This document shows, piece by piece, positions 1 through 64,000 of a stretch of 64,000 nt of DNA (position 1 is the first letter of the stretch; every line of letters starts with the position of its first letter). Source of the stretch: Thermococcus sp. CX2. GTDB taxonomy: Archaea > Methanobacteriota_B > Thermococci > Thermococcales > Thermococcaceae. The DNA lies in NCBI RefSeq assembly GCF_012027555.1, contig NZ_SNUQ01000001.1, positions 1-64,000 on the forward strand, written 5' to 3'. Both the position numbers and the translations under genes were made by a program. Below the pieces are notes generated by a model. The model was not told the origin of the DNA, made no database searches, and saw only the letters and a list, made by a program, of their open reading frames with translations.

Positions 1-266
1 ATCTCGATGATTTCCTCGAACTCTTGAAGCTTCTCTGGCTCGTCAGTTTTGATTATCAGAGCAACGACGTTGTGGGCCCTCTGGAGTTCCGGATTGAGTT
101 TAATCGTGTAACGCTGAATAATTCCTTCTTTCTCAAGTTTTTCCAGCCTCGTTTTAACAGTTGGCCTGCTGACGCTGAGTCTCTCCGCGAGTTCGGAAAT
201 GCTCAATCTCGAGTTGTCCATGAGGAGGTATATCAGCTTCAAATCCAGTTCATCCAGCTTTGTCAT
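1..266 (-). CDS. Lrp/AsnC-type transcriptional regulator, CopR-like (partial)
   Basis: The visible N-terminal 88 residues begin MTKLDELDLKLIYLLMDN and form an AsnC-type winged helix-turn-helix (recognition helix around SVSRPTVKTRLEKLEKEG), followed by the start of the effector-binding region. The rest lies beyond the window edge. It is divergent from the copper ATPase gene copA, and in Thermococcales the regulator beside copA is CopR, an AsnC-type HTH fused to a C-terminal TRASH metal-sensing domain. That TRASH domain cannot be seen here, so CopR is inferred from position; a generic Lrp regulator is the alternative. An 8-bp inverted repeat flanks its promoter. Confidence 0.8.
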   Translation of the reverse strand, partial: MTKLDELDLKLIYLLMDNSRLSISELAERLSVSRPTVKTRLEKLEKEGIIQRYTIKLNPELQRAHNVVALIIKTDEPEKLQEFEEIIE

Positions 267-267
267 G

Positions 268-324
268 GTAAACACCTGTGGGTTATTTGTTTCAAAATAT
301 AAAAATTCTTCGGTTAGTGTTTAC
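268..324. promoter_or_regulatory. Candidate operator: inverted repeat GTAAACAC / GTGTTTAC
   Basis: GTAAACAC at 268-275 and its exact reverse complement GTGTTTAC at 317-324 flank the AT-rich minus-strand TATA region (about 285-305) of the regulator gene. The right copy extends to the dyad GTGTTTACAC. The left copy sits next to the regulator start codon and the right copy lies upstream of copA. The placement suits autoregulation and control of copA, but binding is inferred. Confidence 0.45.
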
Positions 325-381
325 ACTTTGGTAGAAATAATGCCCTTAAGGTGTGCTGTTGAGTAAATATCGGTGGTGGTT

Positions 382-2784
382 ATGAAGCTCACGCTTAAAG
401 TCAACGGCATGACCTGTGCCATGTGCGTAAAAACCATAGAAACGGCCCTAAAAGAGCTTGATGGCGTTAAAGACGCCAGAGCCAATTTAGGCTCTGAGAG
501 TGTTTACGTGGACTTCGACGAGTCAAGGGTCAGCCTGAATCAGATTATAAAGACGATTGAAGAGCTCGGTTACCAGGTGGTCAGGGAAAAGAGAGACGCA
601 ATAATAAAAATCGGTGGAATGACCTGTGCAATGTGTGTTAAAACCATTGAAGTAGCTCTTAAAGAGCTCCCAGGGGTTTTAGATGCCCAGGTCAATTTGG
701 CAACTGAAAAGGCTAAGGTAAGCTATGATCCAAGTTTAGTAAGCATGGAAGACATTAAGAGGGCAATTGAAGAGGTTGGCTACCAATTCTTGGGAGTTGA
801 AGGTGAGGAAAGCTATGACGTAGAAAAAGAGGTTCGAGAGAAGCACATAAGGGAAATGAAGAAAAAACTTGCAGTTGCTTGGGGAATAGGAATACCTCTC
901 TTCGCCTCAGCGCAGCTTCACAGGTTTGGAATTGAAATTCCCAACCTAATTTACATTCAATTCCTGCTGGCAACTCTGGCAATAATCTACGCTGGAAGGG
1001 ATATCTTTGGAAAGGCTCTCAATTCATTGAAGCACAAAAGCTTAAACATGGAAGTCATGTACTCCATGGGAATTGGTTCTGCTTATTTTGCAAGCGTTTT
1101 AGCTACAATAGGAATTATTCCGAGGGAGTTCAACTTTTATGAGGCAAGCGTTTTGCTGATGGCCTTCCTCCTGCTTGGACGCTACTTGGAGACCTTGGCC
1201 AAAGGAAGAACGAGTGAGGCAATTAAAAAGCTCATGGGGCTTCAAGCTAAAAAGGCAACCGTAATTAGGGATGGAAAAGAGATTGAAGTTCCAATAAGCG
1301 AAGTTAAAGTCGGCGATATTGTCATAGTCAAGCCTGGAGAGAGGATCCCAGTCGATGGAATTGTAATTGAGGGAGAAAGCTACGTTGACGAATCGATGAT
1401 TACCGGAGAACCAATTCCAAATTTAAAGAAGAAGGGCGACGAGGTTATCGGCGGAACGATTAACAAGAACTCCGTGCTTAAAATCGAGGCAAAGAGGGTC
1501 GGAAGAGACACCGTTCTGGCACAAATAATTAGGCTCGTTGAGGAGGCACAAAATACAAGACCACCGATTCAGAGATTAGCGGACAAAGTCGTTACATACT
1601 TCATTCCAACCGTTTTGACAATAGCACTAATCTCCTTTGGATACTGGTACTTCATAGCTGGCCAGCCCCTGCTCTTCGCCTTCACAACACTGCTCAGCGT
1701 TTTGGTGATTGCCTGCCCATGTGCCTTTGGCTTGGCAACTCCAACGGCTTTAACAGTTGGAATGGGCAAAGGTGCTGAAATGGGCATTTTAATTAAGAAC
1801 GGTGAAGTACTGGAAATAGCGAGGAAAGCCACGATAGTTCTCTTCGATAAGACGGGGACGCTAACAAAAGGGACGCCTGAAGTTACGGATGTAGTGACTT
1901 TTGGCATTGATGAGAAAGAGCTTTTGAGCTTAGTAGCTTCAGCTGAAAAGCGCTCAGAGCATCCACTAGGAGAAGCCATAGTTAGGAAAGCTCAAGAGCT
2001 CGGATTAGAGGTTAAAGAGTCTCAAAGCTTTGAGGCAATAACCGGCAAGGGAGTAAAGGCAGTAGTGGATGGAAAGGAAATCTTGGCCGGAAATAGAAAG
2101 CTGTTCAAAGAGAATGGCTATTCAATAGAAGGAGAGGTCGAAAAAGCCCTCCTCCGGCTTGAAGATGAGGCTAAAACGGCCATAATAGTGGCAATTGACG
2201 GAAAAATAGTGGGAGTTATTGGAATAGCGGACACAATCAAAGAAGGTGCGAGAGAAGCGATAGAAGAGCTTCACAAAATGGGCAAGAAAGTTGGAATGAT
2301 TACCGGCGACAATAGAAGAACCGCAGAAGCGATAGCTAGACAGCTCAACATAGATTACGTTTTAGCAGAAGTTTTGCCCCAGGATAAAGCAAATGAAGTG
2401 AAGAAGCTTCAGGAGAAGGGAGAAGTAGTCATTTTTGTCGGAGATGGAATAAACGACGCTCCCGCTTTGGCTCAAGCTGACATAGGCATAGCGGTAAGCT
2501 CTGGAACCGACATAGCAATGGAGAGCGGAGACATCGTCTTGATTAAAAACGACTTAAGAGATGTGGTTAGGGCAATAAAGCTCAGCCAAAAGACGCTCTC
2601 AAAGATTAAGCAGAACATCTTCTGGGCGATGTTCTACAACACCATCCTAATACCCTTCGCCGCTGGACTGGCCTATGTGCTCTTTGGAATCACCTTCAGA
2701 CCAGAATGGGCTGCTGGAGCTATGTCATTGAGCAGCGTAAGTGTCGTTACAAACTCCTTGCTTTTGAAAAAAGCTAAGATTTGA
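382..2784 (+). CDS. copA: Copper-translocating P1B-type ATPase
   Basis: An 800-residue heavy-metal ATPase of the inner membrane that exports Cu(I). Two N-terminal HMA metal-binding domains each carry GMTCAMC (Cys12/Cys15 and Cys82/Cys85). They are followed by membrane helices, the TGE loop (MITGEP), the transmembrane CPC copper site (ACPCAFG, about residue 444), the phosphorylation motif DKTGT (Asp near 489) and GDGINDAP (near 690). The ATG at 382 follows GGTGGT; the upstream in-frame GTG at 373 is part of that ribosome binding site. A thioredoxin-like gene follows after 10 nt and the regulator is divergent, so this is a copper-resistance unit. Confidence 0.96.
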   Translation: MKLTLKVNGMTCAMCVKTIETALKELDGVKDARANLGSESVYVDFDESRVSLNQIIKTIEELGYQVVREKRDAIIKIGGMTCAMCVKTIEVALKELPGVLDAQVNLATEKAKVSYDPSLVSMEDIKRAIEEVGYQFLGVEGEESYDVEKEVREKHIREMKKKLAVAWGIGIPLFASAQLHRFGIEIPNLIYIQFLLATLAIIYAGRDIFGKALNSLKHKSLNMEVMYSMGIGSAYFASVLATIGIIPREFNFYEASVLLMAFLLLGRYLETLAKGRTSEAIKKLMGLQAKKATVIRDGKEIEVPISEVKVGDIVIVKPGERIPVDGIVIEGESYVDESMITGEPIPNLKKKGDEVIGGTINKNSVLKIEAKRVGRDTVLAQIIRLVEEAQNTRPPIQRLADKVVTYFIPTVLTIALISFGYWYFIAGQPLLFAFTTLLSVLVIACPCAFGLATPTALTVGMGKGAEMGILIKNGEVLEIARKATIVLFDKTGTLTKGTPEVTDVVTFGIDEKELLSLVASAEKRSEHPLGEAIVRKAQELGLEVKESQSFEAITGKGVKAVVDGKEILAGNRKLFKENGYSIEGEVEKALLRLEDEAKTAIIVAIDGKIVGVIGIADTIKEGAREAIEELHKMGKKVGMITGDNRRTAEAIARQLNIDYVLAEVLPQDKANEVKKLQEKGEVVIFVGDGINDAPALAQADIGIAVSSGTDIAMESGDIVLIKNDLRDVVRAIKLSQKTLSKIKQNIFWAMFYNTILIPFAAGLAYVLFGITFRPEWAAGAMSLSSVSVVTNSLLLKKAKI

Positions 2785-2794
2785 GGTGGTTAAG

Positions 2795-3112
2795 ATGATC
2801 AGGGAGTTTGATGGTGACTTTGGAAAAGTTAAAAGGGCCAAATATGCCCTCCTTTGGTTTTCTTCTCCTGGCTGTCCACCATGCAGGATGATTGAACCGT
2901 TTATGCACGAGCTGAGCGAGGAGTATAGGGAAGTGGAGTTCTGGGAGGTTGACGTGGAGAAGCATCTTCCACTTGCGGAGAAGTTCGACGTCATGAACGT
3001 ACCTACGCTGATTTATCTCAAAGAAGGAAATGAAATCACGAGGCAGAACCTGGTGAGGAAGAAGGAAGAGGTCGAGGAGAAGCTAATGATGCTTCTGGGT
3101 TCTGACTCCTGA
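2795..3112 (+). CDS. Thioredoxin-like CPPC protein
   Basis: A 105-residue thioredoxin-fold protein with the active-site motif CPPC (GCPPCRM, near residue 30), the cis-proline segment NVPTLIYL and no signal peptide, so it acts in the cytoplasm. The ATG at 2795 follows GAGGTGG that overlaps the copA stop, indicating co-transcription with the copper pump. CPPC is not the classical CGPC; protein disulfide reduction is the family role, and a link to copper-damaged thiols is inferred from the operon. Confidence 0.85.
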   Translation: MIREFDGDFGKVKRAKYALLWFSSPGCPPCRMIEPFMHELSEEYREVEFWEVDVEKHLPLAEKFDVMNVPTLIYLKEGNEITRQNLVRKKEEVEEKLMMLLGSDS

Positions 3113-3378
3113 AGTTTCTGGGCTTTGCTTTTTATCTTGTTCCCTTTGATTGCGTATGAAACTAATAAAGGTCGAGATTCTTCACGACCACCACCGACTT
3201 AGATTTGGATAGGCTCTATTTTAGAAACCCGATGAACGAACGTTTCGGGGGTTTCATTCTGGAGTTAGCAGGTCTGGTGGATTGAAATGTCAGAGCCACC
3301 GGAACAGGTTAGCAGACGTCAGGTTTAAGTTTCTTCAGGCCTTTTTAACTACCGGAGAACAATTCGGATGTGGTGGCA
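3113..3378. other. Intergenic region with stem-loop and short direct repeats
   Basis: A T-rich stretch (3121-3145) after the thioredoxin-like gene could terminate transcription. Further on, CTGGTGG and CCACCGG form a 7-bp stem with a 15-nt loop around 3270-3302. GTTAGCAG occurs twice, once followed by GTC and once by ACGTC. A 38-codon open frame through this region ends LYFRNPMNERFGG... but has no convincing ribosome binding site. No gene is called. Confidence 0.3.
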
Positions 3379-4122
3379 ATGAAAAAGAACGAATGGGAAG
3401 AGTTTTTTGATAGGGAGGCAAGTCATTACCTGGAAGAGCCGTTTACTAAACACACAAAAGAGGAAGTGGAGTTTTTATTGAATGAGTTTCAGCTGCCAGA
3501 AGGAGCCAAGATACTGGACGTTGGCTGCGGTGTCGGAAGGCACTCAATAGAGCTTGCAAAAAGAGGCTACAAAGTTACAGGAATTGACATATCCCAGGGA
3601 ATGCTTGAAGAAGCAAGAAAACGAGCTCAAAAAGAAGGTGTTGAAGTGGAGTTCATAAAAGCAGACGCCACGAAGTTTAAGCGTGAGGAGGAATTTGACG
3701 CTGCCATATGCCTCTGCGAAGGTGCTTTTTCGTTAATCGGTTCAAGTGACGACCCAATAGAGCACGACTTGGCGATACTCAAGAACATTTATGAATCCCT
3801 AAAGCCCGGCGGGAAATTTATTTTGACTGCCCTAAGTGCCCTTTCAAGAGTCAAAGGAGCATCAAACGAGGACATAGCCAAAGGAACTTTCGACCCAAAC
3901 ACCATGACGTTCTTTGAAGAAATTGAGGCACCCGATGGCACAAAAGTCCCGATTAGAGAGCGTGTCTACGTCCCCACAGAGCTTTACTTAATGTTCAAAA
4001 TGGTTGGGTTTGAAGTAAAAGCCATCTGGGGAGGCACTGCTGGAAGGTGGGGAAAGAGGAAGGTGGATTTCGACGACATTGAGATAATGGTTATAGGTGA
4101 AAAGCCCAGAAGGGAGGGGTAA
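3379..4122 (+). CDS. Class I SAM-dependent methyltransferase
   Basis: A 247-residue Rossmann-fold methyltransferase. Motif I is DVGCGVGRHSIEL, the acidic residue after strand 2 is in TGIDISQGML, and motif post I-III includes ADATKF and LKPGGKFIL. It belongs to the UbiE/Methyltransf_25 type; the substrate cannot be read from the sequence. The ATG at 3379 follows GGTGG; an in-frame GTG 9 nt upstream is part of the ribosome binding site. It stands alone between the copper cluster and an ABC exporter. Confidence 0.85.
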   Translation: MKKNEWEEFFDREASHYLEEPFTKHTKEEVEFLLNEFQLPEGAKILDVGCGVGRHSIELAKRGYKVTGIDISQGMLEEARKRAQKEGVEVEFIKADATKFKREEEFDAAICLCEGAFSLIGSSDDPIEHDLAILKNIYESLKPGGKFILTALSALSRVKGASNEDIAKGTFDPNTMTFFEEIEAPDGTKVPIRERVYVPTELYLMFKMVGFEVKAIWGGTAGRWGKRKVDFDDIEIMVIGEKPRREG

Positions 4123-4203
4123 AATTCGGAGCTCACATTTTCTTTTTAATGAAAGAGCGCATCACGCCCGCGTATAGGGCGGGGGTCAAGGTTAAGTAGT
4201 TTT

Positions 4204-4224
4204 CCACCGTAATCACTCCGGTGG
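4204..4224 (+). promoter_or_regulatory. Possible Shine-Dalgarno-masking hairpin before the ABC ATPase
   Basis: CCACCG (4204-4209) is complementary to CGGTGG (4219-4224), which contains the ribosome binding site of the ATPase starting at 4229. The loop is 9 nt. If formed in the mRNA the 6-bp stem would hide the ribosome binding site; whether it is regulatory is unknown. Confidence 0.3.
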
Positions 4225-4228
4225 GAGC

Positions 4229-5080
4229 ATGCCTGTTATCGAGGTTGAAAACGTTAGGAAATACTACGGTGAAGTGAGGGGCGTTGAAAACTTGAGCTTC
4301 TCCGTTGAGGAAGGGGAAATCTACGGCTTTTTGGGCCCCAACGGGGCAGGAAAGACGACAACAGTTAAAATCTTGGTCAAGATAATCAAGGACTACGAAG
4401 GCGAGGTTAGAGTCTTTGGAAAAGACTTGAGAGAGTGGGGCAAGGACTACTACCAGAAAATAGGCGTCTCCTTTGAGTTTCCCGCAATTTACTCGAAGCT
4501 CACGGCCCTTGAAAACCTTGAGTTCTTTGCCTCCTTCTACAAGAAGCACCTTGACCCCATGGATGTGCTCAAAATGGTGGGCCTTGACAAGGAAGCAGAC
4601 CAGTTGGTTGGGAACCTTTCCAAGGGTATGAAGAAGAAGCTCGACCTCGCGAGGGCCTTCCTCCCTGATCCGGAGATACTCTTCCTCGATGAGCCTTTAG
4701 AGGGTCTCGACCCTGGAAGCGCAAGGAAGATTAAGGACATGCTCCTTGAGATGAGGGAGAACGGAAAGACGATTTTTCTAACGACACACAACATGTACGT
4801 GGCGGACGAGCTCTGCGACAGGGTGGCCTTCATAGTGGACGGTGCTGTGAGGCTCGTGGACAGCCCGAAGGAGCTCAAGGTCAAGATGGGTAAGAGGGTT
4901 GTGAAGGTTGAATATGCCGCCAGTGGCAACGTTGAGGTTAGGGAATTCCCGCTAGAAGGCTTGGGTCAGAACGAGGAGTTCCTCGAAATCCTCCGGAACC
5001 ACGAGGTAAGAAGGATAAACACGGAGGAGCCTACGCTCGAGGAGATATTCCTAAAGGTGACGGGGAGGAGGCTCGTATGA
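4229..5080 (+). CDS. ABC transporter ATP-binding protein
   Basis: A 283-residue ABC ATPase with Walker A GPNGAGKTT, signature LSKGMKKKLDLA, Walker B ILFLDEPLEGLDPG and the H-loop TTHNM. The C-terminal region is typical of DrrA/CcmA-type exporter ATPases. Its stop overlaps the start of the first permease by 4 nt (ATGA), and the second permease overlaps likewise, so the three genes encode one complete exporter. The substrate is not evident; daunorubicin- or fluoroquinolone-exporter labels for such sets are only family names. Confidence 0.93.
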   Translation: MPVIEVENVRKYYGEVRGVENLSFSVEEGEIYGFLGPNGAGKTTTVKILVKIIKDYEGEVRVFGKDLREWGKDYYQKIGVSFEFPAIYSKLTALENLEFFASFYKKHLDPMDVLKMVGLDKEADQLVGNLSKGMKKKLDLARAFLPDPEILFLDEPLEGLDPGSARKIKDMLLEMRENGKTIFLTTHNMYVADELCDRVAFIVDGAVRLVDSPKELKVKMGKRVVKVEYAASGNVEVREFPLEGLGQNEEFLEILRNHEVRRINTEEPTLEEIFLKVTGRRLV

Positions 5081-5781
5081 GCTTTGCCCAGCTTATGAAG
5101 GTCGAGTTCAAGGTGGGCATAAGGAACTACACCTACCACATCTACTTCCTCGTGGCCCTTGCTTACGGCGTTGTGCTGAGGGCCTTCCCGGCGGAGTACG
5201 TCCCGACGATGGCACCGCTTTTCATATTTATCGAGCCAGGTATGCTCGGCTTTATGTTCATTGGAACCTCGATATTCTCCGACAAGAAGGACGGCACTAT
5301 TGGAGCGCTCTCCGTGACGCCGATGGAGTGGCGCGACTATTACCTCTCCAAAACGATCATCATGGCTTTACTAGCTCTTATCGGGGCGCTAGTGATAGTG
5401 GTCGTCGGTGCTGGCTTCAACGTCCAAATCGCCTACGTGCTCATCGGAACTCTGCTGGTCTCGGTGGTCTACACCCTCCTCGGCATAGCGATAGCTGCAA
5501 AATACAGGGATCTGGACGACTACTTCGTGCCCCTGCTGGCCGTCATGGTGCTTTCTTTCCTGCCCTTTGCGGCATACCACGGGCTCATAAGCGGCCCATG
5601 GGGGAAGGTGCTCTACATTATACCGAGCTATCCGGGACTCTACTTCTTCCACGCGGGCTTCGAGGAGATAGCGAGGGAAACACTGATGTGGTCGGGCATT
5701 GCCCTTGTAATCTGGGGCATCGTAGCATACAACCTCGCTAAAATCCGCTTTTACAAATACGCCGTGGAGGGATTGAGATGA
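5077..5781 (+). CDS. ABC exporter permease (first of two)
   Basis: A 234-residue integral membrane protein with about six hydrophobic helices. It has the features of ABC-2 type permeases, such as FSDKKDGTIGALSVTPMEWRDYY after the second helix, which corresponds to the EKE.GT...L..P coupling region. It is translationally coupled to the ATPase before it and to the second permease after it. The two permeases are about the same size and probably form a heterodimeric channel. Confidence 0.88.
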   Translation: MSFAQLMKVEFKVGIRNYTYHIYFLVALAYGVVLRAFPAEYVPTMAPLFIFIEPGMLGFMFIGTSIFSDKKDGTIGALSVTPMEWRDYYLSKTIIMALLALIGALVIVVVGAGFNVQIAYVLIGTLLVSVVYTLLGIAIAAKYRDLDDYFVPLLAVMVLSFLPFAAYHGLISGPWGKVLYIIPSYPGLYFFHAGFEEIARETLMWSGIALVIWGIVAYNLAKIRFYKYAVEGLR

Positions 5782-6482
5782 GTTTTGTGAAGAAGTTCCT
5801 CGCCATTTACAGGATTGACTGGAAGATGCTGAAAAGGGACCCGATGCTCGTTTACAGCATCGTCATTACCCTAATCCTCCTTTTCGTCGTCCGCTACTTC
5901 AAGGACCGGCTGGGGGTTCTCTATCCGCCCGCAGCAATCTTTTGCATCATCTTCATTCCCCTCATCTTCGGCATGATTCCCGGCTTCATGATGGCCAACG
6001 AAAAGGAAGAGAAAACTATAGCGGCCCTTCAGGTGATTCCGATATCGAGTGAGGCCTTCTTAACGTACAGACTCCTCTGGGCATCTGCTGTAACGGTAAT
6101 CCTCACGGGCCTAGCGCCGAAAATTCTTGACATAATGGTTCCATGGAAAGGCCTCCTGGCGCTCATGGCACTTTTCATCATTGAAGTGTGGACCTACGCG
6201 CTGTTGATAACTGACTTCTCGAAGACTAGGATGCAGGCTTTGACAGTTTCAAAAGTCGCCGGCTGGCTGCTCATTCTTCCACCGGCCATAAAGTTCATCG
6301 TGATCGCTAGGAACATGTCAACTGATTGGAGCAAGTTCACGGCCTTTCTTCCGACCTACTGGGTTTACAGGCTCTTCGAGGGGATTCCTTTCAACGACTA
6401 CGGCGATTTCTGGCCGGGGCTGGTGGTCCATCTGATGTGGCTGGTGCCTCTGGTCTGGCTGTTCAGGAGAAGGGTTCTTTGA
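5778..6482 (+). CDS. ABC exporter permease (second of two)
   Basis: A 234-residue ABC-2 type membrane protein, same length as its partner, with about six membrane helices and the coupling motif ANEKEEKTIAALQVIPISS. It starts with ATGA overlapping the previous stop. With the ATPase and first permease it forms a complete exporter operon. The following 160 nt to the convergent ferritin-like gene show no recognisable gene. Confidence 0.88.
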   Translation: MSFVKKFLAIYRIDWKMLKRDPMLVYSIVITLILLFVVRYFKDRLGVLYPPAAIFCIIFIPLIFGMIPGFMMANEKEEKTIAALQVIPISSEAFLTYRLLWASAVTVILTGLAPKILDIMVPWKGLLALMALFIIEVWTYALLITDFSKTRMQALTVSKVAGWLLILPPAIKFIVIARNMSTDWSKFTAFLPTYWVYRLFEGIPFNDYGDFWPGLVVHLMWLVPLVWLFRRRVL

Positions 6483-6646
6483 CTTTGTTTCTCATTAATC
6501 TGCTCCACCCAGTCAGATGCGATGTAAAATGAACGTACTTCACGGTCTTATCCTTCGGGTACATACTGGAGAAGCTTATCTGGACAGCTAAAGAAAGGAG
6601 GGGAATAATCCCACCAAGGCACTGTTGTCATTCCTCAGCAAAATGG

Positions 6647-7234
6647 CTACCCCTTTTCTTTTTTATCCCTCATAAGCTCTTTGATGAGCTCTTGAAATTC
6701 TTGTTCAGCCTTTATCTTCCTATAGAACTCGTACTCCTTTAACACAAAATTATAGTGATCGCGTTCATCATTTGCGAGCTCTAGGAATATCTGTTTATAT
6801 TCTGGAATTCCTATGTTCTTTTCCAAATACAGATATACTTCTTCTGCCAATTTCTCATATTCCATGGCGATTTCGAGAATATCAAGATACTCCCTCGCTG
6901 TTTTTAGCTTGAACTCCCTTTCTTTGAATATTTCAGTCCAACTCTCAAAGGGGACATCTTTTGGCTCTTCGCCGGGATATAACGTTTTAAAAATCTCTGT
7001 TACTTTTTGCTCATGGGATTTTTCTGTCTCAATAAACTCCTTAAATCTCTCTTTGTAATAATCGCTGGGAATATTTTCATAGAGAAAAGTGTAAAGGCTT
7101 GTTGAGTCCCCTTCGCCTTTAACAACATAACTCAGAACATCCCTTAGGGGCATTTTGGTAATCTGCTTCAGAATCTCCCTCACCTTTTCTTCGATTTCTG
7201 CTTTTTTCATGAAAACCTCTAATGGACTTTCCAT
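6647..7234 (-). CDS. Ferritin-like (rubrerythrin-type) di-iron protein
   Basis: A 195-residue all-helical protein with the residues expected of a ferritin-like four-helix bundle: EKSHEQ (Glu71/His74), EKLAEEVY (Glu near 128-132) and NDERDHY (Glu157/His160). There is no rubredoxin domain. A role in peroxide or iron handling is inferred from the family and from the peroxiredoxin gene upstream on the same strand. The ATG at 7234 (MESPLE) follows GAGGGG; the longer frame to 7264 has no ribosome binding site. It is lower in GC than its neighbours. Confidence 0.75.
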   Translation of the reverse strand: MESPLEVFMKKAEIEEKVREILKQITKMPLRDVLSYVVKGEGDSTSLYTFLYENIPSDYYKERFKEFIETEKSHEQKVTEIFKTLYPGEEPKDVPFESWTEIFKEREFKLKTAREYLDILEIAMEYEKLAEEVYLYLEKNIGIPEYKQIFLELANDERDHYNFVLKEYEFYRKIKAEQEFQELIKELMRDKKEKG

Positions 7235-7463
7235 AATTGCTCCCCTCTTTGTAATTTTCTTCATGTTTTTTAAACTTTTTTTGCTGCTTTTATTTTTGGA
7301 TTTTTAGGAAACTTCCAAAAAATTAAACAAATGAAACACTTTGACATCCCACCATTACCTTTAGCCTTTTTGCAGCCATAGGGAGTATTGGCGTGAGCAA
7401 TGGGAAACCAGGAAGTTACTCGATCTCCCATGGAAGGATAGAAAAGAGGTGAAGCTAAAAGCC

Positions 7464-8114
7464 TCACTCAAGCTTCTTGTGGCAGAACCACCAGTCGTAG
7501 CACTCGATCTCGCCCTTGGCCTTGGCCTCCTCGCGGGCCTTCTTCTCTTCGATGGTGGCAGCCGGCGGGATGATGACATTGTCACCGATAAGCTCGTTGT
7601 TCGGCCACTTGTGCGGCAGAGCAACGCCGTGCTCGTCGCTGGTCTTGAGGGCCTTGACGAGCCTGAGTATCTCATCCCAGTCCCTGCCGACCTCGGCCGG
7701 GTAGTAAACTATCGCCCTGATGACGCCCTTGTCGTCAACGACGAAGACGGCCCTCGCGGTTATGGTGGAGCCGCTTGGGATCATGCCGAGCTTGTCGGCG
7801 AGCTCACCGCGGTCGTCGGCTATGACGGGGAAGTCGATCTCAACGCCGAGGTTGTCCTTAATCCACTCCATCCACTTGATGTGGCTGAAGACCTGATCAA
7901 CGCTCAGTCCAATTGGCTCGACGCCGAGCTTCCTGAACTCCTCGGCCCTCTTCTGCATGGCGTAGAACTCGGTGGTACAGACTGGGGTGAAGTCGGCAGG
8001 GTGGCTGAAGAGTACGAACCACTTGCCCTTCTCGGCGAAGTAGTCCGGGAGCTTTATTACTCCGTGGGTGGTCTTAACTTCGACCTCTGGGAACTTTTCT
8101 CCTATGACGACCAT
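7464..8114 (-). CDS. Peroxiredoxin (archaeal Prx6/AhpC-type)
   Basis: A 216-residue thiol peroxidase that reduces H2O2 and alkyl hydroperoxides. The peroxidatic cysteine is Cys46 in PVCTTEF with the upstream proline in HPADFTP. Two more cysteines near the C-terminus, Cys205 and Cys211 (ECYDWWFC), match the arrangement of the Aeropyrum pernix enzyme, where the C-terminal pair resolves the disulfide. Start ATG follows GAGGTGATGA. A strong box A lies upstream on the minus strand. Confidence 0.95.
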
Positions 8115-8169
8115 CTTTCATCACCTCTTACTTTTTGTGTGTTTTTTTCACTATAAACCTGCTTGGTTC

Positions 8170-8188
8170 GATTATATAAATCTTTCGG
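8170..8188 (-). promoter_or_regulatory. Promoter (BRE/TATA) of the peroxiredoxin gene
   Basis: On the minus strand the sequence reads CCGAAAGATTTATATAATC, a near-ideal Thermococcales BRE plus box A. It lies about 60-75 nt upstream of the peroxiredoxin start. The short direct repeat GGTTCG flanks it on both sides on the plus strand. Confidence 0.7.
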
Positions 8189-8340
8189 TTCGGCTAACGG
8201 CATAAAGTTTGGCGAATATCCAATCTGCTTAATAAGCCCTGAGTTGTTCGTGCAAAGAATGTTCTTCATTTACCGTCATTTTGTGATTAAAATATCGGCA
8301 GGGGTTGTCAGAAAGAGAAAATCTTGGCCGAGATTTCGCC

Positions 8341-10251
8341 TCAAACTTTTCTCACATCAACCCAAGTTGAATGATATGCAGAACCGTTACCGTATTTTTC
8401 GACGGTTTTATCACTCGTCAGGAAATTCACGTTCCAGCCGAGCAACGATGGCCAGAAGGCCTTGTAGAGCAGGACGACGCCTTTAGGAACGTCATCGCTA
8501 AGTTTCACAGTCGTTTTAATCCCCCCATTGTCGTTGAAAACCTCCACGGTGTCTCCGTCGCAGATTCCTCTCTCCTCGGCATCCTCCGGGTTCATATAAA
8601 GGTTCGGATCTATTATCCCGTAGGTGTTGTGGTACTGGCTCGTTATCGTCATCCTGTGCGTTGGACTGAGCAGGCGGAGCGGGTAGTTGCCCTGTGGGGG
8701 CTTGTATTCCGGAAACGGTGATAGACCGCGCCCAACGGCCCTCTGGGAGTAGAACTCTATCTTTCCGCTTGGTGTTTCCCACTTCCTCGGCTTTTCTGGA
8801 ACCTTTACGAAACCCTTAGCCTTCAGCTCCTCCCAGCTTAGGCCGTTGGCTTCGAGGACCTTCCTTATTACTTCCTCGTCGCTCTCGTAGAGGTATGGAT
8901 TTTCTATGCCAAGGGCCTTGGCCAAAAGCCTCGTTACCTCGCTGTTGCTCTTTCCGTAAAGCTTTGCTACTGGCTCGTTCAAAGCTACGTGGCGATGGTA
9001 GTATGAATCGGCTATGTCAAGGCGCTCGAAGAACGTGTTCGCCGGCAAAACGACATCGGAAAAGAGTGCCGTGTCGGTCAGGAATATGTCGTGGGTAACC
9101 ATGAAGACGTCGTTCTCAATCAGAGCCTTTCTAAGTCTGTTCTGATTGGGCAAACTCGCCAGGGGGTTGGAGTTGTAGACGTAGAGGAACTTTATTTCAC
9201 CGCGCTCTATGTACTCGGCCAGCTTCATCTGGGGAATCCTCTTAATGGGTTTGGTCCTAAGAAACGCTCCTTCGGCGTAGCTCTTGTCTATTGTCTTCAT
9301 GTCGTAGATGAAGCCAAGGCGGTGGCCAACTAAGGCAGGGAGAATCGCTATCGCCCTTACCGCTTCGCCTCCGCTTAAGGAGCGCTGGAAGCCGTAGCCG
9401 ATGTGTATAACACCCCTCTTCTCGGCGAAGCCGAAGGCGAACTCCTCGATTTCTTCGCGGCTCAAACCCGTCTCGCGCTCGACGAGGTCAAGGTTCAATT
9501 TAGTTACATAATTCTTGAATTCTTCAAAACCGTAGACGTTCTCCCTCACGAAGTCTTCATCGTGGAGCTCGTTCTCGATTATGAGCCTCGCCACGGCCAG
9601 GGCAAAGAGAACGTCCGTGTCTGGCCGTATCTGGAAGAACTTCTCGCTCCTCTTGGCAGTTTCTGTCCTTATTACATCGACAGTCCAGATTTCAAGGTCG
9701 TAACGCTTCGCCAGCAGGAATCCGTGGAGGTTCGTCCAGAAGGCGTTGATGCCCCAGTAGACGAGCAGCCTCTGGTTTTTAAGCTCCTCGGGATCCATTC
9801 CAACTGCAGTACCATAGACGTCCCTCAAAGCTTCCTGGCCGGCCCTGTCGCAGATTCCATAGTCGAGCATCGCAGTGTTGAGATAGTGGAAGAGCCTGAG
9901 CGGGAAGGCGTAGTTCACGACCCCTCTATCACCGGCGTACTGATAAACCAGAACGCTCTCGCTTCCGTGCTTCTCGATAGTTTCCCTGAGCTTCTCGGCA
10001 ACGAGGTTTATCGCTTCCTCCCAGCTGGTTCTCCTGAAGTTTCCGCTTCCCCTTTCTCCAGTCCGGACGAGAGGCTCTCTAAGTCTCTCCTTAGAATGGA
10101 ACCACCTCGGCAGAAGTGCACCCTTGGGGCAGAGGAAGCCGGCCGTTACGGGATGCTCGGGGTTTCCTTTAACAACTAGGCGGCCGCTTTTGAACTCGCT
10201 CACTATTGAGCAAGTATCGTAGCAATCCCGCATGCACACCGAGAACGTCAT
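8341..10251 (-). CDS. Molybdopterin (Mo/W-bisPGD) oxidoreductase, orphan catalytic subunit
   Basis: A 636-residue member of the DMSO-reductase family. The N-terminal [4Fe-4S] site is C-x3-C-x3-C (Cys6, Cys10, Cys14) with Cys41 (FLCPKG). The molybdopterin domains contain YWGINAF and SNPLA, and a C-terminal dinucleotide-binding domain includes LLSPTHRMTITSQYHNTYG. Iron-sulfur or membrane partner subunits are absent from the flanking genes, so the electron partner is unknown; formate, thiosulfate/polysulfide or other substrates are all possible. It starts 6 nt after the Gins51 stop. Confidence 0.85.
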   Translation of the reverse strand: MTFSVCMRDCYDTCSIVSEFKSGRLVVKGNPEHPVTAGFLCPKGALLPRWFHSKERLREPLVRTGERGSGNFRRTSWEEAINLVAEKLRETIEKHGSESVLVYQYAGDRGVVNYAFPLRLFHYLNTAMLDYGICDRAGQEALRDVYGTAVGMDPEELKNQRLLVYWGINAFWTNLHGFLLAKRYDLEIWTVDVIRTETAKRSEKFFQIRPDTDVLFALAVARLIIENELHDEDFVRENVYGFEEFKNYVTKLNLDLVERETGLSREEIEEFAFGFAEKRGVIHIGYGFQRSLSGGEAVRAIAILPALVGHRLGFIYDMKTIDKSYAEGAFLRTKPIKRIPQMKLAEYIERGEIKFLYVYNSNPLASLPNQNRLRKALIENDVFMVTHDIFLTDTALFSDVVLPANTFFERLDIADSYYHRHVALNEPVAKLYGKSNSEVTRLLAKALGIENPYLYESDEEVIRKVLEANGLSWEELKAKGFVKVPEKPRKWETPSGKIEFYSQRAVGRGLSPFPEYKPPQGNYPLRLLSPTHRMTITSQYHNTYGIIDPNLYMNPEDAEERGICDGDTVEVFNDNGGIKTTVKLSDDVPKGVVLLYKAFWPSLLGWNVNFLTSDKTVEKYGNGSAYHSTWVDVRKV

Positions 10252-10257
10252 GTCCCA

Positions 10258-10827
10258 TCACGGAGCTATCTTGATTTTCTCAGCCGCGTCGCGTTCGAGG
10301 AGTACTTTGGCTATGGCCTTTGGCAGTGTCACCAGGTCCCCGGCTTTAAACGGTCCATACTCTCTAAGCTCCGGATCCAGAACCTTGGGAATATCAATCT
10401 TGACGAGATATGCTTCTCTGATCTCCCGCCTTGGCAGGGGTTCCTCCTCGGGGACCTCTTCCACCTTTTCAACGCCTTCGGTCGGCACCTCGACGGGTAT
10501 CTCCTCGCGCTCGATGAACGCCCGCAGGATGGTGAAAATCCTCTTCTCCTCGGCGGTCATTCCGTAGGGTAAGCCTTCGACCGCGAGGTCAACTATTTTG
10601 TGGAGTCTGATTTTGATTATCTCGCGCATGAGCCTTTCGGCTATGTTGAGCTGGGCCAGATAAAGCCGTTCCTCTATGTCCTCGCCTCTCTCGTGGGAGC
10701 TCTCGGCGCTGAGCTTGAGGGCCTTTATAAGGCTGTCGAATTCGCGGTAGAAGTCCTCGTCCAGCTCGGCCAGTTCGCTGGAGGAAAGCTCCCTCTCGAG
10801 CAGTTCCCTGAGCTTGATGATGTCCAT
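10258..10827 (-). CDS. gins51: GINS complex subunit Gins51 (Gins15)
   Basis: A 189-residue helical protein. The A domain comes first and the small beta B domain is at the C-terminus (EAYLVKIDIPKVLD...GPFKAGDLVTLP), which is the order found in Psf1/Sld5-type Gins51 rather than Gins23. An acidic, Pro/Glu-rich linker joins the two. GINS links MCM helicase, GAN/Cdc45 and polymerases at the fork. Its position just after PCNA matches the arrangement known in Pyrococcus and Thermococcus. Confidence 0.88.
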   Translation of the reverse strand: MDIIKLRELLERELSSSELAELDEDFYREFDSLIKALKLSAESSHERGEDIEERLYLAQLNIAERLMREIIKIRLHKIVDLAVEGLPYGMTAEEKRIFTILRAFIEREEIPVEVPTEGVEKVEEVPEEEPLPRREIREAYLVKIDIPKVLDPELREYGPFKAGDLVTLPKAIAKVLLERDAAEKIKIAP

Positions 10828-10862
10828 GCTCCCACCAGCCTAAATGAAGAAGGGGAAGGAAA

Positions 10863-11612
10863 TCAGTCCTCAACCCTCGGGGCAAGCAGGAAGGTGAGCT
10901 TGCCCTCGTCCCTTATCGGGTAGTCCATCTGGAGGGGCATCTCATTGCCGAACTGGATTATAACTTCGTCGGCCTTTCCGATGCCTTTGATCATGTCGGC
11001 GAGGTAGCTTATTCCATAGGCGCTCTTGGTCTCCTCCTCGACCTCAAGGTCAAGTAAACCTTCGTCCTCGAGGGTAAGCTTTATCTCGACCTCATTGGTC
11101 TCGCCCTCGGCCTTCATGATGAACTCGTTCTCCCTGGCGATGAACTTTAGGGAGTCACTGACGAGGGAAGCGTCCTTCACGGCCTCCTTGAGAACCTCTC
11201 CGAGGACGACGACTTTGGCGGTAAACGGCAGATCTGGAAGGTCGAGCTCGAGCTCCTCAACCTCTATGAGCGGAAGGCGGAAGGTTCTCTTGGCGGTTCC
11301 CTCAAAGGTAACCTCGAGGAAGTTCTCCTCGCCCTTCCTGAGGATAAGGGTGTCCTTGTTCTTTCCGCGCTTGAGTATCTTCTTGAAGTGATCCATGTTG
11401 ATGCCTATGGTTTCCTCCTCCTCGACCTCGTACTTGCTGAATATGCTCTCGGGGAGGTTGAGGTCAATGAGAACTACTCTGCTCGGGTCCATGGCGCGCA
11501 TCGAAATTCCTTCCTCGGTTACCTTAAAGGCAGCCTCGTCTATGAGGTTGCTCGCGGTGGCAATAAGATCGGCGAAATCCTTGGCACCATCAAAAACTAT
11601 CTCGAACGGCAT
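10863..11612 (-). CDS. pcn: DNA polymerase sliding clamp (PCNA)
   Basis: A 249-residue clamp protein whose trimer encircles DNA and tethers PolB, PolD, Fen1 and ligase. The family start MPFEIVFDGAKDFADLI, the central interdomain stretch and the C-terminal FLLAPRVED are all visible. The ATG follows GGAGGGG that overlaps the end of the small upstream gene. A protein matching the PCNA inhibitor TIP is encoded at 44.7 kb in the same window. Confidence 0.97.
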   Translation of the reverse strand: MPFEIVFDGAKDFADLIATASNLIDEAAFKVTEEGISMRAMDPSRVVLIDLNLPESIFSKYEVEEEETIGINMDHFKKILKRGKNKDTLILRKGEENFLEVTFEGTAKRTFRLPLIEVEELELDLPDLPFTAKVVVLGEVLKEAVKDASLVSDSLKFIARENEFIMKAEGETNEVEIKLTLEDEGLLDLEVEEETKSAYGISYLADMIKGIGKADEVIIQFGNEMPLQMDYPIRDEGKLTFLLAPRVED

Positions 11613-11614
11613 CT

Positions 11615-11782
11615 TTACCCCTCCTTCAATATATTGAGCATCAGCCTAACCCTTTCTTTTCCACGAAATAAATAAGCTTTTCCGTTGTCGGTTTCGGGCA
11701 GTCTTTTATAAGCCTCCTCAAGCTCCTTAAGGGCCTTCTCAGCAAGCCGCCTGAGCACTTCGAACTTTTCCTCCTCGTTCAC
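11615..11782 (-). CDS. Small conserved-context helical protein between TFS and PCNA
   Basis: A 55-residue, charge-rich helical protein (NEEEKFEVLRRLAEKALKEL...) of unknown function. The GTG start at 11782 overlaps the TFS stop as GTGA and is preceded by GGAGGT located inside the end of TFS. An ATG 15 nt further upstream is in frame but overlaps that ribosome binding site. It ends 2 nt before the PCNA start, so it is translationally embedded in the TFS-PCNA-Gins51 operon. It may assist the clamp or TFS, but nothing in the sequence proves it. Confidence 0.7.
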   Translation of the reverse strand: MNEEEKFEVLRRLAEKALKELEEAYKRLPETDNGKAYLFRGKERVRLMLNILKEG

Positions 11783-12108
11783 TCGTAGGACCTCCATACG
11801 TGGCCGCACTTGGTACACTTGTAGAATATCGTGCTCGGCTCATCGCCAGCCCTCGTCTGGAGCTCCCACCAGTAGGCCTCGTCGTTGCCGCACTTTGGAC
11901 AGGTTATTTTGACCTTCGGCAGAGTCGCCACGTCCTGTTCTACGATGATTATGCCTTCGTCAGGCTTGTGCTCGACCTTCTGGGTAATCCTGTATTTCTT
12001 GGCGTCCTCCGGGTTAATGGGCTCCTCGTAGCCGCACTTACGGCAGACGAAAACCCTCTTCTTCTTGTCCGGAAGCATGATGCTGCCGCACTTCGGACAG
12101 AACTTCAT
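11779..12108 (-). CDS. tfs: Transcription factor S (TFS, TFIIS-like)
   Basis: A 110-residue RNA polymerase cleavage factor. The N-terminal zinc ribbon is CPKCGSIM...CRKCGY and the C-terminal ribbon is CPKCGNDEAYWW...CTKCGHVWRSYE. The usual acidic pair at the ribbon tip reads RAGDEPST, where Asp-Glu acts in the polymerase active site. The ATG at 12108 follows GGTGAGGAG; the longer frame has no ribosome binding site. It is the first gene of the TFS - small ORF - PCNA - Gins51 operon. Confidence 0.96.
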   Translation of the reverse strand: MKFCPKCGSIMLPDKKKRVFVCRKCGYEEPINPEDAKKYRITQKVEHKPDEGIIIVEQDVATLPKVKITCPKCGNDEAYWWELQTRAGDEPSTIFYKCTKCGHVWRSYE

Positions 12109-12210
12109 CTCCTCACCCCCGCTGAGGGTAGAATAGTGGGGGATGGAATAAAAAGTTTTGCCAAGCAAATGGGGCATTCCAGTCCAATCGTAATGCCAGT
12201 CTTTCTGGAT

Positions 12211-12630
12211 CTATCCAGTTACCTCAAACTCGACGGAGAAGTTCTGGCAACCCCTCGGCCAGCCGCACACTTCTTTAACGACCCTGTATCTCCCCGGGGG
12301 CAGTGGTGGGTAATAACGGGGGTCTCCTATGGACTGATTTGTGGGGAGGTAAACGAGGCGAATCTTCTGCTTCCACGAGCTGAAGGGGAGCACAGTATAA
12401 ATTGGGAGCGTGAAGACGAGCCCCTGTCTGACCTTTACCCAGCTCCCGTTCTCCCAGCGGTAGATGAGGTACCCCTGGCCAAAAGTGATCGGCATCAAGC
12501 CGATGTTCCTCACCGTGAGCTCAGGCCTCTCCCAGTGGGCATAGGTTGTTTTGTCGAGGCTGACGATGACGTGAGGCCCGGTTAAGCCCCAGAGAAGAAT
12601 AATGGCCGAGACCAGTAGAGCCTTCTTCAA
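12211..12630 (-). CDS. Secreted Ig-like domain protein (Big_14 type), copy 1
   Basis: A 139-residue exported protein with an N-terminal hydrophobic signal (MKKALLVSAIILLWGL). A single beta-sandwich follows, with the pattern SLDKTTYAHWE...LTVRNIG...YRWENGSWVKV...PPGRYRVVKEV, which resembles the bacterial Ig-like Big_14 family. The role is unknown. It is a clear paralogue of the next gene, from which it is separated by 15 nt, suggesting a tandem duplication. It has two extra cysteines (CGWPRGC) that could form a disulfide outside the cell. Confidence 0.7.
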   Translation of the reverse strand: MKKALLVSAIILLWGLTGPHVIVSLDKTTYAHWERPELTVRNIGLMPITFGQGYLIYRWENGSWVKVRQGLVFTLPIYTVLPFSSWKQKIRLVYLPTNQSIGDPRYYPPLPPGRYRVVKEVCGWPRGCQNFSVEFEVTG

Positions 12631-12645
12631 GGGGCCTTCCTCCCT

Positions 12646-13080
12646 TCATCCTTTGATGTCAAACTCGGCTTCGGGCTTTACAGTTACATTGCCCACGAAG
12701 ATGCTCTTGACGATCTTGTAGTGCCCTGGCTCAAGATTGAGCTTTGAGAGGTCTATCATCTGCTCCCAGCTCTTGCCGGGTTCAATGATGATAGCTATCT
12801 CTATGAAGGCCATGTCAAGGTTTACCTCCTTCCAGTTGCCGTTCTCAAGTCTGTAAAGCTGGAATGCATAGCCGGTTGTTGCCTCCGAGTCAGCGTTGTT
12901 GACCACTGTTAAAACCATAGTCTCATCCGGGGCATAGCCCGTCTTGTCAAGTTTCAGAACGACGTCTGGAACGGCGGGGACTTCGTCAGTTCCCCCATTA
13001 TCTCCTCCGAGGGAGGAAGCCAGGAAATACGCCACGGGAATTATCAGGAGTGCCAACAGTACAGAGACTGCTTTTCTCAT
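12646..13080 (-). CDS. Secreted Ig-like domain protein (Big_14 type), copy 2
   Basis: A 144-residue protein with a signal or anchor helix (MRKAVSVLLALLIIPVAYFLA), a Gly/Asp/Glu-rich linker and one Ig-like domain. The domain pattern (LDKTGYAPDETMVLTVVNN...YRLENGNWKEV...EPGHYKIVKS) parallels the downstream paralogue. There is no lipobox cysteine. The ATG at 13080 follows GGTGG; the longer frame to 13164 lacks support. An extracellular, surface-attached binding or structural role is inferred. Confidence 0.7.
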   Translation of the reverse strand: MRKAVSVLLALLIIPVAYFLASSLGGDNGGTDEVPAVPDVVLKLDKTGYAPDETMVLTVVNNADSEATTGYAFQLYRLENGNWKEVNLDMAFIEIAIIIEPGKSWEQMIDLSKLNLEPGHYKIVKSIFVGNVTVKPEAEFDIKG

Positions 13081-13221
13081 GCGAGCCACCAGAGAAGTAT
13101 TAACTTCCAAGTTCTTAACGGTTGTCAAAACTTCAAGGGAGATTGAAGTGAACTGCCTGGGCACAGAGGGAGCACTTATTGGTCCCTAACTCCGCAGAGA
13201 TATTAAGAAAAGGAGAGGGAA

Positions 13222-14505
13222 TCACTCCTTCATCGGGAGGCCGTAGTCGAAGGAGTAGTAGACCTTCTGGTACTCCTTCCTGTACTCGGCGACCTCCTTC
13301 TCGACCTTCTTCGGGTCCTCCTTGTCGATGAGGACGCGCCTCATGAAGACCGCTATGTCCTTCATGTTGTCCTCGAGCATTCCAACCCTGGTCATCTCCT
13401 GGACGCCTATCCTGAGGCCGCTCGGGGTGTTGACCTTCTCGAGCGGGTCCCACGGCAGGAGGTTCTTGTTGAGGATTATGCCTGCCTCCTCGAGGAGCGG
13501 CGCAGCCCAGCCGCCAGCGGCCTCGTGCAGGTCGCTGACGTCAACTATGACCTGGTGGCTCTCGGTGTAGCCCTTGTCCTCGCCGATGACCTTGAAGCCC
13601 TCCTCAGCGAGGGCCTCGGCGAGAGCCTTGGCGTTCTTGACTATCTGGGCCGCGTATTTCTCACCGTACTCGAGCATCTCGGCGGCGGTGATGACCTTTC
13701 CGGCCATGTGGTGGAGGTGGTGGTTGCTAAGCACGCCTGGGAATATGGCCCACTGGAGCTTGGCGACGTCATCGCCGAAGTTCCTGTAGAGTATAATACC
13801 GCCCTGCGGTCCTGGGAATGTCTTGTGGGTCGAGGCGGTCATGACGTCGACGCCCTCTCTAAGTGGGTCCTGGAACTGCTTTCCGGCGATGAGACCGAGC
13901 ACGTGGGCTGCGTCGTACATGACGTAAGCGCCGACCTCCTTCGCAACAGGCGCAAGCTCCTTAACCGGGTGCGGGAACGGGAAGAGCGAGCCTCCGAAGA
14001 CGACTATCCTTGGCTCGAGCTCGCGGATGAGCTTTTCAGCCTTGTCAACGTCTATATTGAACTCCTCGTTGTCGAAGGGCCAGGTGTAGACTTCAAGGCC
14101 GCGCATTCCAGCGGCGCCGAAGGGCATGTGGCTTATATGGCCACCGTGGCTGGTGTGAAGGACTATCGCCTTGTCTCCGGGCTGGGTGAGACCGAAGAAG
14201 ACCGCCTGGTTGGCGTTGGTTCCAGAAATGGGCCTCAGGTCAGCGAAGTCGCTACCGAAGAGCTTGCAGAAGAGGTCAACACCGATGAGCTCGACCTCAT
14301 CAACGTACTTACAGCCCTGATAATACCTCTGTCTCGGCCATCCTTCGGCGTACTTGTGCATAAAACCGCTCGAAACGGCACGGTTAACGCTCGGAGAAGT
14401 GATGTTCTCACTTGCGATGAGGTTTATGGTCGAGCTCCTCCAATTCTCGTGGGCGTCCAGATATTCAATAACCTTGTCCCTGTACATCTTGTATCCGTTC
14501 TCCAT
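13222..14505 (-). CDS. glyA: Serine hydroxymethyltransferase
   Basis: A 427-residue PLP enzyme that interconverts serine and glycine, using a tetrahydromethanopterin-type carrier in Thermococcales. The PLP lysine is in STHKTFPGPQGG, and YIEYLDAHENWR-like and HLGGHISHMPFGA-type SHMT blocks are visible (here TSHGGHISHMPFGAAG). The ATG at 14505 follows GAGGTG; the in-frame GTG at 14514 is part of that site. An AT-rich box A lies about 30-40 nt upstream. Confidence 0.96.
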   Translation of the reverse strand: MENGYKMYRDKVIEYLDAHENWRSSTINLIASENITSPSVNRAVSSGFMHKYAEGWPRQRYYQGCKYVDEVELIGVDLFCKLFGSDFADLRPISGTNANQAVFFGLTQPGDKAIVLHTSHGGHISHMPFGAAGMRGLEVYTWPFDNEEFNIDVDKAEKLIRELEPRIVVFGGSLFPFPHPVKELAPVAKEVGAYVMYDAAHVLGLIAGKQFQDPLREGVDVMTASTHKTFPGPQGGIILYRNFGDDVAKLQWAIFPGVLSNHHLHHMAGKVITAAEMLEYGEKYAAQIVKNAKALAEALAEEGFKVIGEDKGYTESHQVIVDVSDLHEAAGGWAAPLLEEAGIILNKNLLPWDPLEKVNTPSGLRIGVQEMTRVGMLEDNMKDIAVFMRRVLIDKEDPKKVEKEVAEYRKEYQKVYYSFDYGLPMKE

Positions 14506-14722
14506 GGGAAACACCTCGATAGAGGTTTGAGCGGGGAAAATATAAACCTTACCGCAGAATTGGAGGTTTATTCACGTGCTCCTTTCCTTTTGTTGGCAGC
14601 TAAGCAGGAGCTGTTTCGGAAGATGGTGAAAAAAAGTAAACTTTTTACAAGGTATGCTGCATGTGCTGAAAGGGTTTCAAAGCCGGGCAGGATTTTTAAG
14701 GACTGCCGACGTAGGTATACTC

Positions 14723-15475
14723 ATGATAGAAGAAGCGGCCAAACTGCTCGCCCGCTCGAGGTTTGCGATTGCTTTTACCGGGGCCGGGATAAGCGCCGAG
14801 AGCGGGGTTCCGACCTTCAGGGGCTCCAACGGCCTGTGGAAGACGCACAGACCAGAGGAGCTCGCCACCCCAGAGGCCTTCAGGAGGGACCCCCATCTCG
14901 TCTGGAGCTTCTACAAATGGAGGATGGAGCTAATAAGGAAGGCCAGGCCAAACCCCGCTCACTACGCCTTAGCTGAGCTCGAAAGGATGGGAATCCTCAA
15001 GACGGTTATAACTCAGAACGTTGATGATCTGCACCGCGAGGCTGGGACTAAGAATCTAATCGAGCTCCACGGCAACATATTTCGCGTTAGGTGCACCTCC
15101 TGCGACTATAAGGAGAACCTGAAGGAGAGCGGTCGCCTGGAAGAGTTTCTGAAAGAGAAAGACCTTCCAAAGTGTCCGGAGTGTGGCTCCCTCCTGCGGC
15201 CCGATGTGGTCTGGTTCGGGGAGCCCCTGCCGAGAAAAGCACTGGAAGAGGCCTTCAGGCTCGCGGAGAGGGCTGACCTGGTGCTCGTCATAGGGACGAG
15301 CGGCGTGGTGTATCCGGCCGCGTACATCCCCCAGATAGTCAAGGAAACCGGGGGCAAAGTCATTGAGGTAAACCCTGAGGAGAGCGGGATTACGCCCATA
15401 GCCGACGTATTCCTCCGCTGTCCCGCTGGCGAGGCGATGGAAAAACTGATGGGGAGGATTAAGGGGCTGGTATGA
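14723..15475 (+). CDS. cobB: NAD-dependent protein deacylase, Sir2 family
   Basis: A 250-residue sirtuin. Motifs in order: [15 protein letters not shown] (NAD binding), TQNVDDLH, catalytic His in [10 protein letters not shown], zinc-binding CTSC...[15 protein letters not shown] (the acyl-specificity loop), and [10 protein letters not shown]. It removes acyl groups from lysines, and in archaea Alba is a known target in Sulfolobus. The start MIEEAAKLL at 14723 gives the usual length of about 250. The DUF3783 gene overlaps its stop by 4 nt. Confidence 0.94.
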
Positions 15476-15888
15476 TGAAGGGGAAGGTTTTTCTCATTGG
15501 TTTTAACGAGGAGGAGGCAAATGCCGTAAAGGAGGCCCTCAAGGGACTCAGCGTCTTCGAGATTCCCGAGTACTGCAGGGACTGGATCGTGGGGGATGTA
15601 GTGGAAAAGGCCGAGACGCTGAGCGGTTCCTGCTACTGGCATCTGAGGAAGTTCGTAATAATGCACGGCGTTGATAACGAGACCCTCAAAGAGGTGATAA
15701 AAACCGTCCGATCCCTCGACCTCGGAAGGATCATATTCGCCACCACCACCGAGACTTCCCTAACGTGGAAGCTGGAGGATCTCCTGGACGAACTGATGGC
15801 CGAGGACGAGTACTTTCAGGCTTTGAGATGGGCCCGGGAGCAGGGCGCCAGGAAGAAGGGCCCGTTTCTGGATTTGGAGAAAGGTTAA
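15472..15888 (+). CDS. DUF3783-type protein
   Basis: A 138-residue cytoplasmic protein of unknown function. It starts with [23 protein letters not shown], contains the segment [20 protein letters not shown] and [27 protein letters not shown], and resembles the DUF3783 family from memory. Its ATGATG start overlaps the Sir2 stop, so the two are co-translated. Functional association with the deacylase is an inference. Confidence 0.7.
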
Positions 15889-15923
15889 ATTACCCCAAAG
15901 CACAACTAATGGCGGGTGGGGAG

Positions 15924-16652
15924 ATGATAAAGGTCGTGTTTTTTGACCTCGACGATACCATCGTGGACACGTCCAAACTGGCCGAGATGGCACGGAGGAA
16001 CGCGATAGAGAACATGGTGAGACACGGTCTTCCAGTTGATTTCGACACTGCCTATCACGAGCTCCTTGAACTGATAAACGAGTACGGGAGCAACTTCGGC
16101 AGGCATTTTGATTACCTTCTGCGCCGTCTTGATCTTCCTTACGACCCCAAATGGGTGGCGGCTGGAGTTATAGCGTATCACAACACCAAGTTTGCCCACC
16201 TGAGAAGCGTTAAGGGTGCGAGAAAAGTCCTGCTTGAGCTCAAGAGAGAGGGGCTCAGTCTCGGTATTATCACTGACGGGGATCCGATAAAGCAGTGGGA
16301 AAAGATACTCCGCCTTGAGCTCGATGACTACTTCGATGCGGTTTTTATCTCGGACTTCGTCGGCGTCAAAAAGCCCCATCCAAAGATATTCAAGAAGGCC
16401 CTCAGGAGGTTCAACGCCGAGCCCCACGAGGCCCTCATGGTCGGCGACAGGTTGTACTCCGACATATACGGTGCCAAGAACGTGGGCATGAAGACCGTGT
16501 GGTTTAAATACGGGAAGTACGCCAACCGCGAGCTGGACTACCTCGAGTACGCTGACTTTACCATTAACTCCCTTGAAGAGGTTCTCAACATAGTCAGGAG
16601 GTTGACGAGTGAGGGGGAAAAGCGTTCAGATAAGGAAGTTCATGCTGATTGA
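15924..16652 (+). CDS. HAD-superfamily hydrolase (Mg-dependent phosphatase)
   Basis: A 242-residue haloacid dehalogenase-like phosphatase. Motif I is [11 protein letters not shown] (Asp8/Asp10), motif II is GIITDGDP, motif III has KKPHPKIF and motif IV is [18 protein letters not shown]. It resembles the Pyrococcus PH1421 type. The true start is the ATG at 15924 after GGTGGGGAG; the longer frame overlaps DUF3783. The substrate is unknown. The C-terminus overlaps the ASCH gene by 44 nt. Confidence 0.88.
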
Positions 16653-17190
16653 CAGCGCATACAAGTCCAGAATCCTGCGTGGGGACAAAGTTACGACGAT
16701 ACGCTACGGAAACTACGAGGCCAAGCCGGGGAGCGAGGTCTACCTCGTCATAACGCCGAGCGACACTGCCATAGCCAAGGTCAGGATAACCCGCGTTGAG
16801 CGGAAGAAGGTCAAGGAGCTCACCAACGAAGACGCAAAGCTTGACGGCTTTTCCGACGTGGGCCAGTTGGTCAGGGAGCTCTCCAAGATATACGGCGAGC
16901 TCTACGGCGACGACGAGGTTACGATTATAGGCTTTGAAATGATAAAGCGCTTCGACGACGGTATCCCGCTCAAGTGGCTCAAGGGGCTCAACTACCGCGA
17001 GCCCGATGAAATAGCCCGCCTTTACCTTGAGAACCAGGAAAAGCTGAACCTGAACCGGGAGACGGACTTCATACTGCGCAGGATATACAACGAGGGCCTT
17101 GGAAGGGCAGTCAGAACATTTGGGCCGAAAAAAGTCCAGCAGGCACTGCTCAAGGCATATCATGCGCTCTATGCAGCCGGCGTTATCTAA
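16609..17190 (+). CDS. ASCH-domain RNA-binding-like protein
   Basis: A 193-residue protein. The N-terminal part ([19 protein letters not shown]...[25 protein letters not shown]) is an ASCH beta-barrel of the PUA-like superfamily, thought to bind RNA or nucleotides. The C-terminal 80 residues are helical. GTG at 16609 follows AGGAGGT with good spacing, giving a 44-nt overlap with the HAD gene; ATG at 16642 is the alternative start. Function is unknown beyond the fold. Confidence 0.75.
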
Positions 17191-17230
17191 CGGAAAGCTT
17201 TTTTAGTGTCGTTTTCCTTTTCAGAGTGCC

Positions 17231-17854
17231 ATGGACGAGAGAAGAAAGCTTACAATCCTCCCGGTTGCCCTTGCAATCGTTTTCATTGCCCAGCTGGCGG
17301 GCCTGTTCGATGGGATAAACCGGGCTGTAAACTCTGCCATCCCTCTCGTCGATATCCCTTTGGTTCGCGCGTTCACGTTTCTCGGCGATGATATGCCCTT
17401 TTTTGCATTCATAGTTCTTGCAATTTTCCTCGACTGGCGCGAGAGGGAGAGGCTCTCCAGGGAGACGTTCGCCTTCGTCATTGCTGCCTTTGCCGGACTG
17501 GCTGTGGTCGGTTTGTTGAAGTTCACTCTGGGGGTTCCGAGGCCGAGACCCTTGCCGGTAGCGGGAGCCTTTAGCTCCGGCTCTTTTCCGTCCGGCCACA
17601 CCTTCAGGGCTGCATTGATAGCGGCCTATGGAAGCGACCGCTGGGAGAGGCTCAAGCCACTCTTTTGGGTCTACGCCTTAGCCATAACCTTTACGAGGCT
17701 CCTCCTCCACTACCACTGGCTCAGCGATGTTCTCTTCAGCTTAATCCTCGCTCCCTGGCTTTATACTCTGGTCAGGGTCACCGAGAGCCGCTGGCTTCCA
17801 GTCTACAATGCCGTCGTTGAAAGGCTTAAACTGGGGGTGCTCCGGGTTGAATGA
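17231..17854 (+). CDS. PAP2-family membrane phosphatase
   Basis: A 207-residue membrane protein with about five or six helices. The type 2 phosphatidic acid phosphatase motifs are all present: KFTLGVPRPRP, FPSGHTFR and TRLLLHYHWLSDV. It likely dephosphorylates a lipid phosphate such as polyprenyl diphosphate at the outer face of the membrane. The next gene begins inside its stop region, so they are co-transcribed. Confidence 0.88.
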   Translation: MDERRKLTILPVALAIVFIAQLAGLFDGINRAVNSAIPLVDIPLVRAFTFLGDDMPFFAFIVLAIFLDWRERERLSRETFAFVIAAFAGLAVVGLLKFTLGVPRPRPLPVAGAFSSGSFPSGHTFRAALIAAYGSDRWERLKPLFWVYALAITFTRLLLHYHWLSDVLFSLILAPWLYTLVRVTESRWLPVYNAVVERLKLGVLRVE

Positions 17855-18314
17855 GCTCCTGAGGGTTTTTCTCCTCTCACTCCTCCCGACCTTTGAAGGT
17901 AGGTATGCCATAGTCTACGGTATAGGAAAAGGCTATCCCCTCTACGAGACCCTGATAGTGGCTTCCCTCGGTGTCCTGATACTATCGCTGGTTCTTCCGA
18001 TTACGCTCCCCTACCTGGACAAGCTGATGCTCTGGCTGGAAAAGACACCCCTTGAGAAAATCGCGAGGCTCTACCTCTACTACGTGGAGCGCGTGAGGAA
18101 AAAGGCCCATCCATACGTCGAGAGATGGGGCTTCCTCGGGCTGACTATCTTCGTCGCCATACCCCTCCCAGGGACGGGGATCTGGACTGGCGCCTTAGCT
18201 GCCTACCTCCTTGGAATCGAGAAAAGAATGGCCGTTCCCGCCCTAATCCTTGGCGGCCTGCTCAGCATGGCGATAACGCTCATACCAAGCCTTGGGGTTT
18301 TCGTGCTGTCGTAA
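17847..18314 (+). CDS. Small membrane protein, COG2426 type
   Basis: A 155-residue membrane protein with about four helices and the conserved segments LLPTFEGRYAIVYGIGKGYP and FVAIPLPGTGIWTGALAAYLLGI, characteristic of COG2426 ('small multidrug export' by name only). The TTG at 17847 overlaps the PAP2 stop (TTGAATGA) and follows GGGGGTG; there is no ATG before residue 60. The transported substrate is unknown. Confidence 0.78.
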   Translation: MNELLRVFLLSLLPTFEGRYAIVYGIGKGYPLYETLIVASLGVLILSLVLPITLPYLDKLMLWLEKTPLEKIARLYLYYVERVRKKAHPYVERWGFLGLTIFVAIPLPGTGIWTGALAAYLLGIEKRMAVPALILGGLLSMAITLIPSLGVFVLS

Positions 18315-18371
18315 TGCTCACATAATTTATAGCGATGTGAATCCGGAAAACAGAGAAAATGAAATTCGAAG

Positions 18372-19655
18372 CTAAGCTAGCTCCTTTCCTTTTGTCTCCT
18401 CACCAAGGGCCAGAACGTCGAGGGCGCCTATTAGAGAGATCACTGCTATGGTCAGAACCGCCAGCGCAGTGTCGCTGAGTTCCATGATTCTCCCTGCAAC
18501 TATTGGGGCTATCCCACCGCCTATCCTAGCCATTGCTCCTGCCCACCCTGTTCCAGTCCCCCTTACACTGGTCGGATAAAGTTCGGGCGTATAGGCGTAG
18601 ATGGCGCCCCAGGCACCCAGATTGAAGAAACTGAACATTATGGCGCTCGCAAGTATCATGGATGTGTTGGCTGAGCTCGCCGCGAAGTAGAACATCAAAC
18701 CCGCAATCCCTGAGAGGAACAGGTACGAAGAGAGCGTTTTCTTCCTTCCAACGTGCTCAATCAGATAGGCGGCACTCCAGTATCCAGGCAACTGGGCAAC
18801 TGCAGTTATGATGAAGTACTGGAAGCTCTTGAAGACGGTTATTCCAAGCGTTGAGGAGAAGAACTTCGGAAGCCAGATGAAGAAGCCGTAGTAGGCAAAC
18901 GCTATGCTGAACCATGCTATGCTCAGCATTAGTGTCCTCCTTGAGTACTTCTTCCAGAGGTCTGCTATGGATGCTTTCCTGTGTTCCTCCGAGGGTTTCT
19001 GAAGCTTTACATCAACGCCGAAGATTCTCTTCAGTGTCCCCTCCGCCTCGGAGATCCTGCCTTTCACGAGTAAGAACCTCGGAGACTCTGGGAGTGTCAG
19101 AAAGAGCGGCAGGATAATCAGGATTGATCCGCCGAATAGCAGGATATTCCTCCAGTCTGCCATCACAAGGAGGGCCACCACTCCGATGATTATGGTTCCT
19201 ATAGCCCAGAAGCTCTCCAGGATGGAAATCATTGCTCCCCTCACGGATTTGGGCATGAACTCGGCGAAGTACGAGCTGGCAACGGGCAGGGAACCTCCAA
19301 GTCCCAGGCCGACGATGAACCTGAGGAGTATCAGCTGGTTAAGGCTCCCGGCGAAGGAGCTTGCTATGGATCCGAGCGAGAATGTGACGACGGCTAGGGT
19401 CAGGGTCTTTTTCCTCCCTATGTGATCCGCGAGGATTCCGAAAAGCCACGCTCCGAAGAGCATTCCAAAGAGGGCCGCCGAGCCGAGCGAACCGAGTTTG
19501 GGGAGGCTACCCTGGAAAGCGGGTTCCTCCTTCAGCAGGGGTATGATCAGGCTCGCGGCTATGGTGTTCACTGCAACGAATGCCCATATCGCTCCAAGGA
19601 CGGCCAGAAGCTTGTAATGGAAGGTTTTAAGCTCCGAATTTTCTATTACTTCCAT
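18372..19655 (-). CDS. MFS transporter (sugar/organic acid porter-like)
   Basis: A 427-residue major facilitator with 12 predicted helices. Family signatures are GILADHIGRKKTL (loop 2-3), RFIVGLGLGGSLPVASSYFAEF, PESPRFLLVKGR at the centre, the mirrored loop EHVGRKKTLS and PELYPTSVRGTGTGW. These place it in the sugar porter/AAHS branch; substrate not determined. The ATG follows GGTGGTGA. Confidence 0.9.
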   Translation of the reverse strand: MEVIENSELKTFHYKLLAVLGAIWAFVAVNTIAASLIIPLLKEEPAFQGSLPKLGSLGSAALFGMLFGAWLFGILADHIGRKKTLTLAVVTFSLGSIASSFAGSLNQLILLRFIVGLGLGGSLPVASSYFAEFMPKSVRGAMISILESFWAIGTIIIGVVALLVMADWRNILLFGGSILIILPLFLTLPESPRFLLVKGRISEAEGTLKRIFGVDVKLQKPSEEHRKASIADLWKKYSRRTLMLSIAWFSIAFAYYGFFIWLPKFFSSTLGITVFKSFQYFIITAVAQLPGYWSAAYLIEHVGRKKTLSSYLFLSGIAGLMFYFAASSANTSMILASAIMFSFFNLGAWGAIYAYTPELYPTSVRGTGTGWAGAMARIGGGIAPIVAGRIMELSDTALAVLTIAVISLIGALDVLALGEETKGKELA

Positions 19656-20004
19656 TTTTCACCACCACTACGGTGTATTCGGGGCCCTTTCAGATTATTA
19701 AGGAAAGAGAAACAGTACTTTTAAGTGTTTGCCGACTGAAACCCTCAAAGTCGTTCATACTCCATCTTTGGCTGGTTGCCATAGGGATAACGCGGTCATG
19801 GGGTTCGTGATGCCTGAGAAAGGGATTGTGGCTTCTAAAATTGGAGTGTTGATGGCCACCACGAGCGTTCCTGGAGTTCACATCGGGAGCTACATGAACA
19901 AGACCGTGGAAGGGCCGCTTTTGATGACGCTGTTCGCGATCCTAATGATTGTCATCCGGTTAAGATGGTGGATTAAATTGCAGAAAGGGGAAAGAGAAAA
20001 GACC
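19656..20004. other. Intergenic stretch with a possible TauE/SafE remnant
   Basis: The first part holds the MFS promoter region (minus strand). The rest contains the fragment described separately at 19801-19995 on the plus strand. Nothing else is recognisable. Confidence 0.4.
19801..19995 (+). pseudogene. Possible TauE/SafE (DUF81) permease fragment
   Basis: In one frame this reads FVMPEKGIVASKIGVLMATTSVPG..IGSYMNKTVEG, then a hydrophobic segment LLMTLFAILMIVIRLRWW. The pattern KIGVLMA..SVPG..IGSY resembles the first repeat end of TauE/SafE-type sulfite or anion exporters. Only about 60 of roughly 250 residues are present, and there is no ribosome binding site. The frame runs on into the end of the convergent pmbA gene. 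It is best read as a decayed remnant; it could also be chance. Confidence 0.3.
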
Positions 20005-21327
20005 TTACATCGTCGCCCTCGTTATTCCCACGTCCTTCACGAGCACGTATGGGGTGAAGACCGGCGTCCTGACCTCCCACCAGTGGATGTGGTGGAGCTC
20101 CTTTCCAAGGGCGGTGATGTTCTCCAGAATTCTCTGGAAGTTGTCGCTCACGCGGATGTTCCTTATGGGCTTCAGCTCGCCGTTTTCGACAAGGAAGATG
20201 CCGTCCCTTGGGATGGTTGAGAAGTCGCCCTTGACGTAGTTCTGGAAGCGCGTGTACCAGACGTTGGTGATGTAGATGCCCCTTCTGACGTCCTCGAAGA
20301 GCTCGTCCTTTGAGTAGTCGCCAGGCTCAAGGAGTATGTTCCAGGCGTGGGGCATCGTCAAACCCGCGTTGGCTGTGGTCTCGGTTCCGTACTTCTTAGC
20401 TAGGCTCGTGTTGAGGAGGAAGGTCTTGAAGGTGCCGCTTTCAATTATGGTGGTTTCCCTCGTCGGAACGCCCTCGTCATCGAACTTTCTGGTGCCGTAG
20501 GCGTTGGGTATGTTGCCGACGTCCTTTATCGTTACTCCCTCGGCCGCAACCGTTTGGCCGAGCTTGCCGACGAGGAAGGAGAAGCCCGCCTCGGCAGCGA
20601 AGGCTGAGGTCATGAAGCTCATATAGCTGAGAAGGTTGGCGAAGGCTAACGGATCAAAGATAACATCGAACTTACCCTCAGGCCCCTGTTCCGGGTTTCT
20701 AGCTAAGCTGGCTATCTCTCCAGCCTTTCTTCCAGCGCTCTCTGGATCGAACTTTTTGAGAACTCTAACCGAGTTTGTCCCGTGGCCGCTCTCAAGGTCG
20801 CCGATGAAGGCTCTAACGCTTATCTCTATTCCCGTTCCCTCGTCAAAGGCCTCGACGCCGTTGCTCGTGGTTAGATAAAGCCTGTTGTGGTCAGTGTAGA
20901 GAACACCGGCGACGCGCTTAGCCCCCTCCTCTAGGGCCGCGTTTATGGCGGTCTCAACGTACTCGTTCGGCTCATCGAGCTCGACTATGGCCTTATCAAA
21001 GGTCTCTGGTATATCCCTGTATTTGAAGGGTCCCTCGGCGATGCCGTAGTAGTCCTCCTTTGGAGACATGTTCTTTAAAGTCGAGAGCAGGGCCTTGAGC
21101 GTCCTCTCGATGTTCTCCTCGCTCAGCTCGGTGATGCTCGTTCCCGCGATCCTCTTCTCAAGCTCGACGAAGAGCTCCACCTTCCTCTCGTGCCAGTTCT
21201 TGGCGACGGTTATCTCGTTGTTGGCGAAGCGCACCTGGCGCCTGTCCATTTCGTAGCCGAGGACGACAACATCGCCGAAGCCAAGCTCTTTGGCCTTCTT
21301 AAGGATGAATTCGTTAACGTCAAACAT
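20005..21327 (-). CDS. pmbA: PmbA/TldE-like subunit of the TldD-TldE protease
   Basis: A 440-residue protein of the TldD/PmbA family that lacks the HExxxH zinc site and so corresponds to the non-catalytic TldE subunit. Family segments seen include FDPLAFANLLSYMSF and GTRKFDDEGVPTRETTIIESGTFKTFL. With TldD it forms a heterodimeric metalloprotease acting on small or unfolded peptides in the cytoplasm. The ATG at 21327 follows GAGGTGG. It lies 10 nt after tldD. Confidence 0.93.
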   Translation of the reverse strand: MFDVNEFILKKAKELGFGDVVVLGYEMDRRQVRFANNEITVAKNWHERKVELFVELEKRIAGTSITELSEENIERTLKALLSTLKNMSPKEDYYGIAEGPFKYRDIPETFDKAIVELDEPNEYVETAINAALEEGAKRVAGVLYTDHNRLYLTTSNGVEAFDEGTGIEISVRAFIGDLESGHGTNSVRVLKKFDPESAGRKAGEIASLARNPEQGPEGKFDVIFDPLAFANLLSYMSFMTSAFAAEAGFSFLVGKLGQTVAAEGVTIKDVGNIPNAYGTRKFDDEGVPTRETTIIESGTFKTFLLNTSLAKKYGTETTANAGLTMPHAWNILLEPGDYSKDELFEDVRRGIYITNVWYTRFQNYVKGDFSTIPRDGIFLVENGELKPIRNIRVSDNFQRILENITALGKELHHIHWWEVRTPVFTPYVLVKDVGITRATM

Positions 21328-21337
21328 CTCCACCACC

Positions 21338-22759
21338 TCACGGCCTCCTCAGCGGTATTCTTCTGAGCCTCGCGTGGGCACCTCCCATCCAGACCGGAAC
21401 GCCCTGGCCAGGCTCGCCCTTGCCGCAGGTTCCTGGGAAGTACTCAACCTCTTTGCCAACGGCATCGACGCTGCTCCACAGTGCCTTGGTGGTTATCTCC
21501 AGAATCGGTCTCCTCACGGGGTGCTTAATCTCGCCGTTCTCGATGAGATAAGCCTCTCTGCCGATGTAGCGCTGCTGGTAACGCCTGTCGTCTATATTCC
21601 ACTCGTTGAAGGAGACCATGTAGACGCCGAGCTTTATGTCCTCAATCAGCTCCTCGAAGCTGTAGTCGCCCGGCGCGAGGTATGTGTTCGCCATCCTCAC
21701 TATCGGCTCGCGGTTGTAGTTTATGGCCCTCGCCGCTGCGTTCGACCTCCGCCCGAGCTTTGCGGCATACTCCCTGTTGGTGAGGAACTCGGTGATTATT
21801 CCGTCCTTGATGAGGTAGCGCGGCCTTGCCTTAACGCCCTCGTCGTCGTAGAGATAGAAGCCCCAGCTGTTGGGTATCGTTGGATCTTCTATGACTGTGA
21901 CAACTTCGCTTCCGATCCTCTCGCCAAGCATCTCCGGCTTTACGAAGCTTTCACCGGCCTGCGCCGCCTCCCTGCCGAATATTCTATCCGCCTCATACGG
22001 GTGTCCAACGCTCTCGTGAACAGCTATTCCAGCGACCTCGGGGCTTATGACCACATCCACTTTCCCCTCAGGCGGCTTCTGTCCCTCACCTATGAGCTTC
22101 TTCAGGGCCTGAACGTCCTTCACTGCCCACTTCCAGGGCTCATCTTTCTCTATGAGCTCTAAGCCGCCAGAGAAGGCCCTCTGGACGAATGGAGCCTGCT
22201 CCATCTGGCCGTTCTCGAGGACGACGAGGTTATACATTATCGAGACCTTTGGGATAACGCTCTCAACCAGCGCCCCCTCACTGTTGGCGAATATCTTGTG
22301 CCAGACGTAGTCCGAGTAGCCCAGGTACCTCATGGGCACGTTGATGCCCGTGTCGAGAACGTCCTCCTCAACCTTCTTGAGGAGCTCAAGCTTTTCCTCC
22401 GCTGAGACGTCCCGGAAGTCCTTCCTCATCTTGACCTCGTAGTAAACCTTGTGGAAGTCCTCATCGCTAAAGCGAATAGGCTCATTCCTTACCTTCGCAG
22501 CTGCTTTAGCGAGCTTGACAGCCTTTTTAACCGCTTCAGCAACGCTTTCCCTGGTGAGGACGTTTGTCGAGGCAAAACCCATGCCTCCATCGACCAGAAC
22601 CCTCACGCCAATTCCCCTGTCGGAGATGACCTCGAGGCCTTCTGGATTGCCGTTCTTCATGGTCAGAGAAGTGCCGTCCTTCTCCTCAAAGCGAGCCTCG
22701 GCATAGCTCGCCCCGAGCTCTAAAGCCTTTTCAACGGCGAACTCAACGAGTTCATGCAT
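21338..22759 (-). CDS. tldD: TldD-like zinc metalloprotease subunit
   Basis: A 473-residue catalytic subunit. The zinc motif is HESVGHPYEAD, matching the TldD HExxxH pattern, with the further ligand expected in the C-terminal GTCGKGEPGQGVPV segment. Start at ATG 22759 follows GAGGTGATG; the longer frame adds only MMC. It is the first gene of the tldD-pmbA operon and has a strong promoter about 40-65 nt upstream. Confidence 0.94.
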   Translation of the reverse strand: MHELVEFAVEKALELGASYAEARFEEKDGTSLTMKNGNPEGLEVISDRGIGVRVLVDGGMGFASTNVLTRESVAEAVKKAVKLAKAAAKVRNEPIRFSDEDFHKVYYEVKMRKDFRDVSAEEKLELLKKVEEDVLDTGINVPMRYLGYSDYVWHKIFANSEGALVESVIPKVSIMYNLVVLENGQMEQAPFVQRAFSGGLELIEKDEPWKWAVKDVQALKKLIGEGQKPPEGKVDVVISPEVAGIAVHESVGHPYEADRIFGREAAQAGESFVKPEMLGERIGSEVVTVIEDPTIPNSWGFYLYDDEGVKARPRYLIKDGIITEFLTNREYAAKLGRRSNAAARAINYNREPIVRMANTYLAPGDYSFEELIEDIKLGVYMVSFNEWNIDDRRYQQRYIGREAYLIENGEIKHPVRRPILEITTKALWSSVDAVGKEVEYFPGTCGKGEPGQGVPVWMGGAHARLRRIPLRRP

Positions 22760-22801
22760 GCACATCACCTCAGCTTACTGCATAGAATGGTGCGTTCAGG
22801 A

Positions 22802-22823
22802 GTATAAAAATCTTTTCGCTCAG
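22802..22823 (-). promoter_or_regulatory. Promoter of the tldD-pmbA operon
   Basis: On the minus strand GAGCGAAAAGATTTTTATAC is a BRE plus box A, about 45-60 nt upstream of the tldD start codon. The spacing predicts transcription start close to 22776. Confidence 0.6.
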
Positions 22824-22892
22824 ATGGTGGTCGAAAAAGAGGCTACAATCTTCCACGTCTGGAAGGCAGAAACGAAGAGAGGAATATATCCT

Positions 22893-23183
22893 TCACTTCT
22901 CCTCGCAGGTGCAGGGACTGTTGCCGCAGTAGGGGCAGACGCCGGGGTATTTCTTTTTGGCTGCCTCCTCGAGGTCTATTCCGACAAGGTTGGCCAGGCT
23001 GGAGAGCCACGCCAAGACGTCGGCGAACTCCTCCTCCATTGCCTCCATGTCATTCTTCCTTATCGCCTCTGCTAACTCGCCAATCTCTTCCACGAACCAG
23101 AGGAACGTTTTATCCACTCCGCGCTTCGAGTCCTTATGAAAGTAAATCTCCCTTATCATTTCCTGGAACTCGCGAAGCTCCAT
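22893..23183 (-). CDS. MazG-like nucleotide pyrophosphohydrolase with zinc-binding tail
   Basis: A 96-residue MazG-fold protein. The Mg-binding pattern EExGE...ExxxE/D is seen as VEEIGELAEAI...EEEFADVLAWL, which hydrolyses NTPs to NMP and PPi in the family. The C-terminus adds CPYCGNSPCTC, a probable zinc ribbon. The ATG at 23183 follows GGTGA. It is probably a house-cleaning enzyme, but the nucleotide specificity is unknown. Confidence 0.85.
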   Translation of the reverse strand: MELREFQEMIREIYFHKDSKRGVDKTFLWFVEEIGELAEAIRKNDMEAMEEEFADVLAWLSSLANLVGIDLEEAAKKKYPGVCPYCGNSPCTCEEK

Positions 23184-23223
23184 CTTCTTCACCGAGGGGA
23201 AGAAGAGGAAAGGGGTATAAAAA

Positions 23224-23904
23224 TCACTCGCTCGCCAGCTCTATGAGCTTTCTCATGTGGATTTCCGCCGTATCGAAGACCTCAATGCTAACGTCTCCAG
23301 CCTTTATGGCCAGAGGAAGCTCCGTGCAGCCAAGGATTACTCCTTCGACTTTCTCTTCCCTCGCATACCTCTCGATTAGTTCGACTATCCAGGGCTTGTT
23401 CCTGAAGTTCTCGAAGGCCAGCTCGTTGAAAATTATCGAGTTGAGCCTCTCCTGCTCCTCCTCGCTTGGAACCACGACTTCAAAGCCCTCCTCGCGGAGC
23501 GCGTTGACGTAGAAGTCGGAGCTCATGGTTGTTTTAGTTCCTAGGAGGAGAACGCGCTTTATCCCTCTCCTTTTGATTTCTTCAGCAACTGCCTCTATTA
23601 TGCTCACCATCGGTACGTTTACTTCTTTCTGAACATCGGGGAAGACTTTGTGGGGAGTGTTTGCGGACATCGCTATTATCTCCGCTCCTGCCCTCTCAAG
23701 GGCTTTGGCGGCGTTGATTAGGATCTTCTTCCTCCCCTCCCAGCCTTCGGGGTTCTCGAAGAACCTCCGGAAGTTTATGGAATATATAATCAGCTCAGGG
23801 TAGACGTGCTTTTCGAACTTCTCGCGGCTTATCTCGATGTATTTGCGGTAGTAGTAGCAGGTCGATTTCGGCGTCATTCCGCCTATTATGCCTATCCTTT
23901 TCAT
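23224..23904 (-). CDS. Aspartate/glutamate racemase-family protein lacking one catalytic Cys
   Basis: A 227-residue protein with the two-domain racemase fold (MKRIGIIGGMTP start, LLLGTKTTM hinge). The second catalytic cysteine is present at Cys193 (LGCTELPL). The residue before Asn in the first active-site motif is Ala81 (MSANTPHKV), where two-base racemases have Cys and some relatives Thr. It may be a single-base enzyme of changed specificity (isomerase, lyase or L-specific racemase). The ATG at 23904 follows GGTGG. Confidence 0.8.
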   Translation of the reverse strand: MKRIGIIGGMTPKSTCYYYRKYIEISREKFEKHVYPELIIYSINFRRFFENPEGWEGRKKILINAAKALERAGAEIIAMSANTPHKVFPDVQKEVNVPMVSIIEAVAEEIKRRGIKRVLLLGTKTTMSSDFYVNALREEGFEVVVPSEEEQERLNSIIFNELAFENFRNKPWIVELIERYAREEKVEGVILGCTELPLAIKAGDVSIEVFDTAEIHMRKLIELASE

Positions 23905-23996
23905 GAGAACCACCAAGAGAGGTTGGAGTGAGTCTTTATGAGGTTTTTGGGGCTTGGATGAATTTTTTTCTCAAGAAATGGGTAGAAGCAAAAGAA

Positions 23997-25208
23997 CTAA
24001 ACCATCAAAAGAATCTCGTCCCACAGCCTCTCTGCCAAGGCGCGCTTGTCCATCCTCGGCAGTTTCTTGACGGCATCAGCCGTTACGAGGATGACCTCGT
24101 TCTCTTCGCTGCCGAAGGCCTTGAGTGTGTTGGCAACTACCACGTCGCTTTTGGCCCTCTCTATCTGCTTTCTGGCGGCGCTTACGAGTTCTTCTTCACT
24201 CAAGCCGGTCTCTGCCTTGAAACCAACGAGGAAAACATCGGGCTGGAGCTCTTTAACGCGGTCGATTAACTTGGGAGTCGGTTCGAGTTCGAGGGTTACC
24301 GGCTTCCCGCTCTTTATCTTGACATCTGCCTTGTTCTTAATGCGGAAGTCGCTCACCGCCGCTGCCAAAACCACGAAGTCATATTTCTTGGCCTTCAGCT
24401 CGTTCTCTATCGCCTCTAGCATCTCCTCGACGGTCTCTACTTCGATTTGGTTCTCGACGAAGCTCGGCACGCTTCCCTTGGTCCTTATCAGTGTCACCTC
24501 TGCCCCTCTGAGGTCTGCCTCCTCAGCTATGGCAACCCCCATTTTTCCGCTGCTCGCGTTGGTTATGTAGCGTATCGGGTCTATGTACTCCCTCGTCGCC
24601 CCAGCGGTTACGAGAACGCGCTTTCCGGCCAAATCTTTTTTATGGAGCTTTTTGATGACGCGGTATACTATCTCGTCGATGCTCGCTACCTTGGCCTTTC
24701 CTTCCTCGAACCTCGGCCCTATGAACTCGACGCCCAGCTTTTTGAGCTTCTCTATGTTCTCTGCGACTATCGGGTGGTCGTACATGCTCGAATGCATCGC
24801 AGGGGCAATCATTATGGGCGTGTGGGCGAAGGCCGTCGTTACAACCGTCGTAACGGGTGTATCGTCGATCCCGCAGGCTATCTTCGAGATTGTGTTTGCC
24901 GTCGCTGGGCAGACTAAAATCAGGTCGGCCTTGTTCTCGTGGTCTCCCGCCAGTTCCACGTGCTCTATGAAACCAGTGATTTCAGTAACGACGGGGTTTC
25001 CTGTTGCGAACTCCATAGCGTAGGGGTGGACTATCTTCGTCGCGCTTTCGCTCATGACCGCGTGAACTTCCGCGCCATGCCTAATAAGCTCTCTGGCCAG
25101 CTTTACACACTCAACGGCCGCTATACTTCCGGGGATAGCTAGGACAATTTTTTTGCCAACCAGCTTCCGACTCTTCGTGGCGTAGATAAGCTTAACGTGA
25201 TGGAGCAT
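23997..25208 (-). CDS. coaBC: Bifunctional CoaBC (phosphopantothenoylcysteine synthetase/decarboxylase)
   Basis: A 403-residue CoA biosynthesis enzyme. The N-terminal CoaC flavoprotein domain has LAIPGSIAAVECVKLAREL, the active-site loop PAMHSSMYDHP and CPATANTISKIACG. The C-terminal CoaB domain has TAGATREYIDPIRYITNASSGKMG and VLAAAVSDF. It joins cysteine to 4'-phosphopantothenate and decarboxylates the product. The ATG at 25208 is the start supported by GGTG. Confidence 0.95.
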   Translation of the reverse strand: MLHHVKLIYATKSRKLVGKKIVLAIPGSIAAVECVKLARELIRHGAEVHAVMSESATKIVHPYAMEFATGNPVVTEITGFIEHVELAGDHENKADLILVCPATANTISKIACGIDDTPVTTVVTTAFAHTPIMIAPAMHSSMYDHPIVAENIEKLKKLGVEFIGPRFEEGKAKVASIDEIVYRVIKKLHKKDLAGKRVLVTAGATREYIDPIRYITNASSGKMGVAIAEEADLRGAEVTLIRTKGSVPSFVENQIEVETVEEMLEAIENELKAKKYDFVVLAAAVSDFRIKNKADVKIKSGKPVTLELEPTPKLIDRVKELQPDVFLVGFKAETGLSEEELVSAARKQIERAKSDVVVANTLKAFGSEENEVILVTADAVKKLPRMDKRALAERLWDEILLMV

Positions 25209-25287
25209 CTCAATCACCACTCCCTATACGACCCGAACATCTAAATGTTTTGTGGCGGTGGGGACAGAAGGGGGTCACGTTTTGGAG

Positions 25288-26045
25288 TCATCCTTTATTC
25301 TTTGTATCGAGCCATTTGAACTCTCTTTCAAGCAGTTTGAGGTGCTTCTCCTCGATAGCGGCTGGATCCAGCATGACTATGAGGGTGGCTCCAATCAGTA
25401 TTAGCTTGTCCTTAAGAGTGGTTAGGAACTTGAAAACGCTCTCGAATCCATTTTCAAGGATGAGGTACTCCAAGCCGTCAAAGATAATGACCGTGTTTTG
25501 GTCTGCACTATCAACGAGCTTCTGGAGGAGGGGCGCGAGGGAAGTTGGATGTATGGTGTTTTTCCCCTCTACCTTGGTTATCCATAAGTAGGGGATTCCA
25601 CGCTTTTCAAATACCTCCGGTCTTCTGGTGATGGCAAGAGCCTCTTTGCCCCCCAAGTATGGCAGGATATCCCTAATGTTCCTGCTGGTTAAATAGGCAT
25701 CTGCAGGAAGGGAACCTCACCGTTCATGATTTTCTTGGGGGCTATCTTTACCTCTATGGTGTGCTGCATTTTCCACACATAGGTGAAGACTACTCCACTT
25801 CCCAAGACGAGCAGCACGCTATTGAGTATCTTCATGAACCTGTGCTGGAGAATGTCGTTTATCATGTTCACAAAATAGCCAGTCCAGAACACCGCCGCAC
25901 CCAAGGTAACCCCGTTGAGGGTCTCGCTTCCAAAATATTCCCTGAGCAGTGAATAGGAATGGCGGAGAAGGTAGAGTACCCCCGTCAGCACCAAAAAGCA
26001 CGCTGCCTCTGCCAAGAGTTCAATTGTATTATAGATGTCCCACAT
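25288..26045 (-). pseudogene. DUF835 membrane protein gene split by a frameshift
   Basis: Two abutting frames reconstruct one DUF835 protein. The N-terminal frame (26045-25689) encodes three membrane helices and ends GEVPFLQMPI. A different frame continues, without a gap, as PADAYLTSRNIRDILPYLGGKEAL and the DUF835 core RGIPYLWITKVEG...VIIFDGLEYLILENGF...GATLIVMLDP, to 25288. A missing single base near CCCTTCCTG (about 25700) would restore the frame. The gene is either inactivated, mis-sequenced or read by frameshifting. The family role is unknown; the C-terminal domain has a P-loop-less signalling look. Confidence 0.75.
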
Positions 26046-26110
26046 CGTACCAGGCGCCCGCGGATAGTGCAAAAATGAGTTTTAATAATTTTTTGTTTTG
26101 AGAATCAAAG

Positions 26111-26867
<757 letters not shown>

Positions 26868-26900
26868 TCCATCACCGCCGAACCATGTGCAAGGCCTCTT

Positions 26901-27326
26901 TTAATCCTTGCCCCCGAAGGCCATGTAGTAGTGAATCAGCTTCTCAACTTCCGAGAAGTCCCTCTCCTCCTTCCCGAGCATCTCTCTCAGCCTCTTGTTC
27001 TCCGCTATCATTCCGGAGAGCTGGATTCCGAGGTTCTGGTTGTCGAGCGCTATATAATAGGAGCGGAACTTCAGGGGCGACCACTTTCCCTCGAGCTCGT
27101 ATAGCTCCTTTTCGAGAGCATCTATCTCCTTCTCAAGCTTTTCAAAGGCCTCCTCGTCGGCGTCGACTTCATCATCCACGTAGCCATGGAGGAGTATTAT
27201 CCTTATGGCCTCCTCCAGCCTGAAGCCGTAGCGCTCGCACAGTTCCTCTATCCTTTCGAGGGTCTCATCTTGAACCCTGAAAGTAATCCTCCGCCAGCCC
27301 CTCCGCGGCTTAACGGTTATTTTCAT
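26901..27326 (-). CDS. RHH-like/coiled-coil protein of the fluoride operon
   Basis: A 141-residue protein. The N-terminal 55 residues (WRRITFRVQDETLERIEELCERYGFRLEEAIRIILLHGY) look like a ribbon-helix-helix DNA-binding fold. A charged coiled coil of about 35 residues follows (EAFEKLEKEIDALEKELYELEG) and then a helical tail. No family is recognised with confidence. It overlaps the preceding gene by 17 nt and is followed by crcB, so a DNA-binding or scaffold role in the fluoride operon is a guess. Confidence 0.75.
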   Translation of the reverse strand: MKITVKPRRGWRRITFRVQDETLERIEELCERYGFRLEEAIRIILLHGYVDDEVDADEEAFEKLEKEIDALEKELYELEGKWSPLKFRSYYIALDNQNLGIQLSGMIAENKRLREMLGKEERDFSEVEKLIHYYMAFGGKD

Positions 27327-27624
27327 CCCTCTTTTCCTCCAGCTCTTTTCTAAGTCTCTTGTTCTCCTCGCTGAGTTCCTTCCTAAAGGCCATCAAAAAC
27401 TCCTTATCCCTCTTTGCCTTATCCTCGAACTCGAGCAGCTCGCGATAGTTCCGCCTCATCTCGCTGAGCCTCTTCTCCAGCCTGGCCCTCTGCTCCAGGA
27501 GGAACCGCAACTTGAGGGCTTTTAGGGTTCTTTCAAGCCCTTCCAGGTCTTTGAAGCGTCTCTCTATCTCCCGCCGGTTCCTCCGTATCTCAGCCAGCTC
27601 CTCGGGGCTTACTTCTATCTCCAT
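27310..27624 (-). CDS. Coiled-coil protein of the fluoride operon
   Basis: A 104-residue, almost wholly helical protein with heptad-like runs of Leu, Arg and Glu (RRNRREIERRFKDLEGLERTLKALKLRF...). It has no membrane segment or catalytic motif. ATG follows GGGGAG and overlaps the DUF6062 stop by 10 nt (ATGGAGATAG). It overlaps the RHH-like gene by 17 nt at its end, and the two coiled coils may pair. Confidence 0.75.
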   Translation of the reverse strand: MEIEVSPEELAEIRRNRREIERRFKDLEGLERTLKALKLRFLLEQRARLEKRLSEMRRNYRELLEFEDKAKRDKEFLMAFRKELSEENKRLRKELEEKRDENNR

Positions 27625-28307
27625 AGCAAAACTCCCCTTGTCCTCTTTTTTCGCTCCTTCTTCCTTAGGGTTGCCCCGTTTTCGAGCCCTTTAAGCGCCT
27701 CTATAGCCAGTGGAAGGGATGAGACCTCTTCTTTCGTGGGCCTTTCGGTTGCCCTATAGTCGAACTTGTCTATGAGAGAGTTCATCCTTTCCCTGAGCTT
27801 CTTCAGCTTCTCCAGCTGGACTTTTCTGAGCCTCTCCGCGCTCTGGGGATTTTTCTCCCTGAGGATTGAGTCTATCATCTCGTGGTGCCTTTTGCAGAGG
27901 ATTGCCTCCGATGACTCATAAACGGGAAGGAGCTCCTCAATCCTCTCCGTGATAGCCTCCACCGTGTCCTTTTCCTTCTCCTCCACGAGAAGGCACAGGA
28001 AGCACTCGCCTTCCTTGACCTTTTCCCGGCTTTCGAGGGTTTTGATGTAAGTTGAAAGCATGTGCTCGTAGATTATCGCCACTCCCAGCGGGCCGAGCAA
28101 CGGGTTCGAGTAGGCCTTTTTGAGGGTCTTCCAGGCGTGGTAGGTGCAGAGGCCAAGGCTCTCCTTGAACTTGGCCCTAACAGCGGGGTCGTTCACGTGC
28201 TCGTAGAGGATTGTATCGATTTCAGACTCCTCGTATTCTATGAGTATCCTGCAGACTGGGCAGCCCTCCTTCATAGCCTCCCTGAGGTATATCCCCACGA
28301 TATCCAT
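27615..28307 (-). CDS. DUF6062-like protein with paired Cys/His motifs
   Basis: A 230-residue cytoplasmic protein with four metal-binding-like motifs: CPVC near the N-terminus, CTYH, CFLC in the middle and CKRH. The arrangement suggests two internal repeats, each with a CxxC and a CxxH half-site, as in the DUF6062 family. Zinc or iron binding is inferred. The ATG overlaps the stop of the toroid gene as TGATG. It is the second gene of the fluoride-riboswitch-like operon. Confidence 0.75.
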   Translation of the reverse strand: MDIVGIYLREAMKEGCPVCRILIEYEESEIDTILYEHVNDPAVRAKFKESLGLCTYHAWKTLKKAYSNPLLGPLGVAIIYEHMLSTYIKTLESREKVKEGECFLCLLVEEKEKDTVEAITERIEELLPVYESSEAILCKRHHEMIDSILREKNPQSAERLRKVQLEKLKKLRERMNSLIDKFDYRATERPTKEEVSSLPLAIEALKGLENGATLRKKERKKRTRGVLLWR

Positions 28308-29164
28308 CAGTACCACTTCAGTAGTTCGTCGAGGGCTTTCACGGCTCTGTACGTGTTCTGGAAGTTAGATATGCCCATCTCCAGCGAGCGCCTGAAGCCT
28401 CCGTTGGGATTCTGCAGTGCCCGGATGAACCTGATGTGGCCCCCTACATAGCGCGCCCTCTTGCCGAGAAGACTGAGACCTCTTGTGGCATAGAACGTCG
28501 GCTCCAGGTAGGGGGGCAGCGAGTAGGGCACCTCGGTAAAGCCGCCGTAGACCTCGCATCTGTAGAAGTGGGTGGTGTCTGGGACGGCATAGCCAAGGCC
28601 CTTGAGGGTGAAGAGGGCCTGGTAGGTCATGGTCGTGGTGGCCCCCTTCACCCCGAAGCCGTCTCCCTTGCGGAACCCCATCACGAACTCGCGTATCCTT
28701 TCCTTGGTCTCGCCGTCCATACGGTAACCCACGGCCGCCAGCGCCCTCATGGCCCAGTAGGTTGCCTCCAGGGGTGTGGCAGTTCCGAACTCCTCACTTC
28801 CGCCGAGGCCAACGGCGAACTTCCCTTCTAGCGGGTTGTATTTGGAGAAGAGCAGGTCCAGCTTTTCTCTTGCCAGGTCTCTCGCTCCCAGTAATGACAG
28901 TGCCTCGATGGCCATTGCAACGGCCACCACTGCCGTCTGCATCTGGGCGGAAGTGTAAAGGAACTCCACTGTCTTCTCCCTCTCGGGAATTTCGAGCCCG
29001 AGTAGGTCGTAAATCTTTACCGCGTAGTACGTGTCGTTAATGTTGGTCTCGTCCAAAACGCTCACGAAGCAGTAGCCGCCGTCCTCGTGGCGCCTCTCCT
29101 CAACGTAGCGGATGAGCGCATCAGCGTTAATAAACCTGCCAATCTCACTCAGCTTCGAGCCCAT
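28307..29164 (-). CDS. Prenyltransferase/squalene-oxidase repeat (alpha-toroid) protein
   Basis: A 285-residue protein made of alpha-alpha barrel repeats of the prenyltransferase and squalene oxidase type (EDGGYCF, TYWAMRALAAVGY, GDGFGVKGATTTMTYQALFTLKGLGY, NPNGGFRR...NTYRAVKAL). No cyclase DxDD motif is visible, so it is probably a binding module or an enzyme of another kind. The ATG at 29164 follows GGAGGCGG. It is the first gene after the riboswitch-like leader. Confidence 0.8.
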   Translation of the reverse strand: MGSKLSEIGRFINADALIRYVEERRHEDGGYCFVSVLDETNINDTYYAVKIYDLLGLEIPEREKTVEFLYTSAQMQTAVVAVAMAIEALSLLGARDLAREKLDLLFSKYNPLEGKFAVGLGGSEEFGTATPLEATYWAMRALAAVGYRMDGETKERIREFVMGFRKGDGFGVKGATTTMTYQALFTLKGLGYAVPDTTHFYRCEVYGGFTEVPYSLPPYLEPTFYATRGLSLLGKRARYVGGHIRFIRALQNPNGGFRRSLEMGISNFQNTYRAVKALDELLKWY

Positions 29165-29189
29165 TCTACCGCCTCCCATTATCTCTGGC

Positions 29190-29255
29190 AGAGAACAGGC
29201 GTCATCAGCCCAAAGCGGGCGGTTCGGCTCGAAGCCCGGGCGGACGCCATCGCCC
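29190..29255 (-). promoter_or_regulatory. Fluoride riboswitch (crcB motif)
   Basis: On the minus strand the RNA begins GGGCGATGGCGTCCGCCC, has a hairpin GGCT-CGA-AGCC, then GAACCGCCC, a stem GCCC-GCTTT-GGGC and finally TGATGACGCCTGTTC. These are the parts of the crcB motif: pseudoknot strands GGGCG/CGCCC, helix P1 GGCGTC/GACGCC (29243-29248 with 29198-29203), AACCGCC and TGATGA. The 5' end falls 25 nt after a TATA box at 29276-29283. The conserved ACCGCC (29218-29223) is complementary to GGCGGT in the ribosome binding site at 29168-29173. Confidence 0.85.
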
Positions 29256-29275
29256 GAAAACCCTTCGAATGGCGG

Positions 29276-29283
29276 TTAAAAAC
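29276..29283 (-). promoter_or_regulatory. Promoter (TATA) of the fluoride-riboswitch operon
   Basis: On the minus strand the element reads ACGTTTTTAACC and is the only good box A before the leader. Counting 25 nt downstream gives a start at about 29255, exactly the first base of the riboswitch motif. Confidence 0.6.
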
Positions 29284-29347
29284 GTTTGTGGTTCAATCAC
29301 CTAAAAATTTAATAACTTTAGAGCGGCCTTTAATTTGTGGTGAAATC

Positions 29348-29992
29348 ATGGAGTTTATAGCGTTCACCTATGTCGGGAACTTCGTGGACAAAGAAATAAT
29401 AACCGACGTTCTATTCAACGTTTTCGACGATGCGAACCGCTTCTTCCAGCAGAATGAGATTCCCGTGAGGTTCCTCTACATAGGAAAACTTGAGCTGGAG
29501 CCGGGTTACCTGATAAACCTCAACACCCCTGAGGGCAGGATAAGGGTTTACCCGCTTGAGGCCCTCGTTGAGGTTCTCTACTCCAGACTGCTTCAGGAAA
29601 TCAACGAGAAAGGGGACATCAAGATGAACAAGATATTTGCCCTCACCACCTTCCCGCTCGTTTCTAGGAATCCCTACTTCGACTTCTACGAGAAGTTTCT
29701 GGGCATTCACGAGGTCATCACCGGCCTCAGGATTATGATACTGTCGATGAAGCCCTTCGAGGTTCCCATAGCCCCCGACGATTCCGCCCATGAGCGCAGG
29801 ATGAAGCTTGAGACGTTTAAAAACAGGCTCCTCAAGGGTATCCTCCACGAAGTCGGGCACAGCTTTGGCCTTGAGCACTGCAGCAACCAGTGCGTCATGC
29901 ATCCCCCTGCCAACATAGAGGAGTGGGACTCGCGGATCCCGGGCTACTGCGATGAGTGCCTCCTCAATCTGAGGGCAGCCTTAGAAAAGTAA
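29348..29992 (+). CDS. amzA: Archaemetzincin (zinc metalloprotease)
   Basis: A 214-residue metzincin peptidase. The zinc motif is HEVGHSFGLEH followed by the archaemetzincin structural cysteines CSNQCVM and CDEC. The ATG at 29348 follows GGTGAAATC; the open frame upstream overlaps the divergent operon leader and is not used. Substrate unknown. A radical SAM gene follows after 38 nt. Confidence 0.92.
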   Translation: MEFIAFTYVGNFVDKEIITDVLFNVFDDANRFFQQNEIPVRFLYIGKLELEPGYLINLNTPEGRIRVYPLEALVEVLYSRLLQEINEKGDIKMNKIFALTTFPLVSRNPYFDFYEKFLGIHEVITGLRIMILSMKPFEVPIAPDDSAHERRMKLETFKNRLLKGILHEVGHSFGLEHCSNQCVMHPPANIEEWDSRIPGYCDECLLNLRAALEK

Positions 29993-30030
29993 CCGACAAG
30001 TGTTTTAACCATGAGAACCTATTAGAAGGC

Positions 30031-31077
30031 ATGTGGTTCAGGCGGATAGAGATTAGGGAAATTGAAGGGGCCATAAAAGCAATGCCCCACTACTTTGCGG
30101 TTCTCAGGGGAGATGAAGTGCCGAACTTCTTTCTATCAAAGCGGGTGGAAGTGGAATTTGACGAAGATGCGCCATTAGAAGAGCTGTGGGAAATTCACGA
30201 AGAGGCTATGGATAGATTGAGGGAGAACGACCTCAGCGAAAGCCCGGAGAAGAGCCTCCTCGACCTCAAAGCGGTTATAGCTGATAAGATCCTCGAGAGC
30301 TGCGAGCTCTGCGAGTTCAAGTGCCGAGCGAACAGAAAAAAGGAAATTGGCTACTGCAGGGTGAAGGAGAGCCTCGTTGCGAGTGATTTCCTCCACTACG
30401 GCGAGGAGCCGGAGCTGGTTCCCTCTTACACGATCTTCTTCAGTGGCTGCAACTTCCGGTGCGTCTTCTGTCAGAACTGGGACATCAGTCAGTTTCGGGC
30501 TGGAGTTGAATATTCACCGAATGAGATGGCGGAAAAGATAACCGTGGCCTTCGCACGGGGAGCCAAGAACGTGAACTTCGTCGGCGGTGAGCCGACTCCA
30601 AACCTTCCCTTCATCATCGAGACCCTCAGGCACGTCAAAGTCCCGATTCCAGTAGTCTGGAACTCCAACATGTACATGAGCGAAGAGGCGATGAAGCTTC
30701 TCGATGGGGTTGTCGATGTTTACTTAGCCGACTTCAAGTGGGGAAACGATAAATGCGCCCTGAAGTATTCGCGGGCACCCCGCTACTGGGAGGTCGTTAC
30801 CAGAAACTTCCTCCTCGCCAAGAGGCATTACAAAGCCGAGTTCCTGATAAGGCATCTCGTTATTCCTGGTCACCTCGACTGCTGCACGAGGCAGATACTA
30901 AAGTGGATAGCCGAGAACCTCGGGGAGGATGTTAGAATAAACGTGATGTTCCAGTACCGGCCAGAATACGAAGCAGGGAAACATCCAGAGATCAGCAGAA
31001 CCCTTAAGGACGAAGAGATGATTAAAGCCGCACGGCTCGTGAGAGAATTTGGATTCAAAAACGCCTTGGTGGGCTAA
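30031..31077 (+). CDS. Radical SAM protein (PflA-like, AmmeMemoRadiSam neighbour family)
   Basis: A 348-residue radical SAM enzyme. The SAM-binding cluster motif is CNFRCVFC (Cx3Cx2C), preceded by CELCEFKC...YCRV that could hold a further cluster. FVGGEPTPNLPFI and HLVIPGHLDCC are typical of the PflA-related group. The target protein or substrate is unknown. The ATG at 30031 is chosen because the longer frame begins inside the archaemetzincin gene. Confidence 0.85.
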   Translation: MWFRRIEIREIEGAIKAMPHYFAVLRGDEVPNFFLSKRVEVEFDEDAPLEELWEIHEEAMDRLRENDLSESPEKSLLDLKAVIADKILESCELCEFKCRANRKKEIGYCRVKESLVASDFLHYGEEPELVPSYTIFFSGCNFRCVFCQNWDISQFRAGVEYSPNEMAEKITVAFARGAKNVNFVGGEPTPNLPFIIETLRHVKVPIPVVWNSNMYMSEEAMKLLDGVVDVYLADFKWGNDKCALKYSRAPRYWEVVTRNFLLAKRHYKAEFLIRHLVIPGHLDCCTRQILKWIAENLGEDVRINVMFQYRPEYEAGKHPEISRTLKDEEMIKAARLVREFGFKNALVG

Positions 31078-31274
31078 CCGCCGGCCCTTGCCAGTCTGAG
31101 GACATCCATGAACTTCTCTATCTCTTCGTCTGCCCCTTCCAGAAGCACTCTGTACCTCGGCATGCCGTGGAATGGTTCTGCCTCCGAAATGACCAGCTCA
31201 ACCTCTGCTCCAGATTTTTTCAGGATGAGCTCTATTTCGTCTGGCGGGATTGCTGTTATTAACTCCTTCCTCAT
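31074..31274 (-). CDS. Small conserved-type hypothetical protein
   Basis: A 66-residue acidic protein (MRKELITAIPPDEIELILKKSG..VELVISEAEPFHGMPRYRVLLEGADEEIEKFMDVLRLARAGG) with a predicted beta-alpha-beta fold; no function recognised. The minus-strand box A GAAAAGCTATAAAACC lies just upstream. Its stop overlaps the convergent radical SAM stop by 4 nt. Confidence 0.65.
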   Translation of the reverse strand: MRKELITAIPPDEIELILKKSGAEVELVISEAEPFHGMPRYRVLLEGADEEIEKFMDVLRLARAGG

Positions 31275-31383
31275 GGCATCAGTCCTCTACGGTTTGGGGT
31301 TTTATAGCTTTTCGACACCGAAAACTTTATAAAGAAACCCAACATATGTAATATTGCAGTTACACATGGAGAGGTGATATGAC

Positions 31384-31833
31384 ATGAAGAAGTGGTTGGG
31401 AATTGGTTTGATGGTGTTGGGCCTCTTCGGCCTCGTGTTTGGAGCAGTCGCGGCATACCAGGGTGTGCCGGGACCGAACCCGGACGTTGAGAGGGCCATG
31501 GAGCCTCAAATGGTCGGTCATGGCCACGGTGCCATGGCTGAGGAGAGGGGCATGTATATGGGCCTTGGAGTTAGAGCGACTGACCTGACGGAAGTCAGCA
31601 TCGACCCTGCCGAAGTTCAGGACTACCTGAGTCAGCTCTCAGTTGAGGAGTTCACCAACCCGCGCGGAGTAACCGTCCAGAAGCTCGTCTACGACGGCGA
31701 CTATGTTGGCAAGGTCGTTGGTGACTACGACCTCAGCGAGCTGGACGTTTACGCTGCCTACGAGACCCTCAACGGCGTTAGGGTCTTCCTCGCCTACGAG
31801 GGCAACATAGTCGGCTTCGTGCTCATGAAGTGA
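31384..31833 (+). CDS. Secreted hypothetical protein
   Basis: A 149-residue protein with a signal peptide (MKKWLGIGLMVLGLFGLVFGAVAA). The mature part has a His/Met-rich start (VGHGHGAMAEERGMYMG) and a beta-rich C-terminal domain of about 75 residues. The ribosome binding site is GAGAGGTGATATG, and a box A GAAAACTTTATAAAG lies about 60 nt upstream. A metal-linked role is suggested only by the His/Met stretch. Confidence 0.7.
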   Translation: MKKWLGIGLMVLGLFGLVFGAVAAYQGVPGPNPDVERAMEPQMVGHGHGAMAEERGMYMGLGVRATDLTEVSIDPAEVQDYLSQLSVEEFTNPRGVTVQKLVYDGDYVGKVVGDYDLSELDVYAAYETLNGVRVFLAYEGNIVGFVLMK

Positions 31834-32455
31834 GCACCCCTGCCTCCTTCATTTTTAAGCTTTGGGAGGTGAGAACGTGAGAATCGTTGAAATTATCGGC
31901 GGATTCCTTTTGAGGTTTGAGCCTAAAAATAACGGGAAGCCTGTTCCTCAACCCGAGCCGGTGTTGGCGGAAGAGAGGGATAAATAGATGCCTTAATTTT
32001 CTTACCACGAGTTTCTTCGCTTCTTCTAAGACTTTTGATGCGTGCCCCTTTGCCCTAACCTTAATCTTCTTCCAGACTATCTCCCCCTCTGGATTCAGGA
32101 TGAAGGTGCTCCTTATGACGCCCTCGTATTCCTTCCCGTAGCTTTTCTTCTTGCCCCATGCCCCAAGAGCTTTGATAAGCTCTGCGTTGGGATCGCTCAG
32201 GAGCTTTATTTTTAGCCCATGTTTCTCTTTGAACTTCCGGTGAGAGTTAACTGAATCCTTGCTTACCCCAATCACCTGAAAACCGAGCTTCTCGAACTCA
32301 GGCAGCAGCTCCGTGAATTCCTTGGCCTCGGTCGTGCAGCCGGGGGTGTTATCCTTCGGATAGACGTAAAGAACGGTCCACTTTCCGAGAACGACGTCCC
32401 GAAGCGGAGCTTCGTTCTCGTTCTCATTAAAAACCTCGACATCGAGGTGGTTCAT
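31823..32455 (-). CDS. bcp: Peroxiredoxin Bcp with an anomalous C-terminal extension
   Basis: A thiol peroxidase of the BCP/PrxQ type. The peroxidatic cysteine is Cys40 in NTPGCTTEA; unlike E. coli Bcp there is no Cys five residues later. Homology-like sequence ends at about residue 150 (VLEEAKKLV). The frame runs 60 residues further through basic, non-family sequence and overlaps the upstream-strand genes by 11 nt. In the neighbouring frame a TAA stop follows GTGG (about 32002), so a +1 insertion probably removed the normal stop. The ATG at 32455 follows GGTGAT. Confidence 0.8.
   Translation of the reverse strand: MNHLDVEVFNENENEAPLRDVVLGKWTVLYVYPKDNTPGCTTEAKEFTELLPEFEKLGFQVIGVSKDSVNSHRKFKEKHGLKIKLLSDPNAELIKALGAWGKKKSYGKEYEGVIRSTFILNPEGEIVWKKIKVRAKGHASKVLEEAKKLVVRKLRHLFIPLFRQHRLGLRNRLPVIFRLKPQKESADNFNDSHVLTSQSLKMKEAGVLTS
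31877..31987 (+). CDS. Possible 36-residue small protein
   Basis: A short frame starting GTG (MRIVEIIGGFLLRFEP...) with a very strong ribosome binding site GGGAGGTGA seven nt upstream. It ends in a Pro/Glu-rich tail. It lies 43 nt after the secreted-protein gene. It falls opposite the anomalous extension of Bcp, which supports the view that the extension is not native. Function unknown; it could be a chance frame. Confidence 0.45.
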   Translation: MRIVEIIGGFLLRFEPKNNGKPVPQPEPVLAEERDK

Positions 32456-32550
32456 CCAATCACCAGGACAATTAGGCTTTCCTAACTTATTAAGGTTTCG
32501 TGGGATAAGATTATTAGGGGTAGGGTGAAGTGCCATTTTAGGTGAAGGAC

Positions 32551-33990
32551 ATGAGGTTGCCATCCCACAAAACGAAAATCATAGCCACAATAGGGCCAGC
32601 CTCCCTGAAGAGGAAGACGGTAGAGGCCATGGTAAAGGCAGGAATGAGCGTTGCACGCATAAACTTCGCCCACGGAGACTTCGAACAGCACGCGAAGACA
32701 GTGGAACTGGTAAGGAAAGTCTCCGATAGGCTCAACAGACCCATCGCCATTCTCGGCGATCTTCCAGGAGTGAAGATACGCGTTGGGGAGATCCAAAACG
32801 GTTCAGTAACGCTGAGACGCTGGCAGACGATAACCCTCACCACGCGGGATGTGGTTGGCAATGAGGCAGAGATACCCGTGCAGTTCAAGGACTTTCCCAG
32901 GATGGTATCCAAGGGGGACGTCATCTATCTGAGCGATGGCTTCATAGCGCTCCGTGTCGAGGAGGTTCACGATACCGACGTGGTCTGTAAAGTCCTCGTT
33001 GGGGGCACACTCTTCTCCCACAAGGGCATAAACGTCCCAAATGCGAGGATAGCGATAGACGCGGTGACGGAGAAGGATCTGCAGTTTCTTGAGTTCGCAA
33101 TCGAGCACGGCATGGACGCTGTAGGAATAAGCTTCGTCGGCTCGGCCTACGACGTTCTGAAGGTCAGGCGCTTCGTGGAGGAAAGAAACGCGAAGATCTT
33201 CATAATCGCCAAGATTGAGAGACCCGATGCAGTAAAGAACTTCGACCAGATACTCAGCGCCGCTGACGGCATAATGATAGCCAGGGGCGATTTGGGAGTC
33301 GAGATGCCGATTGAGAAGCTCCCGGTGCTCCAGAAAAAGCTCATAAAAAAGGCCAACATGGCGGGCAAGCCCGTCATAACAGCCACCCAGATGCTCGAAT
33401 CAATGACCCAGGAAAAGCTCCCCACGAGGGCAGAGGTCACAGACGTGGCCAACGCCATCCTCGACGGAACGGACGCGGTTATGCTCTCGGAGGAGACTGC
33501 TGTAGGCAAGTATCCCGTCGACGCAGTCAAGATGATGGCTAAGATAGCAAGAACCACCGAAGCCTACCGCGATTCTCTCTGGTCAACGCGCGTGGTAGAG
33601 TGGAAGATGAGCGAGTGGAAGGGCCAGATGCCCAAGAAGGGCACAATAAAAGACGCCATAGCGAGGAGCATCATAGAGGCCCTCAACTCGATAGACATCA
33701 AGTACATCCTTACCCCCACGAGGACCGGTGAGACGGCCAGGCTGATATCCCGTTTCAAGCCGAGGCAGTGGATTCTGGCTTTCGCCACCGACGAGAAGGT
33801 TGCCAACAGCCTCATGTTCTCCTATGGAGTCTACCCGTTCCTCGTCGAGGAGACCAGCGAGCGCGAGATACTGAACCTCATCAAGGGCCTTGGCCTCGTG
33901 AACGAAAACGACACGGTTCTGCTGACGAAGGGAACGCCGATAGGGAAGACCGCTGGAACGAACACGATACGGATATTCACCGTTGGGTGA
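32551..33990 (+). CDS. pyk: Pyruvate kinase
   Basis: A 479-residue glycolytic enzyme converting PEP and ADP to pyruvate and ATP. Motifs: TKIIATIGPAS, ARINFAHGD, the catalytic lysine region IIAKIERPDAV, MIARGDLGVEMP and TATQMLESMT, and a C-terminal regulatory domain. The ATG at 32551 follows GGTGAAG; divergent from bcp with about 95 nt between starts. No Tgr site (TATCAC-N5-GTGATA) is visible upstream. Confidence 0.97.
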   Translation: MRLPSHKTKIIATIGPASLKRKTVEAMVKAGMSVARINFAHGDFEQHAKTVELVRKVSDRLNRPIAILGDLPGVKIRVGEIQNGSVTLRRWQTITLTTRDVVGNEAEIPVQFKDFPRMVSKGDVIYLSDGFIALRVEEVHDTDVVCKVLVGGTLFSHKGINVPNARIAIDAVTEKDLQFLEFAIEHGMDAVGISFVGSAYDVLKVRRFVEERNAKIFIIAKIERPDAVKNFDQILSAADGIMIARGDLGVEMPIEKLPVLQKKLIKKANMAGKPVITATQMLESMTQEKLPTRAEVTDVANAILDGTDAVMLSEETAVGKYPVDAVKMMAKIARTTEAYRDSLWSTRVVEWKMSEWKGQMPKKGTIKDAIARSIIEALNSIDIKYILTPTRTGETARLISRFKPRQWILAFATDEKVANSLMFSYGVYPFLVEETSEREILNLIKGLGLVNENDTVLLTKGTPIGKTAGTNTIRIFTVG

Positions 33991-34022
33991 GGCCCTCTGC
34001 CTCCCCTCGGTATATTTTAAGG

Positions 34023-35893
34023 GCGCGGGGTCTCCTGGAGTCTTATTGAAACTACAGGTAGGCGCTATCGTCATAGGCGCTGTCTTCGTCCTCTTTCAAT
34101 TCTCCTAGAGTCTTATTGAAACAAAACGAGGCGCCGCATTGAAACCTCCTCAAACACACCATAGCTAAACAGATAGCGATAACTTTCAATTCTCCTAGAG
34201 TCTTATTGAAACCTCACAAGGCAAGTGGCGGAGAACATTCTAAAGACGTCTTTCAATTCTCCTAGAGTCTTATTGAAACGTCCAGGTCCACTGGCACAGG
34301 GTAGTTTTTGAGGTCGTCTTTCAATTCTCCTAGAGTCTTATTGAAACTCAAACCTGAATCTAATCACGCCTGGAGTTTTGATTATTCTTTCAATTCTCCT
34401 AGAGTCTTATTGAAACTCCAGCTCGGCGAAGCCCTCCTTAAGGCCGCCCCAGACTTTCAATTCTCCTAGAGTCTTATTGAAACCTGGACGCTCAGGCGTA
34501 TCTTAGTAAGGTCTATCTCCTTCTTTCAATTCTCCTAGAGTCTTATTGAAACACGGAAGCTTCCGAGCCTCCGGGTCGAGGAAACACAGCTTTCAATTCT
34601 CCTAGAGTCTTATTGAAACAGAAGCTTTAGAAGATGCTAAACGATACGAGAACGCTCTTTCAATTCTCCTAGAGTCTTATTGAAACCTGGGGAGAGGTTG
34701 AGGAGCGTGATGGCCGTGGTTGACTTTCAATTCTCCTAGAGTCTTATTGAAACTGAACTGGTCTTTCATCTGCTCATACCTCTTGTATATCTTTCAATTC
34801 TCCTAGAGTCTTATTGAAACCTACGATAGCAATGGGGACCTTCTGGCCAGGGAGGACTTTCAATTCTCCTAGAGTCTTATTGAAACGCGCGTCAGGCTTC
34901 AGAAGAAGAATGGCCTGCCCATCACTTTCAATTCTCCTAGAGTCTTATTGAAACCTCTTGACCGTCAACGTAGAGCCTGTACCTGTACTGCTTTCAATTC
35001 TCCTAGAGTCTTATTGAAACAAGACCCTCGAAGAGAAGACCGACGACCACGAAAGACTTTCAATTCTCCTAGAGTCTTATTGAAACGAGCTTTCCCTCCG
35101 TAAACAGATGGGAGGCCACTAGTTCTTTCAATTCTCCTAGAGTCTTATTGAAACTCCCGAAAGAAGAGGACAAGCCGAGTGGCAATAACAGCCTTTCAAT
35201 TCTCCTAGAGTCTTATTGAAACGTTGATGCAAGCACCACCGACTTCTACGTTAACGTCCTTTCAATTCTCCTAGAGTCTTATTGAAACGACAAATTACGG
35301 ACTATTGGCAACTTTCAAGCTCTATTCTTTCAATTCTCCTAGAGTCTTATTGAAACCCCAAGTTCCGCAGGCTTTTCAACCAGGAGGACTACGCTTTCAA
35401 TTCTCCTAGAGTCTTATTGAAACCCACTCCCCCGCCTGTCTTTTTCCTTTCCTTTCCCAACTTTCAATTCTCCTAGAGTCTTATTGAAACCTGATAAATA
35501 GCAAATGCCACAAGTAAGCCCGGTATGCTTTCAATTCTCCTAGAGTCTTATTGAAACGTATCGCTTCCCTTCTAAGCTCCTCTTCTATCTCATCACTTTC
35601 AATTCTCCTAGAGTCTTATTGAAACCGAAAAGAACCGTAAGATTCTCGAAGCCCAAAAAAGAGCTTTCAATTCTCCTAGAGTCTTATTGAAACACTCTCA
35701 TTAATGAGATTGGGGGGGGTCTAAATGACTTTCAATTCTCCTAGAGTCTTATTGAAACTGGGGTTTGAGAGTTCTTAGGGAAGCAGCCTACTTAGCTTTC
35801 AATTCTCCTAGAGTCTTATTGAAACAGTCTTCCCTGATCCAAACTCTCCGAAGAACTCGCTAACTTTCAATTCTCCTAGAGTCTTATTGAAAC
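34023..35893 (-). CRISPR. CRISPR array, 27 intact repeats plus degenerate and remnant repeats
   Basis: The 30-nt repeat read on the plus strand is CTTTCAATTCTCCTA then GAGTCTTATTGAAAC. In its usual orientation (minus strand) it begins GTTTCAATAAGAC and ends GAATTGAAAG, as in Thermococcales. Twenty-seven copies, from 34093 to 35893, look identical. The leader-distal copy at 34023-34052 has lost its first 8 nt and has one further change. A repeat remnant ATTGAAAC lies at 34138-34145. Spacers are 35-40 nt, mostly 36-38. Leader and transcription start lie on the right. No cas genes are in the window. Confidence 0.99.
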
Positions 35894-36410
35894 AGGGCGG
35901 CTTTTTCCTTCTTTTGCTCTATAGGGCTATAAAGTGCCTTGAATCTTATAAGTTTTTCTGCGGAGGGGTGATTTCAACGCTACGAGGATCCTCTATTCGG
36001 GGCCTTTCAGGAACCTCTCTCAGGAATTTCAGGGCCTGTACAGCTCAAAAAATCCTGTGAACAAGAATGTTCGTGAGACTTCCAAAGCCCGGAGAAAAGA
36101 GAAAAATTAATTTTCGGACTTCAAAATCATTTAACAGCCAAAAAGAACGGTTTCCTCTGGAAAATGGGATGAAAACGGCCGTACCGTGCTCTTCTCAACG
36201 CTCTGAAAAAATTTCGTTACATCCTAAGGCAAAGATCGTAACAAAAAGTCCGATAATTACCGGGTGTTACTAAAGACTTCCAAACACTTCACCGCCCCCA
36301 TTTTCCAGAGTTCTGGACGTTGAAGTGAGAAGGCCGGGGATGCCGCAGTATGAATCTGCTCCGAAATCTCTTCGGGCAAGGGTTATAAGTCCCCCTCCAA
36401 ACTCTCCACC
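35894..36410 (-). promoter_or_regulatory. CRISPR leader and pre-crRNA promoter
   Basis: This 517-nt region has no convincing gene. It is AT-rich in parts, lies at the end of the array where new spacers would be added, and carries a minus-strand box A (AAAAACTTATAAG, 35944-35956). From it transcription would start near 35920 and run into the first repeat. A second possible TATA lies at about 35926-35938. The last 30 nt contain the plus-strand TATA-like promoter of trmY (GGGTTATAAGTCC). Confidence 0.65.
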
Positions 36411-37022
36411 ATGAGGACGTTCATAGTCAAGGCCAACAAGGCTCACACCAAGGCCGATTTCAAGCTCAGGGACTTACCTGGAACGAGCGGTAGGATTGAC
36501 CTGCTCTGCAGGGTCCTTAACTCAGCTTTTCTGCTTTCCCACGGCTTCAGGAAGAACGTCCGCGTCTGGCTGAGCCTCTACGGCCCGCCGAACCCACCGA
36601 AGGCGATTCGCTTCGAGGGCCAGGAAATGAAACCCAAAACGCTCAACCCCGACGAGCTGAGCACGGCGAAGCTGATAATCAAAGCTCTGAAGGCAGGAGA
36701 GACCCTCCGCGAGCCGAGCAAGGAAGTCCAGGTTCTCCCGGGAATATACGTCAGCAACCTGACCTTTGAAGACATCGTGAGGAGAACCCTGAAAAGCTCG
36801 GCCCTCTACTACCTCCACGAGGAGGGCAGACCCATCGAGAGGGTGAACTTCTCGCAGAATGTCGCCTTCATCCTCGGCGACCACGAGGGGTTAACCCCTG
36901 AGGACGAGGCCTTTCTTGAGGGCATAGCCGAAAAAGTGAGCATCGGAAGGAAAAGCTACCTCGCCTCCCATGTCGTGGCCTACGTCAACATCTTCCTTGA
37001 TTCCCTCACTCCTCCGCCTTGA
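36411..37022 (+). CDS. trmY: tRNA pseudouridine-54 N1-methyltransferase TrmY
   Basis: A 203-residue SPOUT methyltransferase of the DUF358 family, which converts pseudouridine 54 in the T loop to N1-methylpseudouridine in archaeal tRNAs. The start [34 protein letters not shown] and the SAM-knot segment [15 protein letters not shown]...[12 protein letters not shown] ([13 protein letters not shown]) are visible. Stop overlaps the convergent ThermoDBP-like gene by 17 nt. Confidence 0.9.
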
Positions 37023-37452
37023 GCCTGAGCGAGGTGTGCTCCTGCTTGAGCTCCTCCAGCTTCTCCAGTATTTTCTCGCTCATCTCCCTGAGCTGAAGGG
37101 CGAGCTCCTCGAGCTCTTTTATCTGCTCTTCGAGGGCTCTCTCGCGCTCCTCGATTTCTTCCATAGCTTCGGCGAGCTTTGCTTCGTCCTCTCTCTTGTA
37201 GACCTCTATCTTGAGTCCCTCATAGTGCCACTTTATCTTTCCATCCTCGATGCTGAAGGGGACGCTTATCCTCACGACGTCCCCCTTGTCCACCCCCATC
37301 TCCTGGAGCTTTTCAAAGACGTACTGGTTGAGCTCCGCCGCGGCCCTTACAACTTCTTCCGGCTCCACCCTTCCGCGTGTTATTGCAAAGAGGACGCGCC
37401 TCACCTTGTGGGCGTAGCCGGATGCCCGAACAAAGCCTGTGCTCAGTTTCAT
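37006..37452 (-). CDS. DUF2258/ThermoDBP-like single-strand DNA-binding-type protein
   Basis: A 148-residue protein. The N-terminal 90 residues ([43 protein letters not shown]) resemble the DUF2258 family that includes ThermoDBP-related single-strand DNA-binding proteins. The C-terminal 60 residues form a long leucine/glutamate coiled coil that would give dimers or tetramers. The family match is from memory and moderate. The ATG at 37452 follows GGTGGT. Confidence 0.65.
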
Positions 37453-37508
37453 GACCACCACCGTAATTGTTTTATCAACCGGGAAATAAATAACTAACGG
37501 TGAGAAAA

Positions 37509-38183
37509 ATGAACATCCTCATCTTTGGACCACCTGGGAGCGGCAAATCAACCCACTCAAGGACGATAACGGAGCGCTACGGGCTGACGTATATCTCCTC
37601 GGGGGACATGATACGGACGGAGATTGAAAGGGGAAGCGAGCTCGGGAAGGAACTGGAGAAGTATCTCGCAAAGGGGGAGCTCATCCCGGACATCGTCGTC
37701 AATACCCTCGTGATTTCTCGCTTAAGGCGCGACAGGAACAACTTCATCATCGACGGATACCCCAGAACGGCAGAGCAGGTTCTCGCGCTCGAGAACTACC
37801 TCTATGACCACGGCATAAGGATAGACGTGGCGATGGAGATTTTCATCTCTAAGGAGGAGAGCGTTGAGCGCATCTCCGGGAGGAGGATATGTCCCAGGTG
37901 CGGTGCCGTTTATCACCTTCGGTACCGACCCACAAAGGTCCCCGGTAAATGTGACCTATGTGGCTCCCAGCTCGTCCAGAGGGAGGACGACAAGCCGGAC
38001 ATAATCGGGAGACGCTACGACCTCTACGTCAAGAACATGGAGCCAATAATCAAGTTCTACAAGAAGCAGGGCATCTACGTTAGGGTTGATGGTCACGGCA
38101 GTATAAACGAGGTCTGGGAGAGGATGAGACCGCTCCTCGACTACATATACAACCGCGAAAAGAAACGGAAAGAACACGAGTAA
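37509..38183 (+). CDS. adk: Adenylate kinase with zinc-binding lid
   Basis: A 224-residue kinase that converts AMP and ATP to 2 ADP. The P-loop is GPPGSGKST, and the core has DGYPRTAEQ and the lid has CPRCG...CDLCG, a structural zinc site. The ATG at 37509 follows GGTGAG. This is the bacterial-type Adk with lid rather than the trimeric archaeal AdkA. Confidence 0.95.
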   Translation: MNILIFGPPGSGKSTHSRTITERYGLTYISSGDMIRTEIERGSELGKELEKYLAKGELIPDIVVNTLVISRLRRDRNNFIIDGYPRTAEQVLALENYLYDHGIRIDVAMEIFISKEESVERISGRRICPRCGAVYHLRYRPTKVPGKCDLCGSQLVQREDDKPDIIGRRYDLYVKNMEPIIKFYKKQGIYVRVDGHGSINEVWERMRPLLDYIYNREKKRKEHE

Positions 38184-38226
38184 AGTTTTTTAGTCCCTTC
38201 TTCCAACCTTTTTTAGGTGGGGCCCA

Positions 38227-38511
38227 ATGAAGGTGCGGTTTTACGCCACATTCCGGGAGCTGATAGGGAGGAAGGAGATAGAGTTGAACAGTCCCAGAAC
38301 GGTAGGTGAGCTTATCGATTATCTGGCCGAGCACTACAATCCGGAGATAAAGAAGCAGCTCCTTGAGAGCCCCCGCGCCAAGGAGGCAGGAAAGGCCATA
38401 GATGGAATGATCCTCGTGAACGGCCACAACATCCTGCACCTTAAGGGCCTCGACACCGAGCTGAAGGAGGACGATGAGGTGCACATCTTCCCGCCCGCAG
38501 GGGGTGGCTGA
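38227..38511 (+). CDS. MoaD/ubiquitin-like small modifier or sulfur carrier
   Basis: A 94-residue beta-grasp protein (MKVRFYATFRELIG...) with a C-terminal Gly-Gly tail (FPPAGGG) that can be adenylated and thiocarboxylated. It could act in molybdopterin/tungstopterin synthesis or tRNA thiolation, or be a SAMP-type protein modifier. Its stop TGATG overlaps the start of the next gene. A second MoaD-like protein is encoded at 62.7 kb. Confidence 0.85.
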   Translation: MKVRFYATFRELIGRKEIELNSPRTVGELIDYLAEHYNPEIKKQLLESPRAKEAGKAIDGMILVNGHNILHLKGLDTELKEDDEVHIFPPAGGG

Positions 38512-38792
38512 TGGCGGTAGCAGAGCTTTGCCTTTTTCCACTTGGAACAGAAAGCCCGAGTGTGGGCAGGTACCTCGAATCCGTCATCGAAGTCATAAAG
38601 GCGAGCGGCCTGAAGTACCAGGTCTGCCCGATGGGAACTGTGGTTGAAGGTTCCGTTGACGAAATCCTCGAGCTGGTCAAGCGCTGCCACGAGGCAATCC
38701 TCAAGACTGGCGCGAAGCGCGTTGTGATAAGCCTCAAGATAGACGACCGGGTTGATAAACCGCTCACCATAGAGGGCAAGATGGGGGTTTAA
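38511..38792 (+). CDS. MTH1187-family thiamine-binding protein
   Basis: A 93-residue ferredoxin-fold protein. AELCLFPLGTESPSVGRYLE and YQVCPMGTVVEGSVDEILELVKRCHEAILKTGAKRVVISLKID are typical of the MTH1187/YkoF-like family, members of which bind thiamine. It begins within the stop of the MoaD-like gene. A thiamine link is known for the family only. Confidence 0.85.
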   Translation: MAVAELCLFPLGTESPSVGRYLESVIEVIKASGLKYQVCPMGTVVEGSVDEILELVKRCHEAILKTGAKRVVISLKIDDRVDKPLTIEGKMGV

Positions 38793-38793
38793 C

Positions 38794-39465
38794 GTGGTTG
38801 AATACTTTGACAGGATAGCGAAGCGCTACGACGACTGGTACAGGACAAAGACCGGTCGCTACGTTGATAGGACAGAGAAGTGGCTCGTGTTCTCGATGCT
38901 ACGCTCTAGGGCCGGTAAAGCCCTTGACCTCGGCTGCGGTACTGGAAACTACACTATCGAGCTCAAAAAGCGCGGCTTTGACGTTATCGGCCTCGACGCG
39001 AGCGAGGGAATGCTTGAGATAGCCAGGGCAAAGGGCCTCAACTGCATCAAAGGCGACGCCTACAGTCTGCCCTTTCCGGACGAGAGCTTTGACCTAGTCC
39101 TGAGCGTGACCATGTTTGAGTTTATCCACGAGCCGGAGAAGGTAATCGCCGAGATCCACCGCGTCCTCAAGCCCGGCGGTGAGGTTCTCATCGGCACCAT
39201 GAACGGGAGGAGCTCGTGGTTCCTCTTCAAGCGCCTAAAGAGCCTCTTCGTCGAGACTGCCTACCGCTATGCCCGGTTCTACACCCCCAGGGAGCTCGAA
39301 CTTCTCCTGAAGAGCGGGGGCTTTACTGAGGTTGAGAGTGCGGGGGTTATCTTTTTTCCCTCCTTCTGGCCCTTCTTAGGTTTGGCCGAGAGGATCGACA
39401 GAAAATGCCACAGGAAGTGCAGAAACCTTGCCGCCTTCATAGCCGTCAGGGGAGTGAAGTCTTGA
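38794..39465 (+). CDS. Class I SAM-dependent methyltransferase
   Basis: A 223-residue methyltransferase. Motif I is LDLGCGTGNYTIEL, followed by GLDASEGMLEIA, GDAYSLPFPDESFDLVLSV and LKPGGEVLIG. The GTG start at 38794 is 1 nt after the preceding stop and follows GGGGGT. The substrate is unknown. The ParB-like gene starts in its stop codon. Confidence 0.85.
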   Translation: MVEYFDRIAKRYDDWYRTKTGRYVDRTEKWLVFSMLRSRAGKALDLGCGTGNYTIELKKRGFDVIGLDASEGMLEIARAKGLNCIKGDAYSLPFPDESFDLVLSVTMFEFIHEPEKVIAEIHRVLKPGGEVLIGTMNGRSSWFLFKRLKSLFVETAYRYARFYTPRELELLLKSGGFTEVESAGVIFFPSFWPFLGLAERIDRKCHRKCRNLAAFIAVRGVKS

Positions 39466-39866
39466 GGAGGACAAGGCTCATAACAAGGGAGGAAGCCTTT
39501 AGGCGCGCCGAGCGCATAAAGGAGGAATACGAGGCGATTTATGGCATCGAGTTTGAGCTTGAAAGAGCGTTCATCCCCCTGGAGCAGGTCGTTCCCACCC
39601 AGAGGGAGCTGAGCGAGGCCAAGCTGCTGGTCGTCCTTCAGGAGATCAAGCACGGCTACAATGCGCCTATAGTGGTCATACCCCATGGCGGGAAATACTA
39701 CGTGCTCGATGGTCACCACAGGGCATTTGCCCTCAAAAAGCTCGGCTTCTCCGAGGTCGAGGCCATCATTCTGAGGTCTAAAAACGGCTTTGTTCCCGGC
39801 GTTGTGAGAACAGTGAGAAAAGAAGAGTTAGGAAGGCTGGAAGACGTAAAAATAGTGAGGGATTAA
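39462..39866 (+). CDS. ParB/Srx-like domain protein
   Basis: A 134-residue protein with the ParB-like fold: FIPLEQVVPTQRELSEAK, then HGYNAPIVVIPHGGKYYVLDGHHRAFALKKLG. DGHHR is the nucleotide-binding turn. Related Thermococcales proteins include the free serine kinase SerK, but that enzyme is about 100 residues longer, so a kinase role is uncertain. TTG at 39462 overlaps the methyltransferase stop as TTGA; no ATG is near. It converges on aglB with a 4-nt overlap. Confidence 0.75.
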   Translation: MRRTRLITREEAFRRAERIKEEYEAIYGIEFELERAFIPLEQVVPTQRELSEAKLLVVLQEIKHGYNAPIVVIPHGGKYYVLDGHHRAFALKKLGFSEVEAIILRSKNGFVPGVVRTVRKEELGRLEDVKIVRD

Positions 39867-42727
39867 CCCTCCCAAATCACGTACTCCTTCTTGGCGATGA
39901 ATATCGGCTCTATCCTCTTCTTGACGATGACAACCTTGTCCTCGCCGTACTTCTTGTAGAGCTCCTGGATGTACTGCTCAAAGACGTTCTCCGGCATGCT
40001 CGCCTGGACGGTTATGGTGTTGTTGCCGGCCTTCACGCTGATGCCATCCTTGACGGGGACGTAGGTTATGATGTCCATGTGGGGCTCCAGGCGGAAGTTC
40101 GGCTGGTTAATGTCCTTGCCGTTGGGTGCGACGTAGTAAACTATGCTGGCCCTGAGATAGAGGTCAGCGGTGTAGTCCTTCCTGAAGGCTGCAGTAAGCT
40201 CGAGCTGGCCGCTCTGTCCCTCCCCGAGGATGTAGATCGGGTTGGCCACTTCGCCGTTAACCTTCGGCGCGCCGTTAAGCACTCCGACGGGGCCGTCCTG
40301 GATGAGGACGAAGCGGTAGCTGGTGGCGTTCGGTATCGTCAGGCTGACCTCGACGGGGGTCTCGTTGAGGTGGTTGATGTTGAGGTTCTCCGCAACGACT
40401 TCCCTCTTGACCAGCTCGGTTCCGTTGTAAGCCTCAAAGACCAAGGTGGCGTCCTTAACGTCCCTGCCGAAGGCTGAGATCCAGAGTCTAAGCTTCTGTT
40501 CGCCGAGTGGGAGCTTTCCACCGGCGGTCGTGCTGTAGAAGGCCTTCCATGTACCGTTCTCGTACTTGTCAATCCTGTAAACTGCGAAGGGCCTGAACTC
40601 GTAGGTCGAAACTCCACCGTTGGTGTAGACCGGCTTGAAGTTCGCGAAGAGCATCTGGGCGTCCCACGGCTCGAAGGAGTACGGTATGTGGAAGGCCAGT
40701 CTAACGAAGTTGCTGAAGGCTATGCTCTGGTACGCGAGCAGGCCGTAGCCCTGGAAGACGTAGAGGACGTAGGGTATGTCTCCCCTTCCCTGGATGACCT
40801 GGCCCTTAGTGAGGTCGATGGTCATTATCGGCTGGTAGGCGTACTGGCCGTTGGTGATGTAGACCACCGTTTTGCCGCTCTCGTTGACGTAGCGGATGTA
40901 GTTCGGGTATATCACCTGGAACATGGGGTTGTTCTTGTACTCCCCGTAGGTTATCGCTCCACCGAGGTAGCTTATGGCGTTGAACTTGTAGATGTCCTGC
41001 TGCCAGACTATCATGTAGTTGAGCTCCCAGCTCTCGAAGTCGACCTCGCTCTCGTTGCCGTAGTGGGCGAAGAAGTCGGCAACTATGTAACGCCTATCGT
41101 AGGCGTGACCACCGTCAGTTGCGGAGCGCCTGTTGCTGAGGAGGCTTGACTCGATCCAGTAGCCGTAGTCCCACCAGCTGGTGGCGCTGTCGAGCGGGTC
41201 GCTGTTCTCCCTGAGCCATTTGAGAGTATTCACCCAGTCGGCCGGAACTGAGCCTTGGCTCTTGGCTGTTGTCGTGGCTATGCTGTTCATATACTGAGCG
41301 CCTATGATCGGAAGCGGCAGGAACAGGAGGATGAGGAGCATCGCGTAGAGGGCCTTGGTGCTGATGCTATCTTTCATGTTCTCAACAAACAGGAATACCT
41401 CGCCTATCGCAACTCCCGCCAGGAGGAGGATTGCGCCCGAGGCCTGGAAGACGAACCTGACCGCCATGAGGAGCAGGTAGACCGAGCCGAGGTAGTAGGT
41501 AACGAGGAATACCTCCTTGTAACCGGTGAGGTCGCCCCTGAGGAGCTTTCTGATGAACCTGACAAGCACTATGATGAAACCGGCGAGTGAGAGCAGGAAG
41601 ATAATTCCGTCCTTGGTCTTGACGCTGTAATAACCGGCTATGGTCTTCCAGTCAGTCTTGGCGAGCTCGGCGACCGTCTGGTAGAGCGGGTTGGACTGGT
41701 ACGCGGCACCCATGTACTTCAGCAGGTCGGGGCCGAGGTAGAGGTATGCCAGAACGAAGCCGAGGATACCTATGCCCACAACGACCCCGAACCTGTGCTT
41801 CTTGTCAGAGTAGTTGAGCTTGAACCTCTCCCCGTAGAGCATTATTGCAACGAGCACGGAAAGCCCGATGAAGGCCTCGAGGGAGAATATGAGGAAGCCC
41901 TTTATCCTGACGAAGCCTGTCGGATATAGCGCTATTCCGATGAGCAGCGACAGCGCGTAGATTGGGTAAAATTCTTTAACAAAGCGCTTGAGCTCTTCAA
42001 TCTTTCCGAATACGAAGAGGATTATCGTGTGTGCTGCCGCGAAGAGCAGGAGGATTCCCACACCGAACTGGCTTCCCAGCCAGACGCCCATGTAGAGGAC
42101 GCTGGTTATCAGGAAGAGCACCCCTGAGAGGATTTTCTTCCAGTTCCACTCCTTCTCGTCGAGGTACACGATGAGGAAGAACACCGCGTAGAGGAAGAAC
42201 ATCATGAACGGACCTTCACCACGGTTGTTGCCCGAGTAGGTCTTGCTGAAGTTGGCGTAGGAGAACATCATGAACGCCGCTGCCCATACGCCCGCCCAGT
42301 TGGAGTGGAGCTTTCTTCCGAGGAGATAAACGGCTATGATGGTCATTGCTCCAACGAACGGCGGCCAGAGCTTGAAGGCATCCATCACGTCGTAGCCGAG
42401 CGGACTAACCAGCTTGTAGAAGAACGCCTGCACCGCGTAGAGGCCAAGGGACTCGCTTATTTTAAGCCCCGTGGGAGGATTGGCCAGTGGGAAGTACTTG
42501 GGGAGCCACTCTTGGATGGCCAGCTTGTAGAGCTCGTAGTGGTAGAAGGTATCCGGATCGAGGAAGGTCTTGTAGTTGGACGTAACGGCCCTTATCTTGA
42601 AGCCGATGTATGCCAGCAGGAGAACTATCAGCGGAAGCCCGTAGGCCTTGAACTTCCGATAGTACTCGGGAAGGGAGGATTTCTCCCCCTTTTTCTTTCG
42701 TTTTTCTTTAACGTCGGTTTTCACCAT
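39863..42727 (-). CDS. aglB: Oligosaccharyltransferase AglB (STT3)
   Basis: A 954-residue membrane enzyme that transfers lipid-linked glycans to Asn-X-Ser/Thr of extracellular proteins. The N-terminal half has about 13 helices with DPDTFYHYELYKLA (first metal/acceptor motif). The soluble C-terminal half carries WWDYG (near residue 510) and is of the AglB-long type. The ATG at 42727 follows GAGGTGG; upstream residues are an extension of the frame. glmS stop overlaps the leader region, so both may be co-transcribed. Confidence 0.95.
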   Translation of the reverse strand: MVKTDVKEKRKKKGEKSSLPEYYRKFKAYGLPLIVLLLAYIGFKIRAVTSNYKTFLDPDTFYHYELYKLAIQEWLPKYFPLANPPTGLKISESLGLYAVQAFFYKLVSPLGYDVMDAFKLWPPFVGAMTIIAVYLLGRKLHSNWAGVWAAAFMMFSYANFSKTYSGNNRGEGPFMMFFLYAVFFLIVYLDEKEWNWKKILSGVLFLITSVLYMGVWLGSQFGVGILLLFAAAHTIILFVFGKIEELKRFVKEFYPIYALSLLIGIALYPTGFVRIKGFLIFSLEAFIGLSVLVAIMLYGERFKLNYSDKKHRFGVVVGIGILGFVLAYLYLGPDLLKYMGAAYQSNPLYQTVAELAKTDWKTIAGYYSVKTKDGIIFLLSLAGFIIVLVRFIRKLLRGDLTGYKEVFLVTYYLGSVYLLLMAVRFVFQASGAILLLAGVAIGEVFLFVENMKDSISTKALYAMLLILLFLPLPIIGAQYMNSIATTTAKSQGSVPADWVNTLKWLRENSDPLDSATSWWDYGYWIESSLLSNRRSATDGGHAYDRRYIVADFFAHYGNESEVDFESWELNYMIVWQQDIYKFNAISYLGGAITYGEYKNNPMFQVIYPNYIRYVNESGKTVVYITNGQYAYQPIMTIDLTKGQVIQGRGDIPYVLYVFQGYGLLAYQSIAFSNFVRLAFHIPYSFEPWDAQMLFANFKPVYTNGGVSTYEFRPFAVYRIDKYENGTWKAFYSTTAGGKLPLGEQKLRLWISAFGRDVKDATLVFEAYNGTELVKREVVAENLNINHLNETPVEVSLTIPNATSYRFVLIQDGPVGVLNGAPKVNGEVANPIYILGEGQSGQLELTAAFRKDYTADLYLRASIVYYVAPNGKDINQPNFRLEPHMDIITYVPVKDGISVKAGNNTITVQASMPENVFEQYIQELYKKYGEDKVVIVKKRIEPIFIAKKEYVIWEG

Positions 42728-42737
42728 TCGAACCACC

Positions 42738-44546
42738 TCATTCAACGGTAACTGACTTGGCCAAATTCCTCGGCTTGTCGGGGTCGTTGCCCCTGAGGAC
42801 GGCGAGATGATATGCGAGGATCTGGAGCGGGACGACGTAAACTATGGGCGTGAGCAGCTCGTCCATTGGAGGCATCTCTATGAGAACGTCCGAGACCCTC
42901 TTAAGGCTCTCATTATCGCCCAGGGCTATTATGTATGCTCCCCTTGCCTTGGCCTCCTCTATGTTGGAGAGCATCTTGTCGAAGGTCTTCCCGCTTGGAG
43001 CGATTGCAACCACTGGAACGCCTTCCTCGAGCAGTGCCAGCGGCCCGTGCTTCAGCTCACCCGCGCTCAGCCCCTCGGCGTGGATGTAGCTTATCTCCTT
43101 GAGCTTGAGCGCTCCTTCCAGGGCGGTGGGGACGCCTATGCTCCTTCCGATGTAGAAGAAATCCCTCTTTTCCTTAAGTCCCTCAGCGAGCTCCCTGAGT
43201 GCGCCGTCATGCTTGAGGACTTTCTCAACAAGCTCTGGGATTCTGTTTAGGTTCTCCTCAAGCTGCCTTAAGTACTCCTCATCGGCAGTTCCAAGGGTTC
43301 TCGCAAGGGCTATCGCGAGCATGGTGAGAACTGTCAGCTGGGTGGTGTAGGTCTTAGTTGCGGCGACGCCTATCTCTGGCCCGGCGTGGGTGTAGAGCGT
43401 TAAGTCGGCTATCCTGGTCGCCATACTGCCAACGACGTTGACTATCGCCAGAACTTTTGCGCCTTTTCTCTTGGCGAGCTTCATGGCCGCTAAAGTGTCA
43501 GCCGTCTCGCCGCTCTGGGTTATGGCTATGACGAGCGTATCCTCGTCTATCAGGTCTTCCATCTCATAGCGGAATTCGCTGGCTTCTTCAACGATTGGAA
43601 CCTTCTTCGCCAGGCGCTGGAGGAGGTATTTCCCGACCAGGGCGGCGTGGTAGGAGGTTCCCATTGCAACGAAGAAGATTTTATCATACTTCGCTATCTC
43701 CTTGGCGACATTCTCTATAACTTCCGCGTTGCCGTGGATTGCGTCCCTTATCGCCCTCGGCTGCTCGTAGATCTCCTTCAGCATGAAGTGCTCATAACCA
43801 GCCTTCTCGGCCATCTCGAGCGTCCAACCTATCTCCTGGACGGGCTTGTCAACGACTTCGCCTGTTGAGAGCTTTTTAACGACGTAGGAGTCCTTCGTTA
43901 TCACCGCGTATTCCCCATCGTCAAGGAAAACGGCCCTGTTGGTGTATTCCAAAAAAGCAGGCACGTCGCTTGCCGCGAAGTTTTCTCCCTCACCTATGCC
44001 CAGAACGAGCGGGCTCTCGTTCCTCACAAAGTAGAGCCTGTCAGGTTCCTCAGTATATATTATTCCCAGCGCAAAGGAACCTTTAAGCCTTGAGAGTGCC
44101 TTCCTAAGAGCCTCCTCAAAGTTCCCCACGGTCTTAAGCTCCTCCTCTATGAGGTGAGCTATGACCTCAGTATCAGTGTCGCTCTTGAAGACGTGTCCCC
44201 TTTTGAGGAGCTCTTCTTTTATCTCGCCGTAGTTCTCGATTATGCCGTTGTGGACAAGGGCGATTTTGCCTGAGCAGTCAGTCTGGGGATGAGCGTTAAC
44301 GTCGTTCGGAACGCCGTGGGTGGCCCAGCGGGTGTGGCCTATGCCCCTTTTTCCTGGCATCTCGAGCAGACCAAGCTTCTCGGTCAGCTCGTCTATCTTC
44401 CCGGCACCTTTCCTAATGTGGAGCGCTCCATTTTCCTCGGTGACTATCCCAGCAGAATCGTAACCTCTGTATTCGAGGCGTTTGAGCCCCTTAACGATAA
44501 CCTGACAGGCCTGTCTTTCGCCGATGTACCCGATTATGCCACACAT
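42738..44546 (-). CDS. glmS: Glutamine--fructose-6-phosphate aminotransferase (isomerizing)
   Basis: A 602-residue enzyme that makes glucosamine-6-phosphate, the precursor of amino sugars used in glycans. The N-terminal glutaminase has catalytic Cys2 (MCGIIGYIG), HTRWATHG and [21 protein letters not shown]. The C-terminal half has two SIS domains ([26 protein letters not shown]). It lies 10 nt upstream of aglB on the same strand, linking sugar supply and N-glycosylation. Confidence 0.96.
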
Positions 44547-44717
44547 TTTGCTTCACCGTGTTCTGTTACTCTTTCCCTAAATAAATTCCCAAAGTTAAAA
44601 GCGTTTCTCAACCGACTACCTTCAACCCTGTATTGACCATTAATATGCTCTTTGGTGCAACCCTCGATGGGAAGAAAAGCCTTTATACCCACTTATCTAT
44701 CTCATCTGGGTGGGTCA

Positions 44718-44912
44718 ATGGACAGGAAGCTCGACGAGTTCATAGCCAACGCCGCGCCGAAGGTTTCCGAGAGCGATACGCCCCGCAAAAAGAAGAAACG
44801 CCTCAAATCCACGAGCCTGGAATCTTTTCTGCCTGAGGAACACGTGGTTTACTTCAAAAAGCTCCGCATAGGCTCGAAGAAGATAAGAAACGCTAAAATA
44901 GAAGAGCTATAG
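44718..44912 (+). CDS. PCNA inhibitor TIP
   Basis: A 64-residue basic protein ([16 protein letters not shown]...[41 protein letters not shown]) that matches the Thermococcales inhibitor of PCNA (TIP) by size, charge and the ending [12 protein letters not shown] breaks the PCNA trimer and blocks DNA synthesis. The neighbourhood (glmS and aglB divergent) is the same as that recalled for T. kodakarensis TK0808-TK0810. ATG follows GGTGG with a TATA (AAGCCTTTATACCC) about 35 nt upstream. PCNA itself is at 10.9-11.6 kb. Confidence 0.8.
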
Positions 44913-46049
44913 CGCCTCCGCTATTATCGCCTTGTCCTTGAACTGGAAGACAAAGGCCCTTCTTTCTCCCTTCAGGTTCGCCTCAATGCGCTTCCTGAAG
45001 CGCCAGTACTCGTTCTCGGGGATGCTTATCCTGAGCGTCGCCCTGCCGAAGCCTTCCTTCCTGAGGAAGTCGTTTATCCTCAGCGGGTGGAACTTGGTGA
45101 CCCCAACGATGACGTAGGAGCGCTTGAAGTAGTCGCTCTCTATTTTCTCATCGCTCGTCGCCAGAACGCGCCTCTTCTCGCGGAGCAGCATTTCGAGGTT
45201 TCCATTGACTGCGTGGAAGAGCTCGTTTATCAGGTCGGCGTAGTCTACCGCCTGCGGAATCTCGTGGAGATAGGCCTTTGGCTCTTCCGTCCATGTTACA
45301 ATATTTTCGAGGTTCGGGTCGCTCTCCAGGCGGACGCCCTTAGGGAGCATTACCGCGCTCCTCTCTGCCTTTGCCAGCGGCTCAAAGTAGAAGGTCAGTC
45401 TGTTGAGGTGGCCGAAAAGGTCTATGTACTCGAATTCTCCTTTCCACGGAACCCTCTCGCGCCTTATCTGCGGGGGAAGGTCAAAGATGAATGCATCGGT
45501 TTTTGCTTTGTAGGCTTCGTAGACCTCCAGCGGGCTCGGCAGCAAGTCCTCAAGCCTTCTCTCGGGCATCTCAGGGGGTCTCGCTGGATCCGAAAAGATT
45601 ACGTCGGCGTTTACCTGCTCAACCACCTCTTTGCTCAGGGAGTCACCGTGGATGAACCTTATCCTGTCCGCAACGCCGTACTTCTCGGCGTTTTTCCTCG
45701 CGTAAAAGAGCTTCCTCTCGTCTATGTCTATGGCGTATGCTTCTCTGGCGTACTTGGCGAAGAAGATGAGCTGAATTCCAATTCCACAGCTGACATCGGC
45801 TATGCTCTCTGGCTTTACCCTCTCGGCCCTATATCTTGCGACGACCTCGTGGGTGGCGTAGCGCAGCCCTTCCAAGTCCATCCAGAGGTCATCGCGGGAG
45901 AACTTGTCCCTGGCCCTGATTCTCGCCCGAGCTATTTCCACTATCTCTTCCCAGTTCTCACCAAGCTTCGCGCGGAGCTTCTTCTCGTCGAGGCCCCTTC
46001 TGAGCATCTCAACGGCGAGGTTGATTTGCTCCTCCTTTATCTCGCTCAT
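44907..46049 (-). CDS. THUMP-like/RNA methyltransferase-type protein
   Basis: A 380-residue protein. The N-terminal helical part is followed by a class I methyltransferase core ([44 protein letters not shown]) and a C-terminal THUMP-like domain ([12 protein letters not shown]...[36 protein letters not shown]). It is probably an RNA methyltransferase, but the DPARPPE site is not the classical DPPY, so activity is not certain. It converges on the TIP gene. Confidence 0.75.
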
Positions 46050-46109
46050 GTTCCCAAGCTCGGAGGGAAGCTTAAAAACGTTGCCGAACTACTTTGAGTG
46101 GTGGCAATA

Positions 46110-47582
46110 ATGAACTGGAAAAGGGTTGCGTTCATTATCATCTCTGAGCTCATAATAATCGGTTCTTTTGGGTATCTCTACGGTATAGCTTCCCAGCCAA
46201 AGCTTAGGGACTACGTGGGGGATGAAGTCTGGTACGTCCCCGCCTCAAGGAACATCCTCCACAGGCTCGGCGTCGAGCTGCACTACGTCAACGAAACCAC
46301 GAACGCCGAAGGGGTCAATGTGATATTCTCCAACACGAGCATGAGGATAAAGTACCAGTACTCCGTCGAGAAGATAGCCCTCCGCTACAACGCCACCTAC
46401 GAGAAGAAGTACCTCAAGTTCCCGGGCGTTTACTTTGAGATTCCAGTTGAGAACCTCGGGGCTTTTCTGGACGAGCTTGAGCGGGAGATTCCTTCCGATG
46501 CCTATTACGTTGTTACCGGCTACTGGTATCCCGACAAGGAGAACATCCAGAACTACCTGAACACAGAGCATCCCTTCCTCGGAAAAGACCTCATAATGCT
46601 CGGCATGCTCATCGAGGACAAACCAATCAACTGGCGCCTTCCCGGGCTGATAGCATTTTTCATCCTCAACGTCCTCGTCCTCCTAACCGCGTATAAAATA
46701 AGCAGGAGCTACCTCGCGGCTCTCATAGCGCTTCTCTTTTCCGCCGCAGACCCGACACTTCAGGCGACTGCCGTAGCTGCCATGCTCGACATCCACGTGG
46801 CGTTCTTTGTTGCGCTCTTCATGGCCCTGCTCGTCTTTGAGAGGAGGTACTCGGCTGGCTTCGCAGTGGGCTTAGCCGCGGCGGCAAAGCTCAGCGGTGC
46901 CTTCGGCTGGCCGGTGCTTTTGGTCAGGGCATTCAAACGGGAGAACAATCTCCCGAGCTTCCTCTTCACTATAGCGGCATTCCCTGCCATCGGCTTCCTC
47001 CTGCCCAACGTCCCTGCGATGATGGCCATCGGAATCGAGAAGTGGTTCAGGGAGTTTCTCGGCAGCTTCCGCTGGCACCTCAGCTCCAAGGGCGGCCACC
47101 CAGCGGCTTCTCCGTTCTGGCAGTGGTTCATAAACAAGAAGGCCTTCGCGCTCCACTACGACCCCAACATCTTCGTTCAGACGGACCCCTTCTTGCTCCT
47201 GGCCATGGTGGTCTTTATCTTTGCCATGCCCTGGCTTTACCGGAGGAAGCCGAAAATCCTGGTTCCCTTCGGCATCTTCTGGAGCACGGTAGGCTTCTTT
47301 GCCCTCCAGTATCTCCTCGGCGGAACCACTCAGTTCAGCTTTTACGCGACGGTGCTCGTTCCCCCAGCGGCGGTAACCATGGGCGTCGCCCTCAACGAGC
47401 TCCTCAACTGGGATGCCTTCAGGGAGTCGAGAGAATTCTACATCGAGTGGGGCATTAAGGTAAAGAATAGGATTATAGGCCGCCTCGGAAGGGGCGAAAG
47501 ACCAACCGGTAGAGATGACCAGGGCACCTCGGAGAACATTGAGGAGAAGCCGATCACGGGACTGGAAACTTCAAGAAAATGA
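46110..47582 (+). CDS. Membrane glycosyltransferase, GT39/PMT-like
   Basis: A 490-residue membrane protein with about ten helices. The N-terminal loop has DEVWYVPASRNIL, resembling the DE motif of protein O-mannosyltransferases and lipid-linked sugar transferases, and helices such as AADPTLQATAVAAMLDIHVAFFVALF follow. The substrate is not evident; N-glycan or archaellum glycan assembly are options. ATG at 46110 follows GGTGG. Confidence 0.78.
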   Translation: MNWKRVAFIIISELIIIGSFGYLYGIASQPKLRDYVGDEVWYVPASRNILHRLGVELHYVNETTNAEGVNVIFSNTSMRIKYQYSVEKIALRYNATYEKKYLKFPGVYFEIPVENLGAFLDELEREIPSDAYYVVTGYWYPDKENIQNYLNTEHPFLGKDLIMLGMLIEDKPINWRLPGLIAFFILNVLVLLTAYKISRSYLAALIALLFSAADPTLQATAVAAMLDIHVAFFVALFMALLVFERRYSAGFAVGLAAAAKLSGAFGWPVLLVRAFKRENNLPSFLFTIAAFPAIGFLLPNVPAMMAIGIEKWFREFLGSFRWHLSSKGGHPAASPFWQWFINKKAFALHYDPNIFVQTDPFLLLAMVVFIFAMPWLYRRKPKILVPFGIFWSTVGFFALQYLLGGTTQFSFYATVLVPPAAVTMGVALNELLNWDAFRESREFYIEWGIKVKNRIIGRLGRGERPTGRDDQGTSENIEEKPITGLETSRK

Positions 47583-47600
47583 ATAATCGCGACTTGGAGC

Positions 47601-48284
47601 CTATCCCTTCCTGAGGAACTCTCCGAGGGTGAGCTGTCCTCTCTTCTTTTTCTCCGCCGAGAGCTTCTCCTCGATCTTCCTAAGGGTTTTCCAGCTCCTT
47701 CTGACTATCGGCGGAAAGTCGCCGTGCTGCCTGTAGTATTCCTCAAGGAACTTCCTCGTCCTCGGATCGCTCGGATATCCAGAGCCTATCTCGCCGTACT
47801 CCTCTTTAAGCCTCTCAATTGCCCTGTCGCGTGTTACCTTAGCGAGTATCGAGGCGGCGGAGACGGGAACGAACTTGTCGTCGGCTTTATGCTCCGCTAT
47901 GATTTCGGCTTTAAAATCGAGCCTCTTCCCGATTTCATCTCCAAAACGGGCCTCCTTCACGTCAGCCGCGTCTATGTATACCACGTCGGGCTTCACTTTA
48001 AGGGAATTCAGGGCTTTCACGAAGTTATCCACTTCGAACTCGTTGAGCGTTCCCTCGCGGGAGTCTATCTGCTCGGGCCACAGTTCGACGATGACGTAGT
48101 CGTCGAGAAGCCTGATTATCTCGTCGAACAGCCTCTCGCGCCTTTTTGGAGTGAGCTTCTTTGAGTCCCTCACGCCGAGCTCCTCCAGCTTTGGAACGTT
48201 CTTTTCATCAACGACCACAGCAGCTATGACCATCGGGCCGAGGACCGGGCCCCTGCCGGCTTCGTCTATTCCAGCGAGCTTCAA
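47601..48284 (-). CDS. rnhB: Ribonuclease HII
   Basis: A 227-residue enzyme that cleaves RNA in RNA-DNA hybrids. The metal-binding motif is GIDEAGRG at the N-terminus, with DSKKLTPKRRE, AHKADDKFVPVSAASILAKVTRDR and the C-terminal extension typical of Thermococcales. TTG at 48284 follows AGGAGGTGA; the frame has no better ATG. It starts a few bases after the ABC permease stop. Confidence 0.94.
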   Translation of the reverse strand: MKLAGIDEAGRGPVLGPMVIAAVVVDEKNVPKLEELGVRDSKKLTPKRRERLFDEIIRLLDDYVIVELWPEQIDSREGTLNEFEVDNFVKALNSLKVKPDVVYIDAADVKEARFGDEIGKRLDFKAEIIAEHKADDKFVPVSAASILAKVTRDRAIERLKEEYGEIGSGYPSDPRTRKFLEEYYRQHGDFPPIVRRSWKTLRKIEEKLSAEKKKRGQLTLGEFLRKG

Positions 48285-48288
48285 GGTT

Positions 48289-49110
48289 TCACCTCCTGAA
48301 GAGCAGCGCACCGTAAATGACGCCGAGCATTATCGTCGCTATGCCGCTCGGCGGGATGTCCGTGAAGTACGCTAAAACAACGGAGGACAGCTCTATTCCA
48401 AGGGTTAGGAAAAGGCTCACGGCAAGTATTTTCCTGATGTTGTCGCTCACCATGAGCGCTATCGCGCCTGGCAGAACCGCCACCACCTGGAGCGTTATAA
48501 GCCCAACCGTCTGGACTATGAGGGCGCCTATTGCCCCGACCAGGACGTAGAGAATCATTAGGTAGGCCCTAGCTTTGCCGCCGTAGCTCTCCAGGCCTTC
48601 AGCGTCGAAGCTTAGGTAGAGGAAGTCCCTGTAAAGGAGCAGCATGACGAAGAACATAACCGCGCCGCCGAGGACGAGAACCGTCAAGTCGTTGAGCGTT
48701 ATGAGAAAAATCTCGCCCGTCAAGTAGGAAACTATGTTCTCGCTGAGGGGGAAGTAGGGTCTGCTGGCCATCACCTTGTAGAGTACTCCAAAGCCTAGGA
48801 CGGTTAGGCCGGCCACGAAGCTCGCCACTATTCCGACGGCAGAATCAGGTGAAAAACCGATCTTTTCAAGCTGGGCGATGAGGAGGACTATTGCAACGGT
48901 TACAATCAGCGCAACAAGCATGACCAGACCCATATTTCCGAAGATCAGTCCGAGTATCATTCCCAGAACCGCACCAAAGAGGAGGGCGTGGAATATCGCG
49001 TGGGTGAGGAAGGCCAGCCCCTTGGTGTTTATCAGTGGGCTGAGCATCCCAAGGAGGACACTGACCATAACGCTCGCGAGGATTGCCCTGATGAGGTACT
49101 CCGGAATCAA
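48289..49110 (-). CDS. Metal ABC transporter permease (ZnuB/MntB-like)
   Basis: A 273-residue membrane protein with about eight helices of the ABC-3 family (HAIFHALLFGAVLGMILGL, VGAIGALIVQTVGLITLQVVAVLPGAIALM), which imports Zn or Mn ions. It is translationally coupled to the ATPase upstream (4-nt overlap). A substrate-binding lipoprotein is not next to it. Confidence 0.9.
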   Translation of the reverse strand: MIPEYLIRAILASVMVSVLLGMLSPLINTKGLAFLTHAIFHALLFGAVLGMILGLIFGNMGLVMLVALIVTVAIVLLIAQLEKIGFSPDSAVGIVASFVAGLTVLGFGVLYKVMASRPYFPLSENIVSYLTGEIFLITLNDLTVLVLGGAVMFFVMLLLYRDFLYLSFDAEGLESYGGKARAYLMILYVLVGAIGALIVQTVGLITLQVVAVLPGAIALMVSDNIRKILAVSLFLTLGIELSSVVLAYFTDIPPSGIATIMLGVIYGALLFRR

Positions 49111-49895
49111 CGCCCGCCACCCCCGTGGATGTGGGTGTCGCCGATGATGCAGTATAGCCTGTCCTCGATCTTTACCGCCTTTGCCAGTGGGCCGTAAACG
49201 GACTTTATAATGGTGTCCTGAAGGACCTCATCTGGCGTTCCAAAGGCTATGAGGCGTCTGTTGAGGAGCATGACTTTGTCCCCAAGGTCTATGAGCGGAT
49301 TGACGTCGTGGGTGGTGATTATCATGGTTATTCCGCTCTCGCGCTTTATCTTTCCGAGGACGTTTGCCACCTCCACCCTCGCGCTCGGGTCGAGGGCTGA
49401 GAGGGGCTCATCAAGGAGGAGAAGCTTCGGGTCAGACATCAAGGCCCTCGCGAGGAGAACCCTCTGCTTCTGGCCGCCGCTCAGCTCTCTAAAGAGCCTG
49501 TCTTTAATGTGAGCCAGTCCAACGAAACCGAGAGCTTCCTCGGCTTTCTGGAGAATTTCCTTTGGGATCTTGAAATGGACGAAGCCTTTCCTATAGATGC
49601 CGCCCATTGCAACTACCTCAATGGCAGTAAGCGGGACGCGCTCGTTGAGGACGTGGCTCTGGGGGACGTAGGAGATAAGTTCCTTGGCTTCTTCCGGTTT
49701 TCTGCCGAATACTTCGAGCTTTCCCGTGTACTCCCTGTGGAACGCCGCTATGGTTCTCAGAAGTGTGGTCTTTCCTGCCCCGTTGGGGCCAAGGAGGAGC
49801 AGTGTCTCCCCTTCATCCAGCTCGAAGGTTACGTCTTCCACAGTCCTCTGCCCATCGTAGAGTATCGTGAGGTTCTCGGCCTTTACTGCCTTCAT
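49107..49895 (-). CDS. Metal ABC transporter ATPase (ZnuC/MntA-like)
   Basis: A 262-residue ATPase with Walker A LGPNGAGKTT, signature LSGGQKQRVLLARAL, Walker B LLLLDEPLSALDPS and a metal-importer C-terminus with HIHGGGGR. ATG at 49895 follows GGATGATGA. It is divergent from the eIF1A operon, across a 180-nt region containing an 11-bp inverted repeat. Confidence 0.93.
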   Translation of the reverse strand: MKAVKAENLTILYDGQRTVEDVTFELDEGETLLLLGPNGAGKTTLLRTIAAFHREYTGKLEVFGRKPEEAKELISYVPQSHVLNERVPLTAIEVVAMGGIYRKGFVHFKIPKEILQKAEEALGFVGLAHIKDRLFRELSGGQKQRVLLARALMSDPKLLLLDEPLSALDPSARVEVANVLGKIKRESGITMIITTHDVNPLIDLGDKVMLLNRRLIAFGTPDEVLQDTIIKSVYGPLAKAVKIEDRLYCIIGDTHIHGGGGR

Positions 49896-49978
49896 AGTCA
49901 TCATCCAAAAGATGCCTTTGAAGGGTGCGCTTTTAAACTTTAATGTGCCATCATTGGGCAGTCTTGGGTAATCTCAGT

Positions 49979-50027
49979 GCAAAAATTTTAAAAGTGGGGC
50001 GCTGTACTTCCGTTGGAAAATTTTTGC
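49979..50027. promoter_or_regulatory. 11-bp inverted repeat between the metal ABC operon and eIF1A
   Basis: GCAAAAATTTT at 49979-49989 is repeated as its exact reverse complement AAAATTTTTGC at 50017-50027. The spacing is 27 nt. It could be a regulator site for either divergent operon or promoter AT elements. Confidence 0.4.
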
Positions 50028-50029
50028 AA

Positions 50030-50055
50030 GGCTTAAGCTTATAAGGGCTCAAGCC
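50030..50055 (+). promoter_or_regulatory. Stem-loop before eIF1A
   Basis: GGCTTAAGC (50030-50038) pairs with GCTCAAGCC (50047-50055) apart from one mismatch. The loop is TTATAAGG and includes a TATA-like sequence. It ends 10 nt before the eIF1A ribosome binding site. Confidence 0.35.
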
Positions 50056-50076
50056 TAGGGGAGGGAGGTGATGCTC

Positions 50077-50433
50077 ATGGTGTACCATAAGGGTAAGAAG
50101 AAAAACAACAGGCAGGTGGAGGGAGACGAGGTAATTCGTGTCCCCCTTCCAAAGGAGGGCCAGCTCTTCGGCGTAATAGAGCAGGCCCTCGGAGCGGGAT
50201 GGATGGACGTCCGCTGCTCCGACGGAAAGGTTAGAAGATGCAGGATTCCAGGCAAGCTCAAGAGGAGGATGTGGATGCGTGTCGGCGACGTCGTCATAGT
50301 CCAGCCGTGGCCGGTGCAGAGCGACCAGAGAGGCGACATTGTCTACCGCTACACCAAGACCCAGGTGGACTGGCTCCTCAGGAAGGGCAAGATAAGCCAG
50401 GAGTTCCTCACTGGCGGCGAGCTGCTCTTTTGA
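50077..50433 (+). CDS. eif1A: Translation initiation factor aIF1A
   Basis: A 118-residue OB-fold factor that binds the A site of the small ribosomal subunit. The basic tail [53 protein letters not shown] (the binding face) and WVRVGD-type [16 protein letters not shown] are clear. ATG at 50077 follows GGGAGGTGA. It is the first gene of a long operon. Confidence 0.96.
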
Positions 50434-50455
50434 GCAACTTTAACCAGTGATAACG

Positions 50456-51235
50456 ATGCGCGAGGAGTTCATCGAACGCGAAATCGAAGAGGTGCTCGGT
50501 TTAACAGAGAGGCGCGAGAAGGACAGTGAGCTCTACAAGATAGCCAACGAGGTCTTCGACAGGACGACCAAGGAAACCCTTGCCTATCTCCACCGCAGGG
50601 GCAAGATAGAGAGCCTCTACGGCGTGATAAGCACGGGCAAAGAGGCCAACGTCTTCGCTGGAATAGACAGCGAGGGCAACAGGATAGCAGTCAAAATCTA
50701 CCGCACCTACACCACCGAGTTCCGCAGAATATGGGAGTACTTAGCTGCCGACCCGAGGGTTGGCTACCTGCCAAAGGACATGCGCAAGCTCGTCTTCGTC
50801 TGGACGAGGAGGGAATATAAAAACCTCCAGAGGGCAATTAAATACGCGGTTCGCGTTCCCGAGCCGATAATCTTCCGCAATAACATTTTGGTAATGGAGT
50901 TCATAGGCGACGAACTGCCGGCCCCGAGGCTCAAAGACGTCGAGAGGGAGTTGACTAAGGTCGACTTCGAGGAGCTCTACGCCTTCACGATGGGCGTTAT
51001 TGAGCGTCTCTGGAAGCGCGGAGACATGGTTCATGGGGATTTGAGCGAGTACAACATCTTAATTCACGATACCCCCGTTGTAATAGACTGGTCTCAGGCA
51101 ACGGTAAAGAGAAACAAGATGTCTATCTCGCTCCTCAGGAGAGATTTGAGGAACGTCATCAACTACTTCGCCCGTAAAGGTGTCTCAGTTGACGACTTCG
51201 AGGAGAAGTTTAGGGAACTCGTTGAGAGCAGGTGA
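50456..51235 (+). CDS. rio1: RIO1 serine kinase
   Basis: A 259-residue RIO kinase needed for small-subunit maturation. Motifs are STGKEANVF (ATP loop), VKIYRT (lysine), HGDLSEYNIL (catalytic loop) and VVIDWSQAT (metal-binding Asp). The ATG at 50456 follows the aIF1A stop by 22 nt and is preceded by AGTGATAA. KH-domain partner follows at once. Confidence 0.95.
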   Translation: MREEFIEREIEEVLGLTERREKDSELYKIANEVFDRTTKETLAYLHRRGKIESLYGVISTGKEANVFAGIDSEGNRIAVKIYRTYTTEFRRIWEYLAADPRVGYLPKDMRKLVFVWTRREYKNLQRAIKYAVRVPEPIIFRNNILVMEFIGDELPAPRLKDVERELTKVDFEELYAFTMGVIERLWKRGDMVHGDLSEYNILIHDTPVVIDWSQATVKRNKMSISLLRRDLRNVINYFARKGVSVDDFEEKFRELVESR

Positions 51236-51240
51236 GAGTT

Positions 51241-51933
51241 ATGGACGAGTTTGAGAGACTGCTTAAGAAGTACGAGCGCGTTGATAAGGAGGGCAACCCG
51301 ATCAGGGACGAGGAAGAGGAGGTAACCTACGCTGCCCTTGGGGAGCAGGAGGAGTTCGTCAAGATACCCAAGGACAGGGTCGCCGTTCTGATAGGGAAGA
51401 AGGGCCAAACGAAGAGGGAGATAGAGAGGAGAACGAAGACAAAGATAGAAATCGACAGCGAGACGGGTGAGGTCTTCATAACCTCCACGAAGGAGACCGA
51501 CGACCCCCTGGCTGTGTGGAAGGCGCGCGATGTCGTCACGGCTATAGGTAGGGGCTTTTCGCCCGAGAGGGCCTTCAGGCTCTTCAACGAGGGTGAGATA
51601 CTGGAGGTAATCAACCTCACCGACATCATCATCGGAAACGATAAGAACGCCCTTCCCCGCGTGAGGGGCAGGATAATCGGTCGGAAGGGCAGGACGAGGG
51701 AAATCATAGAGGAGATGAGCGGTGCGGATGTGAGCGTCTACGGCAAAACCGTTGCCATAATTGGAAATCCCCTCCAGGTTGAGATAGCCAAGACCGCCAT
51801 CGAGAAGCTTGCCAAGGGCTCACCGCACGGTACCGTTTACAAGTACCTCGAGAGGAGGAAGAAAGACCTTGAGCTGGAGAGTTCCTCCTACTACGAGGCC
51901 CTTGGCGGCGTTGACAATTTCGAGGAGGAGTGA
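51241..51933 (+). CDS. KH-domain protein, Pno1/Dim2-like
   Basis: A 230-residue RNA-binding protein with two KH domains, each with a GxxG loop (IGKKGQTKREIERRTKTKIEI and IGRKGRTREIIEEMSGADVSV). Eukaryotic Pno1/Dim2 cooperates with Rio1 and Nob1 in 18S rRNA 3' maturation; here it sits directly after rio1, in keeping with a shared role in 16S rRNA processing. ATG at 51241 lies 5 nt after the rio1 stop. Confidence 0.92.
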   Translation: MDEFERLLKKYERVDKEGNPIRDEEEEVTYAALGEQEEFVKIPKDRVAVLIGKKGQTKREIERRTKTKIEIDSETGEVFITSTKETDDPLAVWKARDVVTAIGRGFSPERAFRLFNEGEILEVINLTDIIIGNDKNALPRVRGRIIGRKGRTREIIEEMSGADVSVYGKTVAIIGNPLQVEIAKTAIEKLAKGSPHGTVYKYLERRKKDLELESSSYYEALGGVDNFEEE

Positions 51934-51935
51934 AG

Positions 51936-53642
51936 ATGGCCGAAGCTAAGGAGCTGTTCAAGGAGTTTAAGATTCAGAGCGTCAGCGAGTTTTTCAGGCG
52001 AAACGCGGCAATGCTGGGCTACACCGGAAAGATACGCTCCCTCACCACCGTCGTCCACGAGGCTGTTACAAACTCCCTCGACGCATGTGAGGAAGCTGGA
52101 ATACTCCCCTACGTCCGTGTTGAAATAGAGGAGCTTGGGAGGGAGCACTACAAGGTCATAGTTGAGGACAACGGCCCAGGCATTCCCGAGAAGTTCATAA
52201 CCCACGTCTTCGGTAAGATGCTGGCCGGTACGAAGGCCCACAGGAACATACAGAGCCGCGGTCAGCAGGGTATTGGTATAAGCGGTGCAGTGATGTTTGC
52301 CCAGATAACGAGCGGAAAGGCAACTCGCGTTATCACCTCCACCGGAGACGACAAGATAGTCGAGGCGTGGGTTAAGATTGACGTAGACAAGAACGAGGGT
52401 AAAATAGTCAAGAAGGAGAAGCACCCCAATCCCAAGGGCTGGCGCGGGACGAGGATCGAGCTTGAGGTCAAGAACGTTAAATACGTCCGCTCGAAGCAGG
52501 GTGTCTACTGGTACCTCAAGCTCACCGCTATAGCGAACCCCCACGCCCACATCGAGCTGATTGAACCCGATGGAAAGCTCATCGTCTTCCCGCGTTCGAG
52601 CGAGGAGGTTCCAAAGCCGCCGGTTGAGATGAAGCCTCACCCGAGGGGTGTTCTAACGGACGACGTTTACAGGATGGCGAAGAGGACTAGGAGGAACACA
52701 GTAAGGCGCTTCCTAATCGGCGAGTTCTCGAGGATAAGCGACAAGAAGGTTGATGAGCTGATAAAGTACATCGCCGCCCTCAGGCTCATCAAGACAGAGA
52801 AGGACAAAGCGGTTCAGGACCAGCTCTACGAGAGGCTGATGAACGGCGAGGTCGACAAGGTTCTGCGCTCCTTCAAGGGCTACACCAAGGTCGTCAAGCA
52901 GGTGGCAAAGCTCATGGAGAAGCCGCCGGAGAAGCTCAGCTGGCACGAGGCTGAGGAGATAGTCGAGGCATTCAAGTATATGAAGTTCCTCGCTCCACCG
53001 ACCCACGGCCTCAGGCCGATAGGCGAGGAGAACATCGAGAAGGGTCTCAAAGGAATCCTCAAACCCGAGTTCGTCACGGCCGTCACGAGGCCGCCGAAGG
53101 TCTACAGCGGTGGAATTCCCTTCCAGGTTGAGGTCGGCCTGGCCTATGGAGGGGAGATAAGTAGCGGCTTTGACCTTCTCCGCTACGCCAACCGCGTCCC
53201 GCTCCTCTTCGATGCGGGCTCGTGTGTAACCACCCTGGCGGCTCGCTCAATCGACTGGAAGCGCTACAAGGTTGACGACCTCGAGCGTGCCCCGATAGTG
53301 CTCATGATAAACGTCATCAGCGTCCACGTTCCCTATACCGGAACCGGAAAGCAGAGCATAGCCAACGTGGATGAGATACACAACGAGATCAGGCTGGCAA
53401 TAATGGACGCCGCGAGGAGGCTTCAGACATACCTCAGCGGAAAGCACCGCAGGCTCTACCAGGTGAAGAGGAAGAAGACCTTTGAGAAGTACGTGCCCGA
53501 GATAGCGAGGGCGCTAAGCATTCTGACGGGCGAGCCCGAGGAGGAGATTAAAAACTACTTCCTGAGGTTCATCGAGATGAAGTTTGCCCAGAGCGAGAGT
53601 GAAGAGAGAGCCGTCCCTGAGGAGGTGACCGAGAATGCCTAA
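51936..53642 (+). CDS. top6B: DNA topoisomerase VI subunit B
   Basis: A 568-residue GHKL ATPase subunit that closes the gate during DNA passage. The Bergerat fold motifs are [25 protein letters not shown] and [12 protein letters not shown]. The transducer domain has the switch lysine in TGKQSIA. ATG at 51936 follows GGAGGAGTG. It overlaps top6A by 8 nt. Confidence 0.97.
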
Positions 53643-54795
53643 ATCCAAAGCCGTCAAGAGAAGCCAACCGAGGGAGCACTTTGCCTATGATCCCCAGAAG
53701 GTCCTCAGCAAGCTCGAGGAGTACGGAAGGAGGGTTCTCGAGGACATAAAGTCGGGCAAAAACCCCTACTTCGACATACCTATGCGTGGCCTCGGCAACG
53801 TCTACTTCGACGAGAAGAGGAAAGTCATCAAGATGGGCGACAAGCTCTCGAGGAGGTACTTCCTCAACGTCGCTCACGCGAGAAAGTTCATGCAGACGCT
53901 CCTCATAATGTCCTACGTCAAGAGGCTCGTGGCCGAAGGCAAGCACGCGAGCCTTCGTGAAGCCTACTACGCCAACAAGCATACCATCCCAGGAACCAAG
54001 GAGAACACCTTCGAGGACCAGCGCGAGAGCGACCCGATCATCGAGGACCTTGAGAGAATGCTCGGCGTTCTCCGTGAGGAGATGCACCTCACAGCCGACA
54101 GGCGCGGCTACATATACGGTGACATCGTCATACGCGACGGCGAGGACGAGTTCAACACGAGCAAGCTCGGTATGGGTGGCTGGGCCGTTCCAGGAACGGT
54201 GGAGCACCTCCAGTTCGTGGAAGTCAATGTTGACTACGCCCTAGTCGTCGAGACGGCAGCTATGGCCGACCGTCTCATCGAGGAAAAGTTCCCGAAGAAG
54301 GAGAACGCCCTCATAATAGCCACCCAGGGACAGGCCTCCCGTGGAGTCAGGAGGCTCATCCACAGGCTCCACTACGAGGAGGGCCTGCCGATAATCGTCT
54401 TCACCGACGGCGACCCCTACGGTTGGTACATCTATTCCACCATAAAGCAGGGCTCCATAAACCTCGCATACCTCAGCGAGAAGCTGGCAACACCGGAAGC
54501 TAAGTTCGTGGGCATGACCATGGACGACATCGAGAGGTACGGCCTCAAGAACGTCACCGAGAAGCTCAAGGGGATACCACCCAACAAGAAGGGCGGCCCA
54601 ACGGGGGACTACAAGAGAATCATCGAGGAGATGAACTATCCGTGGTTCCAGAACAAGGAGTGGCAGAGGCAGCTCCAGCTCGCTCTCAAGATGGGGGTCA
54701 GGATAGAGCAGCAGGCTCTGGCCAATAAGTCCCTCGAGTTCGTGGCGAAGAAGTACCTTCCTGAAAAGATAAACAACGGTGAGCTCCTGCCATGA
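53635..54795 (+). CDS. top6A: DNA topoisomerase VI subunit A
   Basis: A 386-residue Spo11-like DNA-cleaving subunit. The catalytic tyrosine lies in [12 protein letters not shown] (Tyr111/112) and the Toprim metal site is [12 protein letters not shown]. Together with Top6B it makes the A2B2 type IIB topoisomerase. Starts in top6B, confirming coupled translation. Confidence 0.97.
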
Positions 54796-56039
54796 CGACG
54801 ACAGAAGAGCTCGTCGCACAGGTGAACAAGATACTGGACGACATCGGGATAGACATGGACGGGTTATTCGAGACTTTCGACGTCCCGTCCATTTCTTACC
54901 GTTTGAAGGAGAACCTGTCTCTCCTCCAGGAGCTTGAGGAGGATTTATCGAGGCGCGTCGGCGAGGTTGCCCCATCGGTAGGGGGCTTCGACAAGAAGAG
55001 CAAGGATCCTCACATCCAGTGGATATACAAGAAGAAGCGCAACCGTGTTTTAGCCCTTGAAAGGATCCGCTCGGCCATTACCGCCCACAAGATGGCCCTC
55101 GCTTTGATAGCGGCCAACTATACTTTTACCCTTGGAAAGAGGGAGCTCTCAATCAGGGAGCTCAAGAGGGAGGATATTCCAAAGGTTAAGGCCATCCAAA
55201 AGCCCGTCCAGCTCGGGCGCGTTGAGGTGCTTCCTTATTTGGCGTATTCCGGTGACGTACTCCGCCTTCTGGCAAGGGAGAGCATCGAGGTCAGGGAGAC
55301 CTTCAAATTCATAAAGGCCAAGCTCCGCGAGAAGGGGACAGTGAGAACGCGCGGACTGCGCATAGAGGTGGAATACTGGGAGAACAACAGGCTCAAGAAG
55401 GCCCGTATAGACCTTCCGGCCGATGCGGACATCGAGAGCGAGCTCCGCCAGCGCTACGGGAAGCGCTTCCGCTGGCGCGTGCTGAGCTTCGTCAAGACAA
55501 AGGGCGTCCTTATAAACAACCACTACACAGTGGATAACCTCGCGCTGGCCTACTCTATCCTCGATCCAAAGAAGGGCGCCGAGCTGCTCGGTCTGGACTT
55601 GTTCCGCTACTACTTCCTCACCTCTGAGAACGAGAGGGAAGGGCTGGGCCTCTATCCGGACATAAAGCTCTGCATCGACTGCCACTACTCGATCTTCGAT
55701 CTTCCCTTCAGGGATGAGCCCGGCTTTAAGACGGGCCACGGTAGTATACTCATCATAAGGAAGTGTGAGATGGAGAGGGCCCTAGTTGGTAGGAGGAAGG
55801 ACATAACCAACATCCCCAACTACCTTCTTGGAGGAGTCCTGCTCTACGGAATGAGCGGCTACAGCGAAGAGAAAGTTGCCGAGTTGCTGGACATCCCAAA
55901 GGACGAGCTCGTCGAGGCCATAAAGAAGTTCGTGATATCCGGCCTGCACAAGACGCTCTTTGCAGACACCAAGAAGTTCGAAAAGTTTATGCCAAAGAGC
56001 GACAGGGCGAAGCAGTTCTTAGCCCTCCTCCAGGGGTGA
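54792..56039 (+). CDS. DUF530 protein, downstream of topoisomerase VI
   Basis: A 415-residue archaeal protein of unknown function (DUF530). The N-terminal half is helical; the middle has [21 protein letters not shown] and the C-terminal half has [14 protein letters not shown] (Cys-Ile-Asp-Cys) and a helix-turn-helix-like stretch [31 protein letters not shown]. It overlaps top6A by 4 nt. Its place in this operon suggests a role in DNA topology or rRNA maturation, as inference only. Confidence 0.85.
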
Positions 56040-56043
56040 TGGT

Positions 56044-56454
56044 GTGAGGGTGGAGATAAAGGCCAGGAACAACGCCGAACTCATAAGGAAGCTCAACGAG
56101 AGCCTGAACGAGGAAGTTACGGAAGTCTACATCAACCTCCGCCCGACAAAGGAGATACTCGTGAGGATCCTTGAAAGGGCCCCCAACGTGAGGAAGATTT
56201 CCTGCCCGCCGAGCCTCTATCCTAAGGTCTCGAAGAAAGCGATAAACGCCCTCGCGCAGATGGGCATAGAGCTCGTTCCCGAGGGCTATCCCCGTGGAAG
56301 GCCGCGGAAGTACGATGAGCGGACTATCCGTGAGGTTTACAACCTTATACGGAAGGGCATAACCCCCAAGGAGATAAGCTCCCGCATGGGAATTCCGCTC
56401 AGGACGGTTTACTACATGATCGAGCAGATGGGTGCTCGGCAATGGAGAGAATGA
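56044..56454 (+). CDS. DUF1699 protein with C-terminal HTH
   Basis: A 136-residue protein. The N-terminal DUF1699-type half (EIKARNNAELIRKLNESLN...LRPTKEILVRILERAPNVRKISCPPSLY) is followed by a resolvase-like helix-turn-helix (GRPRKYDERTIREVYNLIRKGITPKEISSRMGIPLRTVYYMI). GTG start after GGGTGATG, 5 nt beyond DUF530. A DNA-binding role is suggested by the HTH. Confidence 0.85.
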   Translation: MRVEIKARNNAELIRKLNESLNEEVTEVYINLRPTKEILVRILERAPNVRKISCPPSLYPKVSKKAINALAQMGIELVPEGYPRGRPRKYDERTIREVYNLIRKGITPKEISSRMGIPLRTVYYMIEQMGARQWRE

Positions 56455-57212
56455 AGGCCCTCTACGGGGCCCTGTTTTCCTTCCTCCTGCTGCTCTTCAC
56501 CCTTCTCGGGAGCACTGCTGTGCACGGCGGCGTTACAGTCTTCAACATCGAGTGGTTCTTTTTCTTTGTGAACCTGACGCTCCTCGCGATGGCTGGCTAC
56601 GTAGTCAAAATAATGCTCTCAGAAGGCCTCGACAGGGGGGAGCGGAAGAGGAAGAAGGGAAACGTCCTGGCGACGATAATAACGATACTTGCCTTTTTCG
56701 TGGCGATAAAGCTCCTCCTGGATAAGAGGACGGAGAAGCTCTTTGAGGGCCCCGGCGCGGTGAAGACCATTGAAGGCGCCTGGGACTACATAACTTCTGG
56801 AGGCGTTCAGGTTGTCCTGAGGGAGCTTCCCACGGTCTTCTATCTCCTTCCCTTCATTGTCTTCCTTCTCATAGCCGGCACAGCTCTGCGGAGAAGGAAG
56901 AGGAAAGTGGAGTTCGAGGTGCGTTTTAACCCTGAGATGCGCTACGAGGCCCTCGAAGGGACACCGGCCGAGAGGGTCATCAAGATGTACAAGAACGTCG
57001 TCGCTGGCCTTGTCATGAAAGGCTATCCCTACCGCAAAAGCTGGACCCACTGGGAGCACGAGGAGATGCTCAGGGAGATTTTCCCAGATTTGGATGACCT
57101 CGACGTCCTAACGCGGATTTTTGAGAAGGCAAAATACGCCGGGCGGCTTAGCGATGAGGACGTTGAAGCGGCGCGGGAGAGCTACGAGAGGCTGATGGAC
57201 TTTCTTAGGTAG
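56442..57212 (+). CDS. Membrane protein with DUF4129-like C-terminus
   Basis: A 256-residue protein with three or four membrane helices (LFSFLLLLFTLLGS, FFFFVNLTLLAMAGYVV, LATIITILAFFVAIKLLL, VFYLLPFIVFLLIAG). A cytoplasmic C-terminal domain follows (ALEGTPAERVIKMYKNVVAGLVMKGYPYRKSWTHWEHEEML...LTRIFEKAKYAGRLSDEDVEAARESYERL), resembling DUF4129. It overlaps the DUF1699 gene by 13 nt. Function unknown. Confidence 0.75.
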   Translation: MERMKALYGALFSFLLLLFTLLGSTAVHGGVTVFNIEWFFFFVNLTLLAMAGYVVKIMLSEGLDRGERKRKKGNVLATIITILAFFVAIKLLLDKRTEKLFEGPGAVKTIEGAWDYITSGGVQVVLRELPTVFYLLPFIVFLLIAGTALRRRKRKVEFEVRFNPEMRYEALEGTPAERVIKMYKNVVAGLVMKGYPYRKSWTHWEHEEMLREIFPDLDDLDVLTRIFEKAKYAGRLSDEDVEAARESYERLMDFLR

Positions 57213-57254
57213 GTTTAAAAGGCCCGCGGATTAGAGGCCCCCAAGGTGATGCTC

Positions 57255-58061
57255 ATGCAGATATTCGAGACCCAGGAGGAAGTCCCTGAGATTAGGGAAA
57301 GGCTCCACCGCGTTGGTATAACGAACCTGCGCACCGTGGCAAAGATAAACTGGAAGGGGAAGGTCTACACCTTTCTCCCGCTCTTCGAGATCACCATAGA
57401 CGTTCCTGAAGAGAAGAAGGGCATACACATGAGCAGGCTCGTGGAGAGCATAACGGAGGCCATGAGCGAGGCCGTCGAGGAGGAGATCCAGGAGGCCCAC
57501 AGCTCGCTGGAGGAGCTCGGAAGGGCCGTCATCCACAGGCTGGAGGGCAAGCATCCGCATAAGAGGGCGGAAGTCTGGATAAAGACCCATCTGATAATCC
57601 CACGCGAGACGCCGGCAAGCAAAAAGACCACCTACGAGCCCTACGACGTTGAGGTCGGCGTCATCAAGAACGAGGACGGGAGCTTTGAGAAGATCCTCCG
57701 TGTAAAGGTCATCGGAAACACCGCCTGTCCGCACGCGATGGCCAACAACAACGGCAGGACCCACATCCAGCGCGCGGTCGGCGAGCTGGAAGTCAGGACT
57801 GCCTTCGACGATGAGATTGCCCTCGAGGACATGATTGACGTGGTTGAGAGTTCCTTCAGCCATCCGACCTACACACTGCTCAAGACGGTGGATGAGAACG
57901 CCGTCGTTCAGGGCATGTACAGGAACCCGAAGTTCGTGGAGGATGTTGCGAGAGAAATCTTCGCCAAGGCCAAGGAGCGCTTTAAGGGCAGGATTCACGT
58001 GAGGGTCATAAGCAACGAGAGCATCCACAAGCACGACGTGATTGCCGAAACGTGGAGCTGA
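57255..58061 (+). CDS. mptA: GTP cyclohydrolase MptA (FolE2 type)
   Basis: A 268-residue enzyme of the MptA/FolE2 family that makes the 7,8-dihydroneopterin 2',3'-cyclic phosphate used for tetrahydromethanopterin-type pterins. [30 protein letters not shown] and [23 protein letters not shown] (metal-binding Cys/His) are visible. ATG at 57255 follows AAGGTGATG. Upstream gene ends 42 nt before. Confidence 0.93.
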
Positions 58062-58132
58062 AGCTTTTCTTTTTTCCTTCCGAAACACTTAAGTATTTTG
58101 AGAGATTCCGCTCGGGCTTCCGAGAGGCGTTG

Positions 58133-58147
58133 GGAAAGATTTATAAC
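58133..58147 (+). promoter_or_regulatory. Promoter of EF-2
   Basis: GAAAGATTTATAACC is a near-consensus BRE plus box A about 55-65 nt upstream of the EF-2 start. A GTGGTGAACAAG leader and GAAGGTGGTGT ribosome binding site follow. Confidence 0.7.
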
Positions 58148-58200
58148 CGCACCTTTTAAGTGAGTGGTGAACAAGCTCATCAGGTTAGAAGGTGGTGTAA

Positions 58201-60399
58201 ATGGGAAGAAGGGAAGAGATGATTGCGAAGATTAAGGAGCTCATGACCCAGCCCGAGAGGATTAGGAACATGGGTATTGCCGCTCACATTGACCACGGTA
58301 AGACCACGCTGAGCGACAACCTGCTCGCTGGAGCAGGTATGATTAGCGAGGAGCTTGCCGGAAAGCAGCTCGTCCTTGACTTCGACGAGCAGGAGCAGGC
58401 GAGAGGAATTACCATCAACGCGGCCAACGTCTCGATGGTCCACACCTATGAGGGCCAGGAGTACCTCATCAACCTCATCGACACCCCAGGTCACGTTGAC
58501 TTCGGTGGTGACGTTACCAGGGCCATGCGTGCCATCGACGGTGCGATCATAGTTGTCGACGCCGTCGAGGGTGTCATGCCCCAGACCGAGACCGTCCTCA
58601 GGCAGGCCCTCAGGGAGTACGTCAAGCCAGTCCTCTTCATCAACAAGGTCGACAGGCTCATCAAGGAGCTCAAGCTCGGTCCGAACGAGATCCTCCAGAG
58701 GTTCGCCAAGATCATCACCGACGTCAACAGGCTCATCAAGAAGTACGCTCCGGACGAGTTCAAGAGCCAGTGGATGGTCAAGGTCGAGGACGGTAGTGTC
58801 GCCTTCGGTAGCGCCTACTACAACTGGGCCCTCAGCGTTCCCTACATGAAGAAGACTGGCGTTTCCTTCAAGGACATCGTCGAGCTCACCAACGCCGGCG
58901 ACCTTAAGACCCTCAGGCAGAAGGCCCCGCTCCACGTCGTGGTTCTCGATATGGTCGTCCGCCACCTCCCGAACCCGCTCGAGGCCCAGAAGTACAGGAT
59001 CCCGCACCTCTGGAGGGGCGACGTCAACAGCGATGTCGGCCAGGCCATGCTCAAGTGTGACCCGAAGGGCAAGATGGTCATGGTCGTTACCAAGATCATC
59101 CTCGACAAGCACGCGGGTGAGGTCGCCACCGGCCGTGTCTGGAGCGGTACCGTGAAGACCGGCCAGGAGGTCTACCTCATCAGCGCCAAGAGGAAGGCCA
59201 GGATCCAGCAGGTCGGTATCTACATGGGTCCTGAGAGGGTCAACATGGAGGCCGTTCCGGCCGGTAACATCGTCGCCGTCACCGGACTGCGCGACGCCAT
59301 GGCCGGTGAGACCGTCGCCCAGGAGCAGATCGAGCCGTTCGAGGCGCTCCACTACACCAGCGAGCCGGTCGTTACCGTGGCTATAGAGGCCAAGAACGTC
59401 AAGGACCTTCCGAAGCTCATCGAGGCGCTCAGGCAGCTCGCCAAGGAGGACCCAACTCTGCACGTCAAGATCGACGAGGAGACCGGCCAGCACCTCCTCA
59501 GCGGTATGGGTGAGCTCCACCTCGAGGTCAAGCTCGTCAAGCTCAAGGAGGACTGGAAGCTCGACGTTGAGGTCAGCCCGCCGATCGTCGTCTACCGCGA
59601 GAGCGTCACCAAGGTCAGCCCGATAGTCGAAGGAAAGTCCCCGAACAAGCACAACAGGTTCTACATCACCGTCGAGCCGATGCCGGACGAGATCTACCAG
59701 GCCATCCGTGAGGGCATCATCCCAGAGGGCAGGCCCAAGAACCCGAAGGAGGTCGCCAAGAAGCTCGCAGAGCTCGGTATGGACTACGAGATCGCCAAGG
59801 GTATCGTCGACATCTACAACGGCAACATGTTCTTCGACAACACCAAGGGTATCCAGTACCTCAACGAGGTCATGGACCTCCTCGTCGACGGATTCCACCA
59901 GGCCATGGACGAGGGACCGCTCGCTAAGGAGCCGGTCATGAAGGTCATCGTCAGGCTCCACGACGCCAAGATCCACGAGGACAACGTCCACCGCGGTCCA
60001 GCCCAGATCTACCCGGCCATCAGGACTGCAATCCACTGCGCCATGATGAAGGCCCAGCCGGTCCTCTACGAGCCGTACCAGAAGGTCATCATCAACGTCC
60101 CGTACGAGTACATGGGTGCCGTCAGCAGGGAAATCAACCAGAGGCGCGGCCAGCTCATCGACATGAGGCAGGAGGGCGAGGTCATGATCATCATCTCCGA
60201 GGCTCCGGTCGCCGAGATGTTCGGATTCGCCGGAGCCATCCGTGGCGCCACCAGCGGAAGGGCCCTCTGGAGCACCGAGCACGCCGGCTTCAAGCGCGTC
60301 CCGAACGAGCTGGCACTCAACATCATCAGGCAGATCAGGCAGAGGAAGGGTCTCGACCCGAACCCGCCGAAGGAGCAGGACGTCTGCCCGCAGCAGTGA
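58201..60399 (+). CDS. fusA: Translation elongation factor aEF2
   Basis: A 732-residue GTPase that translocates the ribosome. G1 is [10 protein letters not shown]3 DTPGHVD and G4 NKVD. Domain IV has the diphthamide region [11 protein letters not shown] with its modifiable His. Codon use is strongly biased to C-ending codons, as expected of a highly expressed gene. It ends 345 nt before EF-1alpha. Confidence 0.98.
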
Positions 60400-60744
60400 G
60401 GGCTTTCTGCCCTCTGAACTTTTCTATTCTCTTTCATGAAATGTCTCGAATAGTAAGGGGCCCTAATAAGCTCCCATGCCATATCCATACCTCGGCCGAT
60501 ATATTATCACGGTAATAATTACTGCGAGAATAGTTCTCAGAATCCATCCGTCCTCAATTTTGACAAATCCCTGCCCAACGGCGATTAGTTAAGTTTTTAA
60601 ACTCATCCCTCAAGTTCACCTCGGAACTCATGAGGTTCCCTCGAGAAAAAGGCGGGTTTCCCGCCCGAGGGAGCCGAAGTTCGAAAGATTTAAAAAGCCA
60701 TCCTAGTCAAACGAGACTAGACCAAAATTCGGAGGTGTTTGAAA
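60400..60744. other. Intergenic region with structured element upstream of EF-1alpha
   Basis: The 345 nt contain the EF-1alpha promoter (60682-60697). Upstream lies a structured stretch: GGCGGG-TTT-CCCGCC (60651-60665) is nested in TCCCTCG/CGAGGGA (60637-60643 and 60666-60672). A mutually exclusive hairpin GGAAC/GTTCC lies at 60623-60639. A palindromic TATA (AAGTTTTTAAACTC, about 60591-60604) precedes both. A minus-strand open frame 60588-60463 encodes a hydrophobic segment ending RPRYGYGMGAY but has no early start codon. Confidence 0.4.
60682..60697 (+). promoter_or_regulatory. Promoter of EF-1alpha
   Basis: CGAAAGATTTAAAAAG is a strong Thermococcales BRE plus box A about 50-60 nt upstream of the ATG. 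The ribosome binding site GGAGGTGTTTG follows. Confidence 0.75.
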
Positions 60745-62031
60745 ATGGCAAAGGAGAAGCCACACGTTAACATAGTCTTTATCGGCCACGTCGACCACGG
60801 AAAGAGCACCACCATCGGAAGGCTGCTCTTCGACACCGCCAACATCCCGGAGAACATCATCAAGAAGTTCGAGGAGATGGGTGAGAAGGGTAAGTCCTTC
60901 AAGTTCGCTTGGGTCATGGACAGGCTCAAGGAGGAGAGGGAGAGGGGTATCACCATCGACGTTGCCCACACCAAGTTCGAGACCCCGCACAGGTACATCA
61001 CCATCATTGACGCTCCGGGTCACAGGGACTTCGTTAAGAACATGATCACCGGTGCCAGCCAGGCCGACGCTGCCGTTCTCGTCGTTGCCGCCACCGACGG
61101 TGTTATGCCGCAGACCAAGGAGCACGCCTTCCTTGCTAGGACCCTTGGTATCGGCCACCTCATCGTCGCCATCAACAAGATGGACATGGTCAACTACGAC
61201 GAGAAGAAGTTCCAGCAGGTCGCCGAGCAGGTCAAGAAGCTCCTCATGATGCTCGGTTACAAGGACTTCCCGATCATCCCGATCAGCGCTTGGGAGGGCG
61301 ACAACGTCGTCAAGAAGAGCGACAAGATGCCCTGGTACAAGGGCCCAACCCTCATCGAGGCCCTCGACCAGATCCCAGAGCCGCCGAAGCCGACTGACAA
61401 GCCGCTCCGCATCCCGATCCAGGACGTCTACTCCATTAAGGGTGTCGGTACCGTCCCGGTCGGCCGTGTCGAGACCGGTGTCCTCCGCGTCGGTGACGTC
61501 GTCATCTTCGAGCCGGCCAGCACCATCTTCCACAAGCCGATCCAGGGTGAGGTCAAGAGCATCGAGATGCACCACGAGCCACTCCAGGAGGCCCTTCCGG
61601 GTGACAACATCGGATTCAACGTTAGGGGTGTCGGTAAGAACGACATAAAGCGCGGTGACGTCGCTGGCCACACCAACAACCCGCCGACCGTCGTCAGGCC
61701 GAAGGACACCTTCAAGGCCCAGATCATCGTCCTCAACCACCCGACCGCCATCACCGTCGGTTACACCCCAGTCCTCCACGCCCACACCCTCCAGGTCGCC
61801 GTCAGGTTCGAGCAGATCCTCGCCAAGCTCGACCCGAGGACCGGTAACATCGTCGAGGAGAACCCACAGTTCATCAAGACCGGTGACTCCGCCATCGTCA
61901 TCCTCAGGCCGACCAAGCCAATGGTCATCGAGCCGGTCAAGGAGATCCCGCAGATGGGCAGGTTCGCCATCCGTGATATGGGCCAGACCGTCGCTGCGGG
62001 TATGGTTATCTCCGTCCAGAAGGGCGAGTGA
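60745..62031 (+). CDS. tuf: Translation elongation factor aEF1A
   Basis: A 428-residue GTPase that delivers aminoacyl-tRNA to the ribosome. G1 is [11 protein letters not shown]3 DAPGHRDF, G4 NKMD. Domain II and III segments follow with [10 protein letters not shown] and [13 protein letters not shown] at 60745 follows GGAGGTG; the frame start at 60739 is earlier but not used. Codon bias resembles EF-2. S10 follows. Confidence 0.98.
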
Positions 62032-62083
62032 AGCCCTTCCCTAATCTTTCCTTTACTTCCCTGGACTCATAGGAGGGACGGAA

Positions 62084-62392
62084 ATGCAGAAGGCAAGGAT
62101 TAAGCTCGCAAGCACCAACATTAAGGCCCTCAACGAGGTCACCGACCAGATAAAGCAGATAGCCGAGAGGACCGGCGTTAGGATGAGCGGTCCGATCCCG
62201 CTCCCGACCAAGAGGATCAGGATCACCACCAGGAAGAGCCCGGACGGAGAGGGCACGGCAACCTTTGACAGATTCGAGCTCCGCGTTCACAAGAGGCTCG
62301 TTGACATTGAGGCCGACGAAAGGGCCATGAGGCAGATCATGAGGATTCGCGTCCCTGAGGACGTCACCATCGAGATCGAGCTCATCTCATGA
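62084..62392 (+). CDS. rps10: Ribosomal protein S10
   Basis: A 102-residue small-subunit protein ([19 protein letters not shown]..., [24 protein letters not shown] as [18 protein letters not shown]). ATG after AGGAGGG. The EF-1alpha - S10 - tRNA-Ser order is common in Thermococcales. Confidence 0.97.
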
Positions 62393-62410
62393 TTCTCCCC
62401 CTTTTTACGC

Positions 62411-62498
62411 GCCGGGGTAGCCTAGCCTGGGAAGGCGCGGGCCTGGAGAGTCCGTGGGCGTCGAGCCCGCCAGGGTTCAAATCCCTGCCCCGGCGCCA
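62411..62498 (+). tRNA. tRNA-Ser (anticodon GGA)
   Basis: A class II tRNA of 88 nt with encoded CCA. Acceptor stem GCCGGGG/CCCCGGC with discriminator G; D arm GCC...GGC; anticodon stem CGGGC/GTCCG with loop CTGGAGA, giving GGA; long variable arm GGGC/GCCC; T arm CAGGG-TTCAAAT-CCCTG. The GGA anticodon reads TCC/TCT codons. Confidence 0.97.
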
Positions 62499-62512
62499 AT
62501 CAACCCTTCTAA

Positions 62513-62536
62513 CAAACTTCGCGCAGGCGAAGTTTG
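62513..62536. terminator. Perfect 10-bp hairpin after tRNA-Ser
   Basis: CAAACTTCGC (62513-62522) pairs exactly with GCGAAGTTTG (62527-62536) around a four-base loop GCAG. It starts 14 nt after the CCA of tRNA-Ser. It may be a processing or termination signal, or a short repeated palindrome. Confidence 0.5.
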
Positions 62537-62672
62537 ATCAAGGCTGGCATGTCCTTCTATACTTGCAAGATTTCCGAAGAGGTTTTGTCGTTCAATTAGT
62601 GGTCTTGCAGAGTTTCATTCTCACAGAAAAGTTTGAACTCAATGAAGGGCATTGTCAAAGAAACAAGAAATC

Positions 62673-62903
62673 TCAGCCCCCGCTCAAAACCGGCATCACC
62701 TTAATCTCATCGCCGTCGGTGACCTCGGCGTCGCCCCTCGCGGGCTGGCCGTTGATGAAGATGATCTTCTCCTGGAACTCGTCGTACCTCGGAATTACCT
62801 CCCTCAGAATCTCGTCCACAGTTTTCTTGTCCTTTATCCTCACGTTGAGCTCCCTCGCCTTCGCGAGGTGGGCGAAAGCTCCCATTAGCCTGATCCTGAC
62901 CAT
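62673..62903 (-). CDS. MoaD/ThiS-like sulfur carrier after the tungsten oxidoreductase
   Basis: A 76-residue beta-grasp protein (MVRIRLMGAFAHLAKARELNV...) ending VLSGG, the Gly-Gly tail used for thiocarboxylation. It lies 62 nt after the FOR gene on the same strand, with ribosome binding site GGTGGTAAG. The position suggests it supplies sulfur for the tungstopterin dithiolene; this is an inference. Confidence 0.88.
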   Translation of the reverse strand: MVRIRLMGAFAHLAKARELNVRIKDKKTVDEILREVIPRYDEFQEKIIFINGQPARGDAEVTDGDEIKVMPVLSGG

Positions 62904-62965
62904 TCTTACCACCGTACAAACTTGACTCCGAGGGCTAAGGTTTGTTGGAGAAGAAAAAGGGAAAA

Positions 62966-64000
62966 TCACTCGAGCTTCGTAACCTTCTCGAGCTCCGGAA
63001 TGACTTCCTCGAGACCAAGCTCCTTGAGGGTCTCCTTCTTCGGGATTCCGCGCTCGTCCCATCCCCTGAGCCTGTAGTACTCGCTGAGAAGCTTGTCGTA
63101 CTGCTTCTCGTCGAGGTGCATGCCCTTGTACGGGCCGCTCTTGAGGCCCTCGGTGAACCACCTCTTCGGCGGGTAGTCCATCTTCCTGTCCCACTTGCCG
63201 TTGAACTCTCTGACCCAAAAGGCCCTGATGAGTGCGTAGACCCTGTCGGCGGCCTTGTAGAGGTCGTCCCATGTGTATTTTACGCCGGTGATGGCCTCGA
63301 GGAGCTTCGGATAGTAGTCGAGGCTCAGGCCGACCTCGACCCATGGAAGCCTGCAGGCTGTGAGCATCTCGAAGAGGCCTCCCCTGAGGCGCTGGAGCTC
63401 GATAACTTTAGCGGCCTTCTCCGGGTCGTAGGTGATCTTGTACTCGACCTTCTTGGCCTGCTCGCCCTCGATTGGAGCGGTGCCAATCTCCCAGGCAATG
63501 ACCCATGCCTCCTTGTGGTGGGCACCGATTGAGCTGGTACCGAAGGCGAGCGCCATGGCCGGGTAGATGAAGCAGTTGTAACCGCTCGTCTCAAGGCCCT
63601 TGACGTGCATGGCGAAGCTGTCATCGCCGAGCTTCTGGCTCATTCTCATGACACCCTCGGCGGCGAAGTTGCCGAGCTCTCCCCTCCTAAATGCGATGTC
63701 CTCAACGAGCTGCTTGGCGCCCTTGAAGTCCCCGAAGGTCGGGCCTTCCTTGAGGAGTCCCTTCTCAACGGCCTCCATCACGAACGATATTGACACACCG
63801 AGTGAGATGGTGTCGAGGCCGTACATGTCGGCGAGCCTGTTGAGGACCGAAACCTCGTTGAGCTTGCCAAGGCCGAGGTTTGAGCCGAGCAGGGCAACGT
63901 TCTCGTAGTCAAGCTCGCTCTCCTGGGCTTCGGCGTCGAGGACGACGTTTCCACAGGGCATGTTACAGTACGGACAACCGCGCTGCTTGACCTTCATGCC
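62966..64000 (-). CDS. for: Formaldehyde:ferredoxin oxidoreductase (tungsten), partial
   Basis: The C-terminal 344 residues of an AOR-family tungsten enzyme that oxidises short aldehydes and reduces ferredoxin. The cluster ligands are GCPYCNMPC (Cx2Cx3C) with the distant Cys in [27 protein letters not shown] and [14 protein letters not shown] are close to the Pyrococcus furiosus FOR as I remember it. The N-terminal ~275 residues lie beyond the window. MoaD-like gene follows. Confidence 0.93.

Follow-up and report, generated by a model that had tools for sequence, protein, structure and literature searches.

A 64,000-nucleotide stretch of DNA from Thermococcus sp. CX2 (here called the window) contains a fluoride riboswitch that probably switches on translation of the gene directly behind it, encoding an alpha-alpha toroid protein (the toroid), and with it, by coupling or co-transcription, the genes that follow, as cytoplasmic fluoride rises. 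Without fluoride, the aptamer strands would be available to pair with the toroid initiation site: GCTTCGAGCC plus ACCGCC would pair with the Shine-Dalgarno sequence (SD), the start codon, and the first codons (helix A), and an overlapping hairpin, formed by GCCTGTTCT with AGAATGGGC (hairpin B), would cover the AUG and take up the end of a pseudoknot strand. When fluoride is present, P1, P2, and the pseudoknot would be locked, the anti-start strands would be occupied, and the ribosome could start. The regulated unit would consist of the toroid, DUF6062, two coiled-coil proteins, CrcB, and DUF190, the part of CrcB being fluoride export. We infer the direction of switching, its translational level, and the role of the proteins without known function.

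The fluoride riboswitch and the genes behind it

The initial annotation had read the leader as a fluoride riboswitch carrying all conserved parts of the crcB motif. A covariance search with Rfam bore this out, with a score well above the cut-off (Table 1), and every one of the parts named was present. Nonetheless, the names of two of them had been swapped: in Rfam and in published structures, the nested P1 pairs GGGCG with CGCCC, whereas GGCGTC and GACGCC form the pseudoknot. The alignment to RF01734 spans the full model (1-64) and is the only match to it in the whole genome; the aptamer proper starts at 29255 and opens with GGGCGATG. P1, P2, and pseudoknot pairs are all present in this alignment and are conserved in 64 leaders. 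A TATA box, TTTTTAA, was found upstream of the first aptamer base, as had been claimed, at a distance of 21-28 nt, and most homologous leaders have the TATA 8-mer with its 5' end at position -29/-28 relative to the aptamer. The leader forms the 5' UTR of a fluoride-related unit in which crcB is gene 5. It is a genuine, well-conserved member of the known fluoride riboswitch class, with predicted ligand binding; like other members of RF01734, it has all aptamer elements, scores above the curated threshold, and is located before crcB, whereas it differs in being a GC-rich hyperthermophile version with an inserted hairpin that carries a strand antisense to the start region.

The presence of this riboswitch in the Thermococcales is already known. 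It was predicted in this archaeal group in 2010 and detected by RNA-seq in 2014, and the T. kodakarensis ortholog has been published. The T. kodakarensis switch is referred to in the literature as the only natural archaeal riboswitch to have been tested by experiment, and a paper citing the in vivo work has it as presumably translational. New here are the Thermococcales-wide distribution, the toroid as the constant first gene, and the restriction of DUF6062 to the cluster.

Table 1. Features of the fluoride riboswitch locus (window coordinates)
Feature	Position	Strand	Basis
Fluoride riboswitch aptamer, Rfam match	29189..29263	-	RF01734, 50.7 bits, gathering score 34, E 4e-11
P1 stem GGGCG/CGCCC, loop with pseudoknot 5' strand GGCGTC (29248-29243)	29238..29255	-	Rfam consensus structure; invariant in relatives
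Pseudoknot 3' strand GACGCC	29198..29203	-	Rfam consensus structure; leader alignment
TATA box of operon promoter (GTTTTTAA)	29276..29283	-	Sequence; position kept in homologous loci
Putative anti-start strand 1, GCTTCGAGCC, in hairpin inserted between P1 and AACCGCC	29226..29235	-	Reverse complement of toroid codons 2-5 (GGCTCGAAGC)
Putative anti-SD strand ACCGCC, part of conserved AACCGCC / P2 5' side	29218..29223	-	Reverse complement of SD-region GGCGGT
Predicted 5' arm of hairpin B, GCCTGTTCT plus CTGCC (GCC = pseudoknot strand end)	29187..29200	-	Fold z-scores
Translation initiation region, SD GGAGGCGG, AUG 29164-29162, codons 2-4 GGC TCG AAG	29152..29176	-	Predicted to pair in both anti-start structures
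Gene 1, alpha-alpha toroid protein (285 aa with Met), first after riboswitch	28307..29164	-	PF00432 (Prenyltrans); AlphaFold, mean pLDDT 91.5; fold match
Gene 2, DUF6062 protein, two conserved CxxC...CxxH sets	27615..28307	-	PF19538, 66.5 bits; conserved residues
Gene 3, coiled-coil protein 1 (104 aa)	27310..27624	-	No family; relatives' homologs in same place
Gene 4, coiled-coil protein 2 (141 aa)	26901..27326	-	N-terminal ribbon-helix-helix PF01402, 18.3 bits, below cut-off 20.5
Gene 5, CrcB/Fluc fluoride channel (123 aa)	26496..26867	-	PF02537, 104 bits (cut-off 32.9); TIGR00494, 96.8 bits (cut-off 80.45)
Gene 6, DUF190 (COG1993, PII-like)	26111..26491	-	PF02641, 126 bits

The six genes stand in the order first described; neighbors overlap or lie no more than 33 nt apart, the 33-nt gap being the one before CrcB. 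CrcB passes the equivalog model TIGR00494, and coiled-coil protein 1 had no family match in the Pfam search. The conserved sets of DUF6062 (C16, C19, C54, and H57; C102, C105, C138, and H141) suggest zinc binding. The AlphaFold model of the toroid is confident and shares the alpha-alpha toroid fold of RabGGTase beta and squalene-hopene cyclase (Foldseek E 6e-6; TM-score up to 0.72, to 1dce_B). In contrast to these enzymes, in a by-eye alignment on conserved columns the zinc-ligand positions of RabGGTase beta (D, C, H) are E220, T222, and Q268 in the toroid, and the DxDD position of squalene-hopene cyclase reads N40-I-N42-D43; both the catalytic zinc ligands and the DxDD motif seem to be absent. 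A PDB sequence search with the toroid and DUF6062 returned weak matches only. Behind DUF190, at 25288-26072, are two further minus-strand genes (a 127-aa protein without family and a DUF835 protein) with gaps of <40 nt; they may be co-transcribed with the operon, and the same place is kept in only some relatives. Elsewhere in the window, we observed a CRISPR array on the minus strand (34093-35893; 27 repeats matching CRISPR-DR6) and an SscA RNA (60623-60721; 86.1 bits).

Conservation and transcription of the cluster

Among 94 Thermococcales genomes, 88 carry the riboswitch, and the first gene behind the leader type found here is always the toroid. The cluster order in relatives is riboswitch, toroid, optional DUF6062, optional coiled-coil pair, crcB, and DUF190, with crcB staying in the cluster at about 68 loci. 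The toroid itself was found in 90 of the 94 genomes, and the four without it are all incomplete. Two toroid genomes have no riboswitch match. One of these (G012) lacks crcB, and of its aptamer only the last part, GATGGCGCCTATTCT, is left ahead of an intact toroid; this site (L151:1000-1330) is a natural loss of most of a fluoride aptamer. The other (G080) has kept crcB, and its toroid is broken. DUF6062 occurs in 55 genomes, by coordinates always adjoining a toroid-type riboswitch and nowhere else in these genomes. No toroid relatives outside the Thermococcales were found in a phylum-wide search and a scan with two peptide patterns. We also observed a CPA-type Na+/H+ exchanger gene (PF00999; Pfam check on L076 only) on the opposite strand inside the cluster, between coiled-coil 2 and crcB, at L076:3650-4939 and in about seven further genomes; in L093 (G023), it is interrupted by an apparent TnpB-type gene.

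The uncharacterised genes had been proposed as members of a fluoride stress system. That they belong to a riboswitch-linked unit holds across this archaeal order, the toroid being always first and DUF6062 being found only here; these proteins may help the cell to survive fluoride. This conserved linkage supports membership of the toroid, DUF6062, and coiled-coil genes in a fluoride regulon, functions aside. The toroid accompanies the switch throughout and probably assists in the response to fluoride.

An unbroken six-gene operon had been proposed, and the gene order and the short gaps agree with it. In T. kodakarensis, the crcB RNA upstream of TK0513-TK0514 lies, as in the window, before the gene preceding crcB; a primary start site of crcB itself was mapped between TK0513 and TK0514 (crcB), and in the authors' view the riboswitch is not the main control of crcB (PMC4247193). 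It is conceivable, if somewhat unlikely, that the riboswitch mainly governs the toroid (with DUF6062 and the coiled coils), while crcB and DUF190 largely follow a promoter of their own and no single fluoride-controlled unit exists. In line with this, the Pyrococcus-like genus (G004-G011) has the riboswitch with the toroid, plus the coiled-coil pair in most, and carries crcB at another site that has no riboswitch but a TATA-like sequence of its own; the same separation is seen in G020, where riboswitch and toroid stand together. Moreover, using a score learned from riboswitch promoters, we found a TATA-like box before crcB above the background limit in 13 of 69 loci. The window differs from T. 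kodakarensis, however, in that DUF6062 and the coiled-coil pair separate the first gene from crcB and in the absence of a TATA-like box before crcB (score 4.3 versus a background 95% limit of 8.9). The tight spacing and the retention of crcB in the cluster at most loci likewise argue against a separate promoter. In this window, a putative single transcript for all six genes is likely.

Predicted pairing between the aptamer and the initiation site

The toroid initiation site GGCGGTAGAATGGGCTCGAAGC is approximately the reverse complement of the aptamer stretch GCTTCGAGCCGAACCGCC. In a competition test based on duplex energies and folds, the initiation region could pair with aptamer strands in conflict with the ligand-bound fold. 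The aptamer-start duplex averaged -36.0 kcal/mol over 81 leaders; the null, made up of other windows from the same loci, averaged -19.7 kcal/mol. In the Pyrococcus-like genus, where the P2 strand continues into CCGCCTCCC, matching the SD GGGAGG, the duplex reached -45.6 to -49.5 kcal/mol, and no null window was as good. In an alignment of 64 leaders, 93.8% of the cells of helix A pair, compared to 26-45% with the helix slid. Furthermore, toroid codons 2 to 4 are GGC, TCG, and AAG in 100, 96, and 100%, respectively, of the sequences having those residues, while at conserved four- and sixfold columns elsewhere in the gene the dominant codon reaches only about 45%, and position 3 of codon 5 is free to vary. 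The near absence of synonymous variation in codons 2 to 4 points to nucleotide selection exactly at the pairing site.

Hairpin B, which covers the AUG and uses the pseudoknot strand end, gave a mean fold z-score of -3.5 over 81 leaders, with values below -2 in 71 of them. In minimum-energy folds, the start was sequestered in most leaders examined, at both 37 and 85°C. With the aptamer locked, the start became more accessible in the model at 85°C (0.50-0.66, up from 0.39) and did not open at 37°C; these energy models leave the pseudoknot itself untreated.

For helix A, we found one double change and no excess of compensatory covariation over shuffles, because the sequences are nearly invariant, and in rows retaining the helix single changes that keep or break pairs numbered 25:25. 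The inserted strand has been lost in about nine genomes, in most of which the start sequence is unchanged, so helix A is dispensable in those genomes. In three of the roughly nine (G022, G065, and G045), the start codons have changed as well. A tree-based test for co-loss of the insert and the start motif pointed in the same direction and was not significant, with only three independent lineages.

These losses bear on an alternative that we judge unlikely, namely, that the aptamer-start complementarity is a by-product and that conservation of the first codons serves hairpin B or efficient initiation rather than pairing with the insert. It would account for the start sequence being kept in the insert-less genomes G041, G050, G054, G055, and G056 and for the strong hairpin B in those of these genomes that were inspected. 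It fits poorly with the conserved insert loop CTTCGAG, given that the hairpin tolerates other sequences (G050 and G055), and with the alteration of both sequences in G022, G065, and G045. Quite improbable, in our view, is a transcriptional switch of the sort known from many bacterial fluoride riboswitches, in which fluoride would keep transcription from ending early, in the leader or behind it. Terminators are often overlapped by the bacterial representatives, and the T. kodakarensis crcB RNA was seen as an 86-nt RNA in growing cells (PMC4247193); 86 nt, however, is also the length expected of the 5' UTR. Neither hairpin is followed in the leaders by the T-run that a terminator would need, and the structures cover the SD and start codon instead. 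Taken together, the conserved complementarity, the folds, and the modelled accessibility favor a translational ON switch.

A second fluoride riboswitch and a possible switch design in the Thermococcales

Fifteen genomes contain a second fluoride riboswitch, located before the NuoH-like gene that opens a Hyf-like operon, and all 14 genomes with an ortholog of this NuoH-like gene have it. An example lies at L031:1226-7799, with 14 further genomes including L034, L050, L059, and L061. The operon is of the complex I type, with NuoH-, HyfE-, HyfF-, NuoD-, NuoB-, and HyfB-like genes behind valS; by eye, the NiFe cysteine motifs of its NuoD-like subunit seem to be missing. The occurrence of fluoride motifs ahead of formate hydrogenlyase genes was already described in 2010, and it is listed as one of the most frequent associations. 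In leaders of the second type, GACGCC is repeated at the ribosome site, where it might act as a decoy that captures the pseudoknot loop, with a pairing energy that is only moderately unusual (3.3% of null windows were as good). In nine of the fifteen second-type aptamers (L059, L068, L115-L120, and L124), the conserved GGCGATG reads GGCGAAG, a U-to-A change near the ion-binding site (GAUG to GAAG); altered affinity or an altered ligand is possible in these aptamers. Insert loss in toroid-type (class I) leaders was found in 8 of 15 genomes with the second riboswitch and in 1 of 66 without it (Fisher 1.6e-6, uncorrected for relatedness; insert-less leaders L035, L051, L058, L109, L110, L112, L113, L123, and L125).

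We give an even chance to a broader reading, according to which the Thermococcales have their own translational fluoride riboswitch design. The aptamer would be antisense to the SD, the start, and the first codons, with the toroid coding sequence as part of the switch; on the second platform, before the Hyf-like operon, the pseudoknot strand GACGCC would recur at the ribosome site as a decoy; and the toroid, not CrcB, would be the ancestral constant target. In the literature examined, whose reach did not extend to Speed et al. 2018, no description of the start-site mechanism was found.

Very few natural archaeal riboswitches have a worked-out switching mechanism, and a conserved antisense pairing would offer a concrete, testable one working at 80-100°C. 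For use of the leader as an inducible expression tool, codons 2 to 5 may need to be kept. The linkage of the toroid and the DUF6062 protein, both of so far unassigned function, to the riboswitch points to them as parts of fluoride tolerance.
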